Virus record (IMG/VR): IMGVR_UViG_3300026334_000001
Span: 26,053 to 90,052 of that record
Length of the DNA: 64,000 nucleotides
Strand: one strand, 5' to 3'
DNA from: a virus
Both the position numbers and the translations under genes were made by a program. Positions 1 to 64,000 of the stretch are shown here, piece by piece. The notes under the pieces are model-generated. The model did no database searches and was not told where the DNA came from. It saw only the letters and a program-made list of their open reading frames with translations. Each line of letters opens with the position of its first letter. Position 1 is the first letter of the stretch.

Positions 1-453
1 TCTGGTTTAGCTAAAGCTAACATTCAACAAGCTTTTAGAACGGCTCAAAAAGGATTAACTTCTACATCATCGGGTGGTACAGCAGCTAATCTTGGAGCAG
101 CATATGCTAAAACACTAGATGCTCTTAATCAAGCTCAACAAGCAGAGAATGTAAGAAGAGATCAGTATAGAGGAGAATTTGCTCAAAGAATGGGTGCTAC
201 TCAAGCAGCTAATGTAGCTATAACTAATCAAGCATTAGATCAAGAACTCGCATTAAAAAATAGAAAATATGCAGAATTACCAGTAGCAGCAAGAAATGCA
301 CTTCTTCAAGGTATAATGGGTAATGTTGCAGTTAAACAACAGAAGGAATTAGACAAGACGAAGATGGCTTTGTCTGGTTATCTATATGATCAAGGAACAG
401 GAGTAATGGGAAGATTACCTGCTGATCTTAAAAAACGTTTGGGTATAATATAA
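1..453 (+). CDS. C-terminal part of an internal virion protein (5' end outside window)
   Basis: The frame is open from base 1 to a TAA at 451-453, so the gene begins before the window. The 150 visible residues are rich in Ala, Gln and Asn and look mostly helical, with no cysteine and no membrane segment. It lies 43 bases upstream of another Gln-rich protein and the virion RNA polymerase. In crAss-like phages this slot holds tail, ring or cargo proteins packed in the virion. A cargo or tail-interior role is inferred from position and composition only; I recognise no family motif. Confidence 0.6.
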   Translation, partial: SGLAKANIQQAFRTAQKGLTSTSSGGTAANLGAAYAKTLDALNQAQQAENVRRDQYRGEFAQRMGATQAANVAITNQALDQELALKNRKYAELPVAARNALLQGIMGNVAVKQQKELDKTKMALSGYLYDQGTGVMGRLPADLKKRLGII

Positions 454-496
454 ATATTATTTATATTTAGGAGATTTATTATTAAGATATAATCTC

Positions 497-2359
497 ATGC
501 CCGAATATAATACTAACTTACAATTTCAACCATACGTAACTCCTTATGCTGGCGCGCCAACTAAGGAGTTTGACGTTTTGGGGCAAACTCTATCTAATAG
601 ATACGAAGAGAATCTAGCTAAGATGGATGAATTAGATATGTATGTGAATAAGATGCAAACTCTAGCAGGAGATCAACCTTTGAAGCAACAATTAATATCT
701 GATACAAGAGGTATTGTTTCTGATATTAGAAAAGCAGGTAATTGGGAAAATGCACGTAATCAAGTAAGAGAAGTTGCTAGACGTATTGGTGGAGATGCTG
801 TTCTTGGAAAAGCCCAAGAGAATTACAAGAAAGCACAAGAGATGCAAGATATAATGGCTAAGATGAAAGTTCAAGGTCAAACACCTCTTGTATTTGGTGA
901 TGTATCTAATTTTACTACTGTTGATCCATCTACAGGACAAGTAAGAGATTTTACTCCAGATGTACAAAAGCAATTGGATTACGATACTAGAAGAAAAACA
1001 TACTTCGATCAAATGGAAGCTGATGCTCAAGCAGCACAAGGTGGAGGGTATAGACAAAATCCACAAACAGGAGTATGGGAACAAGTATCTAGTGGTCAAA
1101 GTGTAAAAGGAATCTTTGAACCTAAGATCAGAGCGCAAGCAGCTAGAAGTATTGGTAATTACTTAACTACTGATGAAGGTCAACAAGAATTTAGAGTGCT
1201 TACAGAGAAACATGGTTTTACTCCACAACAAGCTAAAAATGAACTACAACAGAGATTGTATAATACTGGAATGGAGAAAGTATTTAAGCAAGTATCTAGA
1301 GAGCAACAAGCACAAATGGTTCCTGGTCAAATGGGAGCTGGAGCAGGGGCAGGATATAGTCCTTTCGATCAAACTGTAACAGTTAAGACAGAAGTAACTC
1401 CAGAGGGCAAAGCAAAAGAATTCAGAAATACTATTAGTAGTGCATTTGATACTAGTGTTCCAATAGAGCAAAGAAAGAATCAGCAATATGAATTAACTAC
1501 TAAGTTAGAGCATATGGCTAAAACTGGAGATGCAGATGCTAAAAAGTATGCTACTCAATATCTTAGTTTGATTAACGATGTTAAGAATACATATAAAGGA
1601 AAAGCAGATGATGTAATGAACATTATTACTAATGGTAAGATTGATGATGTAATTGCTAATACTCCTGTATTTGGAGAGAAGTTAAATAAATTATATCAAA
1701 ATTTTGCAGGTCTTAAAGGAGAATCAACTAATCATCCATTATTAGGATTTGATACTCATTTTGAGAATCAGTGGGAAGCAGTTAAACCAGATAGGCAAAT
1801 ACCTATGGTTAAACCTGACTTAAGTAAATTAACTTCAGATCAACGTAGTACAGTTAAAGCCGCTGCTACAGATTATAATAAAGAAGATTTTACATTTGTA
1901 AGATCAGATAATCCTAAAGTTAAATCTATGGATGACCTTGAAGGAGATGTTAAAATTAAAGCTGTATCTAGAGGTAAATTGATGAGTGGTTTAGGAACTG
2001 GTTTATTAATAGAAGATAGCAAAGGAAATCAAGTATGGACTACTCCTAAATCTAAAGAAGTAACAAATAGCTTCTTACAACAATGGGGAATGCCAGAACA
2101 GATATATCTTAATGATGTAGCTACAGGAAGTCAAGGATTAAATCAAGCTCTTACAGATTATCAATTAGTAAAAGCAGGTAGAGTTGAACCTAAGATGGCT
2201 CAAGGTGTATTAAAAACAATGTTTGATTATTCGCATATCTTACAACAAGCTATGCCTGATGAACCAGAAGCAAAAAATCTGTATAAAACAGTAGGTAATA
2301 AGAGAGAGATCAATACAGAGAACTTAATGAAACTAGCAGAAAAATATCAATATAAATAA
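497..2359 (+). CDS. Putative internal virion (cargo) protein upstream of vRNAP
   Basis: A 620-residue soluble protein without signal peptide or membrane segment. The first 250 residues are rich in Gln, Lys and Ala and predicted helical, including the stretch MPEYNTNLQFQPYVTPYAGA at the start. A Gly-rich linker with GAGAGAG lies near residue 283, followed by a mixed domain. The start is preceded by an A-rich leader rather than a strong Shine-Dalgarno, which is normal for Bacteroidota. Only three bases separate its stop from the vRNAP start, so the two are probably co-transcribed and made late. Its position suggests a protein packaged or ejected with the polymerase. No enzymatic motif was seen, so the role is inferred. 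Confidence 0.65.
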   Translation: MPEYNTNLQFQPYVTPYAGAPTKEFDVLGQTLSNRYEENLAKMDELDMYVNKMQTLAGDQPLKQQLISDTRGIVSDIRKAGNWENARNQVREVARRIGGDAVLGKAQENYKKAQEMQDIMAKMKVQGQTPLVFGDVSNFTTVDPSTGQVRDFTPDVQKQLDYDTRRKTYFDQMEADAQAAQGGGYRQNPQTGVWEQVSSGQSVKGIFEPKIRAQAARSIGNYLTTDEGQQEFRVLTEKHGFTPQQAKNELQQRLYNTGMEKVFKQVSREQQAQMVPGQMGAGAGAGYSPFDQTVTVKTEVTPEGKAKEFRNTISSAFDTSVPIEQRKNQQYELTTKLEHMAKTGDADAKKYATQYLSLINDVKNTYKGKADDVMNIITNGKIDDVIANTPVFGEKLNKLYQNFAGLKGESTNHPLLGFDTHFENQWEAVKPDRQIPMVKPDLSKLTSDQRSTVKAAATDYNKEDFTFVRSDNPKVKSMDDLEGDVKIKAVSRGKLMSGLGTGLLIEDSKGNQVWTTPKSKEVTNSFLQQWGMPEQIYLNDVATGSQGLNQALTDYQLVKAGRVEPKMAQGVLKTMFDYSHILQQAMPDEPEAKNLYKTVGNKREINTENLMKLAEKYQYK

Positions 2360-2362
2360 GGT

Positions 2363-5300
2363 ATGTCAAAGAAAAGAAGTTTACCACAAGCTCCAATAGA
2401 TTATACTAATCCATCGGATGAAGATATTGCAAGAGGGTTAAAACAATATGGAGTTAGTCCTTACTTAACGCCAGCTCGTCCAGAAAGTGCTATTGAATAT
2501 GGTACAGATGTAAGTCAGTATGGAACTGGACTTATAGGAGAAAAAGGTGGTGAAGGTTTCATAACTGCTCCCGAAGAACAGTTTCAAGATATAGCTGCTC
2601 AAAATCAAGGAGCTGGTTCAATGCTCTTAAGAGGAACAGGTAGATTACTTGGAGGAGCTGCTATGAAAACTCTTGAAGGGTTTTCTTTGTTAGGTTCTGG
2701 AGTACTAGGAGGTATATATGATGCTACTGGATTAGATCAAGCTATTGGTGGTAAAGAAATGACTTGGGATGATTATGTAGATAATCCTGTTAATAATACT
2801 TTATTCAAAGCAGAAGATTGGATGAAGAGTAAAATGCAGATTTATAAACCAAGTGATTGGAATAGTAAGTCTTTTCTAGAACAAGTTTCTTCTGGTGCTT
2901 GGTGGGCAGATGAAGGATCAGATGCAGCTGCATTTGCTCTATCTACATTACTTCCAGCTGGATTATTAGGAGATGCTGGTATAGGTGCTAAAATGATGGG
3001 AACTGTTGGAGAAGGTGCTGGTATGATTGATGAAGCAGGACAAGTACTTAATTCTGGAACTAAAGTAGCTAAAGCTCTTAATGGTGGAGCTAAAGCTTTA
3101 AATAAAGTATCACAAGCATTAAATTTTGGTGAAGTTGGAATGCTTAACTTACCAAAGACAGCAGGAACAATAGATAACTTAGTTACTAATGCATTGATGA
3201 CTACATCAGAAGCTTTATTTGAAGCTAGAGATACTGGTCAACAAATGAAGCAGGAAGTAGTTAAGAAGTGGAATGAAACATATCCAAATCAGAAAGTTAG
3301 TGACTTTGAAGAACTACCAGATCAAGTTAAGCAAACAGAGAAAGAAAAGATGTCTGGTAATCAGAGAGATACTTTCTTAGCTAACTTAGCAGCTCTATCA
3401 TTTACTAATAAGTTTGAAACAGCATTATTAAATAAGTTTGGTTCTCAAACTGCTAAAGCAGGTCTTAAAGCTTTGGAGGTATCAGATGAATTACTTACAC
3501 CAGCAGCTAGATTAACTAAGAAAGGAATTTCAGGTTTCTTTGAAAATACAGGTTTAAAATCTGCATTAAAAGAAGCTGCTACTGGAGCATTTATGGAAGG
3601 TATCTTAGAAGAAAATATTCAAAGTGCTATTCAAAATGTAAGTCAACATTATAGTGGTAATGGAAAAGATAACTGGTTTTTAGATGCTTTAGATTATACA
3701 GGTGATGTTGTTAAAGGATCATTTGATAATTTATCAGATCAAGAAGCATGGAAGTCTATTGGTTCTGGTATGGTTATTGGTGCATTAAGTGGTGTAATAG
3801 GTGGATTTAAAGAACACAGACAAGAAGTAAAAGATGCTAATCATGTTGCAGGTAGATTAAATGAAGCTACTAATAACTTCTTAAATGTAGGAAATGCTTT
3901 ATACGAAAGAATTCCAGTTATTGATGAACAAGGTAATCCAACAGGAGCTACCAAAATTAAATTAGATCAAGAAGGAAATCCATTATATAATAATGAAGCT
4001 CTTAATAGATTCATGGCTAATCAAGCTATGGTTTCTTCATTAGAATCAATTGCAGATCTTTATCAATCTACAGGAAATGAGGAGATAGCAAGTTACGTTA
4101 AGAATGAAGCTTTCTCTAAATGGGCGCAAGCACATTTAGAATCTGGATTAGGAGAAGAAATGTATGCCAAGTTAAAGAAACTTGGAACAATGAAAGATAC
4201 GGATCTTCTACAATCTAATATACCAATTACTACTGTACAAGGAGAAAAGGTATCTTCACAAGCAATAGCTAATCAATATATAGCTAAAGCTAAGGAGTTA
4301 GAAGCAGATTATAGACAAATATCTAAAACAATACCAGCTGAACAATCAGGTCGTATTGATAATGCATATCAAACTAAATCTAGATTAAGGGAATTAGGTA
4401 AACTTAAGGATGCTTTAAATTTAAAGCTAGGAGATTATCAGAATAAAATTAGATCTGGTAATGATACAGTTGATCTTATTAATAGAAAGGTAACTCAATT
4501 AGAAGCATCTAAAGCACAATCGGAGTTCTTTGTAAATGCTAGTGGAGAAAATGCACAAGCTTATTTGAGTTCATTAGATAGACTTGAGAAAGAAATAACT
4601 CAATTAAAAGCAGATAATAAGGATATGTTACAGGATCAAGGTCATGATGTAACTCCAGGTATTGAACCTATTCCTTATCAAACAGCTGGAATGTTTAAGT
4701 CTGATTTTCAAGATTACACTAAAACTAATGATAAACTTGCTGCTATTGAAGGTGGTTCAGCAGAATTAATGGATCATTATAATGGTGTTATTGATTATAA
4801 AAATGGCGAAGAGTTTTATAATAACTATCTAAATCAAGGAGTTGCAGGACATAATCTTAAATCTGAACTTGAAAAAGCTGTAACTGAACAACAAGCAGTT
4901 GTAGATAGACAAGAAGAAGATCAATGGCGAGAGTTTCAAGATAATCTTAAACAAGGAGATTTCTTAGAAACTCCTACTGAACAAGGTTATGTAGCTAAAG
5001 ATGCAGATGGAAATTTAACTTTTAATAATAGAATTATAACTCCAGCAGTTCTTAGAGCATTACAACCAACTAAAGTTAGTGAAGCTGATGTAGCTTTACG
5101 TAAACAAGAAGCTTTAGATAATACTCGTAGAAATCAAATGCAAGCTAGAGTAACTGGTAATCTTCAAGATATATCAGTACTTAATGATGCTATTAGACGT
5201 GGAGAAGATGGATTATTGAATAATCAAATTGAATTAGAAAAATTAATAAACAAATCAAATGGTAAAGCTAACAGCACTCAAAATCAAATTGCTAAACAAA

Positions 5301-8300
5301 TTGAAGCAGTTAAGGGCACGATAGATGAAATTCAATCTGGATTAGATGTAGCTAATCAAAGAAAGAGTAATCTAGAACAAGAAACTACTAACTACCTCCA
5401 GATGTTAGAATCTGGAGATGTAGTTGGAGTAGCGGAAGTAGAAAGTGAATTAGCAGAAGTTAATAGTCAAATAGAAGAACTTAATCATCAAATCTCCTTA
5501 ATGGAGAAGTTAAAGGATGAAGGCAATAAATTCCTTTCTTTCCTAGAAGATTTATGGAAGAAAGCTTTTCCTAATAAACGTAGACAATTAGAAAAAGGTC
5601 GTCAAGAATATACTGATGTTAAAGAAGAGATTCAATTAAGTAAGCAACAATTAAAACAACTTGATGAAAACATAGCTAATACATCTACTATTTTAACTCA
5701 ACTTAATAATAGATCAACTGTTTTACAGAATGAAATAACTCAATATCAATTAGCAGCAAGAGCATTCTCTCCTGTAATTAATACTAAAACAGAAGAAGGA
5801 GTTCAGAATAAAGCTAATCCAGTAACAGAAGATCAAGAAGGTATTACTTATAATTCAGCTAGAAATCCTGATGTTAGTGGAGCATTTACTTTTAGAACTA
5901 CTGGTTTTCATGGTAACGATAAAACAGGTCTTAATCCAAAAGAATCACAAAGAAGATGGTTTAAATGGGCAGAAAGAACACCTCTCTCGGAATTAAAGAA
6001 TCTAAAATTAAGAGTTGTAACTATTAATGATGAAACTTATGGAACAGGGAAGATTAACGACCTTTTTCGGGACGAACCTATGGAGTACAAGACAGAACAC
6101 GATCTTAAAGTTGTGGTTGTTGACTCAAGGGGAAATGCGATTGACTATATGGGAGGACCAGTTCATACGAATCTCTTATTGCCAAAGGATAATGTAAGTG
6201 ATTATAAATATGGAGATGGTTCATCTATGTTTATTAATAAGACTGGTATGAGTGATGCTGCTATTAAAGAGAAGAATGATACATATAAGAAATTCACTCA
6301 ATCTTTAAAAGATGCCAAAGAACCAGTATATCTAGAGATTACAGGAAAATCTAATGGAGTTAAAGCTAGAGGAGAAAGAACTTCTATTAGAGAAGTTTTT
6401 GGAACTGAAGATATTAATCTTCAAGTTGTAACTAGTGAAACTATTACAACTGCTGATGGTACTTCAATAAGTGCAAGACCTGGAACTGTTATTACTATAG
6501 TTGATGGAAGAGTTACACCATTATTGACTAGAAAATTAAGTTCAGAAGAGGGCAGTAAAGTATTAGATTTACTTAAAGATTATTCTAAATTAAGAGAGAA
6601 TAAAAAAGCTAATGCTAAAGAACTTAAAGATGGATTGAGTCAGTTAAAATCAATTGTCTTCATGGGAGATACAGCAGATCCAGCTACTTCTATGGGATTT
6701 GTGACAGGAGAGAATAATTTTAAGTTTGGAAACGCTCTTATTAGTATTAAGGAATTACAGTCAGGAGAATTCGATCCACAAATTAGAGCTTTCTTAGAAA
6801 ATAAATACCATCAAGTTAGTAATGATTGGTTGAAATCAAAAGCATCATATGAAGATGTATTTGGTAAAAAATGGAATTCTTACAAAGATTATTTAATTGG
6901 AGAAAGAGATAATCCATTAGATGCTCCACTTACTAGTGATTTAGTTCCTGTTACTGATGATATTAATAAACCATCATTCTATAGTACATATGTAACTTTT
7001 GGTACAGATATTAAAAATTCACCTAAAGCTGAAACTAAATCAACTAAAACTAACGTATCTATTCCTGTATCAACTGTTAATGAAGAAATTCAAAATAGAG
7101 ATGAACAAGTAGTTCCAGTTAAGAAAAGTATCTTTAAAAAGAAACAAGCCTCTCCTGTAGTTGAAACTAAATCAACTAATCAAGTAACTGTTATAACTGA
7201 AGATACTTTATTAGAAGAACCATCTTATGAACCAACATTTGAACCTCCTACTGGAACAGTTCAAAAGTTTGCAGATGTTATTAAAGGAAAACCTGTAACT
7301 GAAGTAAAAGCTCCAGAAGCAGAATTAACTGATGATGATATTGAAGCTATGATTGAAGCTTCATTTACTCCTAAGAAGAAAGAAGAAGTTGTAATGGGAG
7401 TTGTTCCTGTAGATCCATCTGATTTATTTTTAGATGCTACAAGAATATCAGAAAATTATGTTAAAGAAGATACAGGTAAAGCACAAGCATGGTTTAAACA
7501 AAATATAGGTGAAAATGTACCATTCCATTTAGTTAATGGTCTAGTTAATCAAAGAGCTTTCGGAATGTTTAGTAAACATGGAGAAGTTCTTATATCTGAT
7601 TTAGCAGTTGAAGGTACAGTATATCATGAATCATTCCATGCAGTTACTCAATTAGCTTTAGGTAAAGATGAACGTAAAGCTTTATATGATAATTATAGAA
7701 AAACTAGAAATGTAGATCTTTCAGATAGAGATGTAGAAGAAGAACTTGCAGAAGAGTTTAGAACTTACATGCTATCTCAAGGAGAATATAAAATACCAGA
7801 GGCTAATTTCTTTAAGAGATTATGGAATGCTATTAAGAAAGTAATTGGTATTCCACAAGATAAAATTGAAGAGCTATATAAAAATATATCTACTGGAAAG
7901 TTTAAAGGTTTAACAGCTAAAGAACTTGATGGTGGTAATATATATTCATCAATATTATCAGATTATTCAGTTTCATTTGCTAAAGAACTGATGGAAGGAA
8001 TGACGACATACTTTATGAGGAATCTATTTAAAAATGGATTCTCTGTAAAGGATATAGTAAAATTTCAAGAAGATACTTTAAGTAAAGATAGTGCAGATAG
8101 AATAGCAGGTACATATAATAATATTCTATCAAATATTGCTTTCATGTGGTCAGATGAAAAACTGGCTGGAATGGATAAAGATACTGCACAAGAGTTTAAA
8201 GATTCAAGAAACTTTGTAACAGCTAACTGGAAAGGTATTGTTCAAGAACATAATACCTATATGCAGAGATTTGGTATCAATATGAGTTTTGAAGATACTA

Positions 8301-11300
8301 TTTATAGTTCTGTTACTGAAGAAGATAGAAATAAAGATACATTAGGTATCATTAATAACTTTGAATTCTCTACTAGAGATGGAATGCCTAATTCAGTTAA
8401 ATTATTATTTGCTGCATTACCTTCATTAGATAAAGATGGTAAAGTGGCAACTAATGCAATTGGATTACATGGTATATCAGATTATACAGCTAATCAAAGA
8501 TTACTACAAAATAAGTTATCTAATGTAAGTGACTTTAAAGAACAAGTTTCTATTATTAAAGATCTAATGAAAGTTAGACCTGAATTCAAGTATTTATTAC
8601 AATATCTTGGAGTACAAGATGATAATGAAACACCATCAACAGCGGGATCAGATATATTTGATCTTCAAATGGCATTTAGACAGCAGTTTGATAAAGCTAA
8701 ATACAGTCCACAAATTATCATTTATGATGAAGGAACTATTAAAACTGTAGATGCTGATGATGATCGTATTGTAAATGCTATATCTACTGAATGGCAGAAT
8801 AATTTGAAAGCTAAATTATCTACTGCTAATATACCATCAATTCAAACTAATGATTTAGGACAATTGGTATATAATGCAGATTATCTAGTTAATAAGTATT
8901 TCAAACCGTCTACAGTTAAAAAAGGGAGATTAGTACTTAAAGATGCTGGAAAAGAATCCCTCCTTTCTTTCTATAAGGATTTAGGTATTGAATTTTCAGA
9001 TAAAGATAATATTGATTATGGTAAGTTAGCAGATAAATCTTACTTCATAATGAATTCAATTCAATCGCATCCAGAAGAATTGAATTTATTTGCTAAACCA
9101 CATAACTTAAGAGGTGACTTGGCATCACTTCTAGAAGAAGAGGTGAAGTCTAGAGATGATCTTTCTGACAATCAACATATTAATCCTGAAGGAAAGACAG
9201 TTTATAGTATTAGTTTAAATAACTATCTTTCACAAACAGTAAATGTATTAAATAGAGTTATTCCAGATCATCTTAAATGGAATGAGAAAGATAGAATTGG
9301 TAATCCATTTGTAAGGAATTCTCAATGGGGAAAGAAATTTGCAGCTGGAAATAAGATGAAATTAGTAATGTTAGAAGGTGCTGGTATTGCTGAGGCTGGA
9401 ACAGATGCTAAAATGGCTGATGATCTTACTAGAGGTGATACTGGATCAGTACAGTTTCAGAAAGTGTTAGATGGAGTTTATCCCCTTCTACAACCAGGAG
9501 ATAAGAAACTTGCATATGGATTTAGCTTTGGAGAAGAGATATCTCCTAAAATGAAGTATGAAGAAATGGTATCTCAATTAAAAGGGTATCTATCTGATGA
9601 GTTATTATCATCATGGATGTTGAATGTAGAAGGTATTGGAGCTGATGTTAAGAACTATAAATCATTAGGAAAAGATCTTCGTTCATTTAAAGGAGCTATT
9701 ACTGGTTATGAACAATTAATTAAAAAGAAAGTATCTAGACAAACTATACTTAATCATATTGAGAATTTTGTAAATAGTGATGAAGTTACTAAACAAGTAG
9801 AAAAATGGTTTGATAATAAAGTTGATAAAAATATAGAAGAACTAAAAAATTATCAAACTATTAAAGAATCTAAATTAGGGGTATTTACATTATTAGGTAT
9901 TAGTGAAGAAACTGCTGAAAAATATGCAGGTAAGAAAAACAATCTTTCTACACAAGAGATGAAAGATTTAGTTAAGTTTTTTACTTATGGTTCATTGCAT
10001 GGTAATATAGAACAAACTAAATTATTTACAGGAGATACAGCATTCTATGAATTTACATCTAAGAAAGTTGACTTCTTTAAACGTGTATCTGGTTTAATTG
10101 GTACTGGTAAAACAGCAGCTATAGGAGAACAAATTAATAATTGGTTTAATACTAATTTTAAACAACAATATATAGATAGAGATGGTAAAATAGTTGATGG
10201 TAAAGTTAGTGATGGTAAGATTAATACTGTAGTTTTTAATGATGTTAAAATAGCAGCAGAAAACTATAATGGTTTATTATCTACTATGGATTCATTAGGA
10301 TATGATAAAGAATATTCTAGAGGATTAATGAAAGCTTATTCTGAATCAGCTGATGAAGCAGATGCTCAAGGTTATATTACAATGCCAGAATATAGAGAAT
10401 TCCTTAAAAGAACTGGAGATTGGAAAGATAGTCATGAAGTTGCTTATCAAAAAATGTTGAAAGGAGATAGATTAACTAAAGAAGATATATATAGATTCCC
10501 ACCATTAAAGCCACAGTATTTTGGTAATCAACAATATGGAGAATTATATGTACCTACATTCTATAAATTTTCAGTAATGCCATTAATACCTCAAGTTATT
10601 AGTGATATTAAAGCTAATGGATTGAAAGATCTAATGGATCAAATGCATGAACAACAAATAGGTATTGCTACATTTACTTCTGGTAATAAAGTAGGAGTTG
10701 TAAATACACATGACTTCTATGATGAAAATGGAAACGTTAAACAACAAACTTATACTCCTCAAGTTGTAGGATATGAAGGAATGAAAATTCAGTTAGATAT
10801 TTCTCCAGAAGTTAAAGATAAAGTTACATTTGGTACTCAATTCCGTAAGTTGGTATTAATGAATCTAAAAGGAAATTCATTAACAATTGATGGAAAGAAA
10901 GTAGATGGTAATGAGCTAATCAAAAAATATAGCGGTCTTATTGATAAGTTAATACAGATTGATACTGAAAATTTAACTAAGAAATTAGGTATTGAGAAAA
11001 AAGGAGATAAATATAAGATCAATAATGTTAAGTATCTTAAAGAAACTCTTGTAGAAGAATCGGTAAGAAGGGGAGTTGCTTCTAATCTAATTGAAGGAAT
11101 TGAACAAGTATTTGATGCTGATAAACCATACATGGACTTATTAGTAACCAGAAACAAAATGGAGAATATCTTAATGTCAATGGTCAATAATAACTTGATC
11201 AAACAGAAGATGTTCGGGGATATGAAAGTTCAAGGAGCTTCAACAGGATTTGAGCAAACAGCAAGAAAGCAAAGTTCTGTTAATGATCAAGCATGGGCAT

Positions 11301-13912
11301 CTAATTTAGAAGCTCTTAAGTTTTATGATTTTAAAGATGGTAAAACACAAGCAATGGAAGTATATTTACCTCATTACTTTAAGGAGTATTTTGATAAGAA
11401 TATAGATATTAATGATTTACCAGAAGAGTTAAAGAACTTTGTAGGTTTTAGGATTCCAACACAAGGGTTGAATTCAATTGAAGTAATCAAGATCAAAGGA
11501 TTTCTTCCACAAGAAGCTGGTAATATCATCATTACTCCATCAGAGATTGTTACAAAAGCAGGTTCCGATTATGATATTGATAAATTGACAGTATTCTTCC
11601 CTAACTATAAAGTAAACTATGATATGAAGCAAATGAGAAATGATTTTGCTAGATATGTAGTAGGTACTGGAGGAGAAGTTAGTGGAGAAGAATTAACTAA
11701 TTTAAAATCAATTATTGATAAAGGTAAAGAAGAAGATTCTGATGACATACTTTTAGGAACTCTTCTAGGAGAAAAGGATAGGAATGTATATCAACAGTTT
11801 AAGGAGTTCCAGAAAGAGATGAAACAAGATTATGTTTCTGGAGTTGATTATATTAAATATGAAGAAGGAACTAACGATAAGAAAGCTATTCAGAATGAGA
11901 TTATCAAAATGGCTTCTGACATGGTATCTGCTCCAGAAAACTTTGCTGGTTTGATGACTCCCAATTCTACAGATATTATTAAAGGTGCTGCTAATGAAGT
12001 AAGAAAATTAAAAGGATTAGATCAGAAAGAAGCTGCTACAATTGATAATTTAACTGACTGGTCTTATAACTTAGATGTTAGAAGTAAATACCTATTAGGT
12101 AAAGCTGGTATTGGTCATACTGCATTACAAAACGTACATCATGTTCTTAGTCAAATTGCAGATCTTACAGTTAGCAATCCTGATGTTAAAATTGAATTAG
12201 ATCATAATCTTAAAGATGGTAAGATATTTTTAGGAGGTATTTATGATGCTAATAATAAAACTGATAGTAAATCATATAAGACAATTCTAGATGTAATATC
12301 TGAATTTGCCAATGGTTTCTTAGACGTAGCAAAAGATCCTTTCTTAAAGGATATTAATGCAAACGTAGAAACAATTAATACTTATATGTATTTAATCAGA
12401 GCTGGAGTACCTGTTAGACAATCAGTTCTTTTCATGACACAACCAATTATTACAGATTACTTAGAAGCATTAGAGAAAAATGATTCATTATTCTTGAAGA
12501 ATGTAGAACAACAGAAATCTAAAAAACAGTTAAGAACTGAAGTTGAAGCTAAATATAAATCTACTGCTAAGATTGGAGATTATAAAGCTGCTATCAGTGA
12601 AGCTAACTTAGCTAAGTATCTTAAAGGAGATGTAGATAATGCAGTTCAATTAAGAATACTTTCTGATTATTTTGCTTATAAAGAACAATCAGATAAATTA
12701 GGAGATCTAGTAAATGCTACATCTCAAGATACCAGAGGTACAGGTGCTTCAATGACAGAGGCTCAATTAGTTCAGAATAAATATAATGAAGTTGTTAAAG
12801 AAAAATACTTTGATAATATTCAAGAATTTATGAACCAGACCTTTCTAGGATCGTTTAAAAAATCTGTGGATTTATCTTTGTCTTTATATCAAGATTTATT
12901 CATCACCGAGCGACCAGAAGTTAAGTCATTTTTCAATCAATTAACTATGCAGTTACCAAAAGTGATGAAACAAGATACAAGGGTGAAATTATTGAATATG
13001 ATGAAGAATGATTTTATTCAATACATATTCCAAAACTCTGCATCTAGTTATAAAGATCAAAAAGGTAAGACAGTTGAAGGAGGTAAATTAGGTTATAGAA
13101 CAAGAGAGTTTTTTGCTGGAACAGATTCAATTCCTTATAAAGTTGCAGAGATTAAGAGAGATAAAACTAATCCTCTTCATGATAATCTTCTTATTAATGA
13201 GTTGTATGTAATTACTGGTAATAGTAAAGAATCTACAAATGTAACTACTGAAGGAACTAATAACTTAAAATTATTTAATAAAAGAATGCCTGTTGATGAT
13301 AGTAATAGACTAACAGAAGCATGGAAGGAAATATTTGATACAGATAAAACTTTTGGTGATACTTTATTAAAATTTAGTATATTGCAGTCTGGATTAAATA
13401 GTAGTCCAATTAGTTTCATGAACTTTGCTCCTAATGATGAATATATTAGAGTTGCAAAACAAGTGATGGAAGCTTGGTCAGATTCTCCTATGACAGCAGA
13501 TTTTCTGGAGATGTACTATCAAAACAATTACAAAAGTAATGATTTAGTTCCTAATGTAAAAAGAGTGGAGGTTAGAAATGGTATTGCTAAAATTAGTGAT
13601 ATAAGATATACTAATTCTCCTTACATTAAAACTTGGATTAAAACTACTGCTAACAAAGGATTCTTTAGATTATTGAAGAACACTAATACACAAGTAGATA
13701 ATAATACAATCTTTGAAGAAATAGATAAGAGAGGAAATGGATATCAATTCAAAGAATTTACTACTGGAATTGGAACAATGTTAGTAGATAATAAAGCAGG
13801 TTATAATCCTAGAGTTCAAGAAAAGACTAAAGACGATTATAAAGTTAGTTATACACCTCCATTTGACACTAAAGATGTTCCTTTGGAAGAAGTAAATAAA
13901 TGTGGAATATGA
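2363..13912 (+). CDS. Giant virion RNA polymerase with embedded zincin-like metallopeptidase motif
   Basis: A 3849-residue protein. The motif GSDYDIDKL puts D3069, D3071 and D3073 in a DxDxD loop, the Mg-binding catalytic loop of crAss-like phage RNA polymerases (single-chain double-psi barrel enzymes such as phi14:2 gp66). This polymerase is known to be carried in the virion and to transcribe early phage genes after injection. Other visible parts are a Gly/Ala-rich hydrophobic region near residues 85-125 that could help membrane passage, a long coiled coil at about 910-1130, and HESFH at 1755-1759, an HExxH zincin motif. The zincin may cleave the polyprotein or host targets; that is inference. 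It is longer than many known vRNAPs, consistent with fusion of several virion domains. It overlaps the next gene by 13 bases. Confidence 0.85.
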   Translation: MSKKRSLPQAPIDYTNPSDEDIARGLKQYGVSPYLTPARPESAIEYGTDVSQYGTGLIGEKGGEGFITAPEEQFQDIAAQNQGAGSMLLRGTGRLLGGAAMKTLEGFSLLGSGVLGGIYDATGLDQAIGGKEMTWDDYVDNPVNNTLFKAEDWMKSKMQIYKPSDWNSKSFLEQVSSGAWWADEGSDAAAFALSTLLPAGLLGDAGIGAKMMGTVGEGAGMIDEAGQVLNSGTKVAKALNGGAKALNKVSQALNFGEVGMLNLPKTAGTIDNLVTNALMTTSEALFEARDTGQQMKQEVVKKWNETYPNQKVSDFEELPDQVKQTEKEKMSGNQRDTFLANLAALSFTNKFETALLNKFGSQTAKAGLKALEVSDELLTPAARLTKKGISGFFENTGLKSALKEAATGAFMEGILEENIQSAIQNVSQHYSGNGKDNWFLDALDYTGDVVKGSFDNLSDQEAWKSIGSGMVIGALSGVIGGFKEHRQEVKDANHVAGRLNEATNNFLNVGNALYERIPVIDEQGNPTGATKIKLDQEGNPLYNNEALNRFMANQAMVSSLESIADLYQSTGNEEIASYVKNEAFSKWAQAHLESGLGEEMYAKLKKLGTMKDTDLLQSNIPITTVQGEKVSSQAIANQYIAKAKELEADYRQISKTIPAEQSGRIDNAYQTKSRLRELGKLKDALNLKLGDYQNKIRSGNDTVDLINRKVTQLEASKAQSEFFVNASGENAQAYLSSLDRLEKEITQLKADNKDMLQDQGHDVTPGIEPIPYQTAGMFKSDFQDYTKTNDKLAAIEGGSAELMDHYNGVIDYKNGEEFYNNYLNQGVAGHNLKSELEKAVTEQQAVVDRQEEDQWREFQDNLKQGDFLETPTEQGYVAKDADGNLTFNNRIITPAVLRALQPTKVSEADVALRKQEALDNTRRNQMQARVTGNLQDISVLNDAIRRGEDGLLNNQIELEKLINKSNGKANSTQNQIAKQIEAVKGTIDEIQSGLDVANQRKSNLEQETTNYLQMLESGDVVGVAEVESELAEVNSQIEELNHQISLMEKLKDEGNKFLSFLEDLWKKAFPNKRRQLEKGRQEYTDVKEEIQLSKQQLKQLDENIANTSTILTQLNNRSTVLQNEITQYQLAARAFSPVINTKTEEGVQNKANPVTEDQEGITYNSARNPDVSGAFTFRTTGFHGNDKTGLNPKESQRRWFKWAERTPLSELKNLKLRVVTINDETYGTGKINDLFRDEPMEYKTEHDLKVVVVDSRGNAIDYMGGPVHTNLLLPKDNVSDYKYGDGSSMFINKTGMSDAAIKEKNDTYKKFTQSLKDAKEPVYLEITGKSNGVKARGERTSIREVFGTEDINLQVVTSETITTADGTSISARPGTVITIVDGRVTPLLTRKLSSEEGSKVLDLLKDYSKLRENKKANAKELKDGLSQLKSIVFMGDTADPATSMGFVTGENNFKFGNALISIKELQSGEFDPQIRAFLENKYHQVSNDWLKSKASYEDVFGKKWNSYKDYLIGERDNPLDAPLTSDLVPVTDDINKPSFYSTYVTFGTDIKNSPKAETKSTKTNVSIPVSTVNEEIQNRDEQVVPVKKSIFKKKQASPVVETKSTNQVTVITEDTLLEEPSYEPTFEPPTGTVQKFADVIKGKPVTEVKAPEAELTDDDIEAMIEASFTPKKKEEVVMGVVPVDPSDLFLDATRISENYVKEDTGKAQAWFKQNIGENVPFHLVNGLVNQRAFGMFSKHGEVLISDLAVEGTVYHESFHAVTQLALGKDERKALYDNYRKTRNVDLSDRDVEEELAEEFRTYMLSQGEYKIPEANFFKRLWNAIKKVIGIPQDKIEELYKNISTGKFKGLTAKELDGGNIYSSILSDYSVSFAKELMEGMTTYFMRNLFKNGFSVKDIVKFQEDTLSKDSADRIAGTYNNILSNIAFMWSDEKLAGMDKDTAQEFKDSRNFVTANWKGIVQEHNTYMQRFGINMSFEDTIYSSVTEEDRNKDTLGIINNFEFSTRDGMPNSVKLLFAALPSLDKDGKVATNAIGLHGISDYTANQRLLQNKLSNVSDFKEQVSIIKDLMKVRPEFKYLLQYLGVQDDNETPSTAGSDIFDLQMAFRQQFDKAKYSPQIIIYDEGTIKTVDADDDRIVNAISTEWQNNLKAKLSTANIPSIQTNDLGQLVYNADYLVNKYFKPSTVKKGRLVLKDAGKESLLSFYKDLGIEFSDKDNIDYGKLADKSYFIMNSIQSHPEELNLFAKPHNLRGDLASLLEEEVKSRDDLSDNQHINPEGKTVYSISLNNYLSQTVNVLNRVIPDHLKWNEKDRIGNPFVRNSQWGKKFAAGNKMKLVMLEGAGIAEAGTDAKMADDLTRGDTGSVQFQKVLDGVYPLLQPGDKKLAYGFSFGEEISPKMKYEEMVSQLKGYLSDELLSSWMLNVEGIGADVKNYKSLGKDLRSFKGAITGYEQLIKKKVSRQTILNHIENFVNSDEVTKQVEKWFDNKVDKNIEELKNYQTIKESKLGVFTLLGISEETAEKYAGKKNNLSTQEMKDLVKFFTYGSLHGNIEQTKLFTGDTAFYEFTSKKVDFFKRVSGLIGTGKTAAIGEQINNWFNTNFKQQYIDRDGKIVDGKVSDGKINTVVFNDVKIAAENYNGLLSTMDSLGYDKEYSRGLMKAYSESADEADAQGYITMPEYREFLKRTGDWKDSHEVAYQKMLKGDRLTKEDIYRFPPLKPQYFGNQQYGELYVPTFYKFSVMPLIPQVISDIKANGLKDLMDQMHEQQIGIATFTSGNKVGVVNTHDFYDENGNVKQQTYTPQVVGYEGMKIQLDISPEVKDKVTFGTQFRKLVLMNLKGNSLTIDGKKVDGNELIKKYSGLIDKLIQIDTENLTKKLGIEKKGDKYKINNVKYLKETLVEESVRRGVASNLIEGIEQVFDADKPYMDLLVTRNKMENILMSMVNNNLIKQKMFGDMKVQGASTGFEQTARKQSSVNDQAWASNLEALKFYDFKDGKTQAMEVYLPHYFKEYFDKNIDINDLPEELKNFVGFRIPTQGLNSIEVIKIKGFLPQEAGNIIITPSEIVTKAGSDYDIDKLTVFFPNYKVNYDMKQMRNDFARYVVGTGGEVSGEELTNLKSIIDKGKEEDSDDILLGTLLGEKDRNVYQQFKEFQKEMKQDYVSGVDYIKYEEGTNDKKAIQNEIIKMASDMVSAPENFAGLMTPNSTDIIKGAANEVRKLKGLDQKEAATIDNLTDWSYNLDVRSKYLLGKAGIGHTALQNVHHVLSQIADLTVSNPDVKIELDHNLKDGKIFLGGIYDANNKTDSKSYKTILDVISEFANGFLDVAKDPFLKDINANVETINTYMYLIRAGVPVRQSVLFMTQPIITDYLEALEKNDSLFLKNVEQQKSKKQLRTEVEAKYKSTAKIGDYKAAISEANLAKYLKGDVDNAVQLRILSDYFAYKEQSDKLGDLVNATSQDTRGTGASMTEAQLVQNKYNEVVKEKYFDNIQEFMNQTFLGSFKKSVDLSLSLYQDLFITERPEVKSFFNQLTMQLPKVMKQDTRVKLLNMMKNDFIQYIFQNSASSYKDQKGKTVEGGKLGYRTREFFAGTDSIPYKVAEIKRDKTNPLHDNLLINELYVITGNSKESTNVTTEGTNNLKLFNKRMPVDDSNRLTEAWKEIFDTDKTFGDTLLKFSILQSGLNSSPISFMNFAPNDEYIRVAKQVMEAWSDSPMTADFLEMYYQNNYKSNDLVPNVKRVEVRNGIAKISDIRYTNSPYIKTWIKTTANKGFFRLLKNTNTQVDNNTIFEEIDKRGNGYQFKEFTTGIGTMLVDNKAGYNPRVQEKTKDDYKVSYTPPFDTKDVPLEEVNKCGI

Positions 13913-16900
13913 ATTGTATCTTAACAGCACATCCAACTTATAAAGCACTTGTAGAAGCTGGTTATAGTAAAGATCTAATTAATAGGGCTTGGTATCTAAT
14001 AAATACCAAGTCTTTTAATGATTGGTATGGTGAAGGTAATAAACATCAAGATGATAATAGTCCAATCATTACAAAAGATCTTAAAGTAATAAATGAAACT
14101 GGTCAAGCAGTTTCTCTTGATGATATAGTTGGTTATGGTTTTGTAACTGATGTAAAAGATATCAAACAAAAGTTGAAATATCCTAATTCTCCTTTTAGAT
14201 CAGATGAAAGAGAGAAGTATCGTTTATTTAAACAAGAAGATTATAAACAAGCACTAGCTGTTGCTGCTAAGATTAATACAACTTGGGATAATGTAAAAGC
14301 TAATGTAGAAAGAGCTGTTGGAGAAAAAGGAGATCAGAGAAACTATTTTAGAGTTGTTCTATATGATAACTTTAATAAAGATGAAGCTTTTCAACAACGA
14401 GAAGATGTAAAAGAAGTTACTAAACAATGGGATAAACAACTTGATGATAAGATGAAATCTTATCTTAATAAGTTGGGAATTTCCTATGAAGGAGTAAAAG
14501 CTATTTATGATAAGGCAACTGGAGAAGAAATTCCTGCTATTGCTGTAGCTGATATGGTTAATAAAGTAGTTAAAGTAGTTGAAGGAAAAGCTGGTATAGA
14601 TACATTACCAGAAGAAACTGCTCACTTCTTTGTGAAGATGATTGAAGGATCTCCTCTTTATAATTCAATGTACAATGAGATTACGAATTTTGATGTATAT
14701 AAAGAAGTTGTTAATGATTACTCTGAATTATATAAAGGTAATGATAAGCAACTTAGAGAAGAAGCAATTGGAAAGATGATATCTCAACAAATTGTAAATC
14801 AATTTGAAGATGCTAAAAAAGATAGAGCTGATAGATGGTGGAATAGAGTTTGGAAGCTTATAAAAGAAAAAGTTTTAGGTATAGATTCTAAACAACTACA
14901 AGATGATATTACTAATCTTGCTCCATTTAGTGATGCAGCTAAACAAATACTTGAAGAACAAAAAGTAGATAGAAGAGAAACCAATCCTTCTTTCCTAGAA
15001 GAAAAAAGTGAGCAGGAATATTATCAGTTAGATAAGCAAGATAAAATAGTAAAAGCTATTACTGATACTCAAATTGCATTAGATAGTTCTACTGATAAAT
15101 ATTTCTATATGGAAAATGGAAATAGAGTTGAAGTTAGTAAACGTGTTTCAGATAGAGTAAAAGAAGCTAATATTAAAAGAGGTTTTGGTAAATTTAGTGA
15201 GGCACAAAAAGAGAAATTTACAAAGTATGCTATAGCTGGAACAAGAGGACATGCAGATTTAGCTAATATAATTGATAGAATAACAGCTGAAAAAAATGGG
15301 CAACTTATACCATCTAAAACAAATTTATCTGGAGAAAATGTATATAATATTCTAGAAAATTGGATGAAAGATTTTATATCTAAATTTCCAGCAGGTACTA
15401 AATTTCTTTCAGAACAATCAATTCTAGATAAAGCTGCTAGTGAAGCAGGTACAATGGATTTACTAGCTATTAGTCCTGAAGGAGTTGTAGATATCTATGA
15501 TTTTAAGTTTATTAACTTTGAGAATAAAACAGAGATTCCTTGGAATAAAGAGGAAGATTATAATATTCAATTAGGAAGATATAAACAAATTCTTAAAGAA
15601 AGATATGGAGTTAAAGAGTTTGGTAAATTAAGAATCTTACCAGTTGCAGCTACATATTCAGAACAACATGTTCTTAAATCTATAGAAGTTAATAAACAGA
15701 TTGTTCCATTAGAAGGAAAGAAAGCTTATCTTAATCCATTACCTATGTTTGATGAAATGACAGGTAATGAAGATAAAGATAGATTACTTCAAGTGGCTCT
15801 TAAAGATAGAGAAAGATTGTTAGGAATGCATCCAAAAACAGCAGAAGAAACAGAGTATAAACAAGATAAGCTAAAGAGAATTAATAAAGCTATTAAGGAA
15901 ATACAATTAACAGGCAATATAAAAGAATTTATTAATAATGCTCTATATACTCTTAATAAAGTAAGAGATACAGGATTTGAGAAATTAGATGGTAAACAAT
16001 TTCATGCTTTTCAAGATGAATTAACTTTTTATTCTAATTACTTAATAGATAGTATTGGAGATGAAATGGATAAATTAGATAAAGATACTAAAGATGCAAT
16101 TTCAAAAGTAGTATCTAATTCTCAGTTAATGTTAAAACATGCTACTAAAGAAGTATCTAATAGATTAAAAGGTTATTTTGGAGATGATATAGAAACTCCT
16201 CAAAAAGAATCGGGTCTTTGGACTAGAATGTTTAGAACTTTGAGTCAGCAAAACCATCCTAAAATAGCAGCATTCTATAAATTGGTTCAAAAATCAATAG
16301 AAAAAACAAGAAAAGCTCATGATGAATTAAATGATAATATAAGAAAAACTGTAGATGCATTAAAAGAATTCCAAAAAGGAAAAGGAATAACTGGAACAGA
16401 TGTTTTTAATTATATGCTCACTAAAAATAATAAAGGTGGGTGGGATATGATCTCTAAATTTAATCCTGAATCATATAAAACACTTAATTCTTATAGAGAA
16501 AAAGGAGGTGAAGATGCTCTAAGTTGGATAAAGAAAAATATGACTTTTAATCAAACTGCATATAATGAAACTCTTAATGAAAAAAAGAGAATCTGGAAAG
16601 ATATGTATAAGTTTGATGATGATGCTGTAGGTAAATTTAATGAAAGAGTTAAACAATTTGAAAATAAATATGGTAATAATGATAAAGGTTTAATCAATAA
16701 TAAAGATAATAAATTTCTATCTTTTAAAGATGATCATTTATCAAAAGAGTATAAGAATATATATGCTACAGGAAATGAAGCATTAAAGAATTTCTATGAA
16801 TTATTTCATAAAACTTCATCAGATTTTCAAGATTATACAGGATTGACAAAAGGAGGTGAATTTGTATGGAATATTTCTAATGATCTAATAGATAGTATTG

Positions 16901-18708
16901 GAGAAAATGGATTTGGAGTTTTTAAACATATGAGTTCAGTATGGGAACAATTAGAAGCTAATAAATCAGCACCTTCTATTGGTATGGTAGATCCTACAAA
17001 CGGAGAAAAGTTAAAAAAGATTCCAGTTTATTATGCATATGATAATTATAAAATAGATAAAAAAACAGGAGATAGAGTAATAGATAATAGTGCTCAATCT
17101 AAAGATCTTGGACGGGTTCTTTCATTAGTAGGTGCAATGGCTTATAACCATAAACATATGGAAGAAATTGAAGGAACAGCTAGAATGTTAGAAAAAACAT
17201 TAGCATTAGATACAACTATAGTAACTGATGGTAATGGTAATCCTATAGTTAATACTCTTACAGGTAAAGTACAAACTGCTATTGGAAGTGCAACTAATTT
17301 AGAATCATTACAAGATTTCATGAACTATTATTTATATGGAATCAAAATGAAGACTAAAGATTATGCTTTTAACTTCTTTGGTCATCAATTAAGTATGTTA
17401 AAATCTTTTAATATGCTAAGTAATATGTATACAACCAAATCAATAGCAATGAATCCTATTTCTATCATATCAAATGCTGTGGGAGGTAATTTGAATGCTA
17501 GAATAATGGGAGCTAGATCTAAATTCTATTCAAATACACAGTATACTAATGCTATGTATAATTTAATAGCTAGAAGAGATAGTAAATCAATGGCTTTAAT
17601 GGGATATTTTGATTTAGCTCACGGTCAAGATATATATAAGAAAGCAATCTCTTTATCAGTTAGTGCTTTAACTAAGAATCTAACTTATGATAAGTTATTT
17701 ATAGGTCAGTTAGCCCCAGAAGCTAATATTAGAAATTCAGTTTTACTTGGTATGTTACAAGCACATACATTAGAGAATGGTAAGATTGTTAAAATAACAG
17801 ATGAAAAAAAAGGGGCAACTTCCCTCTTAGATCATATAGAGATAAAAGATGGAAATCTAGATTTTAAAGGAATTTCTGACCAAGAATTAACCAAATTTAG
17901 AAACAGGGCACTTAACGTAGGAGATGACTTACTAGGTAATAATACTAGAGATGATATTAGAGCAGTACACTTATCTATGATGGGTAGAGCTTTGATGACT
18001 TTCAGAAATTGGATTCCTAGAATGCTAGATGAGAGATATGGAGAATTAAGATATAATCAAAATCTAGAAGAGTATGAATTAGGTAGATATAGATCTTTCT
18101 GGAATCAAGTAGTTAATAAACAAATTCATAAATTAGCATTTGATATGATTAAAGGATTTGGAGTATTTGGTTATGCTGGAAAGTTTGGTAATGTAACTGT
18201 AGAACATGCAAAAAGATTATATGAAGAAGCAATAGCTAAAGAACCTGGATTAGCAGATAGAATGACAGAAGATCAATATGTACAATTACATCTTGAAAAT
18301 TTAAGAGCTAATATGATGGAAATATATCTTGTAGCTGGAATGGTTTCTCTTTTAGCAGCTGCTAAACCAGACGATGATGATAAAGATAATCAAAGTTCTC
18401 TTAATAAATATTTAGTTAAACAGTTGGATAGAAATCAATCAGAATTATTGTTCTTTTATAATCCTCAAGAATTTAATAGAATATTAAAATCACCAATACC
18501 GATAACTAATCTATTAAGAGATTACATTGGATTAACCAAAGCTATAGCATTTGAAACTGCTGAAGGAGTTACTGGAAAAGAAGATATAACAAAGAAGAAT
18601 GAAATACCAAAGTATGCAATGAGAGTATTACCTGTTTTAAATGGGTTTGAATCAATACTATCATATATAAATGAAGATTATGATAAGACTGATCCAAGAT
18701 CAAAATAA
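13900..18708 (+). CDS. Large virion protein with PD-(D/E)XK nuclease motifs
   Basis: A 1602-residue protein translated directly after the vRNAP; the start at 13900 overlaps it by 13 bases, and a second ATG at 13909 would give a classic ATGA overlap. Around residues 517-561 are a GTMDLL strand (D520), DFK (D534, K536) and QLGRY (Q557, Y561). Together these are the D, DxK and QxxxY set of RecB-like PD-(D/E)XK nucleases. Near residues 238-242 is EETAH, which resembles a zincin HExxH helix with its first His replaced by Glu. A short hydrophobic helix lies near 1475-1490, followed by DDDDK. It ends at a strong terminator, so it is the last gene of the virion operon. A DNA-processing role at injection is possible but inferred. 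Confidence 0.7.
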   Translation: MWNMNCILTAHPTYKALVEAGYSKDLINRAWYLINTKSFNDWYGEGNKHQDDNSPIITKDLKVINETGQAVSLDDIVGYGFVTDVKDIKQKLKYPNSPFRSDEREKYRLFKQEDYKQALAVAAKINTTWDNVKANVERAVGEKGDQRNYFRVVLYDNFNKDEAFQQREDVKEVTKQWDKQLDDKMKSYLNKLGISYEGVKAIYDKATGEEIPAIAVADMVNKVVKVVEGKAGIDTLPEETAHFFVKMIEGSPLYNSMYNEITNFDVYKEVVNDYSELYKGNDKQLREEAIGKMISQQIVNQFEDAKKDRADRWWNRVWKLIKEKVLGIDSKQLQDDITNLAPFSDAAKQILEEQKVDRRETNPSFLEEKSEQEYYQLDKQDKIVKAITDTQIALDSSTDKYFYMENGNRVEVSKRVSDRVKEANIKRGFGKFSEAQKEKFTKYAIAGTRGHADLANIIDRITAEKNGQLIPSKTNLSGENVYNILENWMKDFISKFPAGTKFLSEQSILDKAASEAGTMDLLAISPEGVVDIYDFKFINFENKTEIPWNKEEDYNIQLGRYKQILKERYGVKEFGKLRILPVAATYSEQHVLKSIEVNKQIVPLEGKKAYLNPLPMFDEMTGNEDKDRLLQVALKDRERLLGMHPKTAEETEYKQDKLKRINKAIKEIQLTGNIKEFINNALYTLNKVRDTGFEKLDGKQFHAFQDELTFYSNYLIDSIGDEMDKLDKDTKDAISKVVSNSQLMLKHATKEVSNRLKGYFGDDIETPQKESGLWTRMFRTLSQQNHPKIAAFYKLVQKSIEKTRKAHDELNDNIRKTVDALKEFQKGKGITGTDVFNYMLTKNNKGGWDMISKFNPESYKTLNSYREKGGEDALSWIKKNMTFNQTAYNETLNEKKRIWKDMYKFDDDAVGKFNERVKQFENKYGNNDKGLINNKDNKFLSFKDDHLSKEYKNIYATGNEALKNFYELFHKTSSDFQDYTGLTKGGEFVWNISNDLIDSIGENGFGVFKHMSSVWEQLEANKSAPSIGMVDPTNGEKLKKIPVYYAYDNYKIDKKTGDRVIDNSAQSKDLGRVLSLVGAMAYNHKHMEEIEGTARMLEKTLALDTTIVTDGNGNPIVNTLTGKVQTAIGSATNLESLQDFMNYYLYGIKMKTKDYAFNFFGHQLSMLKSFNMLSNMYTTKSIAMNPISIISNAVGGNLNARIMGARSKFYSNTQYTNAMYNLIARRDSKSMALMGYFDLAHGQDIYKKAISLSVSALTKNLTYDKLFIGQLAPEANIRNSVLLGMLQAHTLENGKIVKITDEKKGATSLLDHIEIKDGNLDFKGISDQELTKFRNRALNVGDDLLGNNTRDDIRAVHLSMMGRALMTFRNWIPRMLDERYGELRYNQNLEEYELGRYRSFWNQVVNKQIHKLAFDMIKGFGVFGYAGKFGNVTVEHAKRLYEEAIAKEPGLADRMTEDQYVQLHLENLRANMMEIYLVAGMVSLLAAAKPDDDDKDNQSSLNKYLVKQLDRNQSELLFFYNPQEFNRILKSPIPITNLLRDYIGLTKAIAFETAEGVTGKEDITKKNEIPKYAMRVLPVLNGFESILSYINEDYDKTDPRSK

Positions 18709-18714
18709 AAGAAA

Positions 18715-18741
18715 AAACCCTAACTTAATAAGTTAGGGTTT
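18715..18741. terminator. Bidirectional intrinsic terminator between convergent operons
   Basis: A 12-bp perfect inverted repeat (AAACCCTAACTT, loop AAT, AAGTTAGGGTTT). It is followed by AATTTT on the + strand and a run of T on the - strand. It lies 6 bases after the + strand virion operon and 8 bases after the stop of the convergent - strand gene, so it can serve both. Confidence 0.9.
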
Positions 18742-18749
18742 AATTTTAA

Positions 18750-19049
18750 TTATACAGTTGGATATGTTTTTTCTTCTTCTGCTAATTTACTATTAGCTAA
18801 AGCTAAATGAGCTTTAAGATTAGCAACTTCTCTTATTTTATTTCTATAAGCATCATTAAAATTCTTTAAATCTTGTTCTATTTCTTTTATACGCTCAAAA
18901 TCTCTAACTTCTACATCTACATCCACTATGGTTCCAGTTCTAAAATCTAATCCTTTTTCTTTAATAGCTTTTTGTAAGTCAAGAATGATATCTAAATTAT
19001 CAGCAGTATCTTCAACTACCATCTCTAATATAACATGTACTCTTTTCAT
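18750..19049 (-). CDS. Small coiled-coil protein of unknown function
   Basis: A 99-residue protein with a short beta-rich start (MKRVHVILEMVVED) and a charged helical C-terminal half likely to form a coiled coil (about residues 50-95). There is no membrane segment or cysteine. It is the last gene of the - strand block and ends at the bidirectional terminator. It shares its orientation with the membrane-anchored coiled-coil gene 14 bases upstream. I do not recognise the family. Confidence 0.6.
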   Translation of the reverse strand: MKRVHVILEMVVEDTADNLDIILDLQKAIKEKGLDFRTGTIVDVDVEVRDFERIKEIEQDLKNFNDAYRNKIREVANLKAHLALANSKLAEEEKTYPTV

Positions 19050-19063
19050 AATTTATTTTTAAT

Positions 19064-19579
19064 TTATTTTTTAATTGATTTTGTAACTGGTTTACTATTA
19101 CTAGAAGTAACAGTTTTATCTATATCTCCATCACTACCTTTATTAGCTTCTGCTGTACGTGCTATTATACCAGGAGATACAGTACAATCTTTAGGTGTAT
19201 ATGGTGCTACTCTAGTTGCTTTTTCTTTAGCATTAGCTTCTAGAAGATCTCTATAAAGATGATTGATATTCTTTAAAGAATTCTTAACTAATTGTAGTTC
19301 TTTTTCTGAATCTATTAATGATGTATTTAGTTCTCTATTACTAGTATCTAAATTAAGATACTTTTTTTCAGCTTCTATTCTTAAGTTATTTGCTCTTTCT
19401 AAAGCTCTGCCTTGTTCATCATACATTTTATAAAGACTAGCATATGTGTCTTCTTTTGATAATATCACATCTCTATACTCAGCTATTTTTCTATTAGTTC
19501 TTCTTAAAGAAGACATTAATGTTATAGTCATCACTAAGAAAACTCCACTAAGAATCATAAATAATAATTGTTGTGTCAT
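19064..19579 (-). CDS. Membrane-anchored coiled-coil protein, possible inner-membrane spanin
   Basis: A 171-residue protein that begins with one transmembrane helix (about residues 4-24, LLFMILSGVFLVMTITLMSS) followed by basic residues and a long heptad-rich region to about residue 115. The tail is Ser/Thr/Lys-rich. One N-terminal membrane helix with a long extended coiled coil matches the plan of i-spanins of the Rz type, which link inner and outer membranes during lysis. It lacks a recognisable embedded o-spanin with a lipobox. A non-lytic membrane scaffold is equally possible. Confidence 0.55.
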   Translation of the reverse strand: MTQQLLFMILSGVFLVMTITLMSSLRRTNRKIAEYRDVILSKEDTYASLYKMYDEQGRALERANNLRIEAEKKYLNLDTSNRELNTSLIDSEKELQLVKNSLKNINHLYRDLLEANAKEKATRVAPYTPKDCTVSPGIIARTAEANKGSDGDIDKTVTSSNSKPVTKSIKK

Positions 19580-19606
19580 TGTTATCTGTTTTTAAATTGT
19601 TTAAGT

Positions 19607-20170
19607 TTACTTCTCAAGTTCTTTTCTTTCAGAGATTAAATCTCTATTATTTGCTGATTCCTCATTGAAACCTTTTTCTACTGGGAATCTAATGTAAAGT
19701 TTATCAACTACATTTTGCATAGCTTGTTCTAAATCAACTCTTAGATAATGAGCAACATGACCTACTGAATTAAGATACATTATTAAAGCTTCTTGCTTAT
19801 CTCTTTCTAATATTACTTTTCCATAAGCAAATTGTTTCTTAACAAGATCTGCATAACGACATGCATTTTTACCAACAACTATAACTGCATTACCAATAGT
19901 AGCTCTTTGTGGTTTAGGAAATTCATAATCATCTAAATCCATACCAATATTAGTAGCTTCATTAGCCGCATACCATAAACCATCAGCTAGTTCTTCACCA
20001 ATATTAGGTTTATCAATATTTTCAACTGCATCTACTAATTCTTCCCATTCTGTTACCATACCCAATGCCATATGCAAACTATTAGCTAATTCTGCATCTA
20101 AACATGGAAATTTTTCTTCTAATTTTGGATTAGTTCGTTTTACTTCCTGTTGGAAGACATTTAATTTCAT
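19607..20170 (-). CDS. MazG-like all-alpha nucleoside triphosphate pyrophosphohydrolase
   Basis: A 187-residue all-helical protein. Residues 41-44 (EWEE) and 59-63 (EELAD) give the ExxE plus ExxD metal-binding pattern of the MazG/dimeric dUTPase superfamily, which hydrolyses NTPs or dNTPs to monophosphate and pyrophosphate. The C-terminal segment, with KLYIRFPVEKGF, ENNRD-like residues and a final ER-KELE helix, resembles the phage MazG-like type. Phage copies may clean the nucleotide pool or lower alarmone levels; which applies here cannot be told. It opens a short - strand operon with the two coiled-coil genes. Confidence 0.75.
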   Translation of the reverse strand: MKLNVFQQEVKRTNPKLEEKFPCLDAELANSLHMALGMVTEWEELVDAVENIDKPNIGEELADGLWYAANEATNIGMDLDDYEFPKPQRATIGNAVIVVGKNACRYADLVKKQFAYGKVILERDKQEALIMYLNSVGHVAHYLRVDLEQAMQNVVDKLYIRFPVEKGFNEESANNRDLISERKELEK

Positions 20171-20312
20171 ACAATACCGTTAAAGATTTTAATTAATTGA
20201 TTCTTCCATTTTGTTATCTTCTTTATTTTGCCTTTTTATAACGTAATAGACTTGTTAATAATGAGTATAAATATACTCTTTTTTCTTGAATGTATATCAA
20301 GATAAGTGAAAT

Positions 20313-20370
20313 TAATAGATATTTCATAATTGATTCTATAAAGAGCGTGATAAATCAATAATATCTATTA
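20313..20370. other. Structured intergenic element with 11-bp closing helix
   Basis: TAATAGATATT at 20313-20323 is the exact reverse complement of 20360-20370, with an inner TTGATT/AATCAA pair. It follows the 36-codon membrane protein gene on the - strand. The large A+T-rich gap 20171-20716 also holds a GAGTATA/TATACTC hairpin followed by TTTTTT (about 20262-20284). The role is unknown. Confidence 0.35.
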
Positions 20371-20377
20371 CTGAATG

Positions 20378-20488
20378 CTATATATCTAACACCAATAACA
20401 CCAAGATTCCTAATATAACTCCTACTAGGAATCCCATAAATACAACACCTAAAATTTCTTTTAGATCTTTTTTCTTCCATTCATTCAT
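20378..20488 (-). CDS. 36-residue single-pass membrane microprotein
   Basis: The frame encodes a charged start (MNEWKKKDLKEI) followed by one hydrophobic helix (LGVVFMGFLVGVILGILVLL) and ends in a TAG. The lysine-rich side before the helix predicts a cytoplasmic N-terminus. It lies in a 547-base gap and follows a - strand terminator at 20532-20561, so its own promoter would lie at about 20490-20530. Small size limits certainty. Lysis or superinfection functions are common for such proteins, but nothing here decides. Confidence 0.45.
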   Translation of the reverse strand: MNEWKKKDLKEILGVVFMGFLVGVILGILVLLVLDI

Positions 20489-20527
20489 AAATAGTTGATT
20501 TTAATTAAGTTACGAAATTTTAATCAT

Positions 20528-20605
20528 TAAAAAACTCACTAAGTTTTAATTTAGTGAGTTTGGCACAAACAAAAGCAGTTAACCCAAATTTGTCAATGAA
20601 AGAAG
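20528..20605 (-). ncRNA. Candidate short RNA ending at an orphan terminator
   Basis: A perfect -7 box TATCTTTG lies at 20612-20619 on the - strand, without a clear -33 TTTG. The sequence has no reading frame and ends at an 11-bp terminator hairpin (20532-20561) followed by TTTT. A transcript of about 75 bases is inferred. Confidence 0.35.
20532..20561 (-). terminator. Intrinsic terminator without an upstream gene
   Basis: AAACTCACTAA and TTAGTGAGTTT form an 11-bp stem with an 8-base loop, followed on the - strand by TTT. No - strand gene lies between here and the start of the divergent + gene, so it implies a short transcript. Confidence 0.7.
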
Positions 20606-20659
20606 GTATTACAAAGATACCAAAATCCACCAATTCTCCTATAAGGATTGCATTATTTA

Positions 20660-20689
20660 TTTGCTAGTTTAAAAATCCAAATATATTTC
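20660..20689 (+). promoter_or_regulatory. Bacteroidota-type promoter for the Cys-rich protein
   Basis: TTTG at 20660-20663, an 18-base spacer and TATATTTC at 20682-20689 approximate the TTTG-N19-21-TAnnTTTG consensus. They lie 27 bases before the chosen start codon. Confidence 0.5.
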
Positions 20690-20716
20690 GTATATTTCTA
20701 TCTAAATCTTAAAACT

Positions 20717-20947
20717 ATGTGTAACTGTTGTAATACTAGAGTCAGCAAGATTGATTGTTGCTCTCTAATAGCTGATACTACATTAGCTGTTTTAAAAGTA
20801 TCATCTAATGATGCTTTTTTTACACCTCAATTTTCTACTCCTGTTCTTTTTAGTACTCCTTCTATACCAGTAGTTAATTGTTGCTGTACTCCTAGACATC
20901 ATAATAGACATTCTTCTTTTCTTGAAGCTAAATTTAAACGATGGTAA
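20717..20947 (+). CDS. Cysteine-rich small protein in a monocistronic + strand unit
   Basis: A 76-residue protein starting MCNCCNTRVSKIDCC, with a second cluster VVNCCCTPRHHNRH near the C-terminus. Eight cysteines and several histidines suggest metal binding. I chose the ATG at 20717 because the frame upstream (from 20648) runs through the promoter and reads as a spurious hydrophobic leader. The gene is the only + strand gene between the virion block and 46953. It has its own promoter (20660-20689) and terminator (20952-20990). No family is recognised. Confidence 0.6.
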   Translation: MCNCCNTRVSKIDCCSLIADTTLAVLKVSSNDAFFTPQFSTPVLFSTPSIPVVNCCCTPRHHNRHSSFLEAKFKRW

Positions 20948-20951
20948 CTAG

Positions 20952-20990
20952 TAGCCAAGCGATTATTAAATCGTTTGGCTATTTATTTTT
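20952..20990 (+). terminator. Intrinsic terminator of the Cys-rich gene
   Basis: TAGCCAAGCGAT (20952-20963) pairs with ATCGTTTGGCTA (20970-20981) with one G-U pair that forms only in the + strand RNA. It is followed by TTTATTTTT. It overlaps the 3' end of the convergent gene, whose stop codon lies in the loop. Confidence 0.85.
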
Positions 20991-21214
20991 GTATTAGCTT
21001 CATATTCTGAACCGAAATTACCTAAGAATTTAGTAACACCTTTTACCTTTTTAAACGCTAACCATCTATTACCTTTGATAGGAATTATAAATTTAGATCT
21101 AGGTAATTTAACCTCAATTTCTGATACATTTTCTACAGTATCTTTAATTGCTTCCTCTAATTCTTTAATATATTCACTTCTCTTTTTCAGTCCAAATGCT
21201 TTACCTCTATTCAT
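20966..21214 (-). CDS. Small basic protein of unknown function
   Basis: An 82-residue protein rich in Lys, with a central strand pair (SKFIIPIKGNRWLAFKKVKG) and no cysteine. The last few codons are read through the terminator of the convergent Cys-rich gene. The + charge and small size would suit nucleic acid binding, but I recognise no motif. The upstream gap 21215-21443 contains no convincing gene. Confidence 0.55.
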   Translation of the reverse strand: MNRGKAFGLKKRSEYIKELEEAIKDTVENVSEIEVKLPRSKFIIPIKGNRWLAFKKVKGVTKFLGNFGSEYEANTKINSQTI

Positions 21215-21443
21215 AACATTAATATCTTAGTTTAGATTAAATACAATTATATTGTACCACCCCTAACTCCTGCATCTAGAGTGTCCGCCTACGGATTATA
21301 TGCCAAAATTGATGCAAAACATTTGTTCCATTGCTAGAAAATATCGATTCTAATGAACTTTTAAAGGTGAAACATATCTTCTGATGGAACGATTTACATG
21401 ATCCAACCATGCTATTTCAAAAGGAGTTTGGAGGGCTTTGGGT
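21215..21443. other. Gene-free stretch with paired segments
   Basis: No convincing reading frame. GTTCCAT (about 21329) and ATGGAAC (about 21393) could close a 60-base domain, and TACAATTATATTGTA (about 21242-21256) is a small hairpin. It may be a leader of the gene at 20966-21214 or the tail of another RNA. Confidence 0.3.
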
Positions 21444-21480
21444 AAAAGAAAACCCCCTGCAATTTTGGCGAAGCAGGAGG
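21444..21480 (-). terminator. Intrinsic terminator of the small RNA
   Basis: CCTCCTGC and GCAGGGGG pair over 8 bp with one T-G pair on the - strand, followed by TTTTCTTTT. The 12-base loop carries CGCCAAA. Confidence 0.8.
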
Positions 21481-21583
21481 TCAATAACGTAGCACACGTT
21501 GTATTTCTAATATAAAATCTTCTTGGTAAATACTTTACCGTATGCTACTAATAACCAACTGTCGCCAAACAGCCATATGTCAT
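21444..21583 (-). ncRNA. Candidate small RNA gene with own promoter, terminator and complementary loops
   Basis: A promoter (21590-21620) and a terminator (arms 21453-21460 and 21473-21480) frame about 140 bases without a reading frame. Visible helices on the - strand are a 5' hairpin (21559-21572, CTGT/ACAG, loop TTGGCG), a closing pair GTAGCA/TGCTAC (21489-21494 with 21543-21548) around a GGTAAA/TTTACC hairpin (21525-21539), and the terminator. The terminator loop holds CGCCAAA, complementary to the 5' hairpin loop, so a kissing interaction could form. One terminator pair is G-U only in the - strand RNA, which fixes the strand. Confidence 0.6.
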
Positions 21584-21589
21584 TAGATG

Positions 21590-21620
21590 TAAAGATACGA
21601 AAATATTTCATATTACCAAA
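21590..21620 (-). promoter_or_regulatory. Bacteroidota-type promoter of the small RNA
   Basis: On the - strand, TTTG (21617-21620), a 19-base spacer and TATCTTTA (21590-21597) match the -33/-7 consensus. The promoter overlaps the end of ung. Transcription would start near 21583. Confidence 0.65.
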
Positions 21621-22305
21621 CTATTTTTTCTTTTTCCATATTCTCTAACCAGAGATTTGTGTTAATGAAGCAATCATTAGATCTCCATTTACGTTTCTCA
21701 TAGCTACTAGCCGCTGGATGTTCACATTCAATAATATAATTCCCTTGATTTATATACTTTTTATATTCCTTCGCATCATTACCCCATAATAAAAAAGCAA
21801 CTTTTCCTCTTGATGGAAATTTTTTGATTACCTCTATAGTAAACTCCTCCCAACCTTTACCTTCATGTGATTTAGGCTTACTTTTCTCAACTGTTAAAAT
21901 TGTATTAAGTAAAAGAACTCCTTGTTTAGCTAAATATTCTAAACAAGGATTCCTATCTAAATACATACCAAATCCTATCTGATCTTCCATTGCATCATAT
22001 ATTTTATTAATTGATGGATTTAGCACAGGAAATTCTAAACTCTCTTTCATTGAGAAGGCTAATCCATCTGCACTTCCATTATGATATGGATCTTGACCTA
22101 AGATAACAACCTTAACTTCATTAAATGGGGTTAATTTGAATGCTTTAAACATATCTTCTCTTGCAGGAAATACATTTACTTCTTCTCTTCTTCTAGCTAA
22201 GAATTTACCAAGCTTAATCATGTAATCTTTCTCAAATTCCTCTGATAATTGATTATACCATGATTCACCCATTAATTCTATACGTTTTGTTCTCGCATCT
22301 GACAT
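21613..22305 (-). CDS. ung: Uracil-DNA glycosylase, family 1
   Basis: This enzyme removes uracil from DNA by hydrolysing the N-glycosidic bond. Residues 70-75 are GQDPYH, the water-activating motif of family 1 enzymes, and LNPSIN follows at 95-100. LLLNTILTVEKSKPKSH at 131-147 and LLWGNDAKEY at 172-181 are also typical, and HPAASS at 196-201 replaces the usual HPSPLS DNA-intercalation loop. The length of 230 residues matches the family. The first ATG overlaps the upstream gene by 28 bases; M12 (22272) would avoid overlap and also fits the family start. In a phage it can repair deaminated cytosine or uracil left by dUTP. Confidence 0.92.
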   Translation of the reverse strand: MSDARTKRIELMGESWYNQLSEEFEKDYMIKLGKFLARRREEVNVFPAREDMFKAFKLTPFNEVKVVILGQDPYHNGSADGLAFSMKESLEFPVLNPSINKIYDAMEDQIGFGMYLDRNPCLEYLAKQGVLLLNTILTVEKSKPKSHEGKGWEEFTIEVIKKFPSRGKVAFLLWGNDAKEYKKYINQGNYIIECEHPAASSYEKRKWRSNDCFINTNLWLENMEKEKIVW

Positions 22306-22898
22306 ACACCTATTTTTACAAGAAATGGATAAATTTTAGCTATTAAATCTTCTTCTGTACCATCATTAACTACTTCATAATCCCATTCCTTATAGGAAGA
22401 TAAGCCTGTTTCTGATGCATGATTTTTCTGATCACCAAATATTGTAATCTCTTGATGTTCAGGTCTAGTTATCTTAATTAGATATCCTCCAGCCATCTTT
22501 ACAAATCCAGCTTCATTTTCAAATCTAGTATCAGTAATGATCCAATTTCTATGAGATTGATATTTACCTAATAAAGCATAACACCAAACATTCTCATTGA
22601 TGTTTCTACCTACTTCAGTTCCCATCTTTTGCATAAACTCTCTAATTGTCATATTCAAATTAGGAATCATTGCATTATAATACTCTCTATCATAGAAATG
22701 CTCTATTGGAAGACCAGTTATAATACTACATACATGCTTGAGAGGATCGGCAAATTTCTTTACCTGAAATGCTACAAAAGATTTAATACCTATCTTATTC
22801 TTAGTAGATATAATATTATCTTTCTTTTGTAAATCTATAATTATATTAGCTAAAGTGTCCTTGCCACTTCCTGCTACCCCTGAAATCGCTAGTATCAT
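22278..22898 (-). CDS. Deoxynucleoside monophosphate kinase
   Basis: A 206-residue P-loop kinase. Residues 7-15, GVAGSGKDT, form the Walker A loop with the Asp typical of phage dNMP kinases of the T4 gp1 type. These phosphorylate dNMPs to dNDPs for phage DNA synthesis. The central segment TIREFMQKMGTEVGR and the following WCYALL and ITDTRFENEA strands are the usual substrate-binding and Walker B-like features. Its ATG directly follows the TAA of the 50-codon membrane gene, and it overlaps ung, so the three are translated from one message. Confidence 0.85.
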   Translation of the reverse strand: MILAISGVAGSGKDTLANIIIDLQKKDNIISTKNKIGIKSFVAFQVKKFADPLKHVCSIITGLPIEHFYDREYYNAMIPNLNMTIREFMQKMGTEVGRNINENVWCYALLGKYQSHRNWIITDTRFENEAGFVKMAGGYLIKITRPEHQEITIFGDQKNHASETGLSSYKEWDYEVVNDGTEEDLIAKIYPFLVKIGVCQMREQNV

Positions 22899-23051
22899 TT
22901 ATAATTTATCAATTAATTTACCAATAATATTACTAACTCTATTACTCCAACCTAATACATCAAGAAGCATAGCTGGTACAACTGTAATACAAGCAAAACC
23001 TAAAAAGGTTATACTTATAAGTACTAATATGAAAATACCAACTCTTCTCAT
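22899..23051 (-). CDS. 50-residue membrane microprotein
   Basis: The frame begins MRRVGIFILVLISITFLGFA and holds one or two hydrophobic helices before a basic tail ending KLIDKL. Its ATG overlaps the upstream stop as ATGA, and its TAA directly abuts the ATG of the dNMP kinase. This tight coupling on both sides supports it as a real gene. The first helix with its Arg-Arg start could act as a signal anchor. Function unknown. Confidence 0.7.
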   Translation of the reverse strand: MRRVGIFILVLISITFLGFACITVVPAMLLDVLGWSNRVSNIIGKLIDKL

Positions 23052-23422
23052 GACTTAGATATTTTTAACCAATGTTCTAACTTCACATAGACTTTATCTT
23101 CTCCTACCGAATCCAAATACATTATCTGACCTTGCTTAAGAGCATTTACAGCAAGTATCTTATAAGTATTGTATTTTGTTTCAAATTGTATTCCATCTAC
23201 AACTCTAACAAGTACTAGGGGAATTGACCATGCATTTAATTTACGATAAACGTTATTTTCATCTTCTAATTTTTCATATACCAAGAAAGGAGCATTATTT
23301 CGCTCCTTCTCGTATACTTGACCTATCTTTCTAACTCTCTCATCTTGAAGATGTAAAGTAACCTTACCATTGATTATAACATACTTATTGCCATAATCAT
23401 CTCTAAGGGTTTTGTTGATCAT
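23048..23422 (-). CDS. Unknown 124-residue protein
   Basis: A beta-rich soluble protein with many charged residues and no cysteine or membrane segment. It shares a 20-base overlap with the upstream gene and a 4-base overlap with the downstream one, so it belongs to the nucleotide-metabolism operon. No family motif is recognised. Confidence 0.6.
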   Translation of the reverse strand: MINKTLRDDYGNKYVIINGKVTLHLQDERVRKIGQVYEKERNNAPFLVYEKLEDENNVYRKLNAWSIPLVLVRVVDGIQFETKYNTYKILAVNALKQGQIMYLDSVGEDKVYVKLEHWLKISKS

Positions 23423-23693
23423 CTTGTTTTGGTACTAATGATATAACTTGAACTTCTGTGACAGTAGGATCATTTATTGGAAATGATCTTATAATAATAG
23501 GAAAATTAACAGAATAATCTTCTAATCCAGCTTGTATTGTTTTAACAACTATATGATCTGTATCTTCTATTGCTATTTTTTCTTTAATAGCCTCTTGAAA
23601 AGATTCTACTAAATTCTCTTTAACTTCTACAATAGCTTGCATATGACGTTCTATTGTAACTATTTCAGTATATTTAATTATAAAGTCTGCCAT
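23403..23693 (-). CDS. Unknown 96-residue protein
   Basis: A small acidic protein with an alternating strand-helix-strand pattern (FIIKYTEIVTIERHMQ, then a Glu-rich helix, then IVVKTIQ). It overlaps both neighbours by about 16-20 bases. It follows the PD-(D/E)XK nuclease, so a modulator role is conceivable but unsupported. Confidence 0.6.
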   Translation of the reverse strand: MADFIIKYTEIVTIERHMQAIVEVKENLVESFQEAIKEKIAIEDTDHIVVKTIQAGLEDYSVNFPIIIRSFPINDPTVTEVQVISLVPKQDDQQNP

Positions 23694-24697
23694 TTTTCTA
23701 AATTTAAAACCATATTACCATATAAATGTTCTTCATAAGACATATTCCAAAGATTATTATCTATATGATATTGAATTCTATTTAATAGACTTACAATTTC
23801 ATGATAACCTTCTTCTATAACCTTTTCTTCTATCTCCCAAACAACACATTGATATAAACCAAATGTTTCTACAACTACATTTTTATAAATAAATTTGTAT
23901 TGATAAGCATCTAGAATATCATTTTGTGATAAAAATTCTGAAACAGCTCTTTTATAGAATGCTAGTTGTCTATGATATCTCCAAAACTTAATAGTTTCTG
24001 GAAATAGATATGCTGATTTTGATGTAGTCTTAATATCAGTTATTGTAATAGTCTTATCTTCTAAATCTATTTCAACATCATCAAATTTAGCTTTACATTT
24101 TAATCCCATCCATTCAAAGAATACTACTTGTTCTTTATAGTATAGTTTATCAGAGAAATCATCTTTCCAGAATAATAGTTTATTAGCTGCATCATTAGCT
24201 TTAATAGAAGCAGTACATTTTTCTACTGTTTCTTTAACTGCTTTAGTTAAGAACTGCTTTCCACTATTAGCTATGTCTAAAGCTTCAATAACATAAGGAA
24301 CTATCTTAGGACAAGCATTTTTCATAACTGCTTCATCTCCCCACTTAGCATTCCAACCTACAGTTCTACAAACTTGTAAAGTTAATAAATCTAAATCATA
24401 AGGCTCAGAAACTAAACCTTCTGTAATAGACTTAACTAGAATATCTGCAATTTGACCAAGTGTTTCTGCGGGTTTATCTATTTCTGCAACTATAAATGCA
24501 TCTGGATTTTCTGCCCAAAGATGTATTGCTGAACCTTGTATTAATGATCTATTTTCTTTTTCTTCTTTATTATCATTAAAGAACTCCAAAAATTTTAACG
24601 GGGAGCCACCCTGCAAAGAATTTATATGTGATAAACTAGAATTAGAAACTACAATATCATCTGCTGTACCTACTTTATAATAATCTTGATCTTTCAT
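23678..24697 (-). CDS. PD-(D/E)XK nuclease, RecB/lambda-exonuclease-like
   Basis: A 339-residue nuclease of the RecB-like class. Motifs in order are GSAIH (55-59, the GxxxH helix), a candidate E189, KFDD (204-207), DIKTT with D221 and K223, and QLAFY with Q244 and Y248. These match the H, E, D, DxK and QxxxY set of phage PD-(D/E)XK exonucleases. Such enzymes resect DNA ends for phage recombination or degrade host DNA. A P-loop ATPase at 29917 could be a recombination partner. The start MKDQDYYKVG lies 2 bases after the Tad1-like gene. Confidence 0.75.
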   Translation of the reverse strand: MKDQDYYKVGTADDIVVSNSSLSHINSLQGGSPLKFLEFFNDNKEEKENRSLIQGSAIHLWAENPDAFIVAEIDKPAETLGQIADILVKSITEGLVSEPYDLDLLTLQVCRTVGWNAKWGDEAVMKNACPKIVPYVIEALDIANSGKQFLTKAVKETVEKCTASIKANDAANKLLFWKDDFSDKLYYKEQVVFFEWMGLKCKAKFDDVEIDLEDKTITITDIKTTSKSAYLFPETIKFWRYHRQLAFYKRAVSEFLSQNDILDAYQYKFIYKNVVVETFGLYQCVVWEIEEKVIEEGYHEIVSLLNRIQYHIDNNLWNMSYEEHLYGNMVLNLEKWQTL

Positions 24698-24699
24698 TA

Positions 24700-25011
24700 T
24701 TACTTTTGATTAGTTCCTTCTACATTTCTTTTCTTACGATCAGATGTTCTTTTTTCTAACCACATCAGAGATTCTTCTAATTTAGTTATCACAATAGCGT
24801 TTTCTCTACATGGAAATTTACCTTGAAGATACTGCATTCTATTAATTAGCATTTCTAATATTTCTTCATTTGTAGTACCATCGTTAACTGTTACTAATTC
24901 TGTAGAACCTTCTTCTACAGGTACTTTATGAATGAAACTAATCACTTGAGAACTTTCTTTATTCTCAAAATTACTTACTGAATATTGGTGACCTGTTACT
25001 AACTCTTTCAT
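24700..25011 (-). CDS. Tad1/Acb2-type cyclic-nucleotide sponge (putative anti-defence protein)
   Basis: A 103-residue protein. The N-terminal half has short beta strands, including VISFIHKVPV at residues 23-32. The C-terminal half has two helices with GTTNEEILEMLINRMQYL, CRENAIVITKLEESLMWL and RTSDRKKRNVEGT. This helical hairpin with a conserved CRE-A-TKLEE segment is the signature I associate with the Acb2/Tad1 family. Tad1 and Acb2 bind signalling nucleotides (gcADPR in Thoeris, cyclic di- or trinucleotides in CBASS) and so block effector activation. The N-terminal beta part favours Tad1 over the all-helical Acb2. The gene sits among nucleotide-metabolism genes expressed early. The ligand is unknown. 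Confidence 0.65.
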   Translation of the reverse strand: MKELVTGHQYSVSNFENKESSQVISFIHKVPVEEGSTELVTVNDGTTNEEILEMLINRMQYLQGKFPCRENAIVITKLEESLMWLEKRTSDRKKRNVEGTNQK

Positions 25012-25012
25012 A

Positions 25013-25189
25013 TTAATGTATCCAATTTTGAATTAATGTATAATTTGTATCTGGGAAATCTTTAGTAGTAGATAATATAGGTACTATTTTAATGCCTTTA
25101 TTATCTTTAAGTTTAACATGAGTTGGACCTACTAATTCAACTATCTCGTATTGAGTTCCTCTATAATAAACTAATTCTCCAATTTCCAT
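25013..25189 (-). CDS. Unknown 58-residue beta-rich protein
   Basis: The frame starts MEIGELVYYRGTQYEIVELV and reads like a small SH3/KOW-type barrel: short strands, YRG and VGPTHVKLKD turns. The start overlaps the thyX end by 19 bases, and its TAA lies one base before the Tad1-like ATG. Those contacts and the clean frame support a real gene. Function unknown; nucleic acid binding is a guess. Confidence 0.6.
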   Translation of the reverse strand: MEIGELVYYRGTQYEIVELVGPTHVKLKDNKGIKIVPILSTTKDFPDTNYTLIQNWIH

Positions 25190-26127
25190 TCTTTTTTAAT
25201 TACTCGTGAATCCTTTTTGTTTTCTCCATCTAACATTTTGCGATAGGGAATAAACCCTTTTATATTACCGCACCATCCACGATCTTCTACAATTAATCCA
25301 TTTTTGGGTTTAGTATGAGAATATGCTATTAATTCATCTGATCTCATGCATCTACACGTATGTTCAAAAGGACTGAAATGACCAGACATTAATAATCTAT
25401 CATGTAATTTAATATCATTAAGATAGTTATCTGATTTTCCCTCTTCTCCAACAATAGTATAACTAATTCTTGCACATCGAGAAACTGAAATCTTAATTCT
25501 AAGATTATTAATATGTTCTATAATATCAGTATTACTATAAGGAACTTCTCTTAATAATTTATCCATATCTATACCATCTCCGAATGGAATATGGTATTCT
25601 CCTTCTTTTAATGATTTAGGAGTTGAATTATTATACTCTTCCATCATAACTCTAGCTAATTCTGCTATATGAATTTCAGCTGCTTCATGATTACGCAAAG
25701 CAAAGAAATTCTCAAATTCTGATGCAGTTATAATAGCTGTATGCCACATGAATGGTTCTAATAAACGATTACATATCTGCTTTGTTACTCCCAATTCAGA
25801 TAATTTAACAGCACAATCAACTGCTTCATCTCTAGCACCTAACCATTCAAGAACCAATAAATCTATCTCTTTTTGATCTTCTACATATTCAGTTCCTTGC
25901 ATTCCTTTATGATCCTTCATCCATCGTATAGGAATGAAAGGATTATTTTCTACAGCTTCTATCATCCTTTCAAATGGTATAGCTCTGCTAGATGCTGAAT
26001 TTCTACTTAATACCCTGTGAGTGTTCAGCTCCGCCAAGATTATACGCGGAAACGTCACTACAAAGGTTGTTAATCTGTGATTTGCTGGCGATAAACTATC
26101 TGCCACGATTTTAGCTTCTATTTTCAT
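25171..26127 (-). CDS. thyX: Flavin-dependent thymidylate synthase
   Basis: A 318-residue enzyme. Residues 36-48, THRVLSRNSASSR, are the ThyX signature, a variant of RHRxxSxNxxSxR. The enzyme makes dTMP from dUMP with methylene-tetrahydrofolate, FAD and NADPH. GHFSPFEHTCRC in the C-terminal third is also typical. The protein is longer than classical ThyX (about 220-250 residues) but similar to large phage forms. Its ATG overlaps the upstream stop as ATGA. With ung and the dNMP kinase it forms a thymidine supply and repair group. Confidence 0.9.
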   Translation of the reverse strand: MKIEAKIVADSLSPANHRLTTFVVTFPRIILAELNTHRVLSRNSASSRAIPFERMIEAVENNPFIPIRWMKDHKGMQGTEYVEDQKEIDLLVLEWLGARDEAVDCAVKLSELGVTKQICNRLLEPFMWHTAIITASEFENFFALRNHEAAEIHIAELARVMMEEYNNSTPKSLKEGEYHIPFGDGIDMDKLLREVPYSNTDIIEHINNLRIKISVSRCARISYTIVGEEGKSDNYLNDIKLHDRLLMSGHFSPFEHTCRCMRSDELIAYSHTKPKNGLIVEDRGWCGNIKGFIPYRKMLDGENKKDSRVIKKEWKLEN

Positions 26128-26618
26128 TGTGCTTTAATTTGTGCTTCTGTTAACCAACCATACTCTCTTCCAGTATTATCTTTAATAGCATACATATTAA
26201 CACCTTCTTTTGGATCTTTCTGCATATTAGATATTTTTCCTCTTATTCCAACAAGATTAATAGGTAATCCCATACCATCAGTACTATAAATAGGATTTGA
26301 ATTAACTACTACTACATTATCACCTGTTGAAAATAATGAAATAGTAACATCTTGTATATTACCACCCCCATTTCTAAAACTAGAAATAATTGATCTTCTA
26401 AAATTTTCTAAAATATCTCTTGCTTGATCTTTACTAAATGGAACTGATGGTTTTTGTGTTTTATTAAATACATTATTTAATCTAATAACATCATGTAAAG
26501 AAAACACTTCTGAATGTTGATTAGTTAAATTAGCATCAACTATAGTAGTGTTTATTTGACCTCCATTATCAACAAATAATAACCAATTATACTTTACTAT
26601 TTCATTCTGATTTTCCAT
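26124..26618 (-). CDS. Unknown 164-residue protein
   Basis: A soluble protein with a Gly-rich turn (SSFRNGGGNIQD) and beta-rich C-terminal half ending GWLTEAQIKAQ. No catalytic motif, cysteine or membrane segment is seen. It overlaps thyX and the RusA-like gene by a few bases, so it is part of the same message. Confidence 0.55.
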   Translation of the reverse strand: MENQNEIVKYNWLLFVDNGGQINTTIVDANLTNQHSEVFSLHDVIRLNNVFNKTQKPSVPFSKDQARDILENFRRSIISSFRNGGGNIQDVTISLFSTGDNVVVVNSNPIYSTDGMGLPINLVGIRGKISNMQKDPKEGVNMYAIKDNTGREYGWLTEAQIKAQ

Positions 26619-27303
26619 AATGTTTACTTGTTTTAATACAATCTCTTTCGTCTGTGTAAATTTTAAATACTAACTTTCTATCTTCTGAATTTTCAATTGG
26701 ATAGAATAATGCAACTGGAGGTTGAGTTATGTATTTTCTATGATCATCTGGAATAATACGCTTACTTTTATATTTGATAGTTTTAGTTTCCTTATCTATA
26801 TAAGGACTACCTTGAAGAACATCAGGAAAGCATTTAAGTATCATAAGATATCTATTATCTATATCCCATTGTATATTCTTCCTTTTCTTTTCATCATAAA
26901 ATTCATCATAGAATGTATCATATGCTTCACAAAGAATTCTAATTGGAAAATTTGTAATTGGATCTAATTTCTCTACCTCTGGAATTAACTGTGCTTTTAT
27001 TGCACCTATGATCTTACTACGATCATAATCAGTTAATGTTAATTGATGTAATTCTTGACCATTAATTACTTTCCATCTAGGAGTACCAGCTGATTTAGGA
27101 TTTTTAACTACTTTTTCTTGTGTATCTATTTCAGTTAAAACATCATTCTTCCACTCATAATCAACTCCTATCTTTTCACTATACTTTAAAGGAAGTTTTT
27201 CTCCTTTTTTATAATGATTAGCTCTTCTTTTCTCTGCTACTTTAACTGCTCTTATGTATTGATGAATAGTTACTGTAGCTATTAAATTTTTATCTACCGA
27301 CAT
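26602..27303 (-). CDS. RusA-like Holliday junction resolvase (putative)
   Basis: A 233-residue protein. Residues 147-150 read DIDN, and IPDDHRKYI occurs at 184-192 (D186, D187). RusA enzymes use an LDxDN helix and a later DD pair as their metal site, so the order and spacing fit, with an insertion of about 20 residues between them. RusA resolves four-way DNA junctions made by recombination or replication fork reversal. The N-terminal region is basic (AEKRRANHYKKGEK). The protein is longer than E. coli RusA (120 residues). The call rests on motifs only. Confidence 0.5.
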   Translation of the reverse strand: MSVDKNLIATVTIHQYIRAVKVAEKRRANHYKKGEKLPLKYSEKIGVDYEWKNDVLTEIDTQEKVVKNPKSAGTPRWKVINGQELHQLTLTDYDRSKIIGAIKAQLIPEVEKLDPITNFPIRILCEAYDTFYDEFYDEKKRKNIQWDIDNRYLMILKCFPDVLQGSPYIDKETKTIKYKSKRIIPDDHRKYITQPPVALFYPIENSEDRKLVFKIYTDERDCIKTSKHYGKSE

Positions 27304-27490
27304 ACTTCTTGACTAAATCAAAATTATCTAAAAAAGCTTCAATATTAGCATATTCTTTAATATGCTCTTTTCTTGAAGCTTCTCTTATTTTAATCTTACC
27401 TTCTACAGTTTTCATTTGTAGATCATAAAATACTTTATTATAGTAACCAGATACATTTTCTGATATACATCTTGCTCTTACTAGAATCAT
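27290..27490 (-). CDS. Unknown 66-residue basic protein
   Basis: A short protein with a beta start (MILVRARCISENVSGYYNKV) and a Lys-rich helical end. It overlaps the primase stop by 4 bases and the RusA-like start by 14 bases. No family recognised. Confidence 0.5.
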   Translation of the reverse strand: MILVRARCISENVSGYYNKVFYDLQMKTVEGKIKIREASRKEHIKEYANIEAFLDNFDLVKKYVGR

Positions 27491-28476
27491 ACTAACTCGT
27501 ATTTTGCTTCTTCTATTAAATCTAACATATATTGCAGACCATAGTGCTTGCAGTGATCTGTAAAATCCTTTGGTTCTGACTGCCTTCTAAATAAACCATT
27601 TGATTCAAATAGCAAAGGTTTAGTACCATACGTTTTTCTCATTATTTGAGCCATTCTCATTCCAGCTCTATCTCTATCAAATAGCGAAAAAACATTAAAA
27701 AATCTATTCTCTAAGCCACAATACTCCTTCTCTCCTATAAGGATTGACTCTGCTGCTGGAGCAAGTGATGGTATTTCAAATCCATCAAGAGCCATCACAT
27801 CTTTATATGACTTAGTTATTAGAAGACTCTCTCCTTCTTCTGGTAATTGATCCCATCCTTCTAAAATATCTCCAGTTGCTTGAATGAATTTAAAGAACTT
27901 CCTTTTTGGAAAATATAATTTATATCTGTACTCTCCAAAATGGTATGCATAACCAGGATCTTTTTCTACATAATTATAGCTAAGATTACCATTTATCCAT
28001 GCCATATCTAAAGGATACACATTAAATTTAGCTAAAGCAGCTTCACTTACAAAATTATCTCTCCAAAACTTAATATCTGCTTTTGACCATCCTCTACGTT
28101 TAATACGTATTTCTGTATTCTTCCTAACTCTTTTATGAACTTCTTCTAGGAAAGAAAGTGGTTTGTAGTCAATATTTGTTCTTGATAACTGAAAGTCATT
28201 AGCTATGATTTCTAATGCTTTAAAGAAGTTAACTCCAAATAATCTCTGCACTACATTGAAGCAATCTATATTATCTCCTCTTGCAAAATCTTTAAATTTA
28301 AGAAGACCTCTTGAATCAAAATAGAATCTGCAATCTGCATGATTATCTGACCTCAAAGGATTACGAAAATAATCATGAGTATTAGGAAATAACCCCAAAT
28401 ACTTAAAGAATATATCTTCTTGGGAAATCCTATTTAATATAAACTCTCTTGTAATATCTTCTTTATATTCAAACAT
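27487..28476 (-). CDS. DnaG-type DNA primase
   Basis: A 329-residue primase. The N-terminal 90 residues (PLRSDNHADCRFYFDSRG, FKDFARG, DCFNVVQRLFG) match the CHC2-type DNA-binding fold, but the zinc cysteines are missing. The Toprim domain follows with ITKSYKDVMALDG (220-232) and FDRDRAG (266-272), whose DxD binds metal. The usual Glu of the first Toprim motif is Lys here, a form I recall from other phage primases. It would make RNA primers for the DnaB-like helicase and DNA polymerase in this operon. A terminator lies just upstream, so it begins a new message. Confidence 0.8.
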   Translation of the reverse strand: MFEYKEDITREFILNRISQEDIFFKYLGLFPNTHDYFRNPLRSDNHADCRFYFDSRGLLKFKDFARGDNIDCFNVVQRLFGVNFFKALEIIANDFQLSRTNIDYKPLSFLEEVHKRVRKNTEIRIKRRGWSKADIKFWRDNFVSEAALAKFNVYPLDMAWINGNLSYNYVEKDPGYAYHFGEYRYKLYFPKRKFFKFIQATGDILEGWDQLPEEGESLLITKSYKDVMALDGFEIPSLAPAAESILIGEKEYCGLENRFFNVFSLFDRDRAGMRMAQIMRKTYGTKPLLFESNGLFRRQSEPKDFTDHCKHYGLQYMLDLIEEAKYELV

Positions 28477-28490
28477 TTATTAGAAATTAA

Positions 28491-28515
28491 AAAGGGGAGC
28501 TATTAACTCCCCTTT
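28491..28515 (-). terminator. Terminator after the 198-residue SSB-like gene
   Basis: AAAGGGGAG and CTCCCCTTT pair over 9 bp with a 7-base loop, then TTTAATTT on the - strand. It separates the SSB-like gene from the primase operon. Confidence 0.85.
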
Positions 28516-28521
28516 ATTAGA

Positions 28522-29118
28522 CTAGAAATCTGAATCAACTTTTTGACCACCATTTAAAGAAGATACTTCTGTATCTGGAGCAGCATTAAGTGAATTGAAA
28601 TATGCTGAATTAGCTTTGATATGATTTTTATCAAACTCTAGCATATCACCTGCTTTTACAATGAATGGCAAGTATTTAGAGAAATCGCTAGTTGCTTTAC
28701 CATTGTAAACATTACCTACTACAATGAAATCAACTTTAACTCCTTTATAAGAAGTACCAATAGTTTGAACAACCCAGTTTGCATAATCATCAAAATTATT
28801 ATGATTTTGATATAAACGATCTTTAGCTACAAACTTAGACATAATATGACCAACACGTTTAGCCATATTTAAAGCTTTTGCTTCTGCATTATCGTCTTCT
28901 GGAAGAACAGCATATTCAATATGTTGATGTGCTTTTCCTTCTGCTGTCTTGAATGTAAATACAAGACGTGCTTTTAACTGCTCTGATTCTCCTTCTGCAT
29001 TTTCCTTAACTGGTCTACTAATTTCCACCCCTGTCATTTCTGCATTTGTGTATTTAGCTGGTTGCAATTTAGGGGTTGAAATTCCTTCAAAGTTAGTTTT
29101 TTCGTTAGTACCGAACAT
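28522..29118 (-). CDS. Putative single-stranded DNA-binding protein
   Basis: A 198-residue, beta-rich protein without cysteines. The last residues, after a flexible Ser/Asn/Gly-rich stretch, are KVDSDF. An acidic tip ending in Phe is the hallmark by which SSB proteins bind their partners. It is a single-gene unit between two terminators, next to a second protein with the same kind of tail and upstream of the primase. The fold was not confirmed, so the call is by tail and context. Confidence 0.45.
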   Translation of the reverse strand: MFGTNEKTNFEGISTPKLQPAKYTNAEMTGVEISRPVKENAEGESEQLKARLVFTFKTAEGKAHQHIEYAVLPEDDNAEAKALNMAKRVGHIMSKFVAKDRLYQNHNNFDDYANWVVQTIGTSYKGVKVDFIVVGNVYNGKATSDFSKYLPFIVKAGDMLEFDKNHIKANSAYFNSLNAAPDTEVSSLNGGQKVDSDF

Positions 29119-29177
29119 AATTATAAGATTTAAATTTTTAAGATATTATTTTAAAATGGAATTTTTCTAAGGAAAGA

Positions 29178-29205
29178 AAGGGGAACCAATTTAATGATTC
29201 CCCTT
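29178..29205 (-). terminator. Terminator after the 189-residue acidic-tail gene
   Basis: AAGGGGAA and TTCCCCTT form an 8-bp stem with a 12-base loop, followed by TCTTTCC on the - strand. Confidence 0.75.
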
Positions 29206-29228
29206 GTTTAATAAATATGATTTAACTA

Positions 29229-29798
29229 TTAGAAGTTATCATCATCTGCTTCTTGAACATCAGCAGTTTCTTCTACTGCTACATCTTCATCTTCTGCTGT
29301 ATCTTCATCAGTTTCTTCATTATCAGCAGTTGTTTCAACTGAACTAATAGCGTAGATACCATGACACAAAATACCATTTACCTCGGTATCTTGACCTACT
29401 AAAGACAACTCTAAAAGTTGAGCTTTGTAGCTATCTTCTTGAATAGTACCTTGACCGATCAAAGCATTCTCCAAAATTGAAGACTTAAATTTACGACCTT
29501 TTTCTGCATCAGCAGCTAATTTCGCAGTACGTTTTAGTACAGTAGCATTATCATTATCTACGGTAGCTAAATATGGAACTCCATCTGGAGAAGTGATTTG
29601 CATCAAACCTACATTTGACAAATTCAATTCTTCAAATTTAGCATCTGCAATGGTAAATACTGTTTCAACTTTCTCTACTCCACCTTTCTTAGAGATGAAC
29701 TTCTTAAATTTGAAACTGAATTTTTGACCTTTAGGACGACTAGCTGAAGTTTTAGTGTTTGCTGTTTTAACTGCTTTAAAATTTGCGAAATTTAACAT
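29229..29798 (-). CDS. Acidic-tailed DNA-binding protein candidate (SSB-like)
   Basis: A 189-residue protein in two parts. Residues 1-140 form a basic, beta-rich domain (KGQKFSFKFKKFISKKGG near residue 24). Residues 145-189 are almost only Glu, Asp, Ala, Thr and Val and end EADDDNF. A long acidic tail ending DDxF mimics the SSB C-terminus. It has the best promoter in the window (29857-29888) and its own terminator, so strong independent expression is expected, as for a stoichiometric DNA-coating protein. It is not related by eye to the neighbouring SSB-like protein. Confidence 0.45.
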   Translation of the reverse strand: MLNFANFKAVKTANTKTSASRPKGQKFSFKFKKFISKKGGVEKVETVFTIADAKFEELNLSNVGLMQITSPDGVPYLATVDNDNATVLKRTAKLAADAEKGRKFKSSILENALIGQGTIQEDSYKAQLLELSLVGQDTEVNGILCHGIYAISSVETTADNEETDEDTAEDEDVAVEETADVQEADDDNF

Positions 29799-29856
29799 GA
29801 CATTTTTGTTTTAAGGGTTTATAAAATATTTGTTTCTGTTTGTTATTTACAATAAT

Positions 29857-29888
29857 CAAAGATACAAAACTTAGCTTGTATCTGCAAA
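29857..29888 (-). promoter_or_regulatory. Consensus Bacteroidota promoter
   Basis: On the - strand TTTG (29885-29888), a 20-base spacer and TATCTTTG (29857-29864) match TTTG-N19-21-TAnnTTTG exactly. The start of transcription would be near 29850, giving a leader of about 50 bases. Confidence 0.85.
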
Positions 29889-29916
29889 AAAATTTAAAAA
29901 TAATTACAACTACTAT

Positions 29917-30636
29917 CTAATTGCCGTAATCTTCTAAAATCCTATCTACTATCGTTTGATAGTTATTTGAAATTTCATACTGTTCCCAATAACCTTGAGG
30001 ACTTCTAGCTGTATTATATCCAGAATTTGCAGTAGTTAATTTATACCTATTTACATCTGTATGTGGTAAATTAGCATCAACTTTTGTATAATAGGTATGA
30101 GAAAGATTCAATCCTTCAACTCCTAATTTGGTAGCCATTTTACCTAAGATTCTTAATCTTTGTCGGATTTCTCCAGCTTCAGCTTTATAATCTTCAATAT
30201 GACCATTAATAAAAATAATTAAAGTACCTTTTCTTTTACCATGAATACCAAAAATTTGCTTCTTTACTGTTTCATAGTCTTCTACTTCCTTATAATTCTT
30301 TTTACTATTATCAATTGGATATTTATTTCTAGCTCCAAAGAAAGTTAATGGTTTTCCATCAGCATTTAACCAAGCCGTTTCTTCTGGATTTAAGAAAGAA
30401 CCTCCTACTGTCTTCCCCGTTCCTTCATGTCCCAAGACTTGAACCAAAACCACATCATCAAGTCTTTTCATCCAATCATAAAGATCTAGTATTTCAGTAC
30501 CGTAATCTCTCCACATATCGTAGTTAGCTTTACCTACATCCTTTAGATGTCTTAAATACAGCTTATTTTGTACACCATTTATGGTATCCAATATTATACT
30601 TCTGTATTTCTTGTCATTCATTACTATTTCACTCAT
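29917..30636 (-). CDS. P-loop ATPase, possibly Sak4/RecA-like recombination protein
   Basis: A 239-residue protein with Walker A GHEGTGKT at 69-76 and a hydrophobic strand GTLIIFINGH in the Walker B position. The size and single RecA-like domain suit the phage Sak4/AAA_24 group, which promotes single-strand annealing or strand exchange with an SSB. The neighbours are two SSB-like proteins upstream and the replicative helicase, whose gene lies one base away on the 5' side. Another possibility is a DnaC-like helicase loader. I cannot decide between them. Confidence 0.6.
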   Translation of the reverse strand: MSEIVMNDKKYRSIILDTINGVQNKLYLRHLKDVGKANYDMWRDYGTEILDLYDWMKRLDDVVLVQVLGHEGTGKTVGGSFLNPEETAWLNADGKPLTFFGARNKYPIDNSKKNYKEVEDYETVKKQIFGIHGKRKGTLIIFINGHIEDYKAEAGEIRQRLRILGKMATKLGVEGLNLSHTYYTKVDANLPHTDVNRYKLTTANSGYNTARSPQGYWEQYEISNNYQTIVDRILEDYGN

Positions 30637-30637
30637 T

Positions 30638-31597
30638 TTAATAATCTTCTATTTGATTAAATCCTAAATTATGACGCATCATTAGATTTCCTGTCCATCC
30701 ATCTCTTTGTTTGAGAATACATTCAATCATTAAATGATCATATTGATCTGGATTGTTTGGATTAATACCAGTTGGAATATCTTCCCATGATGTAAGACCA
30801 TAAAATCCAGGTCTATGTAGAGCCATCACTATATCAGCACATTGAAAAACACTATCCGATCCGAATATATCACTAGAAACTGGAGTATTCTTTCCAATAT
30901 CATCTCTACCTCTAGCTCCAGATTCAATATTTCTATTCATCTGACTCAAAAAGATATTGATATGTTCATAATCATTCTTAATTTTCATTCCTGCCATCAT
31001 AAACTTAGATATTAATTGTTCTTCTGATCCTTCATTATCTCTTGATACTAATCTTGTATGATCTACAATATTAACAATGGTATGTTTAGGATACTTATTT
31101 GTAATCTCTATCTTTTGTTTCTTCCAAGCATTTACTGATTGTGATATTTGACTCATATAAATTGGATATCCTTTAAAAGAATCACCAATTAACTTTAATC
31201 TTGTAAACTGTTCTTCTGTTATTGTATTTTGAAAATCCAATAATTGTTTTACAGTCATTTGAGCTTCTCTACTATACATCCTTAATACTGATCTAAAATC
31301 AGCCATCTCCCATGTATCATACAGAATTATTAGTTTGCCATTATAATGAGGATTAATTCTTGGATCTACAAAGTCGCGCATCATATGTATAACCTTTGCA
31401 GTTTTACCCATACCAGTTCTAGCTGCTAAAACCATCTGATCTGTTGGATACAATCCTCCAATCTTTTCCTTTTCTTTCCTAGAAGAAGTAACTAGAGGCT
31501 TTAACTTACCACTTCTAATTAATTCAATCCTTTCATTAGTTTTATCAACTACTTTTGAAATGTGATTGTAATTAGTAGATTCTAGGTTTAACTGCAA
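30638..31597 (-). CDS. DnaB-like replicative DNA helicase
   Basis: A 319-residue RecA-fold helicase. Walker A is ARTGMGKT (59-66). LIILYDTWEM (89-98) is the usual strand with the catalytic Glu, IVNIVDHTRL (174-183) is the Walker B strand with D179, and LSQMNRN is the sensor. This is the order in DnaB C-terminal domains. The long N-terminal primase-binding domain of bacterial DnaB is absent, which suits compact phage helicases. It unwinds the fork with the primase and polymerase encoded nearby. Its start overlaps the upstream gene by 26 bases. Confidence 0.85.
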   Translation of the reverse strand: MQLNLESTNYNHISKVVDKTNERIELIRSGKLKPLVTSSRKEKEKIGGLYPTDQMVLAARTGMGKTAKVIHMMRDFVDPRINPHYNGKLIILYDTWEMADFRSVLRMYSREAQMTVKQLLDFQNTITEEQFTRLKLIGDSFKGYPIYMSQISQSVNAWKKQKIEITNKYPKHTIVNIVDHTRLVSRDNEGSEEQLISKFMMAGMKIKNDYEHINIFLSQMNRNIESGARGRDDIGKNTPVSSDIFGSDSVFQCADIVMALHRPGFYGLTSWEDIPTGINPNNPDQYDHLMIECILKQRDGWTGNLMMRHNLGFNQIEDY

Positions 31598-32135
31598 CTT
31601 TATCTCCTTCCTTTTGTAAGACTAACCAATACTGACTTGTAACAAATTTATCAATCTTCATTGTTGCATATCCATTATTATTCTTTTTATAATCCTTCAC
31701 TATATTAATAATATCTAAATGAAGGAATTTATTCTTCTTAATAATCTGGATATATCTTTTTTTTAATTCAGCTTCATCAGAAAAAGTCAATCCTTTAGCT
31801 GGAACTTTAATTCCATTAACTACTAATTGATCTGGATATTCTTTAAAGAACTCCTCTACTGCTTCTTCTGGCTCTACTAACATAAATTCGGTAAACTCTA
31901 ATGTTACACATAAATCTATGATGTTAAATACATCTGCTTTAGGATTCATATTTAATATAAATCCTTTATCTATTAGATTGTGTAAATCTTGCTTCTCGAA
32001 TAAACCTACTTCGTTAATATACTGTTGTAATAAAGAGTATTCTTTATTGTACAGCAAATAACAAATGTAAAATTGATTAGGTGTAATTTTAGTTCTACAC
32101 AAAAACTCCGTGTACTTGTTGATGTCGTAAATCAT
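31572..32135 (-). CDS. Replication-associated protein, possible helicase loader or winged-helix factor
   Basis: A 187-residue, mainly helical protein. The start (ITPNQFYICYLLYNKEYSLL) and the LIDKGFILN segment read like a winged-helix domain. It is locked between the SF2 helicase block and DnaB with overlaps on both sides, which suggests a replisome role such as loading. There is no ATPase motif. The function is inferred from position. Confidence 0.45.
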   Translation of the reverse strand: MIYDINKYTEFLCRTKITPNQFYICYLLYNKEYSLLQQYINEVGLFEKQDLHNLIDKGFILNMNPKADVFNIIDLCVTLEFTEFMLVEPEEAVEEFFKEYPDQLVVNGIKVPAKGLTFSDEAELKKRYIQIIKKNKFLHLDIINIVKDYKKNNNGYATMKIDKFVTSQYWLVLQKEGDKVAVKPRIY

Positions 32136-32340
32136 TTACTTCAAAATCCTCTGGTATCTCTATTACTTCATTAAAATTAACTACTTCCCAAATTTCTCCT
32201 ATTGCTATATTAAGATCACTATTTGATGCGACTGCTCCAAAGTGATTTAGTAAAGCTTCATTGATCTTTTCATTGGGACTATAAGGATTTAAATCTTCCT
32301 TAGTGAATACAACTGATAATCTAAATATTAGTTCTTGCAT
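32095..32340 (-). CDS. Unknown 81-residue acidic protein
   Basis: A small protein with mixed helix and strand, ending VNDLRHQQVHGVFV. It overlaps the downstream gene by 41 bases and the SF2 helicase by 13 bases. No motif recognised. Confidence 0.5.
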   Translation of the reverse strand: MQELIFRLSVVFTKEDLNPYSPNEKINEALLNHFGAVASNSDLNIAIGEIWEVVNFNEVIEIPEDFEVNDLRHQQVHGVFV

Positions 32341-33725
32341 AATTCAAAGTTTAAATCTTCTTGTACAACAATTTCATCTATCGAATCTACCCACTTAATT
32401 CCTCTTTTTCCTTTTTGTTTCTCCTTTAACCATTTCTCCTCTTGAGATTCTTTGATATAAAGATTAACAATAATACTAACCTTATCTGCATTTGAATAAT
32501 CTACTCTTATTGCTCGCCCTGTTCTCTGATTATCTTGACGCTTTCCTGAATTGTAACTAGCCATAATAGCAAGTCCTATACTATGAAAATCAAAACCTTC
32601 ATCTAAAGATTTCACTGTTGAAAGAACATCTACTCCAGAATCAGCTTGTTTAAATAACTCTAAAGATTCTTCTTTAAGTCTATTACCACTTATTTTTTTA
32701 TCTTTATAAACTACTTTAACTTCGCCTTTTTTAGAAACTGTTTCTATTCTCTCTGTTCTTACAATACTTTTGATTTTTGTATGATAAGCTCTTGCTTTAT
32801 TACCTAAAACTTCTGCTAATTTATCTGCAAATTCAGTATCTTCTGCAAAAGTCATAGTTTTGAGATTAAACTTATTAACTAATTCTTTAACAGCTTGTAT
32901 TTTAACAGTAGCTCTATAAATTAGTTTCTTTCTTTCTCTCATTGCCCATGACCATTGTTGTGCAGCTTTTCCTACATTCTCTGGCGACCAATAATGCTCT
33001 CTTGTTCCATCCCAATCATTTCTGGTTGCTACAGATACTCTCCATTGATCTCCTGTTTTATAAACTTCTCCAATCTTAGTAGTCATCCCTTTACCAGTTG
33101 AACAAGCCATAGCTAAACTGAATTCAAATCCAAACTTTGCAAAGTTCTTATTGAATATAGAATGAATCCTATCATACTCAATTCTATCTTCTTCTGATAG
33201 ATCTAAACCCCAATTAAAAACTTTATAATCAGAAACATAACCTTGTCTTCTTGCTTCTTCTAAAGTTATTTCTTCTATTACAGGACATAGATTTTGTATG
33301 ATCTCATGTTTGCCATCTATTCTTTCAAGAGTAGCAGTTAATCCTAATACAAATTTATAAGTAGTATTATCAAAAGTCTTACCAAACTCCTCCGAAACGT
33401 AATGATGAATTTCATCTAGCACTAATAAATCACATACATGTAAATATCTTATATACGTATTGACTACGTAAACATTAACATTATGTAAATTATGCTTTTG
33501 AATATGCCCATTATTACCAACCCAATCTTCTAATAACTTTACAGATGGGACTACTACATTAACTGTAGCATTTGGATACTTTCTATGCATTCTCTGTATT
33601 GCAAGAATAGCTACATATGTTTTCCCAAATCCGGTAGCCCCGATCAAGCATCCACAGGCTTTATTCTCTACCCACTTCTGAACTATTTGTAATTGCCTCT
33701 TGAGCTTCTTTTCATTTATTTCCAT
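32328..33725 (-). CDS. Superfamily 2 DNA/RNA helicase
   Basis: A 465-residue helicase. Motif I is GATGFGKT (29-36), motif II DEIH (104-107), motif III LGLTAT (127-132) and motif VI QRTGRAIR (the Q-GR-R helix). Between the two RecA domains is an insert of about 60 residues (around KTGDQWRVSVATRN). This layout fits UvsW/SNF2-like phage helicases that remodel forks, R-loops and recombination intermediates. It sits upstream of DnaB in the same message. I see no accessory nuclease. Confidence 0.85.
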   Translation of the reverse strand: MEINEKKLKRQLQIVQKWVENKACGCLIGATGFGKTYVAILAIQRMHRKYPNATVNVVVPSVKLLEDWVGNNGHIQKHNLHNVNVYVVNTYIRYLHVCDLLVLDEIHHYVSEEFGKTFDNTTYKFVLGLTATLERIDGKHEIIQNLCPVIEEITLEEARRQGYVSDYKVFNWGLDLSEEDRIEYDRIHSIFNKNFAKFGFEFSLAMACSTGKGMTTKIGEVYKTGDQWRVSVATRNDWDGTREHYWSPENVGKAAQQWSWAMRERKKLIYRATVKIQAVKELVNKFNLKTMTFAEDTEFADKLAEVLGNKARAYHTKIKSIVRTERIETVSKKGEVKVVYKDKKISGNRLKEESLELFKQADSGVDVLSTVKSLDEGFDFHSIGLAIMASYNSGKRQDNQRTGRAIRVDYSNADKVSIIVNLYIKESQEEKWLKEKQKGKRGIKWVDSIDEIVVQEDLNFELCKN

Positions 33726-33937
33726 TATTTTGTTGTTACTAATTCAAATCTTGGCACATTTTTCTTTGGATGTATTGCAAAGAAACCTTCTAATGGTCTT
33801 GTATATGCTTTTCCTGTATCAATATTAGCATAAATGACAACCTCTGTTTGTGTTTCTTCTGCCTCTGCAAATCCTAGTATTACATAATAACCGCCTTTAA
33901 AGTGTTTATAACATCTTTTAATTAATGGCTTCTTCAT
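33725..33937 (-). CDS. DUF1653-type small protein
   Basis: A 70-residue protein. The pattern Y-HFKGGYYVILGFAEAEET followed by VVIYANIDTGKAYTRPLEGFF matches the KGxYxVLGxAxxxET / YRxLY / RP-xxF pattern of DUF1653 proteins. They are common in phages and bacteria, and their role is unknown. Its start overlaps the stop of the amidoligase second exon by 4 bases, and its stop overlaps the helicase start by one base. Confidence 0.75.
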   Translation of the reverse strand: MKKPLIKRCYKHFKGGYYVILGFAEAEETQTEVVIYANIDTGKAYTRPLEGFFAIHPKKNVPRFELVTTK

Positions 33938-34329
33938 CCTTTAATAATTCTAGATTTGATAATACTCTGAATATCCACTTCTGCTTGCACTTCATCTGTC
34001 TTATTTAAATCACCTAGTTTCTCTTGTAGAGCTTTTAATCTACCAATACTACTAAAAGAACCTTTTACTCTTCTTATAATTTTATTAGCATGAATAATTC
34101 TTTTAGCTAAAACTTCATAATCAAAAGACATTTCTCCTATTCTAAATTCAAATGTATTAAATTGTGAATTCAATCTTACCCAATTATGACATCTTCCTAT
34201 CATTCTAGAATTATAATGACCTTTATATTCCCATGTATCTAATTCTGCTAAAATCCAATCTTCATTTTCTTCAATCCAAGAACGATCTACCTTATCAAAT
34301 ATATCAGTTGTATCAACATGATAATGAAT
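33934..34329 (-). CDS. Putative amidoligase, exon 2
   Basis: The second exon of a split gene. From 34329 it reads IHYHVDTTDIF and runs 131 residues to a stop at 33934. HYHVD is the motif expected after the SG that ends exon 1 (35545-35853), and the codon phase is preserved at the junction. FEFRIGEMSFDYE follows near the middle. Without splicing, an ATG at 34332 would give a 132-residue fragment lacking the ATP-grasp-like first half. The last intron base G is part of that ATG. Confidence 0.65.
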   Translation of the reverse strand: MHYHVDTTDIFDKVDRSWIEENEDWILAELDTWEYKGHYNSRMIGRCHNWVRLNSQFNTFEFRIGEMSFDYEVLAKRIIHANKIIRRVKGSFSSIGRLKALQEKLGDLNKTDEVQAEVDIQSIIKSRIIKG

Positions 34330-35544
34330 CATTTTGTTATCTTAAAGGCTTTTTATCCTTTAATTCTTATACTACAAAATATCTCGTATAAGTTCGGCAT
34401 ATATTTTCTTCCTCTATTTTTAATATTAGTAGGAAGTGGACACTCTTGGGAGAATTATATTCTATTAACTGTAATAGGTTCATCTCCTATGCTCTACACT
34501 ATTCTCCATTGTTTAGATGTAGAATTAGCACGGTATCCAAAGTATTGTTCAAATTTTATCTTTTTTCTAACTAAAAAGCATTTACTACCTTCATACAAGT
34601 ATTCATATATTTCTCCTATTTTTATAGTTCTATTCCTATTATAATCAAATCTTAATAAGAAATAATTACAAGTTTTTCCTGCATGTTCATATATCACAGG
34701 TTTTATATCAAATAGTTCTTGGAATATATTTGCTATTTGTTCCGTGAATATTTTTGAATTAAATACAAAACTAAAATTAAAAAATATTTGAGATCCTTTA
34801 TTTTTATGAAATGATACTGAACCATCTCCATCAAAATAACCCCTTATGAAATGTCTTATTAATTCTTTTGGTAATAAATTAAAATCAAAATTAAATGAAT
34901 GATCGTGAGTTTTATTAGGTATAATCTTATATTTGTTAATTAGAGTATTACAAATCCTTCTTGAATTAATCTTTAAATTAACTTGTTCTTTTCTAACCTT
35001 CACTCCTGATTGATTGTTTCTAAAAAATAGTTTTGAATTTGGACTGATTTCTTCTTTTATTAATTTTATTACTTCCAAATCATCAACACTATTTAAAAAT
35101 ACTAATCTTTTACTATCTTCATTAACTCTTTCAGTTACTTCAATGCTTCCATCTGCAATAATAAATCCTAGAATATACGCTTTTTCTTCTGTATCAATAT
35201 TATCAAAATAATCTTCATTATGATTATAATATTGATTTATATTCTTAACTACTAGTTCTTCTTTTTTAATAACCCACGTAGCTTTATTATATTCTATATC
35301 TAATATTTTACAGATTTGTCCTACACAATATCCTTTTTCTAGATAATCTTTTAGCAATACAATTTTTTCATTTTCTATTCCTCTATCTGGAGGAGCAATT
35401 TTAAAATTTGAGAAATCCATAGTATATAGTATTTGTATACCACAATATAGATATTTCTCTAGAAAAATCAAAAATTATTTATTTTGTTCACCGTTTTTGC
35501 CCAATTTTTCATATAGATTACTCTATAAGGTGGCATTCATTTCT
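34330..35544 (-). mobile_element. Group I intron with LAGLIDADG gene inside the amidoligase gene
   Basis: The intron interrupts the gene between SG and IHYHVD. Exon 1 ends in T and the intron ends in G, as in group I introns. The last exon bases GTGGT pair with GCCAC (35530-35534) inside the intron, giving a P1 helix with the U-G pair at the 5' splice site. A TATAGA/TCTATA hairpin follows as P2. A CTTATAC/GTATAAG hairpin near the 3' end could be P9. The full core (P3-P8) was not resolved by eye. Removing 1215 bases gives a 234-residue protein in frame. Confidence 0.75.
34494..35420 (-). CDS. LAGLIDADG homing endonuclease encoded by the intron
   Basis: About 308 residues from the ATG at 35420; an upstream ATG at 35471 would add 17. 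YILGFIIADGSI is the first LAGLIDADG helix and FIRGYFDGDGSV the second, so the enzyme is a two-motif monomer. A helix-turn-helix-like segment (CVGQICKILDIEYNKATW) lies in the N-terminal part. It would cut the intronless amidoligase allele and drive intron spread, and may also help splicing as a maturase. It lies wholly within the intron on the same strand. Confidence 0.85.
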   Translation of the reverse strand: MDFSNFKIAPPDRGIENEKIVLLKDYLEKGYCVGQICKILDIEYNKATWVIKKEELVVKNINQYYNHNEDYFDNIDTEEKAYILGFIIADGSIEVTERVNEDSKRLVFLNSVDDLEVIKLIKEEISPNSKLFFRNNQSGVKVRKEQVNLKINSRRICNTLINKYKIIPNKTHDHSFNFDFNLLPKELIRHFIRGYFDGDGSVSFHKNKGSQIFFNFSFVFNSKIFTEQIANIFQELFDIKPVIYEHAGKTCNYFLLRFDYNRNRTIKIGEIYEYLYEGSKCFLVRKKIKFEQYFGYRANSTSKQWRIV

Positions 35545-35853
35545 ACCACTCCCTTCATTAAGAGCAGAATTTCGTTTTAATTGAGTACAGATATTAAATA
35601 AACAAATCAAACCTTTATGACCTGCTGGAATACGATATCTTTGCTCTCCTTCTCCATTATTAACATCCATTATATCTGGAATAGATGTAAAAGCTACTTC
35701 ATTATAATTTTCACCTTTACTACATTCTATTTCAAATCCTGTAGAATATGGAAGATAACTATCTGCTGCTTTAGCTAAACGATCATTTCCATGCGCTGCT
35801 AAAGCTAGAGGAGCATAATATATACACTCCTCCAGAATAGACTTTTCTTGCAT
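35545..35853 (-). CDS. Putative amidoligase, exon 1
   Basis: The first 103 residues of a split protein of 234. STGFEIEC near residue 37 matches the G-EIE strand that starts amidoligase-family (ATP-grasp-like, glutamine-synthetase-related) domains. Then come a RYRIPAGHKGL segment and NEGSG at the exon end. Joined to exon 2 it reads SGIHYHVD, the expected histidine motif. Amidoligases join amino groups to carboxylates in peptides or modified metabolites. The substrate here is unknown. The unspliced frame would end 8 codons later at 35518. The start overlaps the neighbour at 35853 by one base. Confidence 0.6.
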
Positions 35854-36299
35854 TAGTATTCTCCGTTACGTTTTTCTCCAGTTTTAGCAACTGGTTGTGG
35901 TGCAGCTCTTTCTACAGCAAATAAAGATTTTAAAAGAGCAATATCTTCTTCAGAAACTTTACCATCTCTAATCTCTTTAGCTAGATCAGCAACTACACTA
36001 GACTTAGCTTTTTTCTCAATCTTCTCTGCTTTAACTGCACGTTTAGCTGCTTTAACTGCTGCTTTAGTTTCAACAATGATTTGTTCTTTAACTTCTTCTT
36101 TAGCAGTTGCTTCTGGAGTTAATGCTTTTACAACAGCTGCTAAACCTTTCTTAGTTCTCTTAGCATTGTATTCAGTAATCATATCCTTAAAAGGTTGAAG
36201 AGCTTCTTTACTACCTGTTTTAGTATAAACAGTTTCTCCAATGATTACATTTAGGTTTCTACCTATTTGTTTAAATTTAATTTCTGGTGACTTTTCCAT
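35853..36299 (-). CDS. Lys/Ala-rich protein between rIIA-like and amidoligase genes
   Basis: A 148-residue protein. The first 60 residues form a compact basic domain (FKQIGRNLNVIIGETVYTK). A long Ala/Lys/Glu helix follows, then a short helix (DLAKEIRDGKVSEEDIALL). It lies directly downstream of the rIIA-like gene, the position held by rIIB in many phages, but I see no rIIB motif. Highly charged helices suggest a nucleoprotein or partner protein. Confidence 0.5.
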   Translation of the reverse strand: MEKSPEIKFKQIGRNLNVIIGETVYTKTGSKEALQPFKDMITEYNAKRTKKGLAAVVKALTPEATAKEEVKEQIIVETKAAVKAAKRAVKAEKIEKKAKSSVVADLAKEIRDGKVSEEDIALLKSLFAVERAAPQPVAKTGEKRNGEY

Positions 36300-36305
36300 T
36301 TTAGA

Positions 36306-38218
36306 TTAATTTGTTTGTGCAATAATTTGTTTAGCTTGTTCTAATAACTCTTCTTCATGTGGTTGAAGTATTATATAATGCTCTGCATTTAATTTCTTCT
36401 TCTTCAACTTCATAAAGTCAATTATCAAATCTGAATTACCTTCTACATCTCTAGAAGAAATAAGTGTCAATAACTTAAGTCCTTCCTCATATTTCAATAC
36501 TTGTTTTAATGTATCTCGTATTTCTTCATCCCACCAATTATTCTCCTCCATCATTGTATAACATTCTGATAGAAATTCAGTAGTACAATATCTAGCATTA
36601 CTAGTATGTCTTCCAACATAATTACTAAGTTCTGCTATTCTATCTGTATGTTCTGCACAGATCTTACGATAAGCATAATGAGTTAACTGAATCTTATCAG
36701 TCATATTCTCTCTAATGTAATGAGCTGTTATTGTCTTAATAAAAACTTTGTTTCTATTAGATATGAATTCTTCACCTGTCATACAATTTGACTGATTTAC
36801 TAAATACTTATGATTACTTTTAGCAGTTGTGAAAACCCTAATTTTATGTTTATGTAAGCCACCAACATTTCTCCAGTTACCTGCATAACTAAGAGATTTC
36901 TTTCCCGATAACATTAAAGCAATCTCCTTAATTAATTTCTTATTTTCTGGAAGATCATAGATAATAAGTTCAGATTTTACTTTATTTAAATCTAAAATTT
37001 CTTTCTCTTCTACTCCAGTACTAAAATAAGTAACATTAATTTCATTCTTGCCAAGCTTATTAGTTACTCTTCTTTCTCTTTGAGAATCTATCCACTCTTT
37101 AGGAATGTTAGTTTGCTCATAACTATGAGATTGTTCTACTAAATAATCTTGTAATACTTTTTTTACCTTTTGAAATAACTTTACTTTGTTAAGACCATTT
37201 TGCATGTATGGTGTATTAACTAAACCTAAAGCTTTATTCCATTGATTAAAAGATAAAGTACTCTTTCTTACTAATGCAAAATTCTGCAAATAGCTATTCT
37301 TTCTTGTTACTACTTCTCCTTTAATACGATATAAACTACCTCTTCCAATATGATCACATTTGTGAACCTTAGTAGAATTCTCCTTTTTAAGTAATCTTCC
37401 ATTACTATATACAGCACTCACATAAAAAGGAAAATATGGGTTGTCTGTTGGTATTTCAATACCTAAGTTTTCTAATCCTTTTAGAGAAATAGGATGTAGA
37501 TCTGGAATAGCTATTTCTTTATACCATTCATAATTACTACCAGTTCTAGGATTCTTACCGTACTTCTCTTTAAATCCTATCTTCAATGATATACCTTCAG
37601 TTAATTTGATCATCCTATAAGGAGAATCTTTAAGCTTTACATATTCACTAATAGTAGTACAAATAGCAGCATCAGATTTAGATAATTCTATTAACTCCTT
37701 TTTAGCTAACTCTATTTTATCTAGAATTAATTGTTTAGCAGTTTCATCATATCTTAATTGCTCTCTATTTGGAGTAACCATTAGTTCTCCTATATTAAAC
37801 TTAAGACCGATACCAATAGGAATTGTTTCTATACCTAAATAATTGTAATCAATTGGATATGCTACTTTACCAAGAACTATATGAATATCATCAGAATACT
37901 TACAATCATTTCTATACTTAAAATGCTTACCTTCATAAATCTTATAATCATTATTAAATGTTGCAAAACCTTGAACGTATACATTATCGAAATAAGCTAA
38001 TTGAGAATTTAAAGCATTACGAAACTTTTCAAAATCATTATAGTTTTTAATAGCTATCTTTATTTCAGTACCATTTCTATCTGATGTTGGTTTTTCATAT
38101 ATTTTATTTAACTTCGGCTTAGGATGATCTTTATAAAATAAATATAAATACTCAACTCCATTACTAACAGTCTTAATATAGAATTGATCTACATAACTGA
38201 ATGGGGATTTAGAACCTA
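36306..38218 (-). CDS. rIIA-like GHKL ATPase, exon 2
   Basis: The main exon. From 38218 it completes a Leu codon and reads GSKSPFSYVDQFYIKT, then stays open without a stop to 36306. An internal ATG at 37781 would give only 491 residues and would cut through a continuous domain (IGELMVTPNREQLRY), so it is not the real start. Exon 1 (361 bases) plus exon 2 (1913 bases) give 758 codons in frame. GSKSPF is the continuation of the GHKL G2 glycine box. The C-terminal half is helical and basic, of unknown role. Confidence 0.7.
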
Positions 38219-39193
38219 CGTTCTATTTGTCTTAGATTACTCTAAGGATCGGACTATATCATCACTTTAATCTATAAAGATTAAAGGCTGGACGCTGTAT
38301 CTGGTTATTAAGGAAACTATATTCCTCCAGTAGTCTCTGAACCTTCATCAGATGTATCTGATGCTTGGCTGCTGATTGCCCTCGATTTCTTCGATAGGGT
38401 TTCCAGCAATTCATCCAGTTTTAATTGGTCTAGGTCTTTCTCAAAACACCATTTGAATCCATAAGCATTTCTATTATGTTTAACTGCTTCTCCTATTTTA
38501 TTTCCAGCTGTTTCTACTTTTCCTTTAATATTTAAAGTTTCAGCAGCAGCAGGAGCAGAAGAATAAACATCTAATACCTCTAATGTGTCTTTATCTAATT
38601 TAAAAACTCTTCCTTTTTTCCCATCATAATGTTTTCCTATTCTCTTTAATGAGGCTTCTAACATTATTTTTTTAGCTTCTTCTGTATGTTTTTTACCATA
38701 AAAAGGATGATTTTCTCCTTCAAATCTTCCTTTTAAAGAATTTGAAATTTTTTCTTTCACCTCTTGTGTTGGACTTATTCCAACATTCCATACTTTAAAT
38801 CCATTAATATAAAGCTCTTTTTTGGAAATACTCATTTTTTCTTTTGATTCCTCTGTATGTTTATATCCAGTAGTACTATTTACACTTGGAGAAATATTAT
38901 AGTATGGTTTATATGTATCTATATAATATTGCTCTCTTTCAAGTAATATTTCTATACTACATTCCTCTATAATATAAGCTTCAAATACCTCTCCATATTT
39001 GTTATACACATTTTGGAGTTTTGCATTTTCATGCTTACCTATTTTTAAACGAGAAAAATGAGAATTAATTCTGACTTTTAAATTATTAGTGCTACCTATA
39101 TAGATATCATCATTATAAGTATTTCTAAGCACATAAATTCCTGATTTTTTTGAGATTGTATCCATCCCGAAAGATACAATTAATTAGTGACAA
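38219..39193 (-). mobile_element. Group I intron with GIY-YIG gene inside the rIIA-like gene
   Basis: On the - strand, GTTCAGAGACTA (38331-38342) and GATATAGTCC (38251-38260) are the classic R and S segments that form P7 of group I introns. GCAATCAGCAGCC just upstream is the usual P4-P6 Q region. The intron ends with G at 38219. The 5' boundary after GGTT (39194) is set by reading frame; P1 was not confirmed. The splice restores GGFGLGSKSPF. Confidence 0.85.
38317..39165 (-). CDS. GIY-YIG homing endonuclease encoded by the intron
   Basis: A 282-residue enzyme. SGIYVLRN and DDIYIGSTNNLKVRINSH form the GIY-YIG catalytic pair, and EREQYYIDTYKPYYN is the following helix with the metal-binding Glu. 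Repeated DNA-binding modules follow (HTEESKEKMS, NHPFYGKKHTEEAKK, the NUMOD3 type) and an IENR1-like VYSSAPAAAETLN segment. The last 25 codons are read through the intron core, so the C-terminal tail is a by-product of RNA constraint. Confidence 0.9.
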   Translation of the reverse strand: MDTISKKSGIYVLRNTYNDDIYIGSTNNLKVRINSHFSRLKIGKHENAKLQNVYNKYGEVFEAYIIEECSIEILLEREQYYIDTYKPYYNISPSVNSTTGYKHTEESKEKMSISKKELYINGFKVWNVGISPTQEVKEKISNSLKGRFEGENHPFYGKKHTEEAKKIMLEASLKRIGKHYDGKKGRVFKLDKDTLEVLDVYSSAPAAAETLNIKGKVETAGNKIGEAVKHNRNAYGFKWCFEKDLDQLKLDELLETLSKKSRAISSQASDTSDEGSETTGGI

Positions 39194-39554
39194 AACCAAA
39201 TCCTCCTATGAGGTCATTCGTATTACGCTTTGTTGAAGATAAATATTGTAAAAATACTCCGTCAATAACTGTGGGTGACATACCTAAGCCCACATCTTTA
39301 AATATGATGTAATAGCTTCCTTCTTCATATCCCCCCTTAATTACAACTGCATCATCAACCTTAGCTTCTGTATGAGAATCAAAACAATTTGATGTTATCT
39401 CTCTTACAATAGATCCTGTTGGATCTGAATAGAATTTACTAGATACTAGTTCAAAGAAAAGAGAAAGATTTTCAGTCTTTAGACTTGCCTCTTTCTCTTC
39501 AAAACCACATCCAGATTCTTCTATTTCTAGTTCATTAACTTGAAATATCTGCAT
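39194..39554 (-). CDS. rIIA-like GHKL ATPase, exon 1
   Basis: The first exon of a protein of 757 residues. REITSNCFDS gives the E-N-D N-box of GHKL ATPases, FKDVGLGMS the G1 box, and LIGGFG starts the G2 box, where the intron enters. The GHKL fold (Hsp90, MutL, gyrase B) binds ATP and drives clamp-like motions. T4 rIIA is a related phage protein of similar length linked to membrane and exclusion effects. The unspliced frame ends four codons later. It overlaps the upstream gene by 20 bases. Confidence 0.75.
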
Positions 39555-39750
39555 CTTTGAATACGTTATTAGATGTTTCCCAATTATTAATTATCTTATT
39601 TAATAAAACTATAGAATCATTCACCATAGATTTTTCTATTATTGTCAAATGATCTTTATCGAAAAATTGTAAAGTTTTAAGTGCTAAGGCTACTCTACCT
39701 TTAGAGCTACCCCTTCTCCACCAGAAGTCTTGTTTAGGCGATCTTTCCAT
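39535..39750 (-). CDS. Unknown 71-residue protein
   Basis: The basic start MERSPKQDFWWRRGSSKGR is followed by a helical acidic half. It overlaps the rIIA-like start by 20 bases and the upstream stop by one base. No family recognised. Confidence 0.55.
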   Translation of the reverse strand: MERSPKQDFWWRRGSSKGRVALALKTLQFFDKDHLTIIEKSMVNDSIVLLNKIINNWETSNNVFKDADISS

Positions 39751-40256
39751 TATCTTTTAGATTGATGATCTTTACGAAAAGTTTTCATATCTTTATAAGC
39801 TCTAAATCCATAACTAGATTTGTTATTGATGTATTGTAATAACTTAGATTTACATTCATCTACTCTAGTAAAATCATATCTTGCTTTAAAGTTTGTAAGA
39901 CATGCTAATAGAGTTGACTTATCCATATTAATTACAACACTAAATACACCTACTTTAGTTTCAACTTCTACTTCTCTGAAAGTATCTAATGGAGTACCAG
40001 AAGCTAAAGCAGAATCATTCAATTTTGCTTTTAACTTTACTATCTGCTGCTGATTCTGAAACCTAACTTTCTTTAACTCTGCTATCTCTACCTCTTGTTC
40101 TCTTACCTTAAGTCTTAAGTTAAATTGTGGATGTTTGAGAATACCAATCCCGAAATAATGCAAACATTTCTCAAATCCTTTTTTGAATTCCTCACTTGCA
40201 GAATCATCATAATTCTGCTTGTAGATTGTATCTACGGTTTCATATACCTCAAACAT
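39750..40256 (-). CDS. Unknown 168-residue protein with central coiled coil
   Basis: Acidic N-terminal helices, a coiled coil near residues 45-85 (REQEVEIAELKKVRFQNQQQ) and a beta-rich basic end (VGVFSVVINMDKSTL, then RAYKDMKTFRKDHQSKR). No catalytic motif. It lies in the operon of the rIIA-like gene. Confidence 0.55.
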   Translation of the reverse strand: MFEVYETVDTIYKQNYDDSASEEFKKGFEKCLHYFGIGILKHPQFNLRLKVREQEVEIAELKKVRFQNQQQIVKLKAKLNDSALASGTPLDTFREVEVETKVGVFSVVINMDKSTLLACLTNFKARYDFTRVDECKSKLLQYINNKSSYGFRAYKDMKTFRKDHQSKR

Positions 40257-40260
40257 AGTT

Positions 40261-40440
40261 TTAATTAGTTAATAACTTGTAAATAAATAGCTTAAATTTG
40301 TACCACTTAAATTTGATAACATTTTTAAACGTGAATAACTCTTCTATCTTTCTTACTTTCCTATTTGATTCATCATACTCAAAAAGAACCCAGTATATCT
40401 TACGAGCTACTGGATTAAGTGGTGGTTTTCTAACTCTCAT
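40261..40440 (-). CDS. Unknown 59-residue basic protein
   Basis: The frame starts MRVRKPPLNPVARKIYWVLF and is strongly basic. It overlaps the ligase 3' end by 11 bases and stops 4 bases before the next ATG, which supports it as a real gene. No motif recognised. Confidence 0.5.
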   Translation of the reverse strand: MRVRKPPLNPVARKIYWVLFEYDESNRKVRKIEELFTFKNVIKFKWYKFKLFIYKLLTN

Positions 40441-41629
40441 AATTTCTAAACGCTATTGCTATAGGAAATCTAGGTAACTTACTATCAGTAATACCAAAAT
40501 GCTTAATTGTTAAAGGTAAACCTATAAGTCCCAATTCTGCGGAATAAAGTTCTTCTTTATATTTTAATCCTCCAGACACCTTAGCTTTAAATTGAGTTAA
40601 AATAGCGCCTTCTGATGATTTACATACAGCAATAAGATCTTCTACTCCTCTAGCACCATATTCAAATCCTATAAATTCAAATTCTGTAGCATCAAATTCC
40701 TTGTATTTAAGAAGATTCTTTGATCTGAATCCCTGCTCATATATAGAATTTTTCATCCTCAACATTACACCTTCATAACCTAATTCTATATAAACAGAAA
40801 ATAATGATTGTACCTCTTCTTTATCTGCTACTTCATATGTTTTAACTGTAGATATATGTACACTCAATATATTTTTAATATGGTCTTTAACTTCTAATAC
40901 TCTTTCTTCTTGATTATTTTCATTAACTATATCATATACTCTATATGAAAGAAACTTAGTATTATCATTATTCTTCTTTACTGCTGATACTATATCTTGA
41001 AATGACATAATATCACCATGAGCATATATCTCACCATCAAAAATAAATGGTTCAAATGACCCAAGATCTTTTAATTCTTCTACATAATTAGATATATCTT
41101 CTTTAATATGATCTAATGTAGTATATTCTTTACCACTTCTAGATAAGAAAGTAATATCATCTACATCGTTAACAATACATAAACATCTAACCCCATCCAA
41201 TTTAGGTTGAAGATAACAAGGGAATTTTACATTAGACCAATCTTCTTTAACGGCTTGGGCTAACATTGGTTTTACATTACCCTTTGCATCTGTATTGAAT
41301 TTAGGAAGGTATTGTTCTAATATATATTCTAACTGACAATCTTCTAGGATTGTTGTAGGTATCTTAAGATCTTCTATTGAAATATAGCCATCATCTTTTT
41401 TCTTTCTCCATGATGAAACAGCTTCAGCAATAGCTTGATCATAAATAGATCTATTTTGTTTTCCTTCAGCTATATTCTCTACATATCTTTGTTTCTTTCC
41501 ATCTAACTGTCCTTGTAATGTAATTATTTGAACTTCTTCTGTAGATAATATTTTTTCTACTGATATTAACCATGACTGAATTTTCCCAGTCTTGGTTCTT
41601 TTATATAATTTCTCTAAAGTAACATTCAT
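40430..41629 (-). CDS. ATP-dependent DNA ligase
   Basis: A 399-residue ligase. KLDGVR at 143-148 is motif I, with K143 the adenylated lysine. FIFDGEIYAHG is motif III and YEGVMLRM motif IV. LLKYKEFDATEFEFIGF contains the motif V lysines and begins the OB-fold. The N-terminal 110 residues are an extra domain. It seals nicks between Okazaki fragments and after recombination or uracil repair. The GIY-YIG gene upstream overlaps its start by 4 bases. Confidence 0.9.
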   Translation of the reverse strand: MNVTLEKLYKRTKTGKIQSWLISVEKILSTEEVQIITLQGQLDGKKQRYVENIAEGKQNRSIYDQAIAEAVSSWRKKKDDGYISIEDLKIPTTILEDCQLEYILEQYLPKFNTDAKGNVKPMLAQAVKEDWSNVKFPCYLQPKLDGVRCLCIVNDVDDITFLSRSGKEYTTLDHIKEDISNYVEELKDLGSFEPFIFDGEIYAHGDIMSFQDIVSAVKKNNDNTKFLSYRVYDIVNENNQEERVLEVKDHIKNILSVHISTVKTYEVADKEEVQSLFSVYIELGYEGVMLRMKNSIYEQGFRSKNLLKYKEFDATEFEFIGFEYGARGVEDLIAVCKSSEGAILTQFKAKVSGGLKYKEELYSAELGLIGLPLTIKHFGITDSKLPRFPIAIAFRNYES

Positions 41630-41913
41630 TTTTTTCTTCCTTTACTTCGGTTATAATTTAACTTACTTTTTACTCCTCCAAAATAAATAATCCAATTTCT
41701 TTCAACTTCATTAACATTTGTACCAGTATACAATACCGTGAATTCAAATGCCTTTTCTCCTAGAAGATTATAATCTTGCTGTAATTCTTTATTAAAATGA
41801 CGTATGTTTCTTAATTGATGTAAATGAGAACTCCATCGAGTCTTTAGATTCTTTGCTTGACCTATATATACTCGACCAGAATATCTATTCACTATCGCAT
41901 AAACTCCTGTCAT
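41626..41913 (-). CDS. Small free-standing GIY-YIG nuclease
   Basis: A 95-residue single-domain protein. GVYAIVN and GRVYIGQAKNLKTRWSSH form the GIY-YIG pair, and EVERNWIIYFGG carries the metal-binding Glu. There is no DNA-binding extension. It overlaps its neighbours as ATGA on one side and by 4 bases on the other, so it is not in an intron. It may be a mobile gene remnant, or a nuclease serving the phage. Confidence 0.8.
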   Translation of the reverse strand: MTGVYAIVNRYSGRVYIGQAKNLKTRWSSHLHQLRNIRHFNKELQQDYNLLGEKAFEFTVLYTGTNVNEVERNWIIYFGGVKSKLNYNRSKGRKK

Positions 41914-42077
41914 TCTAGATCTTCAAAACTAATTACTTCCAGACAAGTATTACAACATTTACCTTTAAATTTACCAGTATGGAATTCCTTCTCTACTGGT
42001 TCTCCTTTACAAGTTTCGCAATTTGCTATTCTTCGTTGTCTTGCTCTGTTGTTTGTTGTTCCTTTTCGCTTTGCCAT
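41910..42077 (-). CDS. 55-residue zinc-finger-like protein
   Basis: The frame starts MAKRKGTTNNRARQRR and has two cysteine pairs, NCETC and CCNTC, about 20 residues apart, the plan of a small zinc ribbon. The basic start suits nucleic acid binding. It overlaps the GIY-YIG gene as ATGA and the upstream gene by 52 bases. Confidence 0.65.
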   Translation of the reverse strand: MAKRKGTTNNRARQRRIANCETCKGEPVEKEFHTGKFKGKCCNTCLEVISFEDLE

Positions 42078-42217
42078 TGATTATCTATTTTAGATTCTAA
42101 AACTTCACATTCGATATCTATACATTGAGTACCTATCGCTCTAATATTTTGAAGTTTATGACATAATATTTGATACCTAGTACTAAATATTTCTCTTACT
42201 TGTTGAGCTGTTGTCAT
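42026..42217 (-). CDS. Unknown 63-residue protein
   Basis: A helical protein with a very polar tail rich in Glu and Gln (QSEKEQQTTEQDNEE). It lies 10 bases after the DNA polymerase gene and overlaps the next gene. No motif recognised. Confidence 0.5.
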   Translation of the reverse strand: MTTAQQVREIFSTRYQILCHKLQNIRAIGTQCIDIECEVLESKIDNQWQSEKEQQTTEQDNEE

Positions 42218-42227
42218 ATCTTCAATC

Positions 42228-44309
42228 TTATTTAACCCAACAACGCGCTACATGCGCATCTGCTTTCATCTCTGTAAATCCTTCTAAGTATCTTGTTGCT
42301 ACTTCTCCCATAATTCTTTCAACATGTTTGCTGTTATCTTTTCCTTTATGTTTCATTACAATCTCATCATGAACTTGTAGTAACATTTGACCTTCTAGAT
42401 TATTATCTCTAAAATACCTATCTATTTCTACCATCGCCTCTTTAATCATGTCGCTCTGCGTTCCCTGAATGCGGGTGTTGCGCGCTTCTGAACCAGCCAT
42501 AGACATCTCTTCTTTAGAAGGATCAGAAAACATCCTCGGAAACCATCTTCTTGAATTAGTTCTTGTATTATGTAAGACTTTTCCTGTTTGATGACATTCT
42601 AATGTAGCTCTTTCTACCATCTTAAATGTTTCTGGAATCTTATTTTTGATGATATCAATAACTATCTGTGCTTCTTCTTCTGATATATTGATAGTCTTAG
42701 CTACAGTTGTAGCTTTAGCACCATAAACAACTCCAAATGTTACAGATTTAAATGCATCTCTAATATTCTTATTTACTTTTTTACTGACTTCGTAAGTCTT
42801 AGATAATTCTAGAAGCTTTTTATACTTCTCTGATTCTTTATCCTTTACTTTTGATGCTTTATTAGCAAATATAGCTCTCCAACATAAAGTAGCCATAGGT
42901 GAATGCAAATCATCTTCTTCAACAGCCCACTTATATAGATTAGCATCTTTAGCAAATGCACACATAATGATAGTTTCAGCACCTACTAAATCGCTTGATG
43001 TTATCCACCAATCATTATCTATTTCTTCTTGTGTTAAAGTAAAGCAATTTCTATAATCATTACTCTTTGGAATCTGTTGTGAATTATAATAGCCATGCTC
43101 TTCATCTCCACTAGCTAATCTTCCAGTTGATGTCATGCATTGCCTATAAATAGTATGAATCTTATTTGTTATCTTATTTAGATAACCTATCTTGGTAGTA
43201 GAACCTTTACCAATAGAATAATTAATGAATCTTTCTCCAAATGAATTTAATTTCTTATCCACCTCTTTGTAAAAGAGGAGTAATCTAATAAATTCATTTA
43301 AAATTGTATGACTATTATCATTAAGATATAGATTTAAAGCTCCTATACCAACTGAATCTTTTTCTTCATAAACCTTTTTATAACCTTCTTTTCTTTTAGT
43401 TACTATAGTAGGTCTTTCTATCTTAAGCTTGTCAAATAATTCAAGTATTTGTTTAGGTGATGAATAATTAATCTTAGCTTTATTCGGAGCTTCTTTAATA
43501 GATGATCCACCAAATATATCAAATTGATTAACTTCTATTTTATGCCTTTCAAGCCTAAATTTCTTCTCTATTAGACCTGCATTCATCAACTCTTCATCCA
43601 TCTGACATTCTAACTCGAACATCTTTTTCTTATTAGCCTCAATATTCTGCTTCCATTTCTCTTTATCTAATGTGAAACCTTCTAGTTCCATATCAGCTAA
43701 GATTGGTATTAAAGGCAATTCTATCTTCTCTATAAGGAATCGTATATCGAATTTATCTATATACGCTTTCTGCTTCTCTCTCAATTCAAATAAAGTAAAC
43801 ACATCATTTGCTGCATATTCTATATGTCTATTCTCAAACATAAATGATGCATCTTTATTAGCGAACTCTTCTCTAGTATCCTTACTTTGAGGAAACATCT
43901 TTCCACATCTTCTCTCATAAGAATCTTTTAAGTTATTCAAACGACCAGAACCAAGACCTAATCTTTGCTCTACTACCATTGTATCATATACATTACGTAT
44001 ATCAACACCTTGTCGTCTAGCAATTTTAATATCAATCTTAATATTATGACCTATGAATAGCTTATGTTTAAATGGCTCCAGATAATCTAACCTAGTGTAA
44101 CAAAGATCATCTACAACAAACTGATTATGTTGATCTCCTAAAACTGTTAATAGTGGAACTGCATAGAATTCATTGATCTTCGTAAATTCTTTATCCAATC
44201 CTATTACTTCTAGAGATGAAAGATATGAATTAAGATGATCTAAGTTATCTTCAATAGTTATGAACTGGGAGTTCACATTATACTTCCTAGTTGTTATAAA
44301 ATAAATCAT
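42228..44309 (-). CDS. Family A DNA polymerase with 3'-5' exonuclease domain
   Basis: A 693-residue replicative polymerase. The exonuclease domain has DKE at 39-41 (Exo I), GHNIKIDIK (Exo II) and YAANDVF (Exo III). The polymerase domain has TSTGRLAS, motif A SSDLVGAETIIMC, motif B RDAFKSVTFGVVYG and motif C QVHDEIV ending at residue 651. All key acidic residues of the polymerase site are seen. No 5'-3' exonuclease domain is present. crAss-like phages carry either a family A or a family B enzyme. A terminator upstream (44334-44363) starts a fresh message here. Confidence 0.93.
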   Translation of the reverse strand: MIYFITTRKYNVNSQFITIEDNLDHLNSYLSSLEVIGLDKEFTKINEFYAVPLLTVLGDQHNQFVVDDLCYTRLDYLEPFKHKLFIGHNIKIDIKIARRQGVDIRNVYDTMVVEQRLGLGSGRLNNLKDSYERRCGKMFPQSKDTREEFANKDASFMFENRHIEYAANDVFTLFELREKQKAYIDKFDIRFLIEKIELPLIPILADMELEGFTLDKEKWKQNIEANKKKMFELECQMDEELMNAGLIEKKFRLERHKIEVNQFDIFGGSSIKEAPNKAKINYSSPKQILELFDKLKIERPTIVTKRKEGYKKVYEEKDSVGIGALNLYLNDNSHTILNEFIRLLLFYKEVDKKLNSFGERFINYSIGKGSTTKIGYLNKITNKIHTIYRQCMTSTGRLASGDEEHGYYNSQQIPKSNDYRNCFTLTQEEIDNDWWITSSDLVGAETIIMCAFAKDANLYKWAVEEDDLHSPMATLCWRAIFANKASKVKDKESEKYKKLLELSKTYEVSKKVNKNIRDAFKSVTFGVVYGAKATTVAKTINISEEEAQIVIDIIKNKIPETFKMVERATLECHQTGKVLHNTRTNSRRWFPRMFSDPSKEEMSMAGSEARNTRIQGTQSDMIKEAMVEIDRYFRDNNLEGQMLLQVHDEIVMKHKGKDNSKHVERIMGEVATRYLEGFTEMKADAHVARCWVK

Positions 44310-44333
44310 GATCTTTAAGACTTTAGTTAATGA

Positions 44334-44363
44334 AAACCCTGTTAATATTAATTAACAGGGTTT
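44334..44363 (-). terminator. Terminator between the paralog genes and DNA polymerase
   Basis: AAACCCTGTTAAT and ATTAACAGGGTTT form a 13-bp stem with a 4-base loop, followed on the - strand by TTCATT. Confidence 0.85.
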
Positions 44364-44391
44364 AAATAAATACATTATCAATTAAAGCACC

Positions 44392-44715
44392 TTATTCAGT
44401 TGGCTTACCCATGTCAACCCACTTATAATAATACTTTACTTGTTTAGCATGACCAGTTTCTCTTAAAACTTTACATGCCATTTCAATTGCTGAACAAACT
44501 AACGCATCCCTATCTTCTTCACTTTCATCCCAAAGTAATTTAGGATTAGCTGCAAAGCCAGATACAATTCTAGTAGCAGTTTTCATAAGTTTTTTAAACT
44601 TATTCTTTAGTTTCTTCTTTTTCTTCTTTTTGTCTTTCTTGTGTTCTGAATCTTTCTTTTCTTTAACAACTTTGGTATCTGATACCTCCATTGCTTGAGT
44701 AGCGTAATCTTCCAT
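44392..44715 (-). CDS. Lys-rich protein with a C-terminal domain shared with the next gene
   Basis: A 107-residue protein. Residues 15-50 are dominated by Lys (KKDSEHKKDKKKKKKKLKNK). The C-terminal third (AIEMACKVLRETGHAKQVKY) is clearly similar to the end of the gene at 44781-45194 (AIEVAARIFSKTGHSELVKE). The shared helical domain may bind a common partner, with a basic arm here and an acidic one in the paralog. Confidence 0.65.
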   Translation of the reverse strand: MEDYATQAMEVSDTKVVKEKKDSEHKKDKKKKKKKLKNKFKKLMKTATRIVSGFAANPKLLWDESEEDRDALVCSAIEMACKVLRETGHAKQVKYYYKWVDMGKPTE

Positions 44716-44780
44716 ATTTATAAAATATTTTATATATCAAAATACAAAATATTTTAAAGAAAAATTAGGCTATTTTTTAC

Positions 44781-45194
44781 TTAAAGATTAGGATTCTCAT
44801 TAACCCAATTGTAATATTCTTTTACCAGTTCTGAATGACCAGTTTTAGAGAAGATTCTAGCAGCTACTTCAATAGCTTGATTAGCTATAATCTCTGTAGC
44901 ATTAGGAGTTGCATTATTAGATAACATACCAGATGCTATACATATAGATGCTTGTGTAATACTTTGAAATTTAACAGCTGGAGAATTCATTCTTTCTATT
45001 TGTTTCTTTAAAGCTTCTAGAGCAGGATTAAGAACTTCTTGTTCCTCTTTTGTAAACTCAATCTCTTTTGGTAATTCTTCTTCAATATTTTCTTCCTCTG
45101 TAAATATTTCTTCTACAACTGGGGAACCAGAAGCTTCACCAACTATAGGTGTGTTTTCTGTTGTTTCTTCTTTTGGAGTGCTTTCGTGTTTCAT
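44781..45194 (-). CDS. Acidic paralog of the Lys-rich protein
   Basis: A 137-residue protein from the ATG at 45194 (MKHESTPKEE); an earlier ATG at 45230 lies inside the upstream gene. The N-terminal half is rich in Glu and Thr, and the C-terminal domain (residues about 80-137) matches the gene at 44392. The pair probably arose by duplication followed by divergence of the N-terminal arms. Function unknown. Confidence 0.65.
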   Translation of the reverse strand: MKHESTPKEETTENTPIVGEASGSPVVEEIFTEEENIEEELPKEIEFTKEEQEVLNPALEALKKQIERMNSPAVKFQSITQASICIASGMLSNNATPNATEIIANQAIEVAARIFSKTGHSELVKEYYNWVNENPNL

Positions 45195-45216
45195 TTTGAA
45201 TATATTTTTTTGAAAG

Positions 45217-45552
45217 TTACAAATTATCAAGCTTTTCTTTTAGTTTTTTGTTAGCTAATCCAACTTTCTCCAAGTCTGATTCCTTATCACTCGCTTTCTT
45301 TATAAAGAATGCTGGAGAATGTGGGAGTGAATATATACCAATAGCATTATTCTCTCTTTCTAACATTCTACGTTGAAATTTTAATCTACTTAAAATATCC
45401 TCATATACTTCATCATCTATCCAAGCAGTCTTATATCTCTGAATATCTTCAGAATGATTATTAAGAATATCTACTATTTCTTTAGCAGCTAAATTCTTAA
45501 TGTTAAACATCTGATCTTTATAACTCTTGAAGTATAGCTTCAGTTTTCTCAT
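45217..45552 (-). CDS. Unknown 111-residue protein
   Basis: A helical protein with a basic N-terminal half and Lys-rich C-terminus (LANKKLKEKLDNL), possibly coiled coil. It overlaps the upstream gene by 35 bases. No motif recognised. Confidence 0.55.
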   Translation of the reverse strand: MRKLKLYFKSYKDQMFNIKNLAAKEIVDILNNHSEDIQRYKTAWIDDEVYEDILSRLKFQRRMLERENNAIGIYSLPHSPAFFIKKASDKESDLEKVGLANKKLKEKLDNL

Positions 45553-45853
45553 CTTTGTTTAATTCTTTTAACTTTCTTTTAATTGACGTACCAATCGTTT
45601 TCACTAAATATTGATATTTATTACCAAAATCTATATGTGCTTTAGATGTTCCAGCAGCACTAAATATACTAGGTATTAATTTTCTATGTTTAATCTCTGC
45701 CCTTAATTCCTCTTCCAATTGAACATCTATTTCCAGCTGCTTAATTGTATCCATCTGTCTTCGTTGCACTAATAATAAAGCACTTTGAAGATGATCATTT
45801 TCCATATCTGACATAGGCATAAAACCCCTATCTTTTGTTTTCCAAAGTTTCAT
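45518..45853 (-). CDS. Unknown 111-residue helical protein
   Basis: A helical protein with heptad-like repeats (LLVQRRQMDTIKQLEIDVQL) near residue 28. It starts just after the terminator at 45881-45903. No family recognised. Confidence 0.55.
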   Translation of the reverse strand: MKLWKTKDRGFMPMSDMENDHLQSALLLVQRRQMDTIKQLEIDVQLEEELRAEIKHRKLIPSIFSAAGTSKAHIDFGNKYQYLVKTIGTSIKRKLKELNKDEKTEAILQEL

Positions 45854-45880
45854 TCTGTAATGAATTAGATTAATGAAATT

Positions 45881-45903
45881 AAAGGGAGCTATTAACTCCC
45901 TTT
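45881..45903 (-). terminator. Terminator after the 218-residue gene
   Basis: AAAGGGAG and CTCCCTTT form an 8-bp stem with a 7-base loop, followed on the - strand by AATTTC. It closely resembles the terminator at 28491-28515. Confidence 0.75.
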
Positions 45904-45908
45904 ATTAA

Positions 45909-46565
45909 TTACATAACTTCTACTGATGCAGTTTCCTTAACTGTTGCAGCTGTAAGATCAATTGATGGAATATTTTGTTTAACTTCTACACGATAGTCAA
46001 CATCAGATTTACCATCTTTACTGAATTCAATACGTCTGTACACTTTCTTTCCATTCTCTTCAATAACAGTACCTTCAGAGTTTTTAACTACCTGACGATC
46101 TGCTACATTTTGACGGAAAGCTTCTGCACATTGATCATTCCATCTTCCTGTCACATCTAATCCATTTTCTTCTTGGAATGTAATGTTGAAAGCTTCACTT
46201 GTAAATCCATCAGCCGTAACCTTATTTTGCTCTTCTGTCAAAATAGGATTATTAGATAAAATCTTGTAAAGGACTGCATCTGGCATAGATTGAATCTGTG
46301 CTAATACACTTGCTTCATCAATTCCTGTTGGAACTGTAACCCAAGCAACTCTGGTTTCATTAAATGAAGCTCCAGAACCTAAATCTTCTACTGCAAATAA
46401 ACCATCTGCAAGACTGTTAAATCCTTTTGTAGATGGATATTCTTTAGTAATTACTTGACGCAATTGAGCTTGATCAGTCTTACCATTAATTGATGGCTTG
46501 ATATTGTCAACTGTAATTGCATTGAAAATTGTTTTAACTCCTGATTGTGAAATAATAGTTTTCAT
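45909..46565 (-). CDS. Unknown 218-residue protein in its own transcription unit
   Basis: A soluble protein starting MKTIISQSGVKTIFNAITVD. The first 130 residues mix helices and strands, the middle has RWNDQCAEAFRQN, and the end is beta-rich. It is framed by a terminator on each side, so it is a monocistronic unit. Codons such as ACG and CGT are slightly more common than in its neighbours, as in highly expressed genes. No family recognised. Confidence 0.6.
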   Translation of the reverse strand: MKTIISQSGVKTIFNAITVDNIKPSINGKTDQAQLRQVITKEYPSTKGFNSLADGLFAVEDLGSGASFNETRVAWVTVPTGIDEASVLAQIQSMPDAVLYKILSNNPILTEEQNKVTADGFTSEAFNITFQEENGLDVTGRWNDQCAEAFRQNVADRQVVKNSEGTVIEENGKKVYRRIEFSKDGKSDVDYRVEVKQNIPSIDLTAATVKETASVEVM

Positions 46566-46657
46566 TTTCTTTTAAATTAACTTGTAAATTAATATGTCAG
46601 TTTATACAATTTGCACTCCAAATTGTTAAAGAGTTTATGATTGATTTATAGAATCTG

Positions 46658-46693
46658 CAAAAACAAGGAAAGTAGAAATTCATCTACTTTCCT
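46658..46693 (-). terminator. Orphan terminator upstream of the 218-residue gene
   Basis: AGGAAAGTAGA and TCTACTTTCCT form an 11-bp stem with a 6-base loop, followed on the - strand by TTGTTTTTG. No - strand gene lies upstream, which implies a short RNA from about 46694-46850. Confidence 0.75.
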
Positions 46694-46699
46694 AAAAGG

Positions 46700-46760
46700 G
46701 TTGATCGGGCATCACTCCGATTAACGTTCCACCACTCTAATTTTTGGCATGGTATTAGAG
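46700..46760. other. Structured gene-free stretch, candidate small RNA
   Basis: CTCTAAT (46735-46741) pairs with ATTAGAG (46754-46760). GTTGATCGG (46700-46708) pairs with CCGATTAAC (46717-46725), with one G-U pair on the + strand and a mismatch on the - strand. ACCA in the first loop could pair with the adjacent TGGT to form a pseudoknot. The downstream terminator argues for the - strand, the G-U pair for the +. Confidence 0.35.
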
Positions 46761-46786
46761 AACCATATAAAAATTTTTATAATTCC

Positions 46787-46817
46787 TTGACAACAAGAAA
46801 CTTAATATGTATATTTT
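46787..46817 (+). promoter_or_regulatory. Candidate promoter for the lone + strand gene
   Basis: TTGACA (46787-46792), a 17-base spacer and TATATT (46810-46815) match the sigma-70 form exactly; TATATTTT also resembles the Bacteroidota -7 box. The leader to the start codon would be about 130 bases. Confidence 0.4.
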
Positions 46818-46952
46818 AAATAAAAACCGATGTAAGTAGTTAGGCACTCTCATTAATACATCAAATAGTTTGTATGTATTGATACTACAACAAAAGAAAA
46901 CACAATAACAAAAAACAAATCTATTATTTCACGCTTTCTAAATTTATATATT

Positions 46953-47771
46953 ATGAATCCAGTAATTAGTCCTGAATCATATCAGGTTGCAGCAGGTCCA
47001 GGCGCAGGTGGCGGCTTTGGAGGTGGAGGCTTTGGTGCTTTCGGTCTTGTAGGTTTAATTGGTCTTTTAGGTCGTAGAGGTCTTGGTGGTGGTGATGATG
47101 ATTGTCCCCGTAGTGATAATGGCGGAGGTGCTTTAGGTCACATTGCTATTCTTCAGAAACTTGGAGATATCCAAAACGAGATTGCTACTGATAGTTGTGA
47201 TGTACAAGCAGCTATTGCAGCTGCTACATCTAGTTTAAAAGATAGTACTCAGAATCAAACTTTGTTTTTACAAGGTATTTTGAATACTAATCAATTATCT
47301 GGTCTACAGGCTCTTGCTAATGTTAAAGATACAGTCCAAGCAGGTATAGCTATTAATACACAACAATTGTGTAATCTTAGTTCAGCCATGCAAGAAGGTT
47401 TCTGTGAAGTTAAAACAACAGTTCATACCGATGGAGAAGCTACTCGTGCATTAATTAATGCTATCAATAGCGAAACCTTAAATCGTCAATTGACTGATGC
47501 CAAAAATGAGTTAATTGAATTACGTACTGAAGGTCGTAGTCGTGGTTTTGCTAGAGAAACAGAAGTTACTGTAACTCAAAACGTTAATCAGAATCAACAA
47601 CAACAACAGCAGCAACAACAATTCAATGACGTACATCGTAGATTGAATGAGTTGATCTTTGCTTTTGAGATTCAGAATCAACGTCAACAAGCAGCTAATA
47701 GAACTGTACAGTTTGGTACCGGAAATATTGCAACGCCCTCAAATACAAACACAGCTAACCAAGTTGGTTAA
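46953..47771 (+). CDS. Gly-rich and Gln-rich protein in an isolated + strand unit
   Basis: A 272-residue protein. Residues 14-49 are mostly Gly with Phe, Ala and Leu (GPGAGGGFGGGGFGAFGLVG), possibly able to insert in a membrane. A helical middle follows with several cysteines (DSCDVQ, QLCNL, GFCEVK), then a tract of about nine Gln near residue 218. Such composition is common in virion or cell-surface associated phage proteins. It is the only + strand gene between 20947 and 54514, with its own leader and terminator, so timing differs from its - strand neighbours. I recognise no family. Confidence 0.7.
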   Translation: MNPVISPESYQVAAGPGAGGGFGGGGFGAFGLVGLIGLLGRRGLGGGDDDCPRSDNGGGALGHIAILQKLGDIQNEIATDSCDVQAAIAAATSSLKDSTQNQTLFLQGILNTNQLSGLQALANVKDTVQAGIAINTQQLCNLSSAMQEGFCEVKTTVHTDGEATRALINAINSETLNRQLTDAKNELIELRTEGRSRGFARETEVTVTQNVNQNQQQQQQQQQFNDVHRRLNELIFAFEIQNQRQQAANRTVQFGTGNIATPSNTNTANQVG

Positions 47772-47814
47772 TTAAAAGATTGCCGATAACGGTGATATCC
47801 TTGAGAGGGAGAAG

Positions 47815-47849
47815 AAAGGCGGTTAGAGAAATCTACCGCCTTTTATCTT
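47815..47849 (+). terminator. Terminator of the Gly/Gln-rich gene
   Basis: AAAGGCGGT and ACCGCCTTT pair, extended by AGA/TCT around a GAAA tetraloop, and followed by TTTTATCTTT. The poly-A side may also serve the convergent endolysin gene. Confidence 0.9.
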
Positions 47850-48262
47850 TAAACTATATGTAATTTTATTTTCTTCAATTTATATACATACCTTTTATCA
47901 GCTGCATATTTAATACGATTAAGAAATGTATAATAATTCTCATTATTTCTTAGTTTATTCTGCACTCTATACTTATAATCTTTAATACATGCATTATAAC
48001 TCTTGTATTTTTCATATCTAGTTATCCATCTCTTTCCAATTTTATAATTTCTAGTTAGACTAAAGATATTATGATCTTTAATCGCTCTTCTAGATTTAAA
48101 ATGACCAGTTTCAAGAACTGCTATCCTAACAACTTTATCTGGATATTTGATGTTATGTTTTATCAACATATCATACAACTTCTTTTGATCTATTTTCTCT
48201 GCTCTACCTTGTAAAACAAAAAAGGTTAGCAGAATTGCTAACCCTAATTTAAATACCTTCAT
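47849..48262 (-). CDS. Secreted glucosaminidase-type endolysin
   Basis: A 137-residue protein from the ATG at 48262, chosen because it forms a TAATG overlap with the upstream stop. Residues 1-21 are a signal peptide (MKVFKLGLAILLTFFVLQGR). AVLETGHFKS (48-57) with E51, HNIFSL near 64 and the later YKSYNACIKDY match the glucosaminidase (FlgJ/LytG-type) fold, which cuts the glycan chain of peptidoglycan. Sec export would place it in the periplasm. It is the probable endolysin. The 72-residue two-helix protein at 48878 is a candidate holin. Confidence 0.8.
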   Translation of the reverse strand: MKVFKLGLAILLTFFVLQGRAEKIDQKKLYDMLIKHNIKYPDKVVRIAVLETGHFKSRRAIKDHNIFSLTRNYKIGKRWITRYEKYKSYNACIKDYKYRVQNKLRNNENYYTFLNRIKYAADKRYVYKLKKIKLHIV

Positions 48263-48474
48263 TATAGTTTCCACTTTAATTTATATCTATCAATAAAATC
48301 TTGAGGGAATTCACTCCTCCATCTACACTCAGGACAAACAAATTGTTCTCCATCCCATTTAGTACGAGGATTATTACAACCTCCTTTAAAATCTCTTGCC
48401 GTAATATTAGGACAATATCCAGTATATCCTTCTACAGTCATTAGATTTTCTCTTACTATAGTTTCTTCAGTCAT
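48262..48474 (-). CDS. Small zinc-ribbon protein
   Basis: 70 residues from the ATG at 48474 (MTEETIVREN), preceded by AAGGAGG and overlapping the stop of the 27-codon gene as ATGA. Cysteines are arranged YCPN, GCNN and FVCPECRW, so a zinc ribbon with C-x2-C at the end is likely. It is coupled to the endolysin by TAATG. Function unknown. Confidence 0.6.
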   Translation of the reverse strand: MTEETIVRENLMTVEGYTGYCPNITARDFKGGCNNPRTKWDGEQFVCPECRWRSEFPQDFIDRYKLKWKL

Positions 48475-48554
48475 TTTTCCTCCTTTGTTCTTATTAGCCA
48501 TAATAATCCAATTACAGCTATTATATCTACTATAAGAAATGCTTTATCTATCAT
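48471..48554 (-). CDS. 27-residue membrane microprotein
   Basis: The frame MIDKAFLIVDIIAVIGLLWL plus RTKEEK is one transmembrane helix with a charged end. Its start overlaps the upstream TGA and its TGA overlaps the next ATG, so it is locked between two genes by ATGA junctions. That double coupling is the main evidence. It may modulate lysis, being near the endolysin and possible holin. Confidence 0.6.
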   Translation of the reverse strand: MIDKAFLIVDIIAVIGLLWLIRTKEEK

Positions 48555-48703
48555 AACATTGGTGCTTCGTTAGGGTATGCATTATTATAACCTTCATTAT
48601 AAGCTTCTTCTTGAGTTGCTTTAATAGTTTTTAAAGCTTTATTTACATCTTTCATACTTAAATGTAATTGAATTTCCGCTAATATTTCTGTTGCTGTTTT
48701 CAT
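48551..48703 (-). CDS. 50-residue helical protein
   Basis: The start at 48703 (MKTATEILAE) is chosen because it forms TAATG with the upstream stop; an earlier ATG (48736) lies inside that gene. A helical protein ending EEAYNEGYNNAYPNEAPML. The EAY-x-EGY pattern resembles the end of the upstream gene (EKYYDKGYSDG), so the two may be paralogs. Confidence 0.55.
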   Translation of the reverse strand: MKTATEILAEIQLHLSMKDVNKALKTIKATQEEAYNEGYNNAYPNEAPML

Positions 48704-48852
48704 TATGCAGGAGTTTCTATCTTGGTATTGTGACAACCATCTGAATAACCTTTATCATAATACTTTTCAAATGCTTCTGCAATTATTTTAATAGCTTCTT
48801 TTCTTGTTAATACATCATCTAATGCATTATACAAACCTTCTGGGGTGTACAT
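48703..48852 (-). CDS. 49-residue helical protein
   Basis: The frame starts MYTPEGLYNALDDVLTRKEA and ends YSDGCHNTKIETPA. It couples to the next gene by TAATG. It is similar in layout to the gene at 48551. No function can be given. Confidence 0.55.
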   Translation of the reverse strand: MYTPEGLYNALDDVLTRKEAIKIIAEAFEKYYDKGYSDGCHNTKIETPA

Positions 48853-48877
48853 AATTAATTGATTTAAGTTTTTTAAT

Positions 48878-49096
48878 TTATCTATAAATAACTAAGTAAA
48901 CCATAGCTATCCAACTGACGAATGCAGTCATCAATAACCATACTTTAGATACCTTATATCTTTTCTCTCTTTTATCTTTCTCTTCAGCTAATGCTTCTAA
49001 AAATAGAAACGAAGTACAAGTGGCTAGAAATAAAATGAGTATTTTTAGTATCACCATCCATGATAATACCATACTAATTGTTAATAAAGTTTTCAT
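48878..49096 (-). CDS. Two-helix membrane protein, possible holin
   Basis: A 72-residue protein with one hydrophobic helix at about residues 3-33, a charged loop (EEKDKREKRYK) and a second helix at about 50-70 (VWLLMTAFVSWIAMVYLVIY). Size and two-helix plan fit class II holins, which release endolysin or trigger pinholes. The endolysin lies about 600 bases downstream on the same strand. Other membrane roles are possible. Confidence 0.5.
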   Translation of the reverse strand: MKTLLTISMVLSWMVILKILILFLATCTSFLFLEALAEEKDKREKRYKVSKVWLLMTAFVSWIAMVYLVIYR

Positions 49097-49141
49097 TTAG
49101 GGATTGTATTTAGAATTAATTCATTTCTTAATTAACAAGAC

Positions 49142-49169
49142 GAGGCTATAACTCCATTGTTATAACCTC
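49142..49169 (-). terminator. Terminator after the tmRNA
   Basis: GAGGTTATAAC and GTTATAGCCTC form an 11-bp stem with one T-G pair on the - strand, then GTCTTGTTAATT. It lies about 90 bases after the mature tmRNA end. Confidence 0.6.
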
Positions 49170-49261
49170 TTCACAATTACGTATTGTACTATCTTGTAAT
49201 ATTGTTAGACTTTTTGTATTAACCAAAATACACCACGTGGAGGTAATCTAACTTGTATTTC

Positions 49262-49597
49262 TGGAGATGTAGGGATTCGAACCCTAGTCTAGCTGAACCA
49301 GCCTTAGAATAATCACTTACAGGTTTTGCTATTTAAAGTATAGCTACTCATTAACCAAACAACTTATTCTTATGAAATCTTTTTTCTTATAGGAGAAATG
49401 ATAAACTCCTGTTATTTAACTAAGCTGCTAATGCTACTTTGTTAAATTGGCTTGTCAGCATTGATACTACTTTAGCACCAAAGTTTGCTGATTCTTGTGA
49501 AAATTTGCCTGTTATTGTTTAATACGCATTTAGATGTACTGTATTTACCATCACCTGTTACTCTATACTTAATCCCCTATCAATTCCATTCATCCCC
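49262..49597 (-). ncRNA. ssrA: Transfer-messenger RNA (tmRNA)
   Basis: About 336 bases with both halves of the tRNA-like domain. The 5' end GGGGATG (49591-49597) pairs with CATCTCC (49263-49269) as a 7-bp acceptor with one G-U pair. GGAATTGATAGGGG follows, close to the GGAUUCGACRGG motif of tmRNA. The T arm (49270-49286) is TAGGG-TTCGAAT-CCCTA, with discriminator A at 49262 and no encoded CCA. The tag frame ends at TAG (49420-49422) and encodes SQFNKVALAA; the ALAA end is the usual degradation tag. The resume codon is probably the GCA at 49486-49488 but is not certain. tmRNA frees stalled ribosomes with SmpB; no phage SmpB is seen here. Confidence 0.88.
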
Positions 49598-49612
49598 GAT
49601 TGTTATAAGCTT

Positions 49613-49650
49613 AAAAAAAAGCAGGATCATTCTGGGAGAAATCACCTGCT
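49613..49650 (-). terminator. Terminator just upstream of the tmRNA
   Basis: AGCAGG and CCTGCT, extended by GAT/ATC across a bulge, are followed by eight T on the - strand. It ends the message of the zinc-ribbon gene, so the tmRNA must have its own promoter or arise by processing of read-through RNA. Confidence 0.8.
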
Positions 49651-49676
49651 CTAACATTCACCTACGAAGTGTTTCT

Positions 49677-49874
49677 TTAATATGTCTTACTTAATTTCAT
49701 TGTATTAATATTATACGTACTTTGAAAATCGCAAATATCACAATGTGTTAATTTTGTTACTTTGTCGCTTAATGTTATATCTTTACCACAAGTGTCCACA
49801 AGATGACTGTTACATCTTGGGCAAAGTAAACCATTTTTGAGAGAGGCAAATTTAGTTTTCTTCATGATTGTCAT
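49677..49874 (-). CDS. Small zinc-ribbon protein
   Basis: 65 residues from the ATG at 49874, which has AGGAAGGAG at a suitable distance; upstream ATGs to 49931 and another at 49865 are alternatives. LLCPRC and HCDIC are two C-x2-C knuckles about 27 residues apart, the form of a zinc ribbon. Several such ribbons occur in this gene cluster. Confidence 0.6.
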   Translation of the reverse strand: MTIMKKTKFASLKNGLLCPRCNSHLVDTCGKDITLSDKVTKLTHCDICDFQSTYNINTMKLSKTY

Positions 49875-49956
49875 TGTTGTCATCTCCTTCCTAAGCATCA
49901 TTTGAGTTGCTTGATGTAAAGATAACAACAATTATACCATCTTGCAAATTTTATTA

Positions 49957-50133
49957 TTAATTTAATCTACACCATGTTGCAGACTCTAATTGGTCTTTTG
50001 CAATATCTTCTGCCATTTGTTGTACTTTAGTTGGTACTGTGCCATCTCCTTTTAAAGATGTTAAAATAGCATCTGATGGTTTTATAATCTGGGTAGAACC
50101 GTCTTTTCTTTTAATAGTTATCACTACTGACAT
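49957..50133 (-). CDS. Unknown 58-residue protein
   Basis: The frame MSVVITIKRKDGSTQIIKPS starts with two strands and ends in a helix. It overlaps the upstream gene by 23 bases. No motif recognised. Confidence 0.5.
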   Translation of the reverse strand: MSVVITIKRKDGSTQIIKPSDAILTSLKGDGTVPTKVQQMAEDIAKDQLESATWCRLN

Positions 50134-50398
50134 AATAATCTTCGTTGTTTGTTAATTCCTCTAATAAAATTGATACTTCTGCTTTATCATTTACAGTTGG
50201 ATAAGTATCACTCCAACTTTCAAAGTAATGCGGTTGAAATTGTGGATTTTCTCTATTACCAAAATATGGTCTTAGTTCCCATTGTTTACTATTTGAAACA
50301 TCCTTTGTTTCAATAACTAGACAATTAATACCATCTAACTTGATGTGTGCTTCTCTAACCTTGTCAGAAAGCAGCTCGAATTTAAGATTGTTGAACAT
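50111..50398 (-). CDS. Unknown 95-residue protein
   Basis: A beta-rich acidic protein (LKFELLSDKVREAHIKLDG, then NRENPQFQPHYFESW). No cysteine pairs, no membrane segment. Probably co-transcribed with the gene at 49957. Confidence 0.5.
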   Translation of the reverse strand: MFNNLKFELLSDKVREAHIKLDGINCLVIETKDVSNSKQWELRPYFGNRENPQFQPHYFESWSDTYPTVNDKAEVSILLEELTNNEDYYVSSDNY

Positions 50399-50453
50399 AG
50401 CTTATAGGATTTAATAGAGAGCGCCTTAAAGCTAATAAAAACTACCAAATTCG

Positions 50454-50762
50454 CTAATCTACATCGCGGATTACTTTATCTAGTTTTGCTATCTGCTGAT
50501 TAATATCAACATCAAAGAATCTACCAGATTTAAAATCTTCTAACATCTTCTTTTGCTCTATTATGACTTCTATCATATTAGGCATGTTACATGCTAGTCT
50601 TGCATTAGCTTCTTCTTGTGCTAGTTTAACTGAATCACTTAGATCATTATCAAATATAGGAGATAATCTTAATACCTCTATACCTTTATGATTACTTATT
50701 ACAATGCTAAAATCATCTTCATTCTTCCTAGAAGAATAAGGACCTTCGGTATAACTACCCAT
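50454..50762 (-). CDS. Unknown 102-residue protein
   Basis: The start MGSYTEGPYSSRKNEDDFSI has a beta-rich first half; then come helices LAQEEANARLACNMPNMIEV and a Lys-rich end. The layout is common in phage hypothetical proteins that begin HTPGPW-like and end in an EANARL helix, but no function is known to me. Confidence 0.55.
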   Translation of the reverse strand: MGSYTEGPYSSRKNEDDFSIVISNHKGIEVLRLSPIFDNDLSDSVKLAQEEANARLACNMPNMIEVIIEQKKMLEDFKSGRFFDVDINQQIAKLDKVIRDVD

Positions 50763-50796
50763 GTCTTAATTATCTTTTCATTATCTATGGTTTTTA

Positions 50797-50929
50797 CAGA
50801 GATGCTCACAACTATTATAGGCTTATATTTAGGTTGTGAATCTTATGTTACTCAGCTTCAAGAGTACATCTCTGCTATCAAATCTACTTGTGGATTAGCC
50901 CAGGTCTGCTCTAACAGTCTTCCACAAGT
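50797..50929. other. Highly structured gap, candidate noncoding RNA
   Basis: Perfect helices: CAGAGATG (50797-50804) with CATCTCTG (50867-50874), enclosing CACAAC/GTTGTG (50807-50812 with 50833-50838) and ACTC/GAGT, a three-way junction. A second domain is closed by ACTTGTGGA/TCCACAAGT (50886-50894 with 50921-50929). The stretch is richer in G+C than its neighbours. A 61-codon + strand frame overlaps it but looks unlike a gene. Confidence 0.5.
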
Positions 50930-50966
50930 TGCTATCTTTAGAATAGCTAGATATTTGAATTCTTTA

Positions 50967-51206
50967 TTATAATCCTAAATCTCCAGGATCTCCATATTCT
51001 AAATCCCCTGTCTGATCTTCATCATCCCAATATATAGCACCACTAATAAGATCTTGTTTAACAACTCTTTTTACTTGACTTTGTCTTTCTATTAATTGTT
51101 TCTGTATACTCAATTCGGGATGAGCAGTCATTAAAACTTTTATTAATTTCTCTAATTTGTCTATCCTACCTAGTAGTTCGACTCTTTCTATTGGACTAAA
51201 ACACAT
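50967..51206 (-). CDS. Unknown 79-residue acidic protein
   Basis: A helical start with a likely coiled coil (ERVELLGRIDKLEKLIKVLM) and an acidic tail (WDDEDQTGDLEYGDPGDLGL). Its leader is the structured element at 51226-51343. No family recognised. Confidence 0.5.
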   Translation of the reverse strand: MCFSPIERVELLGRIDKLEKLIKVLMTAHPELSIQKQLIERQSQVKRVVKQDLISGAIYWDDEDQTGDLEYGDPGDLGL

Positions 51207-51225
51207 AACATATAATTTTAAATTA

Positions 51226-51343
51226 AACTAATGATTCACTAGGCTAAACAGGATGTTCTTCACTACACCCATATTCAAAGATTTATGAACGCTTCTTGAC
51301 TTTATGTTATCTCACTCTAACTCGTAGAGAACAATCATTAGTT
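51226..51343. other. Intercistronic RNA domain closed by an 11-bp helix
   Basis: AACTAATGATT (51226-51236) is the exact reverse complement of 51333-51343. Inside are pairs such as GTTCT/AGAAC and a CTCTA/TAGAG hairpin. It fills the space between two - strand genes, so it may be a processed spacer, leader or small RNA. Confidence 0.45.
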
Positions 51344-51349
51344 ATATTG

Positions 51350-51520
51350 TTAATGTAATAAATAAAATAACCAAGACCAAAGAACAGATACTATAAAGTA
51401 TACAAGCGTTGTTATTGGCATATCTGACCTTTCATATTCATTTACTGCTTCATATATTGTAGCTCTTATTACTATCATTGTAAGAAGTAAAGCTAAACAG
51501 AACACTATTACTGGTAACAT
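51350..51520 (-). CDS. 56-residue two-helix membrane protein
   Basis: The frame MLPVIVFCLALLLTMIVIRA gives one helix, a short acidic loop follows (YEAVNEYERSDM), then a second helix (LVYFIVSVLWSWLFYLL). It lies 14 bases after the gene at 51535. Its size and plan are those of small phage membrane proteins or holins. Confidence 0.6.
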   Translation of the reverse strand: MLPVIVFCLALLLTMIVIRATIYEAVNEYERSDMPITTLVYFIVSVLWSWLFYLLH

Positions 51521-51534
51521 ATTTTTGGATCTCC

Positions 51535-51804
51535 TTATTCTTCAATAATACCATCATTCCAATGACCTAAAAATAATGTACCATCATTAGGATTATTATC
51601 ATAACACCATATTAGATCATACATATGTTGATCTGGATCTATATTATCACAATAATGTTTTTGCATTAACATTATATACTCATATACTGAAACTGTAAAA
51701 GTAGTAGTATTCGAAAATGTACCACTTTCTTGTAATAGACGTTTTAATTGAATAGGTTTTACTCCTTCTTTTGGTTTCTCACCAAATACAATTGCTTTTG
51801 ACAT
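51535..51804 (-). CDS. Unknown 89-residue protein
   Basis: The start at 51804 (MSKAIVFGEKPKEG) is preferred because the earlier ATG (51834) lies inside the helix of the RNA element at 51820-51934. Acidic and aromatic end (DLIWCYDNNPNDGTLFLGHW). No family recognised. Confidence 0.5.
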   Translation of the reverse strand: MSKAIVFGEKPKEGVKPIQLKRLLQESGTFSNTTTFTVSVYEYIMLMQKHYCDNIDPDQHMYDLIWCYDNNPNDGTLFLGHWNDGIIEE

Positions 51805-51819
51805 ATGATTGTTATTTAA

Positions 51820-51934
51820 TAACTCCAATTGCAATAGAACTTAGTTATGCATAGCTACTCCTCGATAGCAATATAGCGTTCAACATAATTTATTAAAGAC
51901 TATATCTAATCTCTAGTTCTATTGCTTGGAGTTA
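51820..51934. other. Intercistronic RNA domain closed by a 20-bp helix
   Basis: The left arm 51820-51841 and right arm 51915-51934 pair over 20 bp with a 2-base bulge (TAACTCCAA, then GCAATAGAACT). A further 9-bp hairpin GTTAATGAA/TTCATTAAC follows at 51960-51991. The gap 51805-52041 has no reading frame of note. Confidence 0.5.
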
Positions 51935-52041
51935 ATTCCTTTAAATTGTTTGATTGATTGTTAATGAATATATTTAAATATCTTCATTAACTTTGCTTTG
52001 CTGTAAAGAATAGAGAGTGTAATTAAGATAGACAGCATATC

Positions 52042-52479
52042 TTATTGATCTTTTCTTCCAATATCATTTCTATAATGATTATTTTCATAATGATTATTTT
52101 TAATATCTGATTTAATATTCTCTACACATTTCTTACCATTGTTACTTAAACCATCTATATCCCATTTCCCATTAGAATCATGTAAGCGTTGAATATCAAC
52201 TAAAAATGATTGACCTAATAATCTCATGTATAATGGTAATTGATTAAATACTTTATCATATGTAACACCAGAATTAAATGAACCTATATTATCAAGTTTA
52301 ACTTGTAAATCGGATGATAAATGTCTACCAATAGCACATCCTTCAGTTGTATTATCTGAACCAATTGGACTATATTTACAATGTCCTCCTTTAATACATC
52401 TATTAAGATTAGAGTAATGATTGATTGTGTCCTCTAAGAACTTCAATCTTCTTATGTTAAGCTTTTCTTGTAATTCCAT
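52042..52479 (-). CDS. Unknown 145-residue protein
   Basis: A soluble protein. The segment RLKFLEDTINHYSNLNRCIK and the following HCKYSPIGSD, EGCAIGRHL pattern read like a phage hypothetical family with a conserved C-x-Y and GCAIGR motif, possibly a metal site. The C-terminus is Asn/His/Lys-rich (NNHYENNHYRNDIGRKDQ). Confidence 0.55.
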   Translation of the reverse strand: MELQEKLNIRRLKFLEDTINHYSNLNRCIKGGHCKYSPIGSDNTTEGCAIGRHLSSDLQVKLDNIGSFNSGVTYDKVFNQLPLYMRLLGQSFLVDIQRLHDSNGKWDIDGLSNNGKKCVENIKSDIKNNHYENNHYRNDIGRKDQ

Positions 52480-52490
52480 AATAAATTGAT

Positions 52491-52814
52491 TTAAAAGTCA
52501 TTTGTACAACCATTATATGCAAAGGAACCATCCATATTCCTTTCATCGTAATAATCATTATATTTGGTTGGTCTTTGCTTGAATTGTATTCCTGTATTTT
52601 TAGTAACTGTTGTTATTAGAGCATCAAATTGCCAATCAGATATCCATCTCAATGTACAATTAAAATTTCTAGCTTTATTAACTGCTTGTATTTCTTTAAT
52701 TGATTCTATTAACTTATCTAATGGCACTTGTTTCTTTTCTACAAAGAATTTATACCAGCGTTGTTGAATGTGTTGGTTCTTCTCTGAAAACCAAATATGT
52801 TTCTTAATCTTCAT
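52491..52814 (-). CDS. Unknown 107-residue protein
   Basis: A basic first half rich in aromatic residues (HIWFSEKNQHIQQRWYKFFV) and a polar tail ending NGCTNDF. It is preceded by a terminator, so it starts a message with the gene at 52042. Confidence 0.5.
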   Translation of the reverse strand: MKIKKHIWFSEKNQHIQQRWYKFFVEKKQVPLDKLIESIKEIQAVNKARNFNCTLRWISDWQFDALITTVTKNTGIQFKQRPTKYNDYYDERNMDGSFAYNGCTNDF

Positions 52815-52833
52815 GATTGATAAATATTAAATC

Positions 52834-52863
52834 AATAACTCCTCTTATGATTGAGGAGTTATT
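52834..52863 (-). terminator. Terminator of the membrane microprotein cluster
   Basis: AATAACTCCTC and GAGGAGTTATT pair over 11 bp with an 8-base loop, directly after the TAA of the 40-codon gene on the - strand, then GATTTAATATTT. Confidence 0.75.
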
Positions 52864-52865
52864 AA

Positions 52866-52988
52866 TTACTTATTCTTTAGTTGTTTTACAATGTATTTAG
52901 CAGTTTCCCATCCTGTTAATAGAATGATGCTAAATATTATATGATGTACAATATATGCATCATGACAGAGAGCGTTAATCATGTTCAT
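52866..52988 (-). CDS. 40-residue membrane microprotein
   Basis: The frame starts MNMINALCHDAYIVHHIIFS with one hydrophobic helix and a Lys-rich tail. The start at 52988 forms TAATG with the upstream gene and the stop lies at the terminator, which supports it. Confidence 0.55.
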   Translation of the reverse strand: MNMINALCHDAYIVHHIIFSIILLTGWETAKYIVKQLKNK

Positions 52989-53116
52989 TAGTTGTAATGT
53001 TTATGATCGTGAATTACAGAACGTATTGATTGTATGATAGTTACGATAACTATGCCAATCATAATAACTGCAACTCCTTTGTTGTCAGCTACTTGTGTGA
53101 GGATGTAATTAAACAT
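52988..53116 (-). CDS. 42-residue membrane microprotein
   Basis: The frame MFNYILTQVADNKGVAVIMI plus GIVIVTIIQSIRS gives one membrane helix and a His-rich end (VIHDHKHYN). It is coupled downstream by TAATG and overlaps the upstream gene by 8 bases. Confidence 0.55.
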   Translation of the reverse strand: MFNYILTQVADNKGVAVIMIGIVIVTIIQSIRSVIHDHKHYN

Positions 53117-53258
53117 AGCTTGTTTTGTTGATGATTGTATAATTGGTTAACTGATGCTTCTGAATGTAGTTGTTTATAATGCGTTCAGTAGCAGATGATG
53201 GTCTGTTTACAACTATGAGAACTCCTAGAGCGGTCATAGTAATTTGGATTAGATTCAT
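53109..53258 (-). CDS. 49-residue small protein with N-terminal hydrophobic helix
   Basis: MNLIQITMTALGVLIVVNRP is a likely signal anchor, followed by a polar domain ending NYTIINKTSYV. It is the first of three overlapping tiny genes in this cluster. Function unknown. Confidence 0.55.
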   Translation of the reverse strand: MNLIQITMTALGVLIVVNRPSSATERIINNYIQKHQLTNYTIINKTSYV

Positions 53259-53342
53259 AGGATAACTATATATATAATATAGGCACTTTTTAGAGAGCTA
53301 TGATCGAAATTGGTATGAGTAGGAGTAATACCTCCTACTATC

Positions 53343-53660
53343 TCATCTCCTCTTCATCTTGTTCATCTTTCTATCATCAGAATAGATATCTTCAAGCATA
53401 TCATGTGTTGTAATTGATATGTTTTCATCATCTTCACCGATAACACACCATACAATTAGATTAACAAAGAACATAATCATACATAATAAAGAGAATATCT
53501 CTGTAAACAATTCGAAGTCAGGATTTTTATCGTCCACAGCCTTGATATATAAGGCAGTAAATGCAACAAATAATACAGCAGATAAGATAATTGCTTCACG
53601 ATTAAGCTTTTTTCTAGTGTTCATAGCTTTGGAGTTGGTTATATTGGTGATAGAAGACAA
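53343..53660 (-). CDS. Two-helix membrane protein
   Basis: A 105-residue protein (or 93 from the ATG at 53624). Helices at about 24-42 (IILSAVLFVAFTALYIKAV) and 52-74 (EIFSLLCMIMFFVNLIVWCV) are joined by an acidic loop; the tail is charged (YSDDRKMNKMKRR). A hairpin AGTAGGAG/CTCCTACT follows its stop. Function unknown. Confidence 0.6.
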   Translation of the reverse strand: MSSITNITNSKAMNTRKKLNREAIILSAVLFVAFTALYIKAVDDKNPDFELFTEIFSLLCMIMFFVNLIVWCVIGEDDENISITTHDMLEDIYSDDRKMNKMKRR

Positions 53661-53751
53661 TATTTGAGGAGAATTTAAACCTCATGAGAATCGTCTGTAT
53701 GAAATTTATTCTGAGAAATTCCTGTAGAATTAAAAATTTATCCATTTATAA

Positions 53752-53797
53752 ATCCAATCCTATTCTCCTAAAAGGAGTTGATAGAATTGGAGTTAAT
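53752..53797. other. Compound hairpin in a gene-free gap
   Basis: CTCCAAT and ATTGGA arms enclose CTAT/ATAG and CTCC/GGAG pairs. It lies between the terminator at 53818 and the membrane protein gene start, so it is part of the leader of that gene or a separate small RNA. Confidence 0.35.
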
Positions 53798-53817
53798 ATA
53801 AATGCATATATAAAAAT

Positions 53818-53843
53818 GAATTCAATGCCTAAGCATTGAATTC
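53818..53843 (-). terminator. Terminator overlapping the end of the 72-residue gene
   Basis: GAATTCAATGC and GCATTGAATTC form an 11-bp stem with a 4-base loop that contains the stop codon, followed on the - strand by ATTTTTAT. The last residues of the protein are encoded by the stem. Confidence 0.75.
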
Positions 53844-54047
53844 AACTTGGTAAATCCCTTGTGGATTTGGTTCGCCTTTGAAACTGAATGAATCAGCATT
53901 GTCCTTAGCGAACTGCAAAGATTCAGCACTTGTGCTAGAATCTTCAAGTTCTAAGAACCCCATTTTAGAACCTGACTCGATTCCGTGAGTGAAAGTTTTC
54001 TCCGAGAAAACTAAATACTTGCTAGATTTTGATAATGAAATTTGCAT
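53829..54047 (-). CDS. 72-residue first gene of the - strand block
   Basis: Start at 54047 (MQISLSKSSKYLVFSEKTFT); an earlier ATG at 54101 reads a basic stretch that looks untranslated. An acidic, Ser-rich soluble protein (FLELEDSSTSAESLQFAKDN). It has its own terminator and lies next to the divergent promoter region, so it may be among the earliest and most expressed genes. No family recognised. Confidence 0.6.
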   Translation of the reverse strand: MQISLSKSSKYLVFSEKTFTHGIESGSKMGFLELEDSSTSAESLQFAKDNADSFSFKGEPNPQGIYQVEFNA

Positions 54048-54101
54048 GATTTTTAAATTTTGATGGTGGAATAATAGACGGGGGAACTTCAATCCCCTCA
54101 A

Positions 54102-54513
54102 GACTAGGGGGTGGTGATTTGGATGTCATACTAATACACCTACTTGTCTAACTATTTTAGTAATATCTCTCATACTCGTATATCTCCTTGTCTACAGCTT
54201 CTGTAATATTTCCTACACTTAAGGTACGGGTACTTCAATACACTCATACTCCTGCATCCCTTTATTCAACTCATTAAAAATTTTACCAAAAAATTTATAC
54301 CAAAATTTACATTGCCAAAATTCTAACTGCATAGTTAATATCTTTACTTATAGGAAGAATGGATTTTTATCAGTCATAAAGATTTAAATTGACATCTAAG
54401 AATTATAATAAAGGAAGTCTATAATAGACTGATTATCAATACTATTTACAATCAATATGAGATAAATTTTATCATAATTTTGATAAATGAATAATTATAC
54501 TTATCTTTAGATC
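54102..54513. promoter_or_regulatory. Divergent intergenic region between - and + strand blocks
   Basis: No reading frame. It separates the - strand block from the + strand block and should hold promoters for both. CCAAAA occurs at 54286, 54300 and 54315, about one and a half helical turns apart; on the - strand these give TTTTGG elements and TAAATTTT, resembling promoter boxes. A replication origin or operator is possible. Confidence 0.45.
54479..54509 (+). promoter_or_regulatory. Bacteroidota-type promoter at the first + strand gene
   Basis: TTTG (54479-54482), a 19-base spacer and TATCTTTA (54502-54509) are close to consensus. The expected start of transcription falls at or near the ATG at 54514, which would make the message nearly leaderless. 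Confidence 0.55.
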
Positions 54514-55002
54514 ATGGGATTAAAGGATAAAGAAATCTATAATAAAACTCCTTTTGTGAAGATAGGAGTGATAGAGGAAGAAAGAAAGAAGAAAGTATAT
54601 GGAGATACAGAAGAGTTTGCTTCTTTAGATACAGGAGATATAATGGAAGTTGTTAAGAAAGAATATAAAGTATTTATTGTCCTAGAAGATAAGAGAAAAT
54701 ATGTGAAGTTATTTATTGAGGAGGATGATTATTCATATAAGAATATAATGAAGTTAGGGAATGCAGCATTAAGATTTTTATTATGGATAATGGCTAATGT
54801 AAAACCTAATAAGAATATGATTTATATAGATAGTAATATTCTATTAAAGAATTGCGGATATAAGGAAAGTTCAACTGCTATTTATTACAAAGGGGTTGAG
54901 GAGTTAATAGATAATAAATTTATAGCTAAATCAGAAGATGCTAACAAATATTGGATTAATTTAAACTACTTTACAAATGGAAAAAGAATTGGAAATGATT
55001 GA
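54514..55002 (+). CDS. RepL-like winged-helix replication or regulatory protein
   Basis: A 162-residue protein. The C-terminal half reads as a winged helix: ALRFLLWIMANVKPNKNMIY, then IDSNILLKNCGYKESSTAIYYKG (two helices), then LIDNKFIAKSEDANKYWINL, ending in NGKRI. The ID-x-L-x-GY-x-STxY-K-x-ELI-x-IAKS-x-YWIN pattern resembles RepL-type plasmid replication initiators. It heads the + strand block and lies next to the divergent region, fitting an initiator or transcription regulator. Confidence 0.55.
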   Translation: MGLKDKEIYNKTPFVKIGVIEEERKKKVYGDTEEFASLDTGDIMEVVKKEYKVFIVLEDKRKYVKLFIEEDDYSYKNIMKLGNAALRFLLWIMANVKPNKNMIYIDSNILLKNCGYKESSTAIYYKGVEELIDNKFIAKSEDANKYWINLNYFTNGKRIGND

Positions 55003-55615
55003 TCCAGTATCTTTAAGGAAAATTAAATTAACTGAAAGATTACTAGTAGGTATTTATTTTTTATGGTATGAAGATGAATTAGTTTATATAGGACAAAGTG
55101 TTAACATAGAGAATAGAGTAAAACAACATTTATATGATAAGTATTTTGATTGCTATTCTTATGTGGCGGTAGAAGAAAAAGATTTAGATAGAGCAGAGTT
55201 AAATTATATTGAAAAATATAAACCATTTTATAATATAGATTTAAACTTTAATGCTATTAATGTACGTTCTTATTATTTAAATGAAGATAAATCAAAGTTA
55301 TATTTCAGAATACATTCTAGAAAATATATATTTAAAAGATGTGATACTTATATAATAGATTATAATGGTGAGATAGTTGGAGAAGTAAAAGATAGAATAG
55401 GTTATATAAGAATAGATAGATGTAATTACATATTCAAGAATTTAAAGATAGAAGAAGATAGAACATATAAGTTAAGATTTGGACAGTATAAAAATAAAAA
55501 TCTAAAGATAATACCTAGTAGTTATTTATTATGGGTATATAAAAATATAAAAACAAATTATGCCGATAAGAAAGAAATAAGAATAGAATTAAAAAATAGA
55601 GGTTGTAATATATGA
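54977..55615 (+). CDS. GIY-YIG endonuclease (free-standing)
   Basis: A 212-residue protein. VGIYFLWYEDELVYIGQSVN and the following Arg helix (ENRVKQH) form the GIY-YIG core, and RAELNYIEKYKPFYNID carries the catalytic Glu. The C-terminal 120 residues are basic and beta-rich, perhaps DNA-binding. It overlaps the winged-helix gene by 26 bases (or 8 if M7 at 54995 is used), so it is not in an intron. It could be a mobile gene or a phage repair nuclease. Confidence 0.75.
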   Translation: MEKELEMIDPVSLRKIKLTERLLVGIYFLWYEDELVYIGQSVNIENRVKQHLYDKYFDCYSYVAVEEKDLDRAELNYIEKYKPFYNIDLNFNAINVRSYYLNEDKSKLYFRIHSRKYIFKRCDTYIIDYNGEIVGEVKDRIGYIRIDRCNYIFKNLKIEEDRTYKLRFGQYKNKNLKIIPSSYLLWVYKNIKTNYADKKEIRIELKNRGCNI

Positions 55616-55794
55616 AGATAGATGATTACTTAGGTAATGGAGTAATGGTATTTAGATATACAAATGATGAAGGTGTTATAATAACTACATCTATTAAACA
55701 TATTCCTTCTTGGAATGGTCCAATTAATAAGTTATTTGATGAAGAAATGCCAATTGAAAAGCAAGATGAATACTGGAAGAAACATAGTAAATAA
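55612..55794 (+). CDS. Unknown 60-residue protein
   Basis: Starts MKIDDYLGNGVMVFRYTNDE with an ATGA overlap to the GIY-YIG gene; beta-rich then Lys/Glu-rich. No motif. Confidence 0.5.
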   Translation: MKIDDYLGNGVMVFRYTNDEGVIITTSIKHIPSWNGPINKLFDEEMPIEKQDEYWKKHSK

Positions 55795-55805
55795 TAAATG
55801 ATAAA

Positions 55806-56126
55806 ATGAAACTGATAAAAAGTAATGCTAAGTTTAGTGGATATGTATTAGAACAGGAAGGCATTTATGATAAGATAGTTAGAGATTTAGTGGTTGATTT
55901 TGCAGAACATCTTCATAAAGAAAGTTTATTAGAAGTTACTGAAAGAAGTGTAGCACCAGATAATCCAACACATATGGATTCTAAATTGATTGAAGTAAGA
56001 GGATTGATAATGACTCATAATGAGTTACAGGAAATAACAATGCATTTGGGAGTTATTGATGCTGTTATTCCTAGAGAGTATAGACATAAAGTAGATAGAA
56101 TTAAAGAATTATTAGCGGATAAATAA
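55806..56126 (+). CDS. Unknown 106-residue protein
   Basis: A helical protein with HLHKESLLEVTERSVAPDNP in the middle and a basic helical end (EYRHKVDRIKELLADK). It stops one base before the next ATG. No motif recognised. Confidence 0.5.
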   Translation: MKLIKSNAKFSGYVLEQEGIYDKIVRDLVVDFAEHLHKESLLEVTERSVAPDNPTHMDSKLIEVRGLIMTHNELQEITMHLGVIDAVIPREYRHKVDRIKELLADK

Positions 56127-56127
56127 A

Positions 56128-56394
56128 ATGGAAAGAAGTAAACCACAAGTAGTAATTGATTTAGCAGAATACAATGAATTACTAAAAATAAAAGAAGATA
56201 GTAGAATACCTGAAGATCAAAGAGAGCTATTAAATGCTTTAGCTAAAGCATGTTTAGCTCCACAACATAGTCAGATAGAACATATACCTACAGGAAAAAG
56301 AATGATAAATAGTGTTAATGGTTATACATTTAAGATTAGTCATGATGTAAGAAGTATAAGTCCTAATTTTGATGTTGATTATATAAAAGGATAG
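56128..56394 (+). CDS. Unknown 88-residue protein
   Basis: Starts MERSKPQVVIDLAEYNELLK, a pattern of a short strand then a helix seen in many small phage proteins; ends in a TAG two bases before the next ATG. No motif. Confidence 0.5.
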   Translation: MERSKPQVVIDLAEYNELLKIKEDSRIPEDQRELLNALAKACLAPQHSQIEHIPTGKRMINSVNGYTFKISHDVRSISPNFDVDYIKG

Positions 56395-56396
56395 TT

Positions 56397-56663
56397 ATGG
56401 GAGTTACACAGTTTGAATTTATAGAACAATTAGAAAGTCTTCATGAACAGATAGTTAACATTGTTGAAGATAGAACTAAAGCAGAAATTAAATCTAATTA
56501 TTTAATAGGTAATTTTAAAGTAGTAGATACTTATTTAAGATATATATATGATGGTCAGATGCCAGATTGGACACAGCCAGTACTTGTACAGATAGGAGAT
56601 TCAGTATTAAGATTACTTAAGACTTCTAATATGGAAGAAGAGGAAGGATTAATAGTATGTTAG
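56397..56663 (+). CDS. Unknown 88-residue acidic protein
   Basis: A helical protein (FEFIEQLESLHEQIVNIVED) with a Pro-Trp turn and an acidic end. It overlaps the next gene by 7 bases. No motif. Confidence 0.5.
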   Translation: MGVTQFEFIEQLESLHEQIVNIVEDRTKAEIKSNYLIGNFKVVDTYLRYIYDGQMPDWTQPVLVQIGDSVLRLLKTSNMEEEEGLIVC

Positions 56664-57043
56664 TATTTAAAGAAAGTAATGAAGATATAAGTAAAGAATT
56701 ACTAAATAAACTAATAAGATCTAGATTAAAAGGAGAAACAATAGTATATGGTAATACCGATCTTAAGGGTGGAAAATATGATGGTATTAAAATGAAAGGA
56801 GATACTTATCTTCTTGATTCAAAAGAAGATAGAGAAAAGTTATTAAATTATTGGGTTCCAGAAGATGCAGAGGAACTTTCAATTCTCCTAGAAGGATTAC
56901 TTCCCGAAGGAATGTATAAAATGGGGGATGAGTATTTTGTAGCTCATACAGGAAAGATAGGATATATAGATTATATTTTATCTATCGGGGATAAATTAGG
57001 TTATCAAGAAGCATGGCAATTATTTAAAAATAAAAAATTATAA
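56657..57043 (+). CDS. Unknown 128-residue protein
   Basis: A mixed protein with GNTDLKGGKYDGIKMKGDTY near residue 32 and acidic helices after. It starts inside the previous gene and ends two bases before the next ATG. No motif recognised. Confidence 0.5.
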   Translation: MLVFKESNEDISKELLNKLIRSRLKGETIVYGNTDLKGGKYDGIKMKGDTYLLDSKEDREKLLNYWVPEDAEELSILLEGLLPEGMYKMGDEYFVAHTGKIGYIDYILSIGDKLGYQEAWQLFKNKKL

Positions 57044-57045
57044 CT

Positions 57046-57297
57046 ATGGATTTCACTAACTTTACAGTACCAATTAAACCTAAGAGTAAACAGGATCAGA
57101 ATGATAGAAGATATACTTTGACTGTTTTTAAAGGTGACATATCTCATTTACATTTATTAGATAAGGAGGAATCAAAAGAAGTGATGAAAGTAGAATGTAG
57201 ACAAGATAAAGTTAAAGCTAATCTATCAGCAATTTATAGTATTTATAAAAGAGCTAATATAAAATTAGAGTTTAAAGATGTTACAAGAGATTCTTAA
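57046..57297 (+). CDS. Unknown 83-residue protein
   Basis: A basic, mostly beta protein (PIKPKSKQDQNDRRYTLTVF). It overlaps the next gene by 20 bases. No motif. Confidence 0.5.
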   Translation: MDFTNFTVPIKPKSKQDQNDRRYTLTVFKGDISHLHLLDKEESKEVMKVECRQDKVKANLSAIYSIYKRANIKLEFKDVTRDS

Positions 57298-57493
57298 ATT
57301 CTTTCTCCAGAGATCAGTTAATCAAGGAGGAGAAATGATTAAAGATTTTAATCAGCAGATTGAAGATGCAAGAACAGATTTGCACACTCATGTTTACGGT
57401 AAACCTCCAGAAATAAGAAAGAAAGAAGAAAAGAAGCTGGAAACACCAGATGAATATTTTCATAGAATGACTAATAATAAGTTTAAGAAATGA
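57278..57493 (+). CDS. Unknown 71-residue helical protein
   Basis: Starts MLQEILKFFLQRSVNQGGEM; the ATG at about 57335, preceded by GGAGGAG, is a strong alternative start giving MIKDFNQQIEDARTDLH. Lys/Glu-rich end. No motif. Confidence 0.45.
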   Translation: MLQEILKFFLQRSVNQGGEMIKDFNQQIEDARTDLHTHVYGKPPEIRKKEEKKLETPDEYFHRMTNNKFKK

Positions 57494-57496
57494 TAA

Positions 57497-57724
57497 ATGG
57501 AGATAAATAGCTATCCAGAATTAGAATCTTTTCTTCTTAAAGAAACTAGAGGTAATAAGAAAGCTGAAATAATCTTACCAGAAAAGTGGTTCTACTTTCT
57601 GGTAAGATTAATAAACTTTCAATTAAAATTAGATATCAACGATAGAGAGATAGTTGAGTTTACAGTTGTAATAAATCATACAAGATGTAAAGTTAATAAG
57701 AGGGGAGTTAGTAATGATCTTTAG
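57497..57724 (+). CDS. Unknown 75-residue protein with an internal hairpin in its mRNA
   Basis: Starts MEINSYPELESFLLKETRGN. The codons for ILPEKWFYFLVRL contain a 15-bp perfect inverted repeat (57570-57610). The next gene overlaps by 11 bases. No protein motif recognised. Confidence 0.5.
   Translation: MEINSYPELESFLLKETRGNKKAEIILPEKWFYFLVRLINFQLKLDINDREIVEFTVVINHTRCKVNKRGVSNDL
57570..57610 (+). repeat. 15-bp perfect inverted repeat inside a coding region
   Basis: 57570-57584 (TAATCTTACCAGAAA) is the reverse complement of 57596-57610, with an 11-base loop. No T tract follows, so it is not a normal terminator. It may be an mRNA hairpin or a protein-binding site. Confidence 0.7.
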
Positions 57725-58010
57725 AGGTAGAAGAATCCATAAACAATGGTGTGAGTATGATGAAGAAAGTGTTCATTATATAAAGATGCAAGATAGAAAA
57801 GATATAATTATTAGAGCTGGCTTTAATCTAAGAGATGTAAGACATTGGGAAGAGTATGATAACTCTGATAATTACTATAAAAATAATGATCCATCAACGG
57901 TAATCTTTTTTGAAGGAGGATTTAATATGGTTATCTTAGTTAAGTTTGATTTATTTGATCGTATTATGGAAGACTTTGATAAGAAGTGTTCTAATATTTT
58001 ATTCAATTAG
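57714..58010 (+). CDS. Unknown 98-residue protein
   Basis: A basic N-terminal part (FRGRRIHKQWCEYDEESVHY) and a hydrophobic strand near the end (VIFFEGGFNMVILVKFDLFD). The overlap with the upstream gene suggests coupling. No motif. Confidence 0.5.
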   Translation: MIFRGRRIHKQWCEYDEESVHYIKMQDRKDIIIRAGFNLRDVRHWEEYDNSDNYYKNNDPSTVIFFEGGFNMVILVKFDLFDRIMEDFDKKCSNILFN

Positions 58011-58012
58011 TT

Positions 58013-58210
58013 ATGATGTATAATCCAGCAATTGTATGTACAGATCATCCAACTAATTATAAAAGAATAGGTACGTATACTTTAAGTAAACATAAAAGTT
58101 ATCAACAGATTTACGGTTATTGTGATTGCTGTAAGACAGAAAGTAACTTAGCTTTTGTAGAGAATAAATTTTTAGTTTGTAGAAAATGTAATACTAAATA
58201 TAAACAATAA
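58013..58210 (+). CDS. Small zinc-ribbon protein
   Basis: A 65-residue protein. CTDH, GYCDCCKTE and LVCRKCNTKYK give paired cysteines with C-x2-C at both knuckles, a likely zinc ribbon. It overlaps the next ATG by one base (TAATG). Confidence 0.6.
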   Translation: MMYNPAIVCTDHPTNYKRIGTYTLSKHKSYQQIYGYCDCCKTESNLAFVENKFLVCRKCNTKYKQ

Positions 58211-58749
58211 TGAAAACAATCAACGAAGTAAAAGAACATTTGATAAAAGGAGGAATTATAAAATCTTTAATTCTTGCTCCTAATACTTTAATAAAAATAG
58301 AAGATACTCCAGAAGTAGGTACATTAGCATTGACAAGTAATGATAATAATCAATCTTGGAGTAATAATGGTTTAGATATTGATTCTTTTTATTTAGCTGC
58401 TGGAAAAGATGAATTTGAAATTATATATACTGATGATACAGTAAGACCACCAGATAGTTTAAAAATAGCAACTGGAACAAAATACAGAAAGCTACCAGTA
58501 GTAATTGAAGCATTTAAATATGGTGTAGATAATAGACCTGAATGGTTTTGTGATAAAGTAACTTCAAATGATATTACTACTTATTGGGGAACAGATTTAA
58601 GACATCCAGAAGATTACTATTGTGAGATAAAAACATTAGAAGGAGTAATGAGAGGTGACTGTTATGATTATATTATTAAAGGAGTTAATGGAGAAATATA
58701 TCCTTGTAAACCAGATATATTTGAAAAGACATATGAACGAGCAGAATAA
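58210..58749 (+). CDS. Conserved phage protein with PGDYG-like C-terminal domain
   Basis: A 179-residue protein. The second half reads KYRKLPVVIEAFKYG, then EIKTLEGVMRGDCYDYIIKG, then EIYPCKPDIFEKTYE. This K-P-VVIEA, TLEG-M, DYIIKGV-GE-YPCKPDIFE-TY pattern is a very common phage protein domain of unknown function (I recall the name PGDYG). The first half is unrelated. It lies before the hairpin at 58780 that may end this message. Confidence 0.7.
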   Translation: MKTINEVKEHLIKGGIIKSLILAPNTLIKIEDTPEVGTLALTSNDNNQSWSNNGLDIDSFYLAAGKDEFEIIYTDDTVRPPDSLKIATGTKYRKLPVVIEAFKYGVDNRPEWFCDKVTSNDITTYWGTDLRHPEDYYCEIKTLEGVMRGDCYDYIIKGVNGEIYPCKPDIFEKTYERAE

Positions 58750-58779
58750 TTTGTAATAGTTATTTTAAATGTATAAGTT

Positions 58780-58806
58780 TGGTGAGTTATGAAATATAGC
58801 TCACCA
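58780..58806 (+). terminator. Terminator-like hairpin enclosing a start codon
   Basis: TGGTGAGTTAT and ATAGCTCACCA form an 11-bp stem with a 5-base loop and a T-G pair that is good only on the + strand, followed by six T. The ATG of the next small gene (58789) is inside it. It may limit transcription into the packaging genes. Confidence 0.7.
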
Positions 58807-58950
58807 TTTTTTGTTTTATGGAATGATGTCAACTCTTATCTTCTAGGAATGAAAGAGAAGTATAGTCAATTCAATATGGGTTTTAACTATGAGGTTTTCA
58901 TTTCGGAGAAAGGTTATAGATTAACATTATGTCCTTATGAAAATAGATAA
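58789..58950 (+). CDS. Unknown 53-residue protein starting inside a hairpin
   Basis: The frame starts MKYSSPFFVLWNDVNSYLLG and ends CPYENR, overlapping the next gene by 14 bases. The start codon is in the stem of the hairpin, so translation may depend on RNA folding. Small size and no motif keep this moderate. Confidence 0.5.
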   Translation: MKYSSPFFVLWNDVNSYLLGMKEKYSQFNMGFNYEVFISEKGYRLTLCPYENR

Positions 58951-59152
58951 TACAACTTATAAGATACTAGAAGAAGTAGCTACATCTAATGGAGTTACTA
59001 TGAAAGAAGTGGAGAAAGCTTTAGATGGTTACTATAAAGCTGTAGCAGATACAATAAAAGAAACTGAACCTGTAGAAATCAAGATGGATTTTCTAGGTAA
59101 GTTTATACCGAACATGAAAAAATTTAACGATGATAGGTCTAATAGTAATTGA
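58937..59152 (+). CDS. HU/IHF-like small protein
   Basis: A 71-residue protein. The helical start (ILEEVATSNGVTMKEVEKAL) and VEIKMDFLGKFIPN resemble the first part of HU/IHF proteins, which have a two-helix base and then V-x-LxGFG-F. The DNA-binding beta arm is missing. crAss-like phages are known to carry IHF-like genes. Here it is just before the terminase genes, so a DNA-bending or packaging role is possible. Confidence 0.45.
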   Translation: MKIDNTTYKILEEVATSNGVTMKEVEKALDGYYKAVADTIKETEPVEIKMDFLGKFIPNMKKFNDDRSNSN

Positions 59153-59753
59153 TGAAGATGGATTACCTACTTTTAATCCTGAGTTAAGGATGATAAAAGA
59201 GTATAAGGTAATCATTGAAAGAGATAGAGGATCTAAAGGTGATAGTCAAGGAAGAAAAAAGAGGTTAGCTACTATGGAGTTAGCCTTTATTTATTTCTAT
59301 TCAGATTTTAGATCTCCTTATGTAAGTAATTATTCAGAGTCAGAACTTGAACCACGTATTAAAAAGAGGTTAGGGTTTGATGATGATTGGAAACCAGATG
59401 AAGCTGTGTGGGAAGCAATTAAGATCTATAAGCAAGATCAAGAAACTCCATCAATGAAATCTCTACATGATATTAAAACAGCTTTATTTTCTGCTAATAG
59501 ATTGACTGGTCTTGTTACTAAACGATTAGATGATCGTATAACACAAGCAGAAGAGTTGATGATGAATGATTCAGCACAAGGAACAGAAGTATTAGATAAA
59601 GCATTAGCAGATTTAAGTAAAGTAATTGAAGTATCTCAAAAGATACCTACCCATTTAGATGCTGTAGCAGCAATGGAGAAGAAAGTGAAAGCTGAATTTG
59701 AATCTAATACAAAAGGAAGAGCAGGAAAAACAGTTAGTACATGGCAGCTTTAG
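59130..59753 (+). CDS. Protein preceding TerL, possible small terminase subunit
   Basis: A 207-residue helical protein. The middle has FYSDFRSPYVSNYSESELEP and a following helix, and the C-terminal half is a long coiled-coil-like region (ITQAEELMMNDSAQGTEVLD). It overlaps TerL by 13 bases, the usual place of a TerS gene. I see no clear DNA-binding motif. The TerS role is inferred from position. Confidence 0.5.
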   Translation: MIGLIVIDEDGLPTFNPELRMIKEYKVIIERDRGSKGDSQGRKKRLATMELAFIYFYSDFRSPYVSNYSESELEPRIKKRLGFDDDWKPDEAVWEAIKIYKQDQETPSMKSLHDIKTALFSANRLTGLVTKRLDDRITQAEELMMNDSAQGTEVLDKALADLSKVIEVSQKIPTHLDAVAAMEKKVKAEFESNTKGRAGKTVSTWQL

Positions 59754-61825
59754 GACTAGTTAATACTCAAGCTTTCAGAGAAACTGCCACTTATTTCGAT
59801 AAGCATAAGCAATATGAAGCTGGTATTCCAGGAACTCTTGAAAATAAGGAATTCTGGAATAGAGAAATAGATAGATGTTTAAATGGATATACAACTGGAG
59901 GTATTTATATTTCTGGTTATTACTATTTCTATTTAAATTTTTGTAGGATTCAAATTGTAGAAGAAACTTATAAGGAAGTACATAAGACTAAAGTAAAACA
60001 TGCTCGTAAAGCAGGAGAAAGAAAAGAATCATTTCCAGATTTCTGGGATGTTGACTATGTGTATTTTACAGCATTAGATATTGCACAGAATGGAATTGAT
60101 AAAGGAGATTTATTGAAGTTACCTGTATCAATTAATATTAATGAAGATAGTTTAGGAGGTGGGCATCATATGGCTTGGCTAAAACCACGTGGTGTAGGTG
60201 CATCATGGAAAGGTGGATCATTAGCAGCAAGGAACTTCTCTTTGATTCGACAAAGTAAGAGTTATATGATGGCTAATGAGAAGGAGTTCTTAACAAAGGA
60301 TGGTATCTTCTCCAAGTTCTTAGAGTTTAAGGATTGGTTAATTGTACATGCAGAAGGTATAGGTAAAGTATCTGAATTCAAAGAGGATAGAAATAACATG
60401 CATATTCGTGCATCTATTGATATCGAAGGTATTGAAAGAGGATATATGTCAGAAGTGTTTGGAGTTTCACTTCAAAATAACTGGCAAAAAGCACGTGGTA
60501 AACGTGGTCAATTAATCTTATGGGAAGAGTTAGGTAAGTTTCCTAATGCAGATAAAGCTTGGGAGATAGCAAGACCATCAGTAGAAGAAGGAGATGTTAA
60601 CTTTGGTACCATGATTGGGTTTGGTACAGGCGGTACAGAAGGAGCTAACTTTGAATCTCTTGAAAGAATGTTTTATGATCCTTTATCATATAATCTAATA
60701 GCATTTGATAATATATGGGATGAAGGAATGTCAGGTACTAAGTGTGGTTTATTTACACCTGCTTATTATAACATTAAGTTTAAAGATGCTCAAGGTAATA
60801 GTAATAAGGAATTAGCTAAAGATTATTTTGATGGAGAAAGAGAGTTAGCACAGAAAGCAAAAGATCCAAGTTTACTACCTAGAAAGAAAGCAGAAGCACC
60901 TTATACTCCGAAAGAAGCAGTTCTAAAAGGGAGTGGTAATATTTTTATGTCAGATGAATTGATTAATCAAAGACAAAAGGTATTCGTTAGCAGATCTTAT
61001 GAAACTCTTGGTACAAAAGGTTATTTTAAAAGAGAAGGTTTTGACTTGAAGTTTAAACCAGATCCTCTATTAAATCCTATTCACTTATTCCCTCATAAAG
61101 ATAGGTATCAAGATTATAGTGGAGCAGTAGTAGTTTATGAAGCTCCTTATAAAAAAGATAGTAAAATTCCAAATAATTTATATAAATTGTGTCTTGATAC
61201 ATATAGGCATGATTCGACTACTGGAGATTCAGTAGGAGCTGCATATGTAATCAAACAAGCTAATAATTTTACAGCGGATAAAGGTGATAGAATTGTAGCA
61301 AGTTATGTAGGTAGACCTAATAGTCAAGAAACCTTTAATAAGGTTGTATTTGAATTAGCAGAATACTATAATGCAGAGATAGCATTTGAGAATGATGAAC
61401 CAGGAGATGTAGTGGGATATGCTAAAAGACATAAAAAGATACATATGTTAGCTGAAGAATTTGAGTTAGCATATGATGTCACTCTTCAATCAGCAAAGAC
61501 TAAGAGGGGATTTGGAATGCATATGGGTTCTGGTAAAGAGAACAAAAGGAAGAAACAAGGAGATGTGTATATTAAAGAGTGGTTATACACCATCAGATAC
61601 ACAGCAGAAGATGGAACAGAGATTCTTAATTTACATACAATATTTGATCTAGGTTTACTAGATGAATTAATGGCATATGGTGAAGGTAACTTTGATAGGA
61701 TATCAGCATTAAGGATAGGAATTTATCATATGCAAGAGTTACTGTATACCGAAACAGTGCCCTCTTTACCTATAAGAAGTTCGATAGATGATTTTTTTAG
61801 TAGAGATTTTTTTCCAGATAACTAA
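59741..61825 (+). CDS. terL: Terminase large subunit
   Basis: A 694-residue packaging motor. KPRGVGASWK (148-157) is the Walker A variant seen in phage terminases, and QLILWEE (257-263) is Walker B with the catalytic Glu pair. In the nuclease half, LCLDTYRHD (D486) is the first metal-binding strand and AFENDEPGD (near 549-556) the second. It cuts concatemeric DNA and pumps it into the prohead through the portal encoded 2 bases downstream. Confidence 0.92.
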   Translation: MAALGLVNTQAFRETATYFDKHKQYEAGIPGTLENKEFWNREIDRCLNGYTTGGIYISGYYYFYLNFCRIQIVEETYKEVHKTKVKHARKAGERKESFPDFWDVDYVYFTALDIAQNGIDKGDLLKLPVSININEDSLGGGHHMAWLKPRGVGASWKGGSLAARNFSLIRQSKSYMMANEKEFLTKDGIFSKFLEFKDWLIVHAEGIGKVSEFKEDRNNMHIRASIDIEGIERGYMSEVFGVSLQNNWQKARGKRGQLILWEELGKFPNADKAWEIARPSVEEGDVNFGTMIGFGTGGTEGANFESLERMFYDPLSYNLIAFDNIWDEGMSGTKCGLFTPAYYNIKFKDAQGNSNKELAKDYFDGERELAQKAKDPSLLPRKKAEAPYTPKEAVLKGSGNIFMSDELINQRQKVFVSRSYETLGTKGYFKREGFDLKFKPDPLLNPIHLFPHKDRYQDYSGAVVVYEAPYKKDSKIPNNLYKLCLDTYRHDSTTGDSVGAAYVIKQANNFTADKGDRIVASYVGRPNSQETFNKVVFELAEYYNAEIAFENDEPGDVVGYAKRHKKIHMLAEEFELAYDVTLQSAKTKRGFGMHMGSGKENKRKKQGDVYIKEWLYTIRYTAEDGTEILNLHTIFDLGLLDELMAYGEGNFDRISALRIGIYHMQELLYTETVPSLPIRSSIDDFFSRDFFPDN

Positions 61826-61827
61826 AG

Positions 61828-64000
61828 ATGATAAGACCAAAACAACGTATTACAACAGCAGATAGAACAGAAGATTGGTGGAAAGAGTCTGCTAGATGGT
61901 TTGCTGATTCATGCATTCCTGCAATGGATCAAGTAGAAGCGCAGATTTTATATAGAGCTGCAAATGGACAGCTTCAAGAAAATGATTATCTTTATGTAAC
62001 TAATCCTTTTAATAGTAAAGATCCTAAGTTTACAAGATTTCCAGCTAAGATTAGAAACTTTGATATTATATCTACGAATGTAATGTTGATGATGGGAGAG
62101 AAGAGGAAACGTGGATTAAGATATACAGTAGTAGCTAGAGATTCTGATATTGATAGTCAGAGGAAAGAATTAGAGAATCAGTTAGTAGAGAAGTTGTTAG
62201 TGCAGCAGATTATGTCTGAACTACAACAACAGACTTTACAAAATGGTGAACAATTCGATGTAGAGGTTTCTCAACAGTATTCAGTAGAGAAGATTAAGAA
62301 AATGGTAGATAGCTTGCCAGATAAGTTAGCTATCATGGGACAGGAAGCTCTAGATTATATAAGAGATTATAATAGATTAGATAGTATCTTTGCAGAAGCA
62401 TGGTATCATTTCTTAGTTACAGCTAAAGCGTTTACTTATAAAGGAATTTATAAAGATGAAGTTATAGAAAAAGCAGTTTCTCCTAAAGAGATTTGGTATT
62501 TAGCTAATAGTCATGATACATTCTTAGAAGATTGTGAAGCTATTAAACGTCTTGTAAGAATGCCTCTTACAGAGGTGATAGATAAATTCCAAGATATGAA
62601 AGGTTTTACTGATGATGTTATCAGAGAATTAGAAAGTAGACTTGGGTATGATGGAGGAGAAGGATTCTATCCTAAAGCAAAACTAAATGGATATACTGAT
62701 CAAGATACATGGGCAAATGAAGTTAGATCATCATCAGCTTTATGGAACAAGTTATCTAATGATGATAGTAAAATCTATTCAGATCAAGAAGGAATTCAAG
62801 TAGAACATATTGTATGGACTACTCTTATTAAAATTGGTAAAGTATCCGGAGCTAATATCTTTGGAGAAGAGTTTGAAGAAGAAGTCGATGATACATATAA
62901 AGCAATTCCAGGAGAAGAAGTAGAGTGGACTTGGGTAAAGCAGAAATGCGAAGCTTATATCATTGATGATAAATATATTGTAGGTTATGATTTCATTAAT
63001 GAATTAAGAGGTTCTATTAATGAACCTAATGCAGTAAAGAATCCTTACAATGGGAAGATCTTAGCAATGAAGCATACTGATCCTATGTCAATTGTGAAGA
63101 AAGGAATACCATATCAAATTAAATATAATATAGTTCATTATTATATAGAAAAATCATTTGCTAAAAACTTAGATAAGATTACTGTATTTCCTTTAGGATT
63201 GATTCCTAATAAGGAAGGTCACTCAATGGAATCTACTATGTATTATGCTAGTGCATTTGGTTTTATGTTTCCAGATGAAACAAGTAAGAATTTTCAAACT
63301 GCTCTTAATGGAGTGAAGATATTAGATGCAAGTTTAAGTCAACACATCAATAGATTATATGAATATCTAAATGTAATTAAAGAAGAATGGGATGCATCAA
63401 TAGGAATGAGTGGACAGAGGAAAGGACAGATGAATGCATCAGATGGTAAAGCAGTTGCACAAGAAGCTATATTCAGAAGTTCTATTATGACTGAAGAATA
63501 CTTTACACAGTTTGAAGAATTAGAGGAATCGGATTTAAATGGATTATTAGAGTTAAGTAAATATGCATTTAGCGAAGGAAAGAAAGCTAACTATATAAAC
63601 TCTGATTTAAAGAGAACAATGTTACAGATTGATCCTAATTCTTTCTGCTTTTCAAAGTATCTAGTGAGAGCTTCTAATAGTGGAAAAGACTTAATGAATT
63701 TAGAAGCTGTAAGAGCGCAAGCAACTCAATTTGCACAGAATGGTGCTTCTCCTTCTACAGTAACTAAAATTATAACAGCTAATAATGTTAGTAAGTTAAT
63801 GGAAGAATTAGAAGATCTTGAATTGCAATTTGAAGCTAAACAACAAGCAGCACAGAAAGCACAGAATGATGCAATGATTCAAGCAGAACAAGTTAAAGCT
63901 GATAATGATCAAGCGAAGAGAGAAGTAGATTACTATAAGATTGATAAAGATTACGAAAAAGCAGTTGAAGTTGCAAGGATTGGAGCAGAGAGTAAATTAA
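61828..64000 (+). CDS. Portal protein, 3' end beyond window
   Basis: The frame opens at ATG 61828, two bases after the TerL stop, and is open to the end (724 codons). It starts MIRPKQRITTADRTEDWWKE. The N-terminal part is helical, with LMMGEKRKRGLRYTVVARDS, and the later segment MGEEKR-like and GQRKGQMNASDGKAVAQEA region (about residues 530-550) is typical of portal wings and stems. The C-terminal part is a Gln/Ala-rich helix. Position after TerL and its size match crAss-like portals, which form the dodecameric DNA channel. Confidence 0.85.
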   Translation, partial: MIRPKQRITTADRTEDWWKESARWFADSCIPAMDQVEAQILYRAANGQLQENDYLYVTNPFNSKDPKFTRFPAKIRNFDIISTNVMLMMGEKRKRGLRYTVVARDSDIDSQRKELENQLVEKLLVQQIMSELQQQTLQNGEQFDVEVSQQYSVEKIKKMVDSLPDKLAIMGQEALDYIRDYNRLDSIFAEAWYHFLVTAKAFTYKGIYKDEVIEKAVSPKEIWYLANSHDTFLEDCEAIKRLVRMPLTEVIDKFQDMKGFTDDVIRELESRLGYDGGEGFYPKAKLNGYTDQDTWANEVRSSSALWNKLSNDDSKIYSDQEGIQVEHIVWTTLIKIGKVSGANIFGEEFEEEVDDTYKAIPGEEVEWTWVKQKCEAYIIDDKYIVGYDFINELRGSINEPNAVKNPYNGKILAMKHTDPMSIVKKGIPYQIKYNIVHYYIEKSFAKNLDKITVFPLGLIPNKEGHSMESTMYYASAFGFMFPDETSKNFQTALNGVKILDASLSQHINRLYEYLNVIKEEWDASIGMSGQRKGQMNASDGKAVAQEAIFRSSIMTEEYFTQFEELEESDLNGLLELSKYAFSEGKKANYINSDLKRTMLQIDPNSFCFSKYLVRASNSGKDLMNLEAVRAQATQFAQNGASPSTVTKIITANNVSKLMEELEDLELQFEAKQQAAQKAQNDAMIQAEQVKADNDQAKREVDYYKIDKDYEKAVEVARIGAESKL

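Follow-up and report, generated by a model that had tools for sequence, protein, structure and literature searches.

Features of the locus

The DNA analysed here, called the window, is a 64,000-nt stretch of a viral record (IMGVR_UViG_3300026334_000001, positions 26,053 to 90,052). As shown in Table 1, its minus strand carries a conserved three-way-junction (3WJ) RNA, built from three helices (P1, P2 and P3), two loops (L2 and L3) and a joint (J23). The gene downstream starts 33 nt from the 3WJ RNA, at 50762 on the minus strand.

Table 1. Positions of the RNA features and related elements (window coordinates unless a record is named).
Feature	Position	Strand	Evidence
Whole 3WJ RNA, conserved element	50796..50875	-	R1 match 50799-50872; R2 match 50800-50871
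P1 5' strand, 9 bp with 50796-50804	50867..50875	-	sequence; 6 of 6 modelled P1 pairs covary
P1 3' strand	50796..50804	-	sequence, covariation
P2 5' strand, 4 bp with 50850-50853; fifth U-A pair possible	50862..50865	-	alignment, covariation
P2 3' strand	50850..50853	-	alignment, covariation
L2, UUGAAGCU, conserved loop, probably T-loop-like	50854..50861	-	nearly fixed in all members
J23, 9-nt joint AACAUAAGA, conserved part CAUAAGA (family CRUMAGA)	50841..50849	-	alignment
P3 5' strand, 8 bp	50833..50840	-	alignment, covariation
P3 3' strand	50805..50812	-	alignment, covariation
L3, 20-nt conserved loop CUAAAUAUAAGCCUAUAAUA	50813..50832	-	alignment
Second hairpin, 9 bp, outside the conserved element	50886..50928	-	z -1.49; 19 of 200 shuffles equally good
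Putative phage tmRNA, unannotated; tag frame ends GKFSQESANFGAKVVSMLTSQFNKVALAA and stop	49259..49597	-	RF00023 46.9 bits, E 1.5e-17; gathering score 47
Circularly permuted tmRNA, MA9V-3	L003 2742-2966; PV245944 26938-27777	- (L003)	RF04321, 64.7 bits
112-nt tRNA match with long insertion	L002 4135-4246; L103 4274-4385	-; -	
tRNA-like stretch with T arm	L104 ~2140-2240; L101 ~2110-2170; L134 2418-2495	-; +; +	by eye
GOLLD RNAs, Vibrio phages PG07 and D419	L105 4188-4605; L009 824-1244	+; -	
DUF805 RNA	L107 3845-3913	-	RF03081
cr114_1/cr53_1 RNA matches	L007 1743-2061, 2350-2517, 3747-3875; L008 1826-2061, 3520-3692		
TROVE (Ro60-like) protein, crAss001	MH675552 96870-98288	-	

The original prediction described four perfect helices of 6-9 bp at this place. 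P1, P3 (with one G-U pair) and a separate hairpin fall within that range, but the second arm of the junction has 4-5 bp and not 6. The three-way junction itself is present, with no bases between P3 and P1, and its P1-P2-P3 fold is backed by covariation. The loop letters of the window copy (UUGAAGCU, CAUAAGA and UAAAUAUAAGCCU) fit those of the family. The G+C content, said to be above that of the flanking DNA, was 0.391 for positions 50797-50929 and 0.362 for the 3WJ, compared with 0.295 and 0.320 for the 200-bp flanks.

Both strands were folded, as had been proposed. On the minus strand a 146-nt stretch reached -38.1 kcal/mol (z -2.76), and 1 of 200 dinucleotide shuffles was equally good; the plus strand was nearly as stable (z -2.52, 4 of 200 shuffles). 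The 3WJ by itself gave z -3.05, again with 1 of 200 shuffles equally good. Energy is insufficient ground for a claim of structure, because other sites in the window beat their shuffles by more: the 15 best sites of a fold-energy scan (3,196 80-nt stretches on both strands, in 40-nt steps not aligned exactly on the 3WJ) do not include it. The predicted excess of pairing, "far more than chance", was thus too strong when drawn from energy, and holds because of covariation and the covariance-model match described below. Measured against shuffles, the best-folding 80-nt stretches of the window were those at 46657 (+), 53737 (-), 52817 (-) and 47777 (+), possibly terminators.

The hairpin had been regarded as a second domain of the same RNA. 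It was not found in the relatives, and the BLAST match to cr126_1 spans only 50815-50867; the two-domain unity was therefore given up. We also rejected a 94-aa plus-strand ORF (50688-50972) that spans the 3WJ, which runs opposite to its neighbours and in which the changes among relatives track base pairing.

Relatives in other phages

When 216 bases were compared by BLAST with 50,697 phage records, crAss-like phage cr126_1 matched at E 1e-4 and Chryseobacterium phage MA9V-3 marginally, at E 0.7, both over the 3WJ only. The search for homologues in crAss-like phages, suggested with the original prediction, thus yielded a relative. With the MA9V-3 copy as lead, we reached about 296 Vibrio phage records, the majority from a single D-series lineage, as well as the T5-like phages VspSw_1, ValX1 and PG07. 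Eight pattern scans of IMG/VR added L005, L020, L101, L103, L104, L107 and L134. L027 equals L020 over the stretch shown, L045 and L236 are IMG/VR copies of phages already found, and PG07 (L236) was the sole further record in the final viral scan. The element is rare, with 10 IMG/VR contigs in the eight scans. It was present in 14 distinct sequences, from crAss-like, Chryseobacterium, T5-like Vibrio and uncultured phages.

A covariance model, R1, was built from alignment A4, which holds five phage sequences other than the window. R1 matched the window copy with 61.8 bits (E 6.8e-12 in 703,672 bases searched) and confirmed L107 and L134. All accepted members scored at least 27.2 bits, and the best other match scored 18.7. 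One match of this type per record was found in 12 of the 13 records searched; the thirteenth, behind L102, holds a pattern hit that is not a member. Most viral pattern hits were coincidences in coding sequence, screened by fold or by covariance model, some loci by only one of the two. Six loci with weak model scores (L102, L110, L233, L234, L235 and L238) were not counted. L110 and L238 are protein-coding, L233-L235 have broken helices, and L102 was left out on its score alone (21.1 bits, E 0.11). One Aeromonas phage BLAST match was also left uncounted.

Outside viral records, 14 pattern hits in genome contigs gave no covariance-model match, and plasmids gave no BLAST match. None of 395 Bacteroidota genomes and none of 369 Gammaproteobacteria genomes yielded the element, a weak negative because scoring was limited to about a dozen candidates in each genome and no positive control gave a signal. 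Within the searches made, the element is confined to phages.

Covariation and the conserved core

The 3WJ is a real structured RNA. In alignment A6, which has 14 rows fitted to the model, 18 of 18 pairs show changes on both sides, the compensatory changes for which a check had been proposed. Standard pairs make up 95.9% of its 246 cells, against 56.0% after shuffling and at most 47.2% with the partners slid; the covariation score was 1.057, whereas shuffling gave 0.262 and sliding no more than 0.225. A free MAFFT alignment of ten sequences, with no fit to a model, also showed changes on both sides in 16 of 16 predicted pairs. Sixteen cells of A6 are G-U when read on the minus strand and would be A-C on the opposite one, so the minus strand is favoured.

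The loops are nearly fixed across the family: UNGAAGYU in L2, CRUMAGA in J23, and UAAAnnnAAGCCUAUAAUA / UAAAnnnAAGCCU. L3 reads Y-UAAA-...-AGCCU, usually followed by AUAAUA. The U-N-G-A-A of L2 is taken by us to fit the T-loop motif. Each strand of P3 is 8 nt long in all members, and 7-8 of the 8 are paired; of 13 members compared, 12 have no bases between P3 and P1. P1 is variable, from 5 to 11 bp in clean cases (the automatic cut of L105 is off). The fixed length of P3 between conserved loops suggests that L2 may touch L3.

A decoy or inhibitor RNA, directed against host RNA-based defence or an RNase (anticodon nucleases, for example) and serving as counter-defence in tRNA arrays, would suit the phage-only distribution in the searches made, the presence in unrelated phages and the single copy per genome. 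However, no target is known, and a core so strictly conserved across host phyla is less expected in an arms race. We consider this quite unlikely.

Neighbourhood of the 3WJ RNA

Of the 13 records that contain the 3WJ, 10 have tRNA genes (RF00005); the record of the window and those of L104 and L020 lack them. A tmRNA is present in six of the 13, in the RF00023 form for the window, L101, L107, L020 and L134 and in the permuted RF04321 form for MA9V-3. Here a tmRNA means a match spanning at least 300 nt, a length chosen once the hits were known, or a permuted match that exceeds the cut-off. One or the other of these RNAs, which serve phages in managing protein synthesis, occurs in 12 of 13 records, and the exception is a 39-kb fragment. 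Among 25 unselected viral records, brought in by chance pattern hits and searched for the RF00023 form only, three had a tmRNA above the cut-off. The tmRNA association is at most a hint, because Fisher's p for 6/13 against 3/25 is 0.04, or 0.09 without MA9V-3. Since tRNAs are common in large phages, the neighbourhood may simply reflect a common spacer-rich region.

In several phages the 3WJ RNA lies close to a tRNA or tmRNA. The 3WJ RNA starts 3-6 nt after a tRNA in L005, L006 and L009, and in L010 an annotated tRNA-Ser starts 9 nt downstream of it. A permuted tmRNA lies about 24 nt downstream in MA9V-3 and a tmRNA about 130 nt downstream in L134, and in cr126_1 a tRNA lies about 80 nt upstream. 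In the Vibrio phages the 3WJ RNA fills a tRNA position in the array, as an additional tRNA would. It adjoins protein genes, away from tRNAs, in the window and L020; the putative tmRNA of the window is about 1.2 kb downstream.

The putative tmRNA of the window was missed by ARAGORN and by the Rfam gathering threshold. Its acceptor (GGGGAUG/CAUCUCC) and T arm are visible, and its tag reads ...QFNKVALAA, the frame ending VALAA and stop. The frame of the L134 tmRNA ends FTPAKEEELELAA and stop. According to an excerpt of the MA9V-3 paper, a ClpX gene is listed a few kb from the permuted tmRNA of that phage (PMC13120357); part of another source describes the permuted form as modelled from Alpha- and Betaproteobacteria and Cyanobacteria (PMC11915505).

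Other RNAs were seen around the 3WJ. L002 and L103 have upstream of it a tRNA match containing a long insertion, which is not annotated and which ARAGORN fails to call. Downstream of it in L104, L101 and L134 are tRNA-like stretches with a T arm, recognised by eye, where ARAGORN calls none. Vibrio phages PG07 and D419 have GOLLD RNAs in their tRNA arrays, and the L107 array contains a DUF805 RNA about 170 nt upstream of the 3WJ. The crAss-like phages cr114_1 and cr53_1 have a permuted-tmRNA match and a RAGATH-9 RNA within a few kb, and cr114_1 also has a hatchet ribozyme.

A self-cleaving ribozyme or processing element, trimming polycistronic tRNA/tmRNA transcripts with the unpaired core as active site and P1 as substrate or closing helix, would explain why the RNA sits between tRNAs in some phages. 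The size of the RNA, its three-way fold and its conserved unpaired letters would suit such an element, and spacers of other crAss-like phages hold the Rfam hatchet and RAGATH-9 RNAs. However, no Rfam ribozyme model matched at E 10, no conserved cleavage site was seen by eye in the flanks outside P1, and the position beside protein genes in the window and L020 does not fit. This explanation appears unlikely.

The same neighbourhoods bear on whether the RNA is a cis-acting leader, a riboswitch or protein-binding element of the gene downstream. In the window, cr126_1, L103, L020 and L009 a start codon follows the 3WJ at a distance of 18-40 nt, as a leader would have it. The downstream ORFs, however, had no similarity to one another at E 0.01, except in two close Vibrio phages; the RNAs of cr126_1 and L103 are nearly identical and the genes after them unrelated; in other members a tRNA or tmRNA comes next; and no expression platform was seen. 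The unrelated downstream genes argue against a riboswitch or leader, which we hold to be improbable. The original prediction had offered a riboswitch, a small RNA or a processing signal, and it is the small RNA that is best supported.

A possible role in translation

Starting from the homology, secondary structure, strand, single copy per record and neighbourhood demonstrated above, we propose, with a probability of roughly 0.6, that the 3WJ defines a new phage RNA family whose members are small (~75-85 nt) and stable, act in trans and are carried with tRNA arrays or tmRNA. The case for such a role is entirely comparative. The RNA would be transcribed from the minus strand in the window and would be stable; where it lies in a tRNA array, the enzymes that process the adjacent tRNAs might cut it free. 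P1 and P3 are probably stacked end to end, because nearly all members have no bases between them. The short P2, with its T-loop-like L2, would lie alongside the 8-bp P3, bringing L2 to dock with L3, and J23 would pack into the junction; the L2-L3 docking pairs are invariant. The outcome would be a rigid platform with the conserved letters facing a partner.

The fixed core common to unrelated phages suggests a partner common to their hosts. Tentatively, the best candidate is a factor in tRNA or ribosome handling that Bacteroidota and Gammaproteobacteria have in similar form. Contact with it might support phage translation, or blunt the host's translation control or defence. Phage-borne RNAs that affect this kind of machinery are known, and serve here as analogies only. 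A tmRNA of phage DS6A that lacks the CDS is described in one source as an inhibitor of the host tmRNA in E. coli (PMC11915505); an excerpt of another cites GOLLD, which is found near tRNA islands, as ribosome-binding in pull-downs (PMC12286853).

More speculatively still, the 3WJ could be a third translation RNA besides tRNA and tmRNA: its T-loop-like loops, locked into each other, would dock on tRNA elbows, tmRNA or the ribosome and so sustain phage translation or disarm host control. If this were true, unrelated phages would have in common a third kind of translation RNA. The hosts span Bacteroidota and Gammaproteobacteria, and several of the phages are cultured (MA9V-3 and Vibrio phages PG07 and D419), which puts tests of expression, partners and fitness within immediate reach.

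Comparison with known RNAs

Rfam 15 gave no match in the window at the gathering score and none at E up to 10 in 50700-51000, in agreement with the original prediction, which could name no RNA class. No description of the 3WJ RNA was found in the open-licence PubMed Central literature, and the available part of the MA9V-3 paper reports the tmRNA and makes no mention of the 3WJ RNA (PMC13120357).

Two resemblances were considered and rejected. The letters UAGAAGC and UAAAGAAAGC..UAAUA raised the idea of a mimic of the L11-binding (GTPase-centre) domain of 23S rRNA. R1 scored that domain at 4.8 bits (E 4.9), which ranks ninth among 14 rRNA hits, and by motif-chain it scored 7.1, while 24,279 positions of a 4.3-Mb background reach 8. 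A bacterial Y RNA with a Ro60 partner was considered because of the TROVE protein in crAss001. PF05731 (TROVE) was present in 0 of 12 records with the 3WJ RNA; it was found only in crAss001, where neither R1 nor R2 detects a 3WJ copy. A Y RNA may sit in the non-coding stretch adjacent to the crAss001 gene.

Like the 3WJ RNA, RNAs C and D of phage T4 (species 1 and 2 RNA) are small stable non-tRNA RNAs, of no known function, inside a phage tRNA cluster. T4 rnaC differs in sequence and fold, having a tRNA-like T arm and long hairpins, and homology was rejected: R2 had no match in T4, and the folds differ. The tmRNAs, standard and permuted (RF00023 and RF04321), are frequent companions of the 3WJ in the window, L134, L107, L020, L101 and MA9V-3, but the 3WJ has no tRNA-like domain, tag frame or match to their covariance models. 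The DUF805 RNA (RF03081), of about 68 nt, shares the L107 array and has a GAAAAGCC stretch resembling L3. Unlike the 3WJ, it consists of two hairpins without a three-way junction, and its model matches no 3WJ member in the searches made.

GOLLD (RF02032) and ROOL are described, in an excerpt of one source, as structured phage RNAs of unknown function, often near tRNA islands (PMC12286853). GOLLD shares arrays with the 3WJ RNA in PG07 and D419. GOLLD and ROOL are several hundred nt long, have other folds and form cages, in contrast to the ~75-85 nt of the 3WJ RNA. A structured phage RNA among tRNAs is a known kind, and the 3WJ family and its fold appear new: a defined family with strong covariation and a testable fold, unrecorded in Rfam and in the phage annotations seen. 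As a small RNA of known shape, it is more tractable than the giant GOLLD and ROOL for learning why non-tRNA RNAs are retained in phage tRNA arrays.
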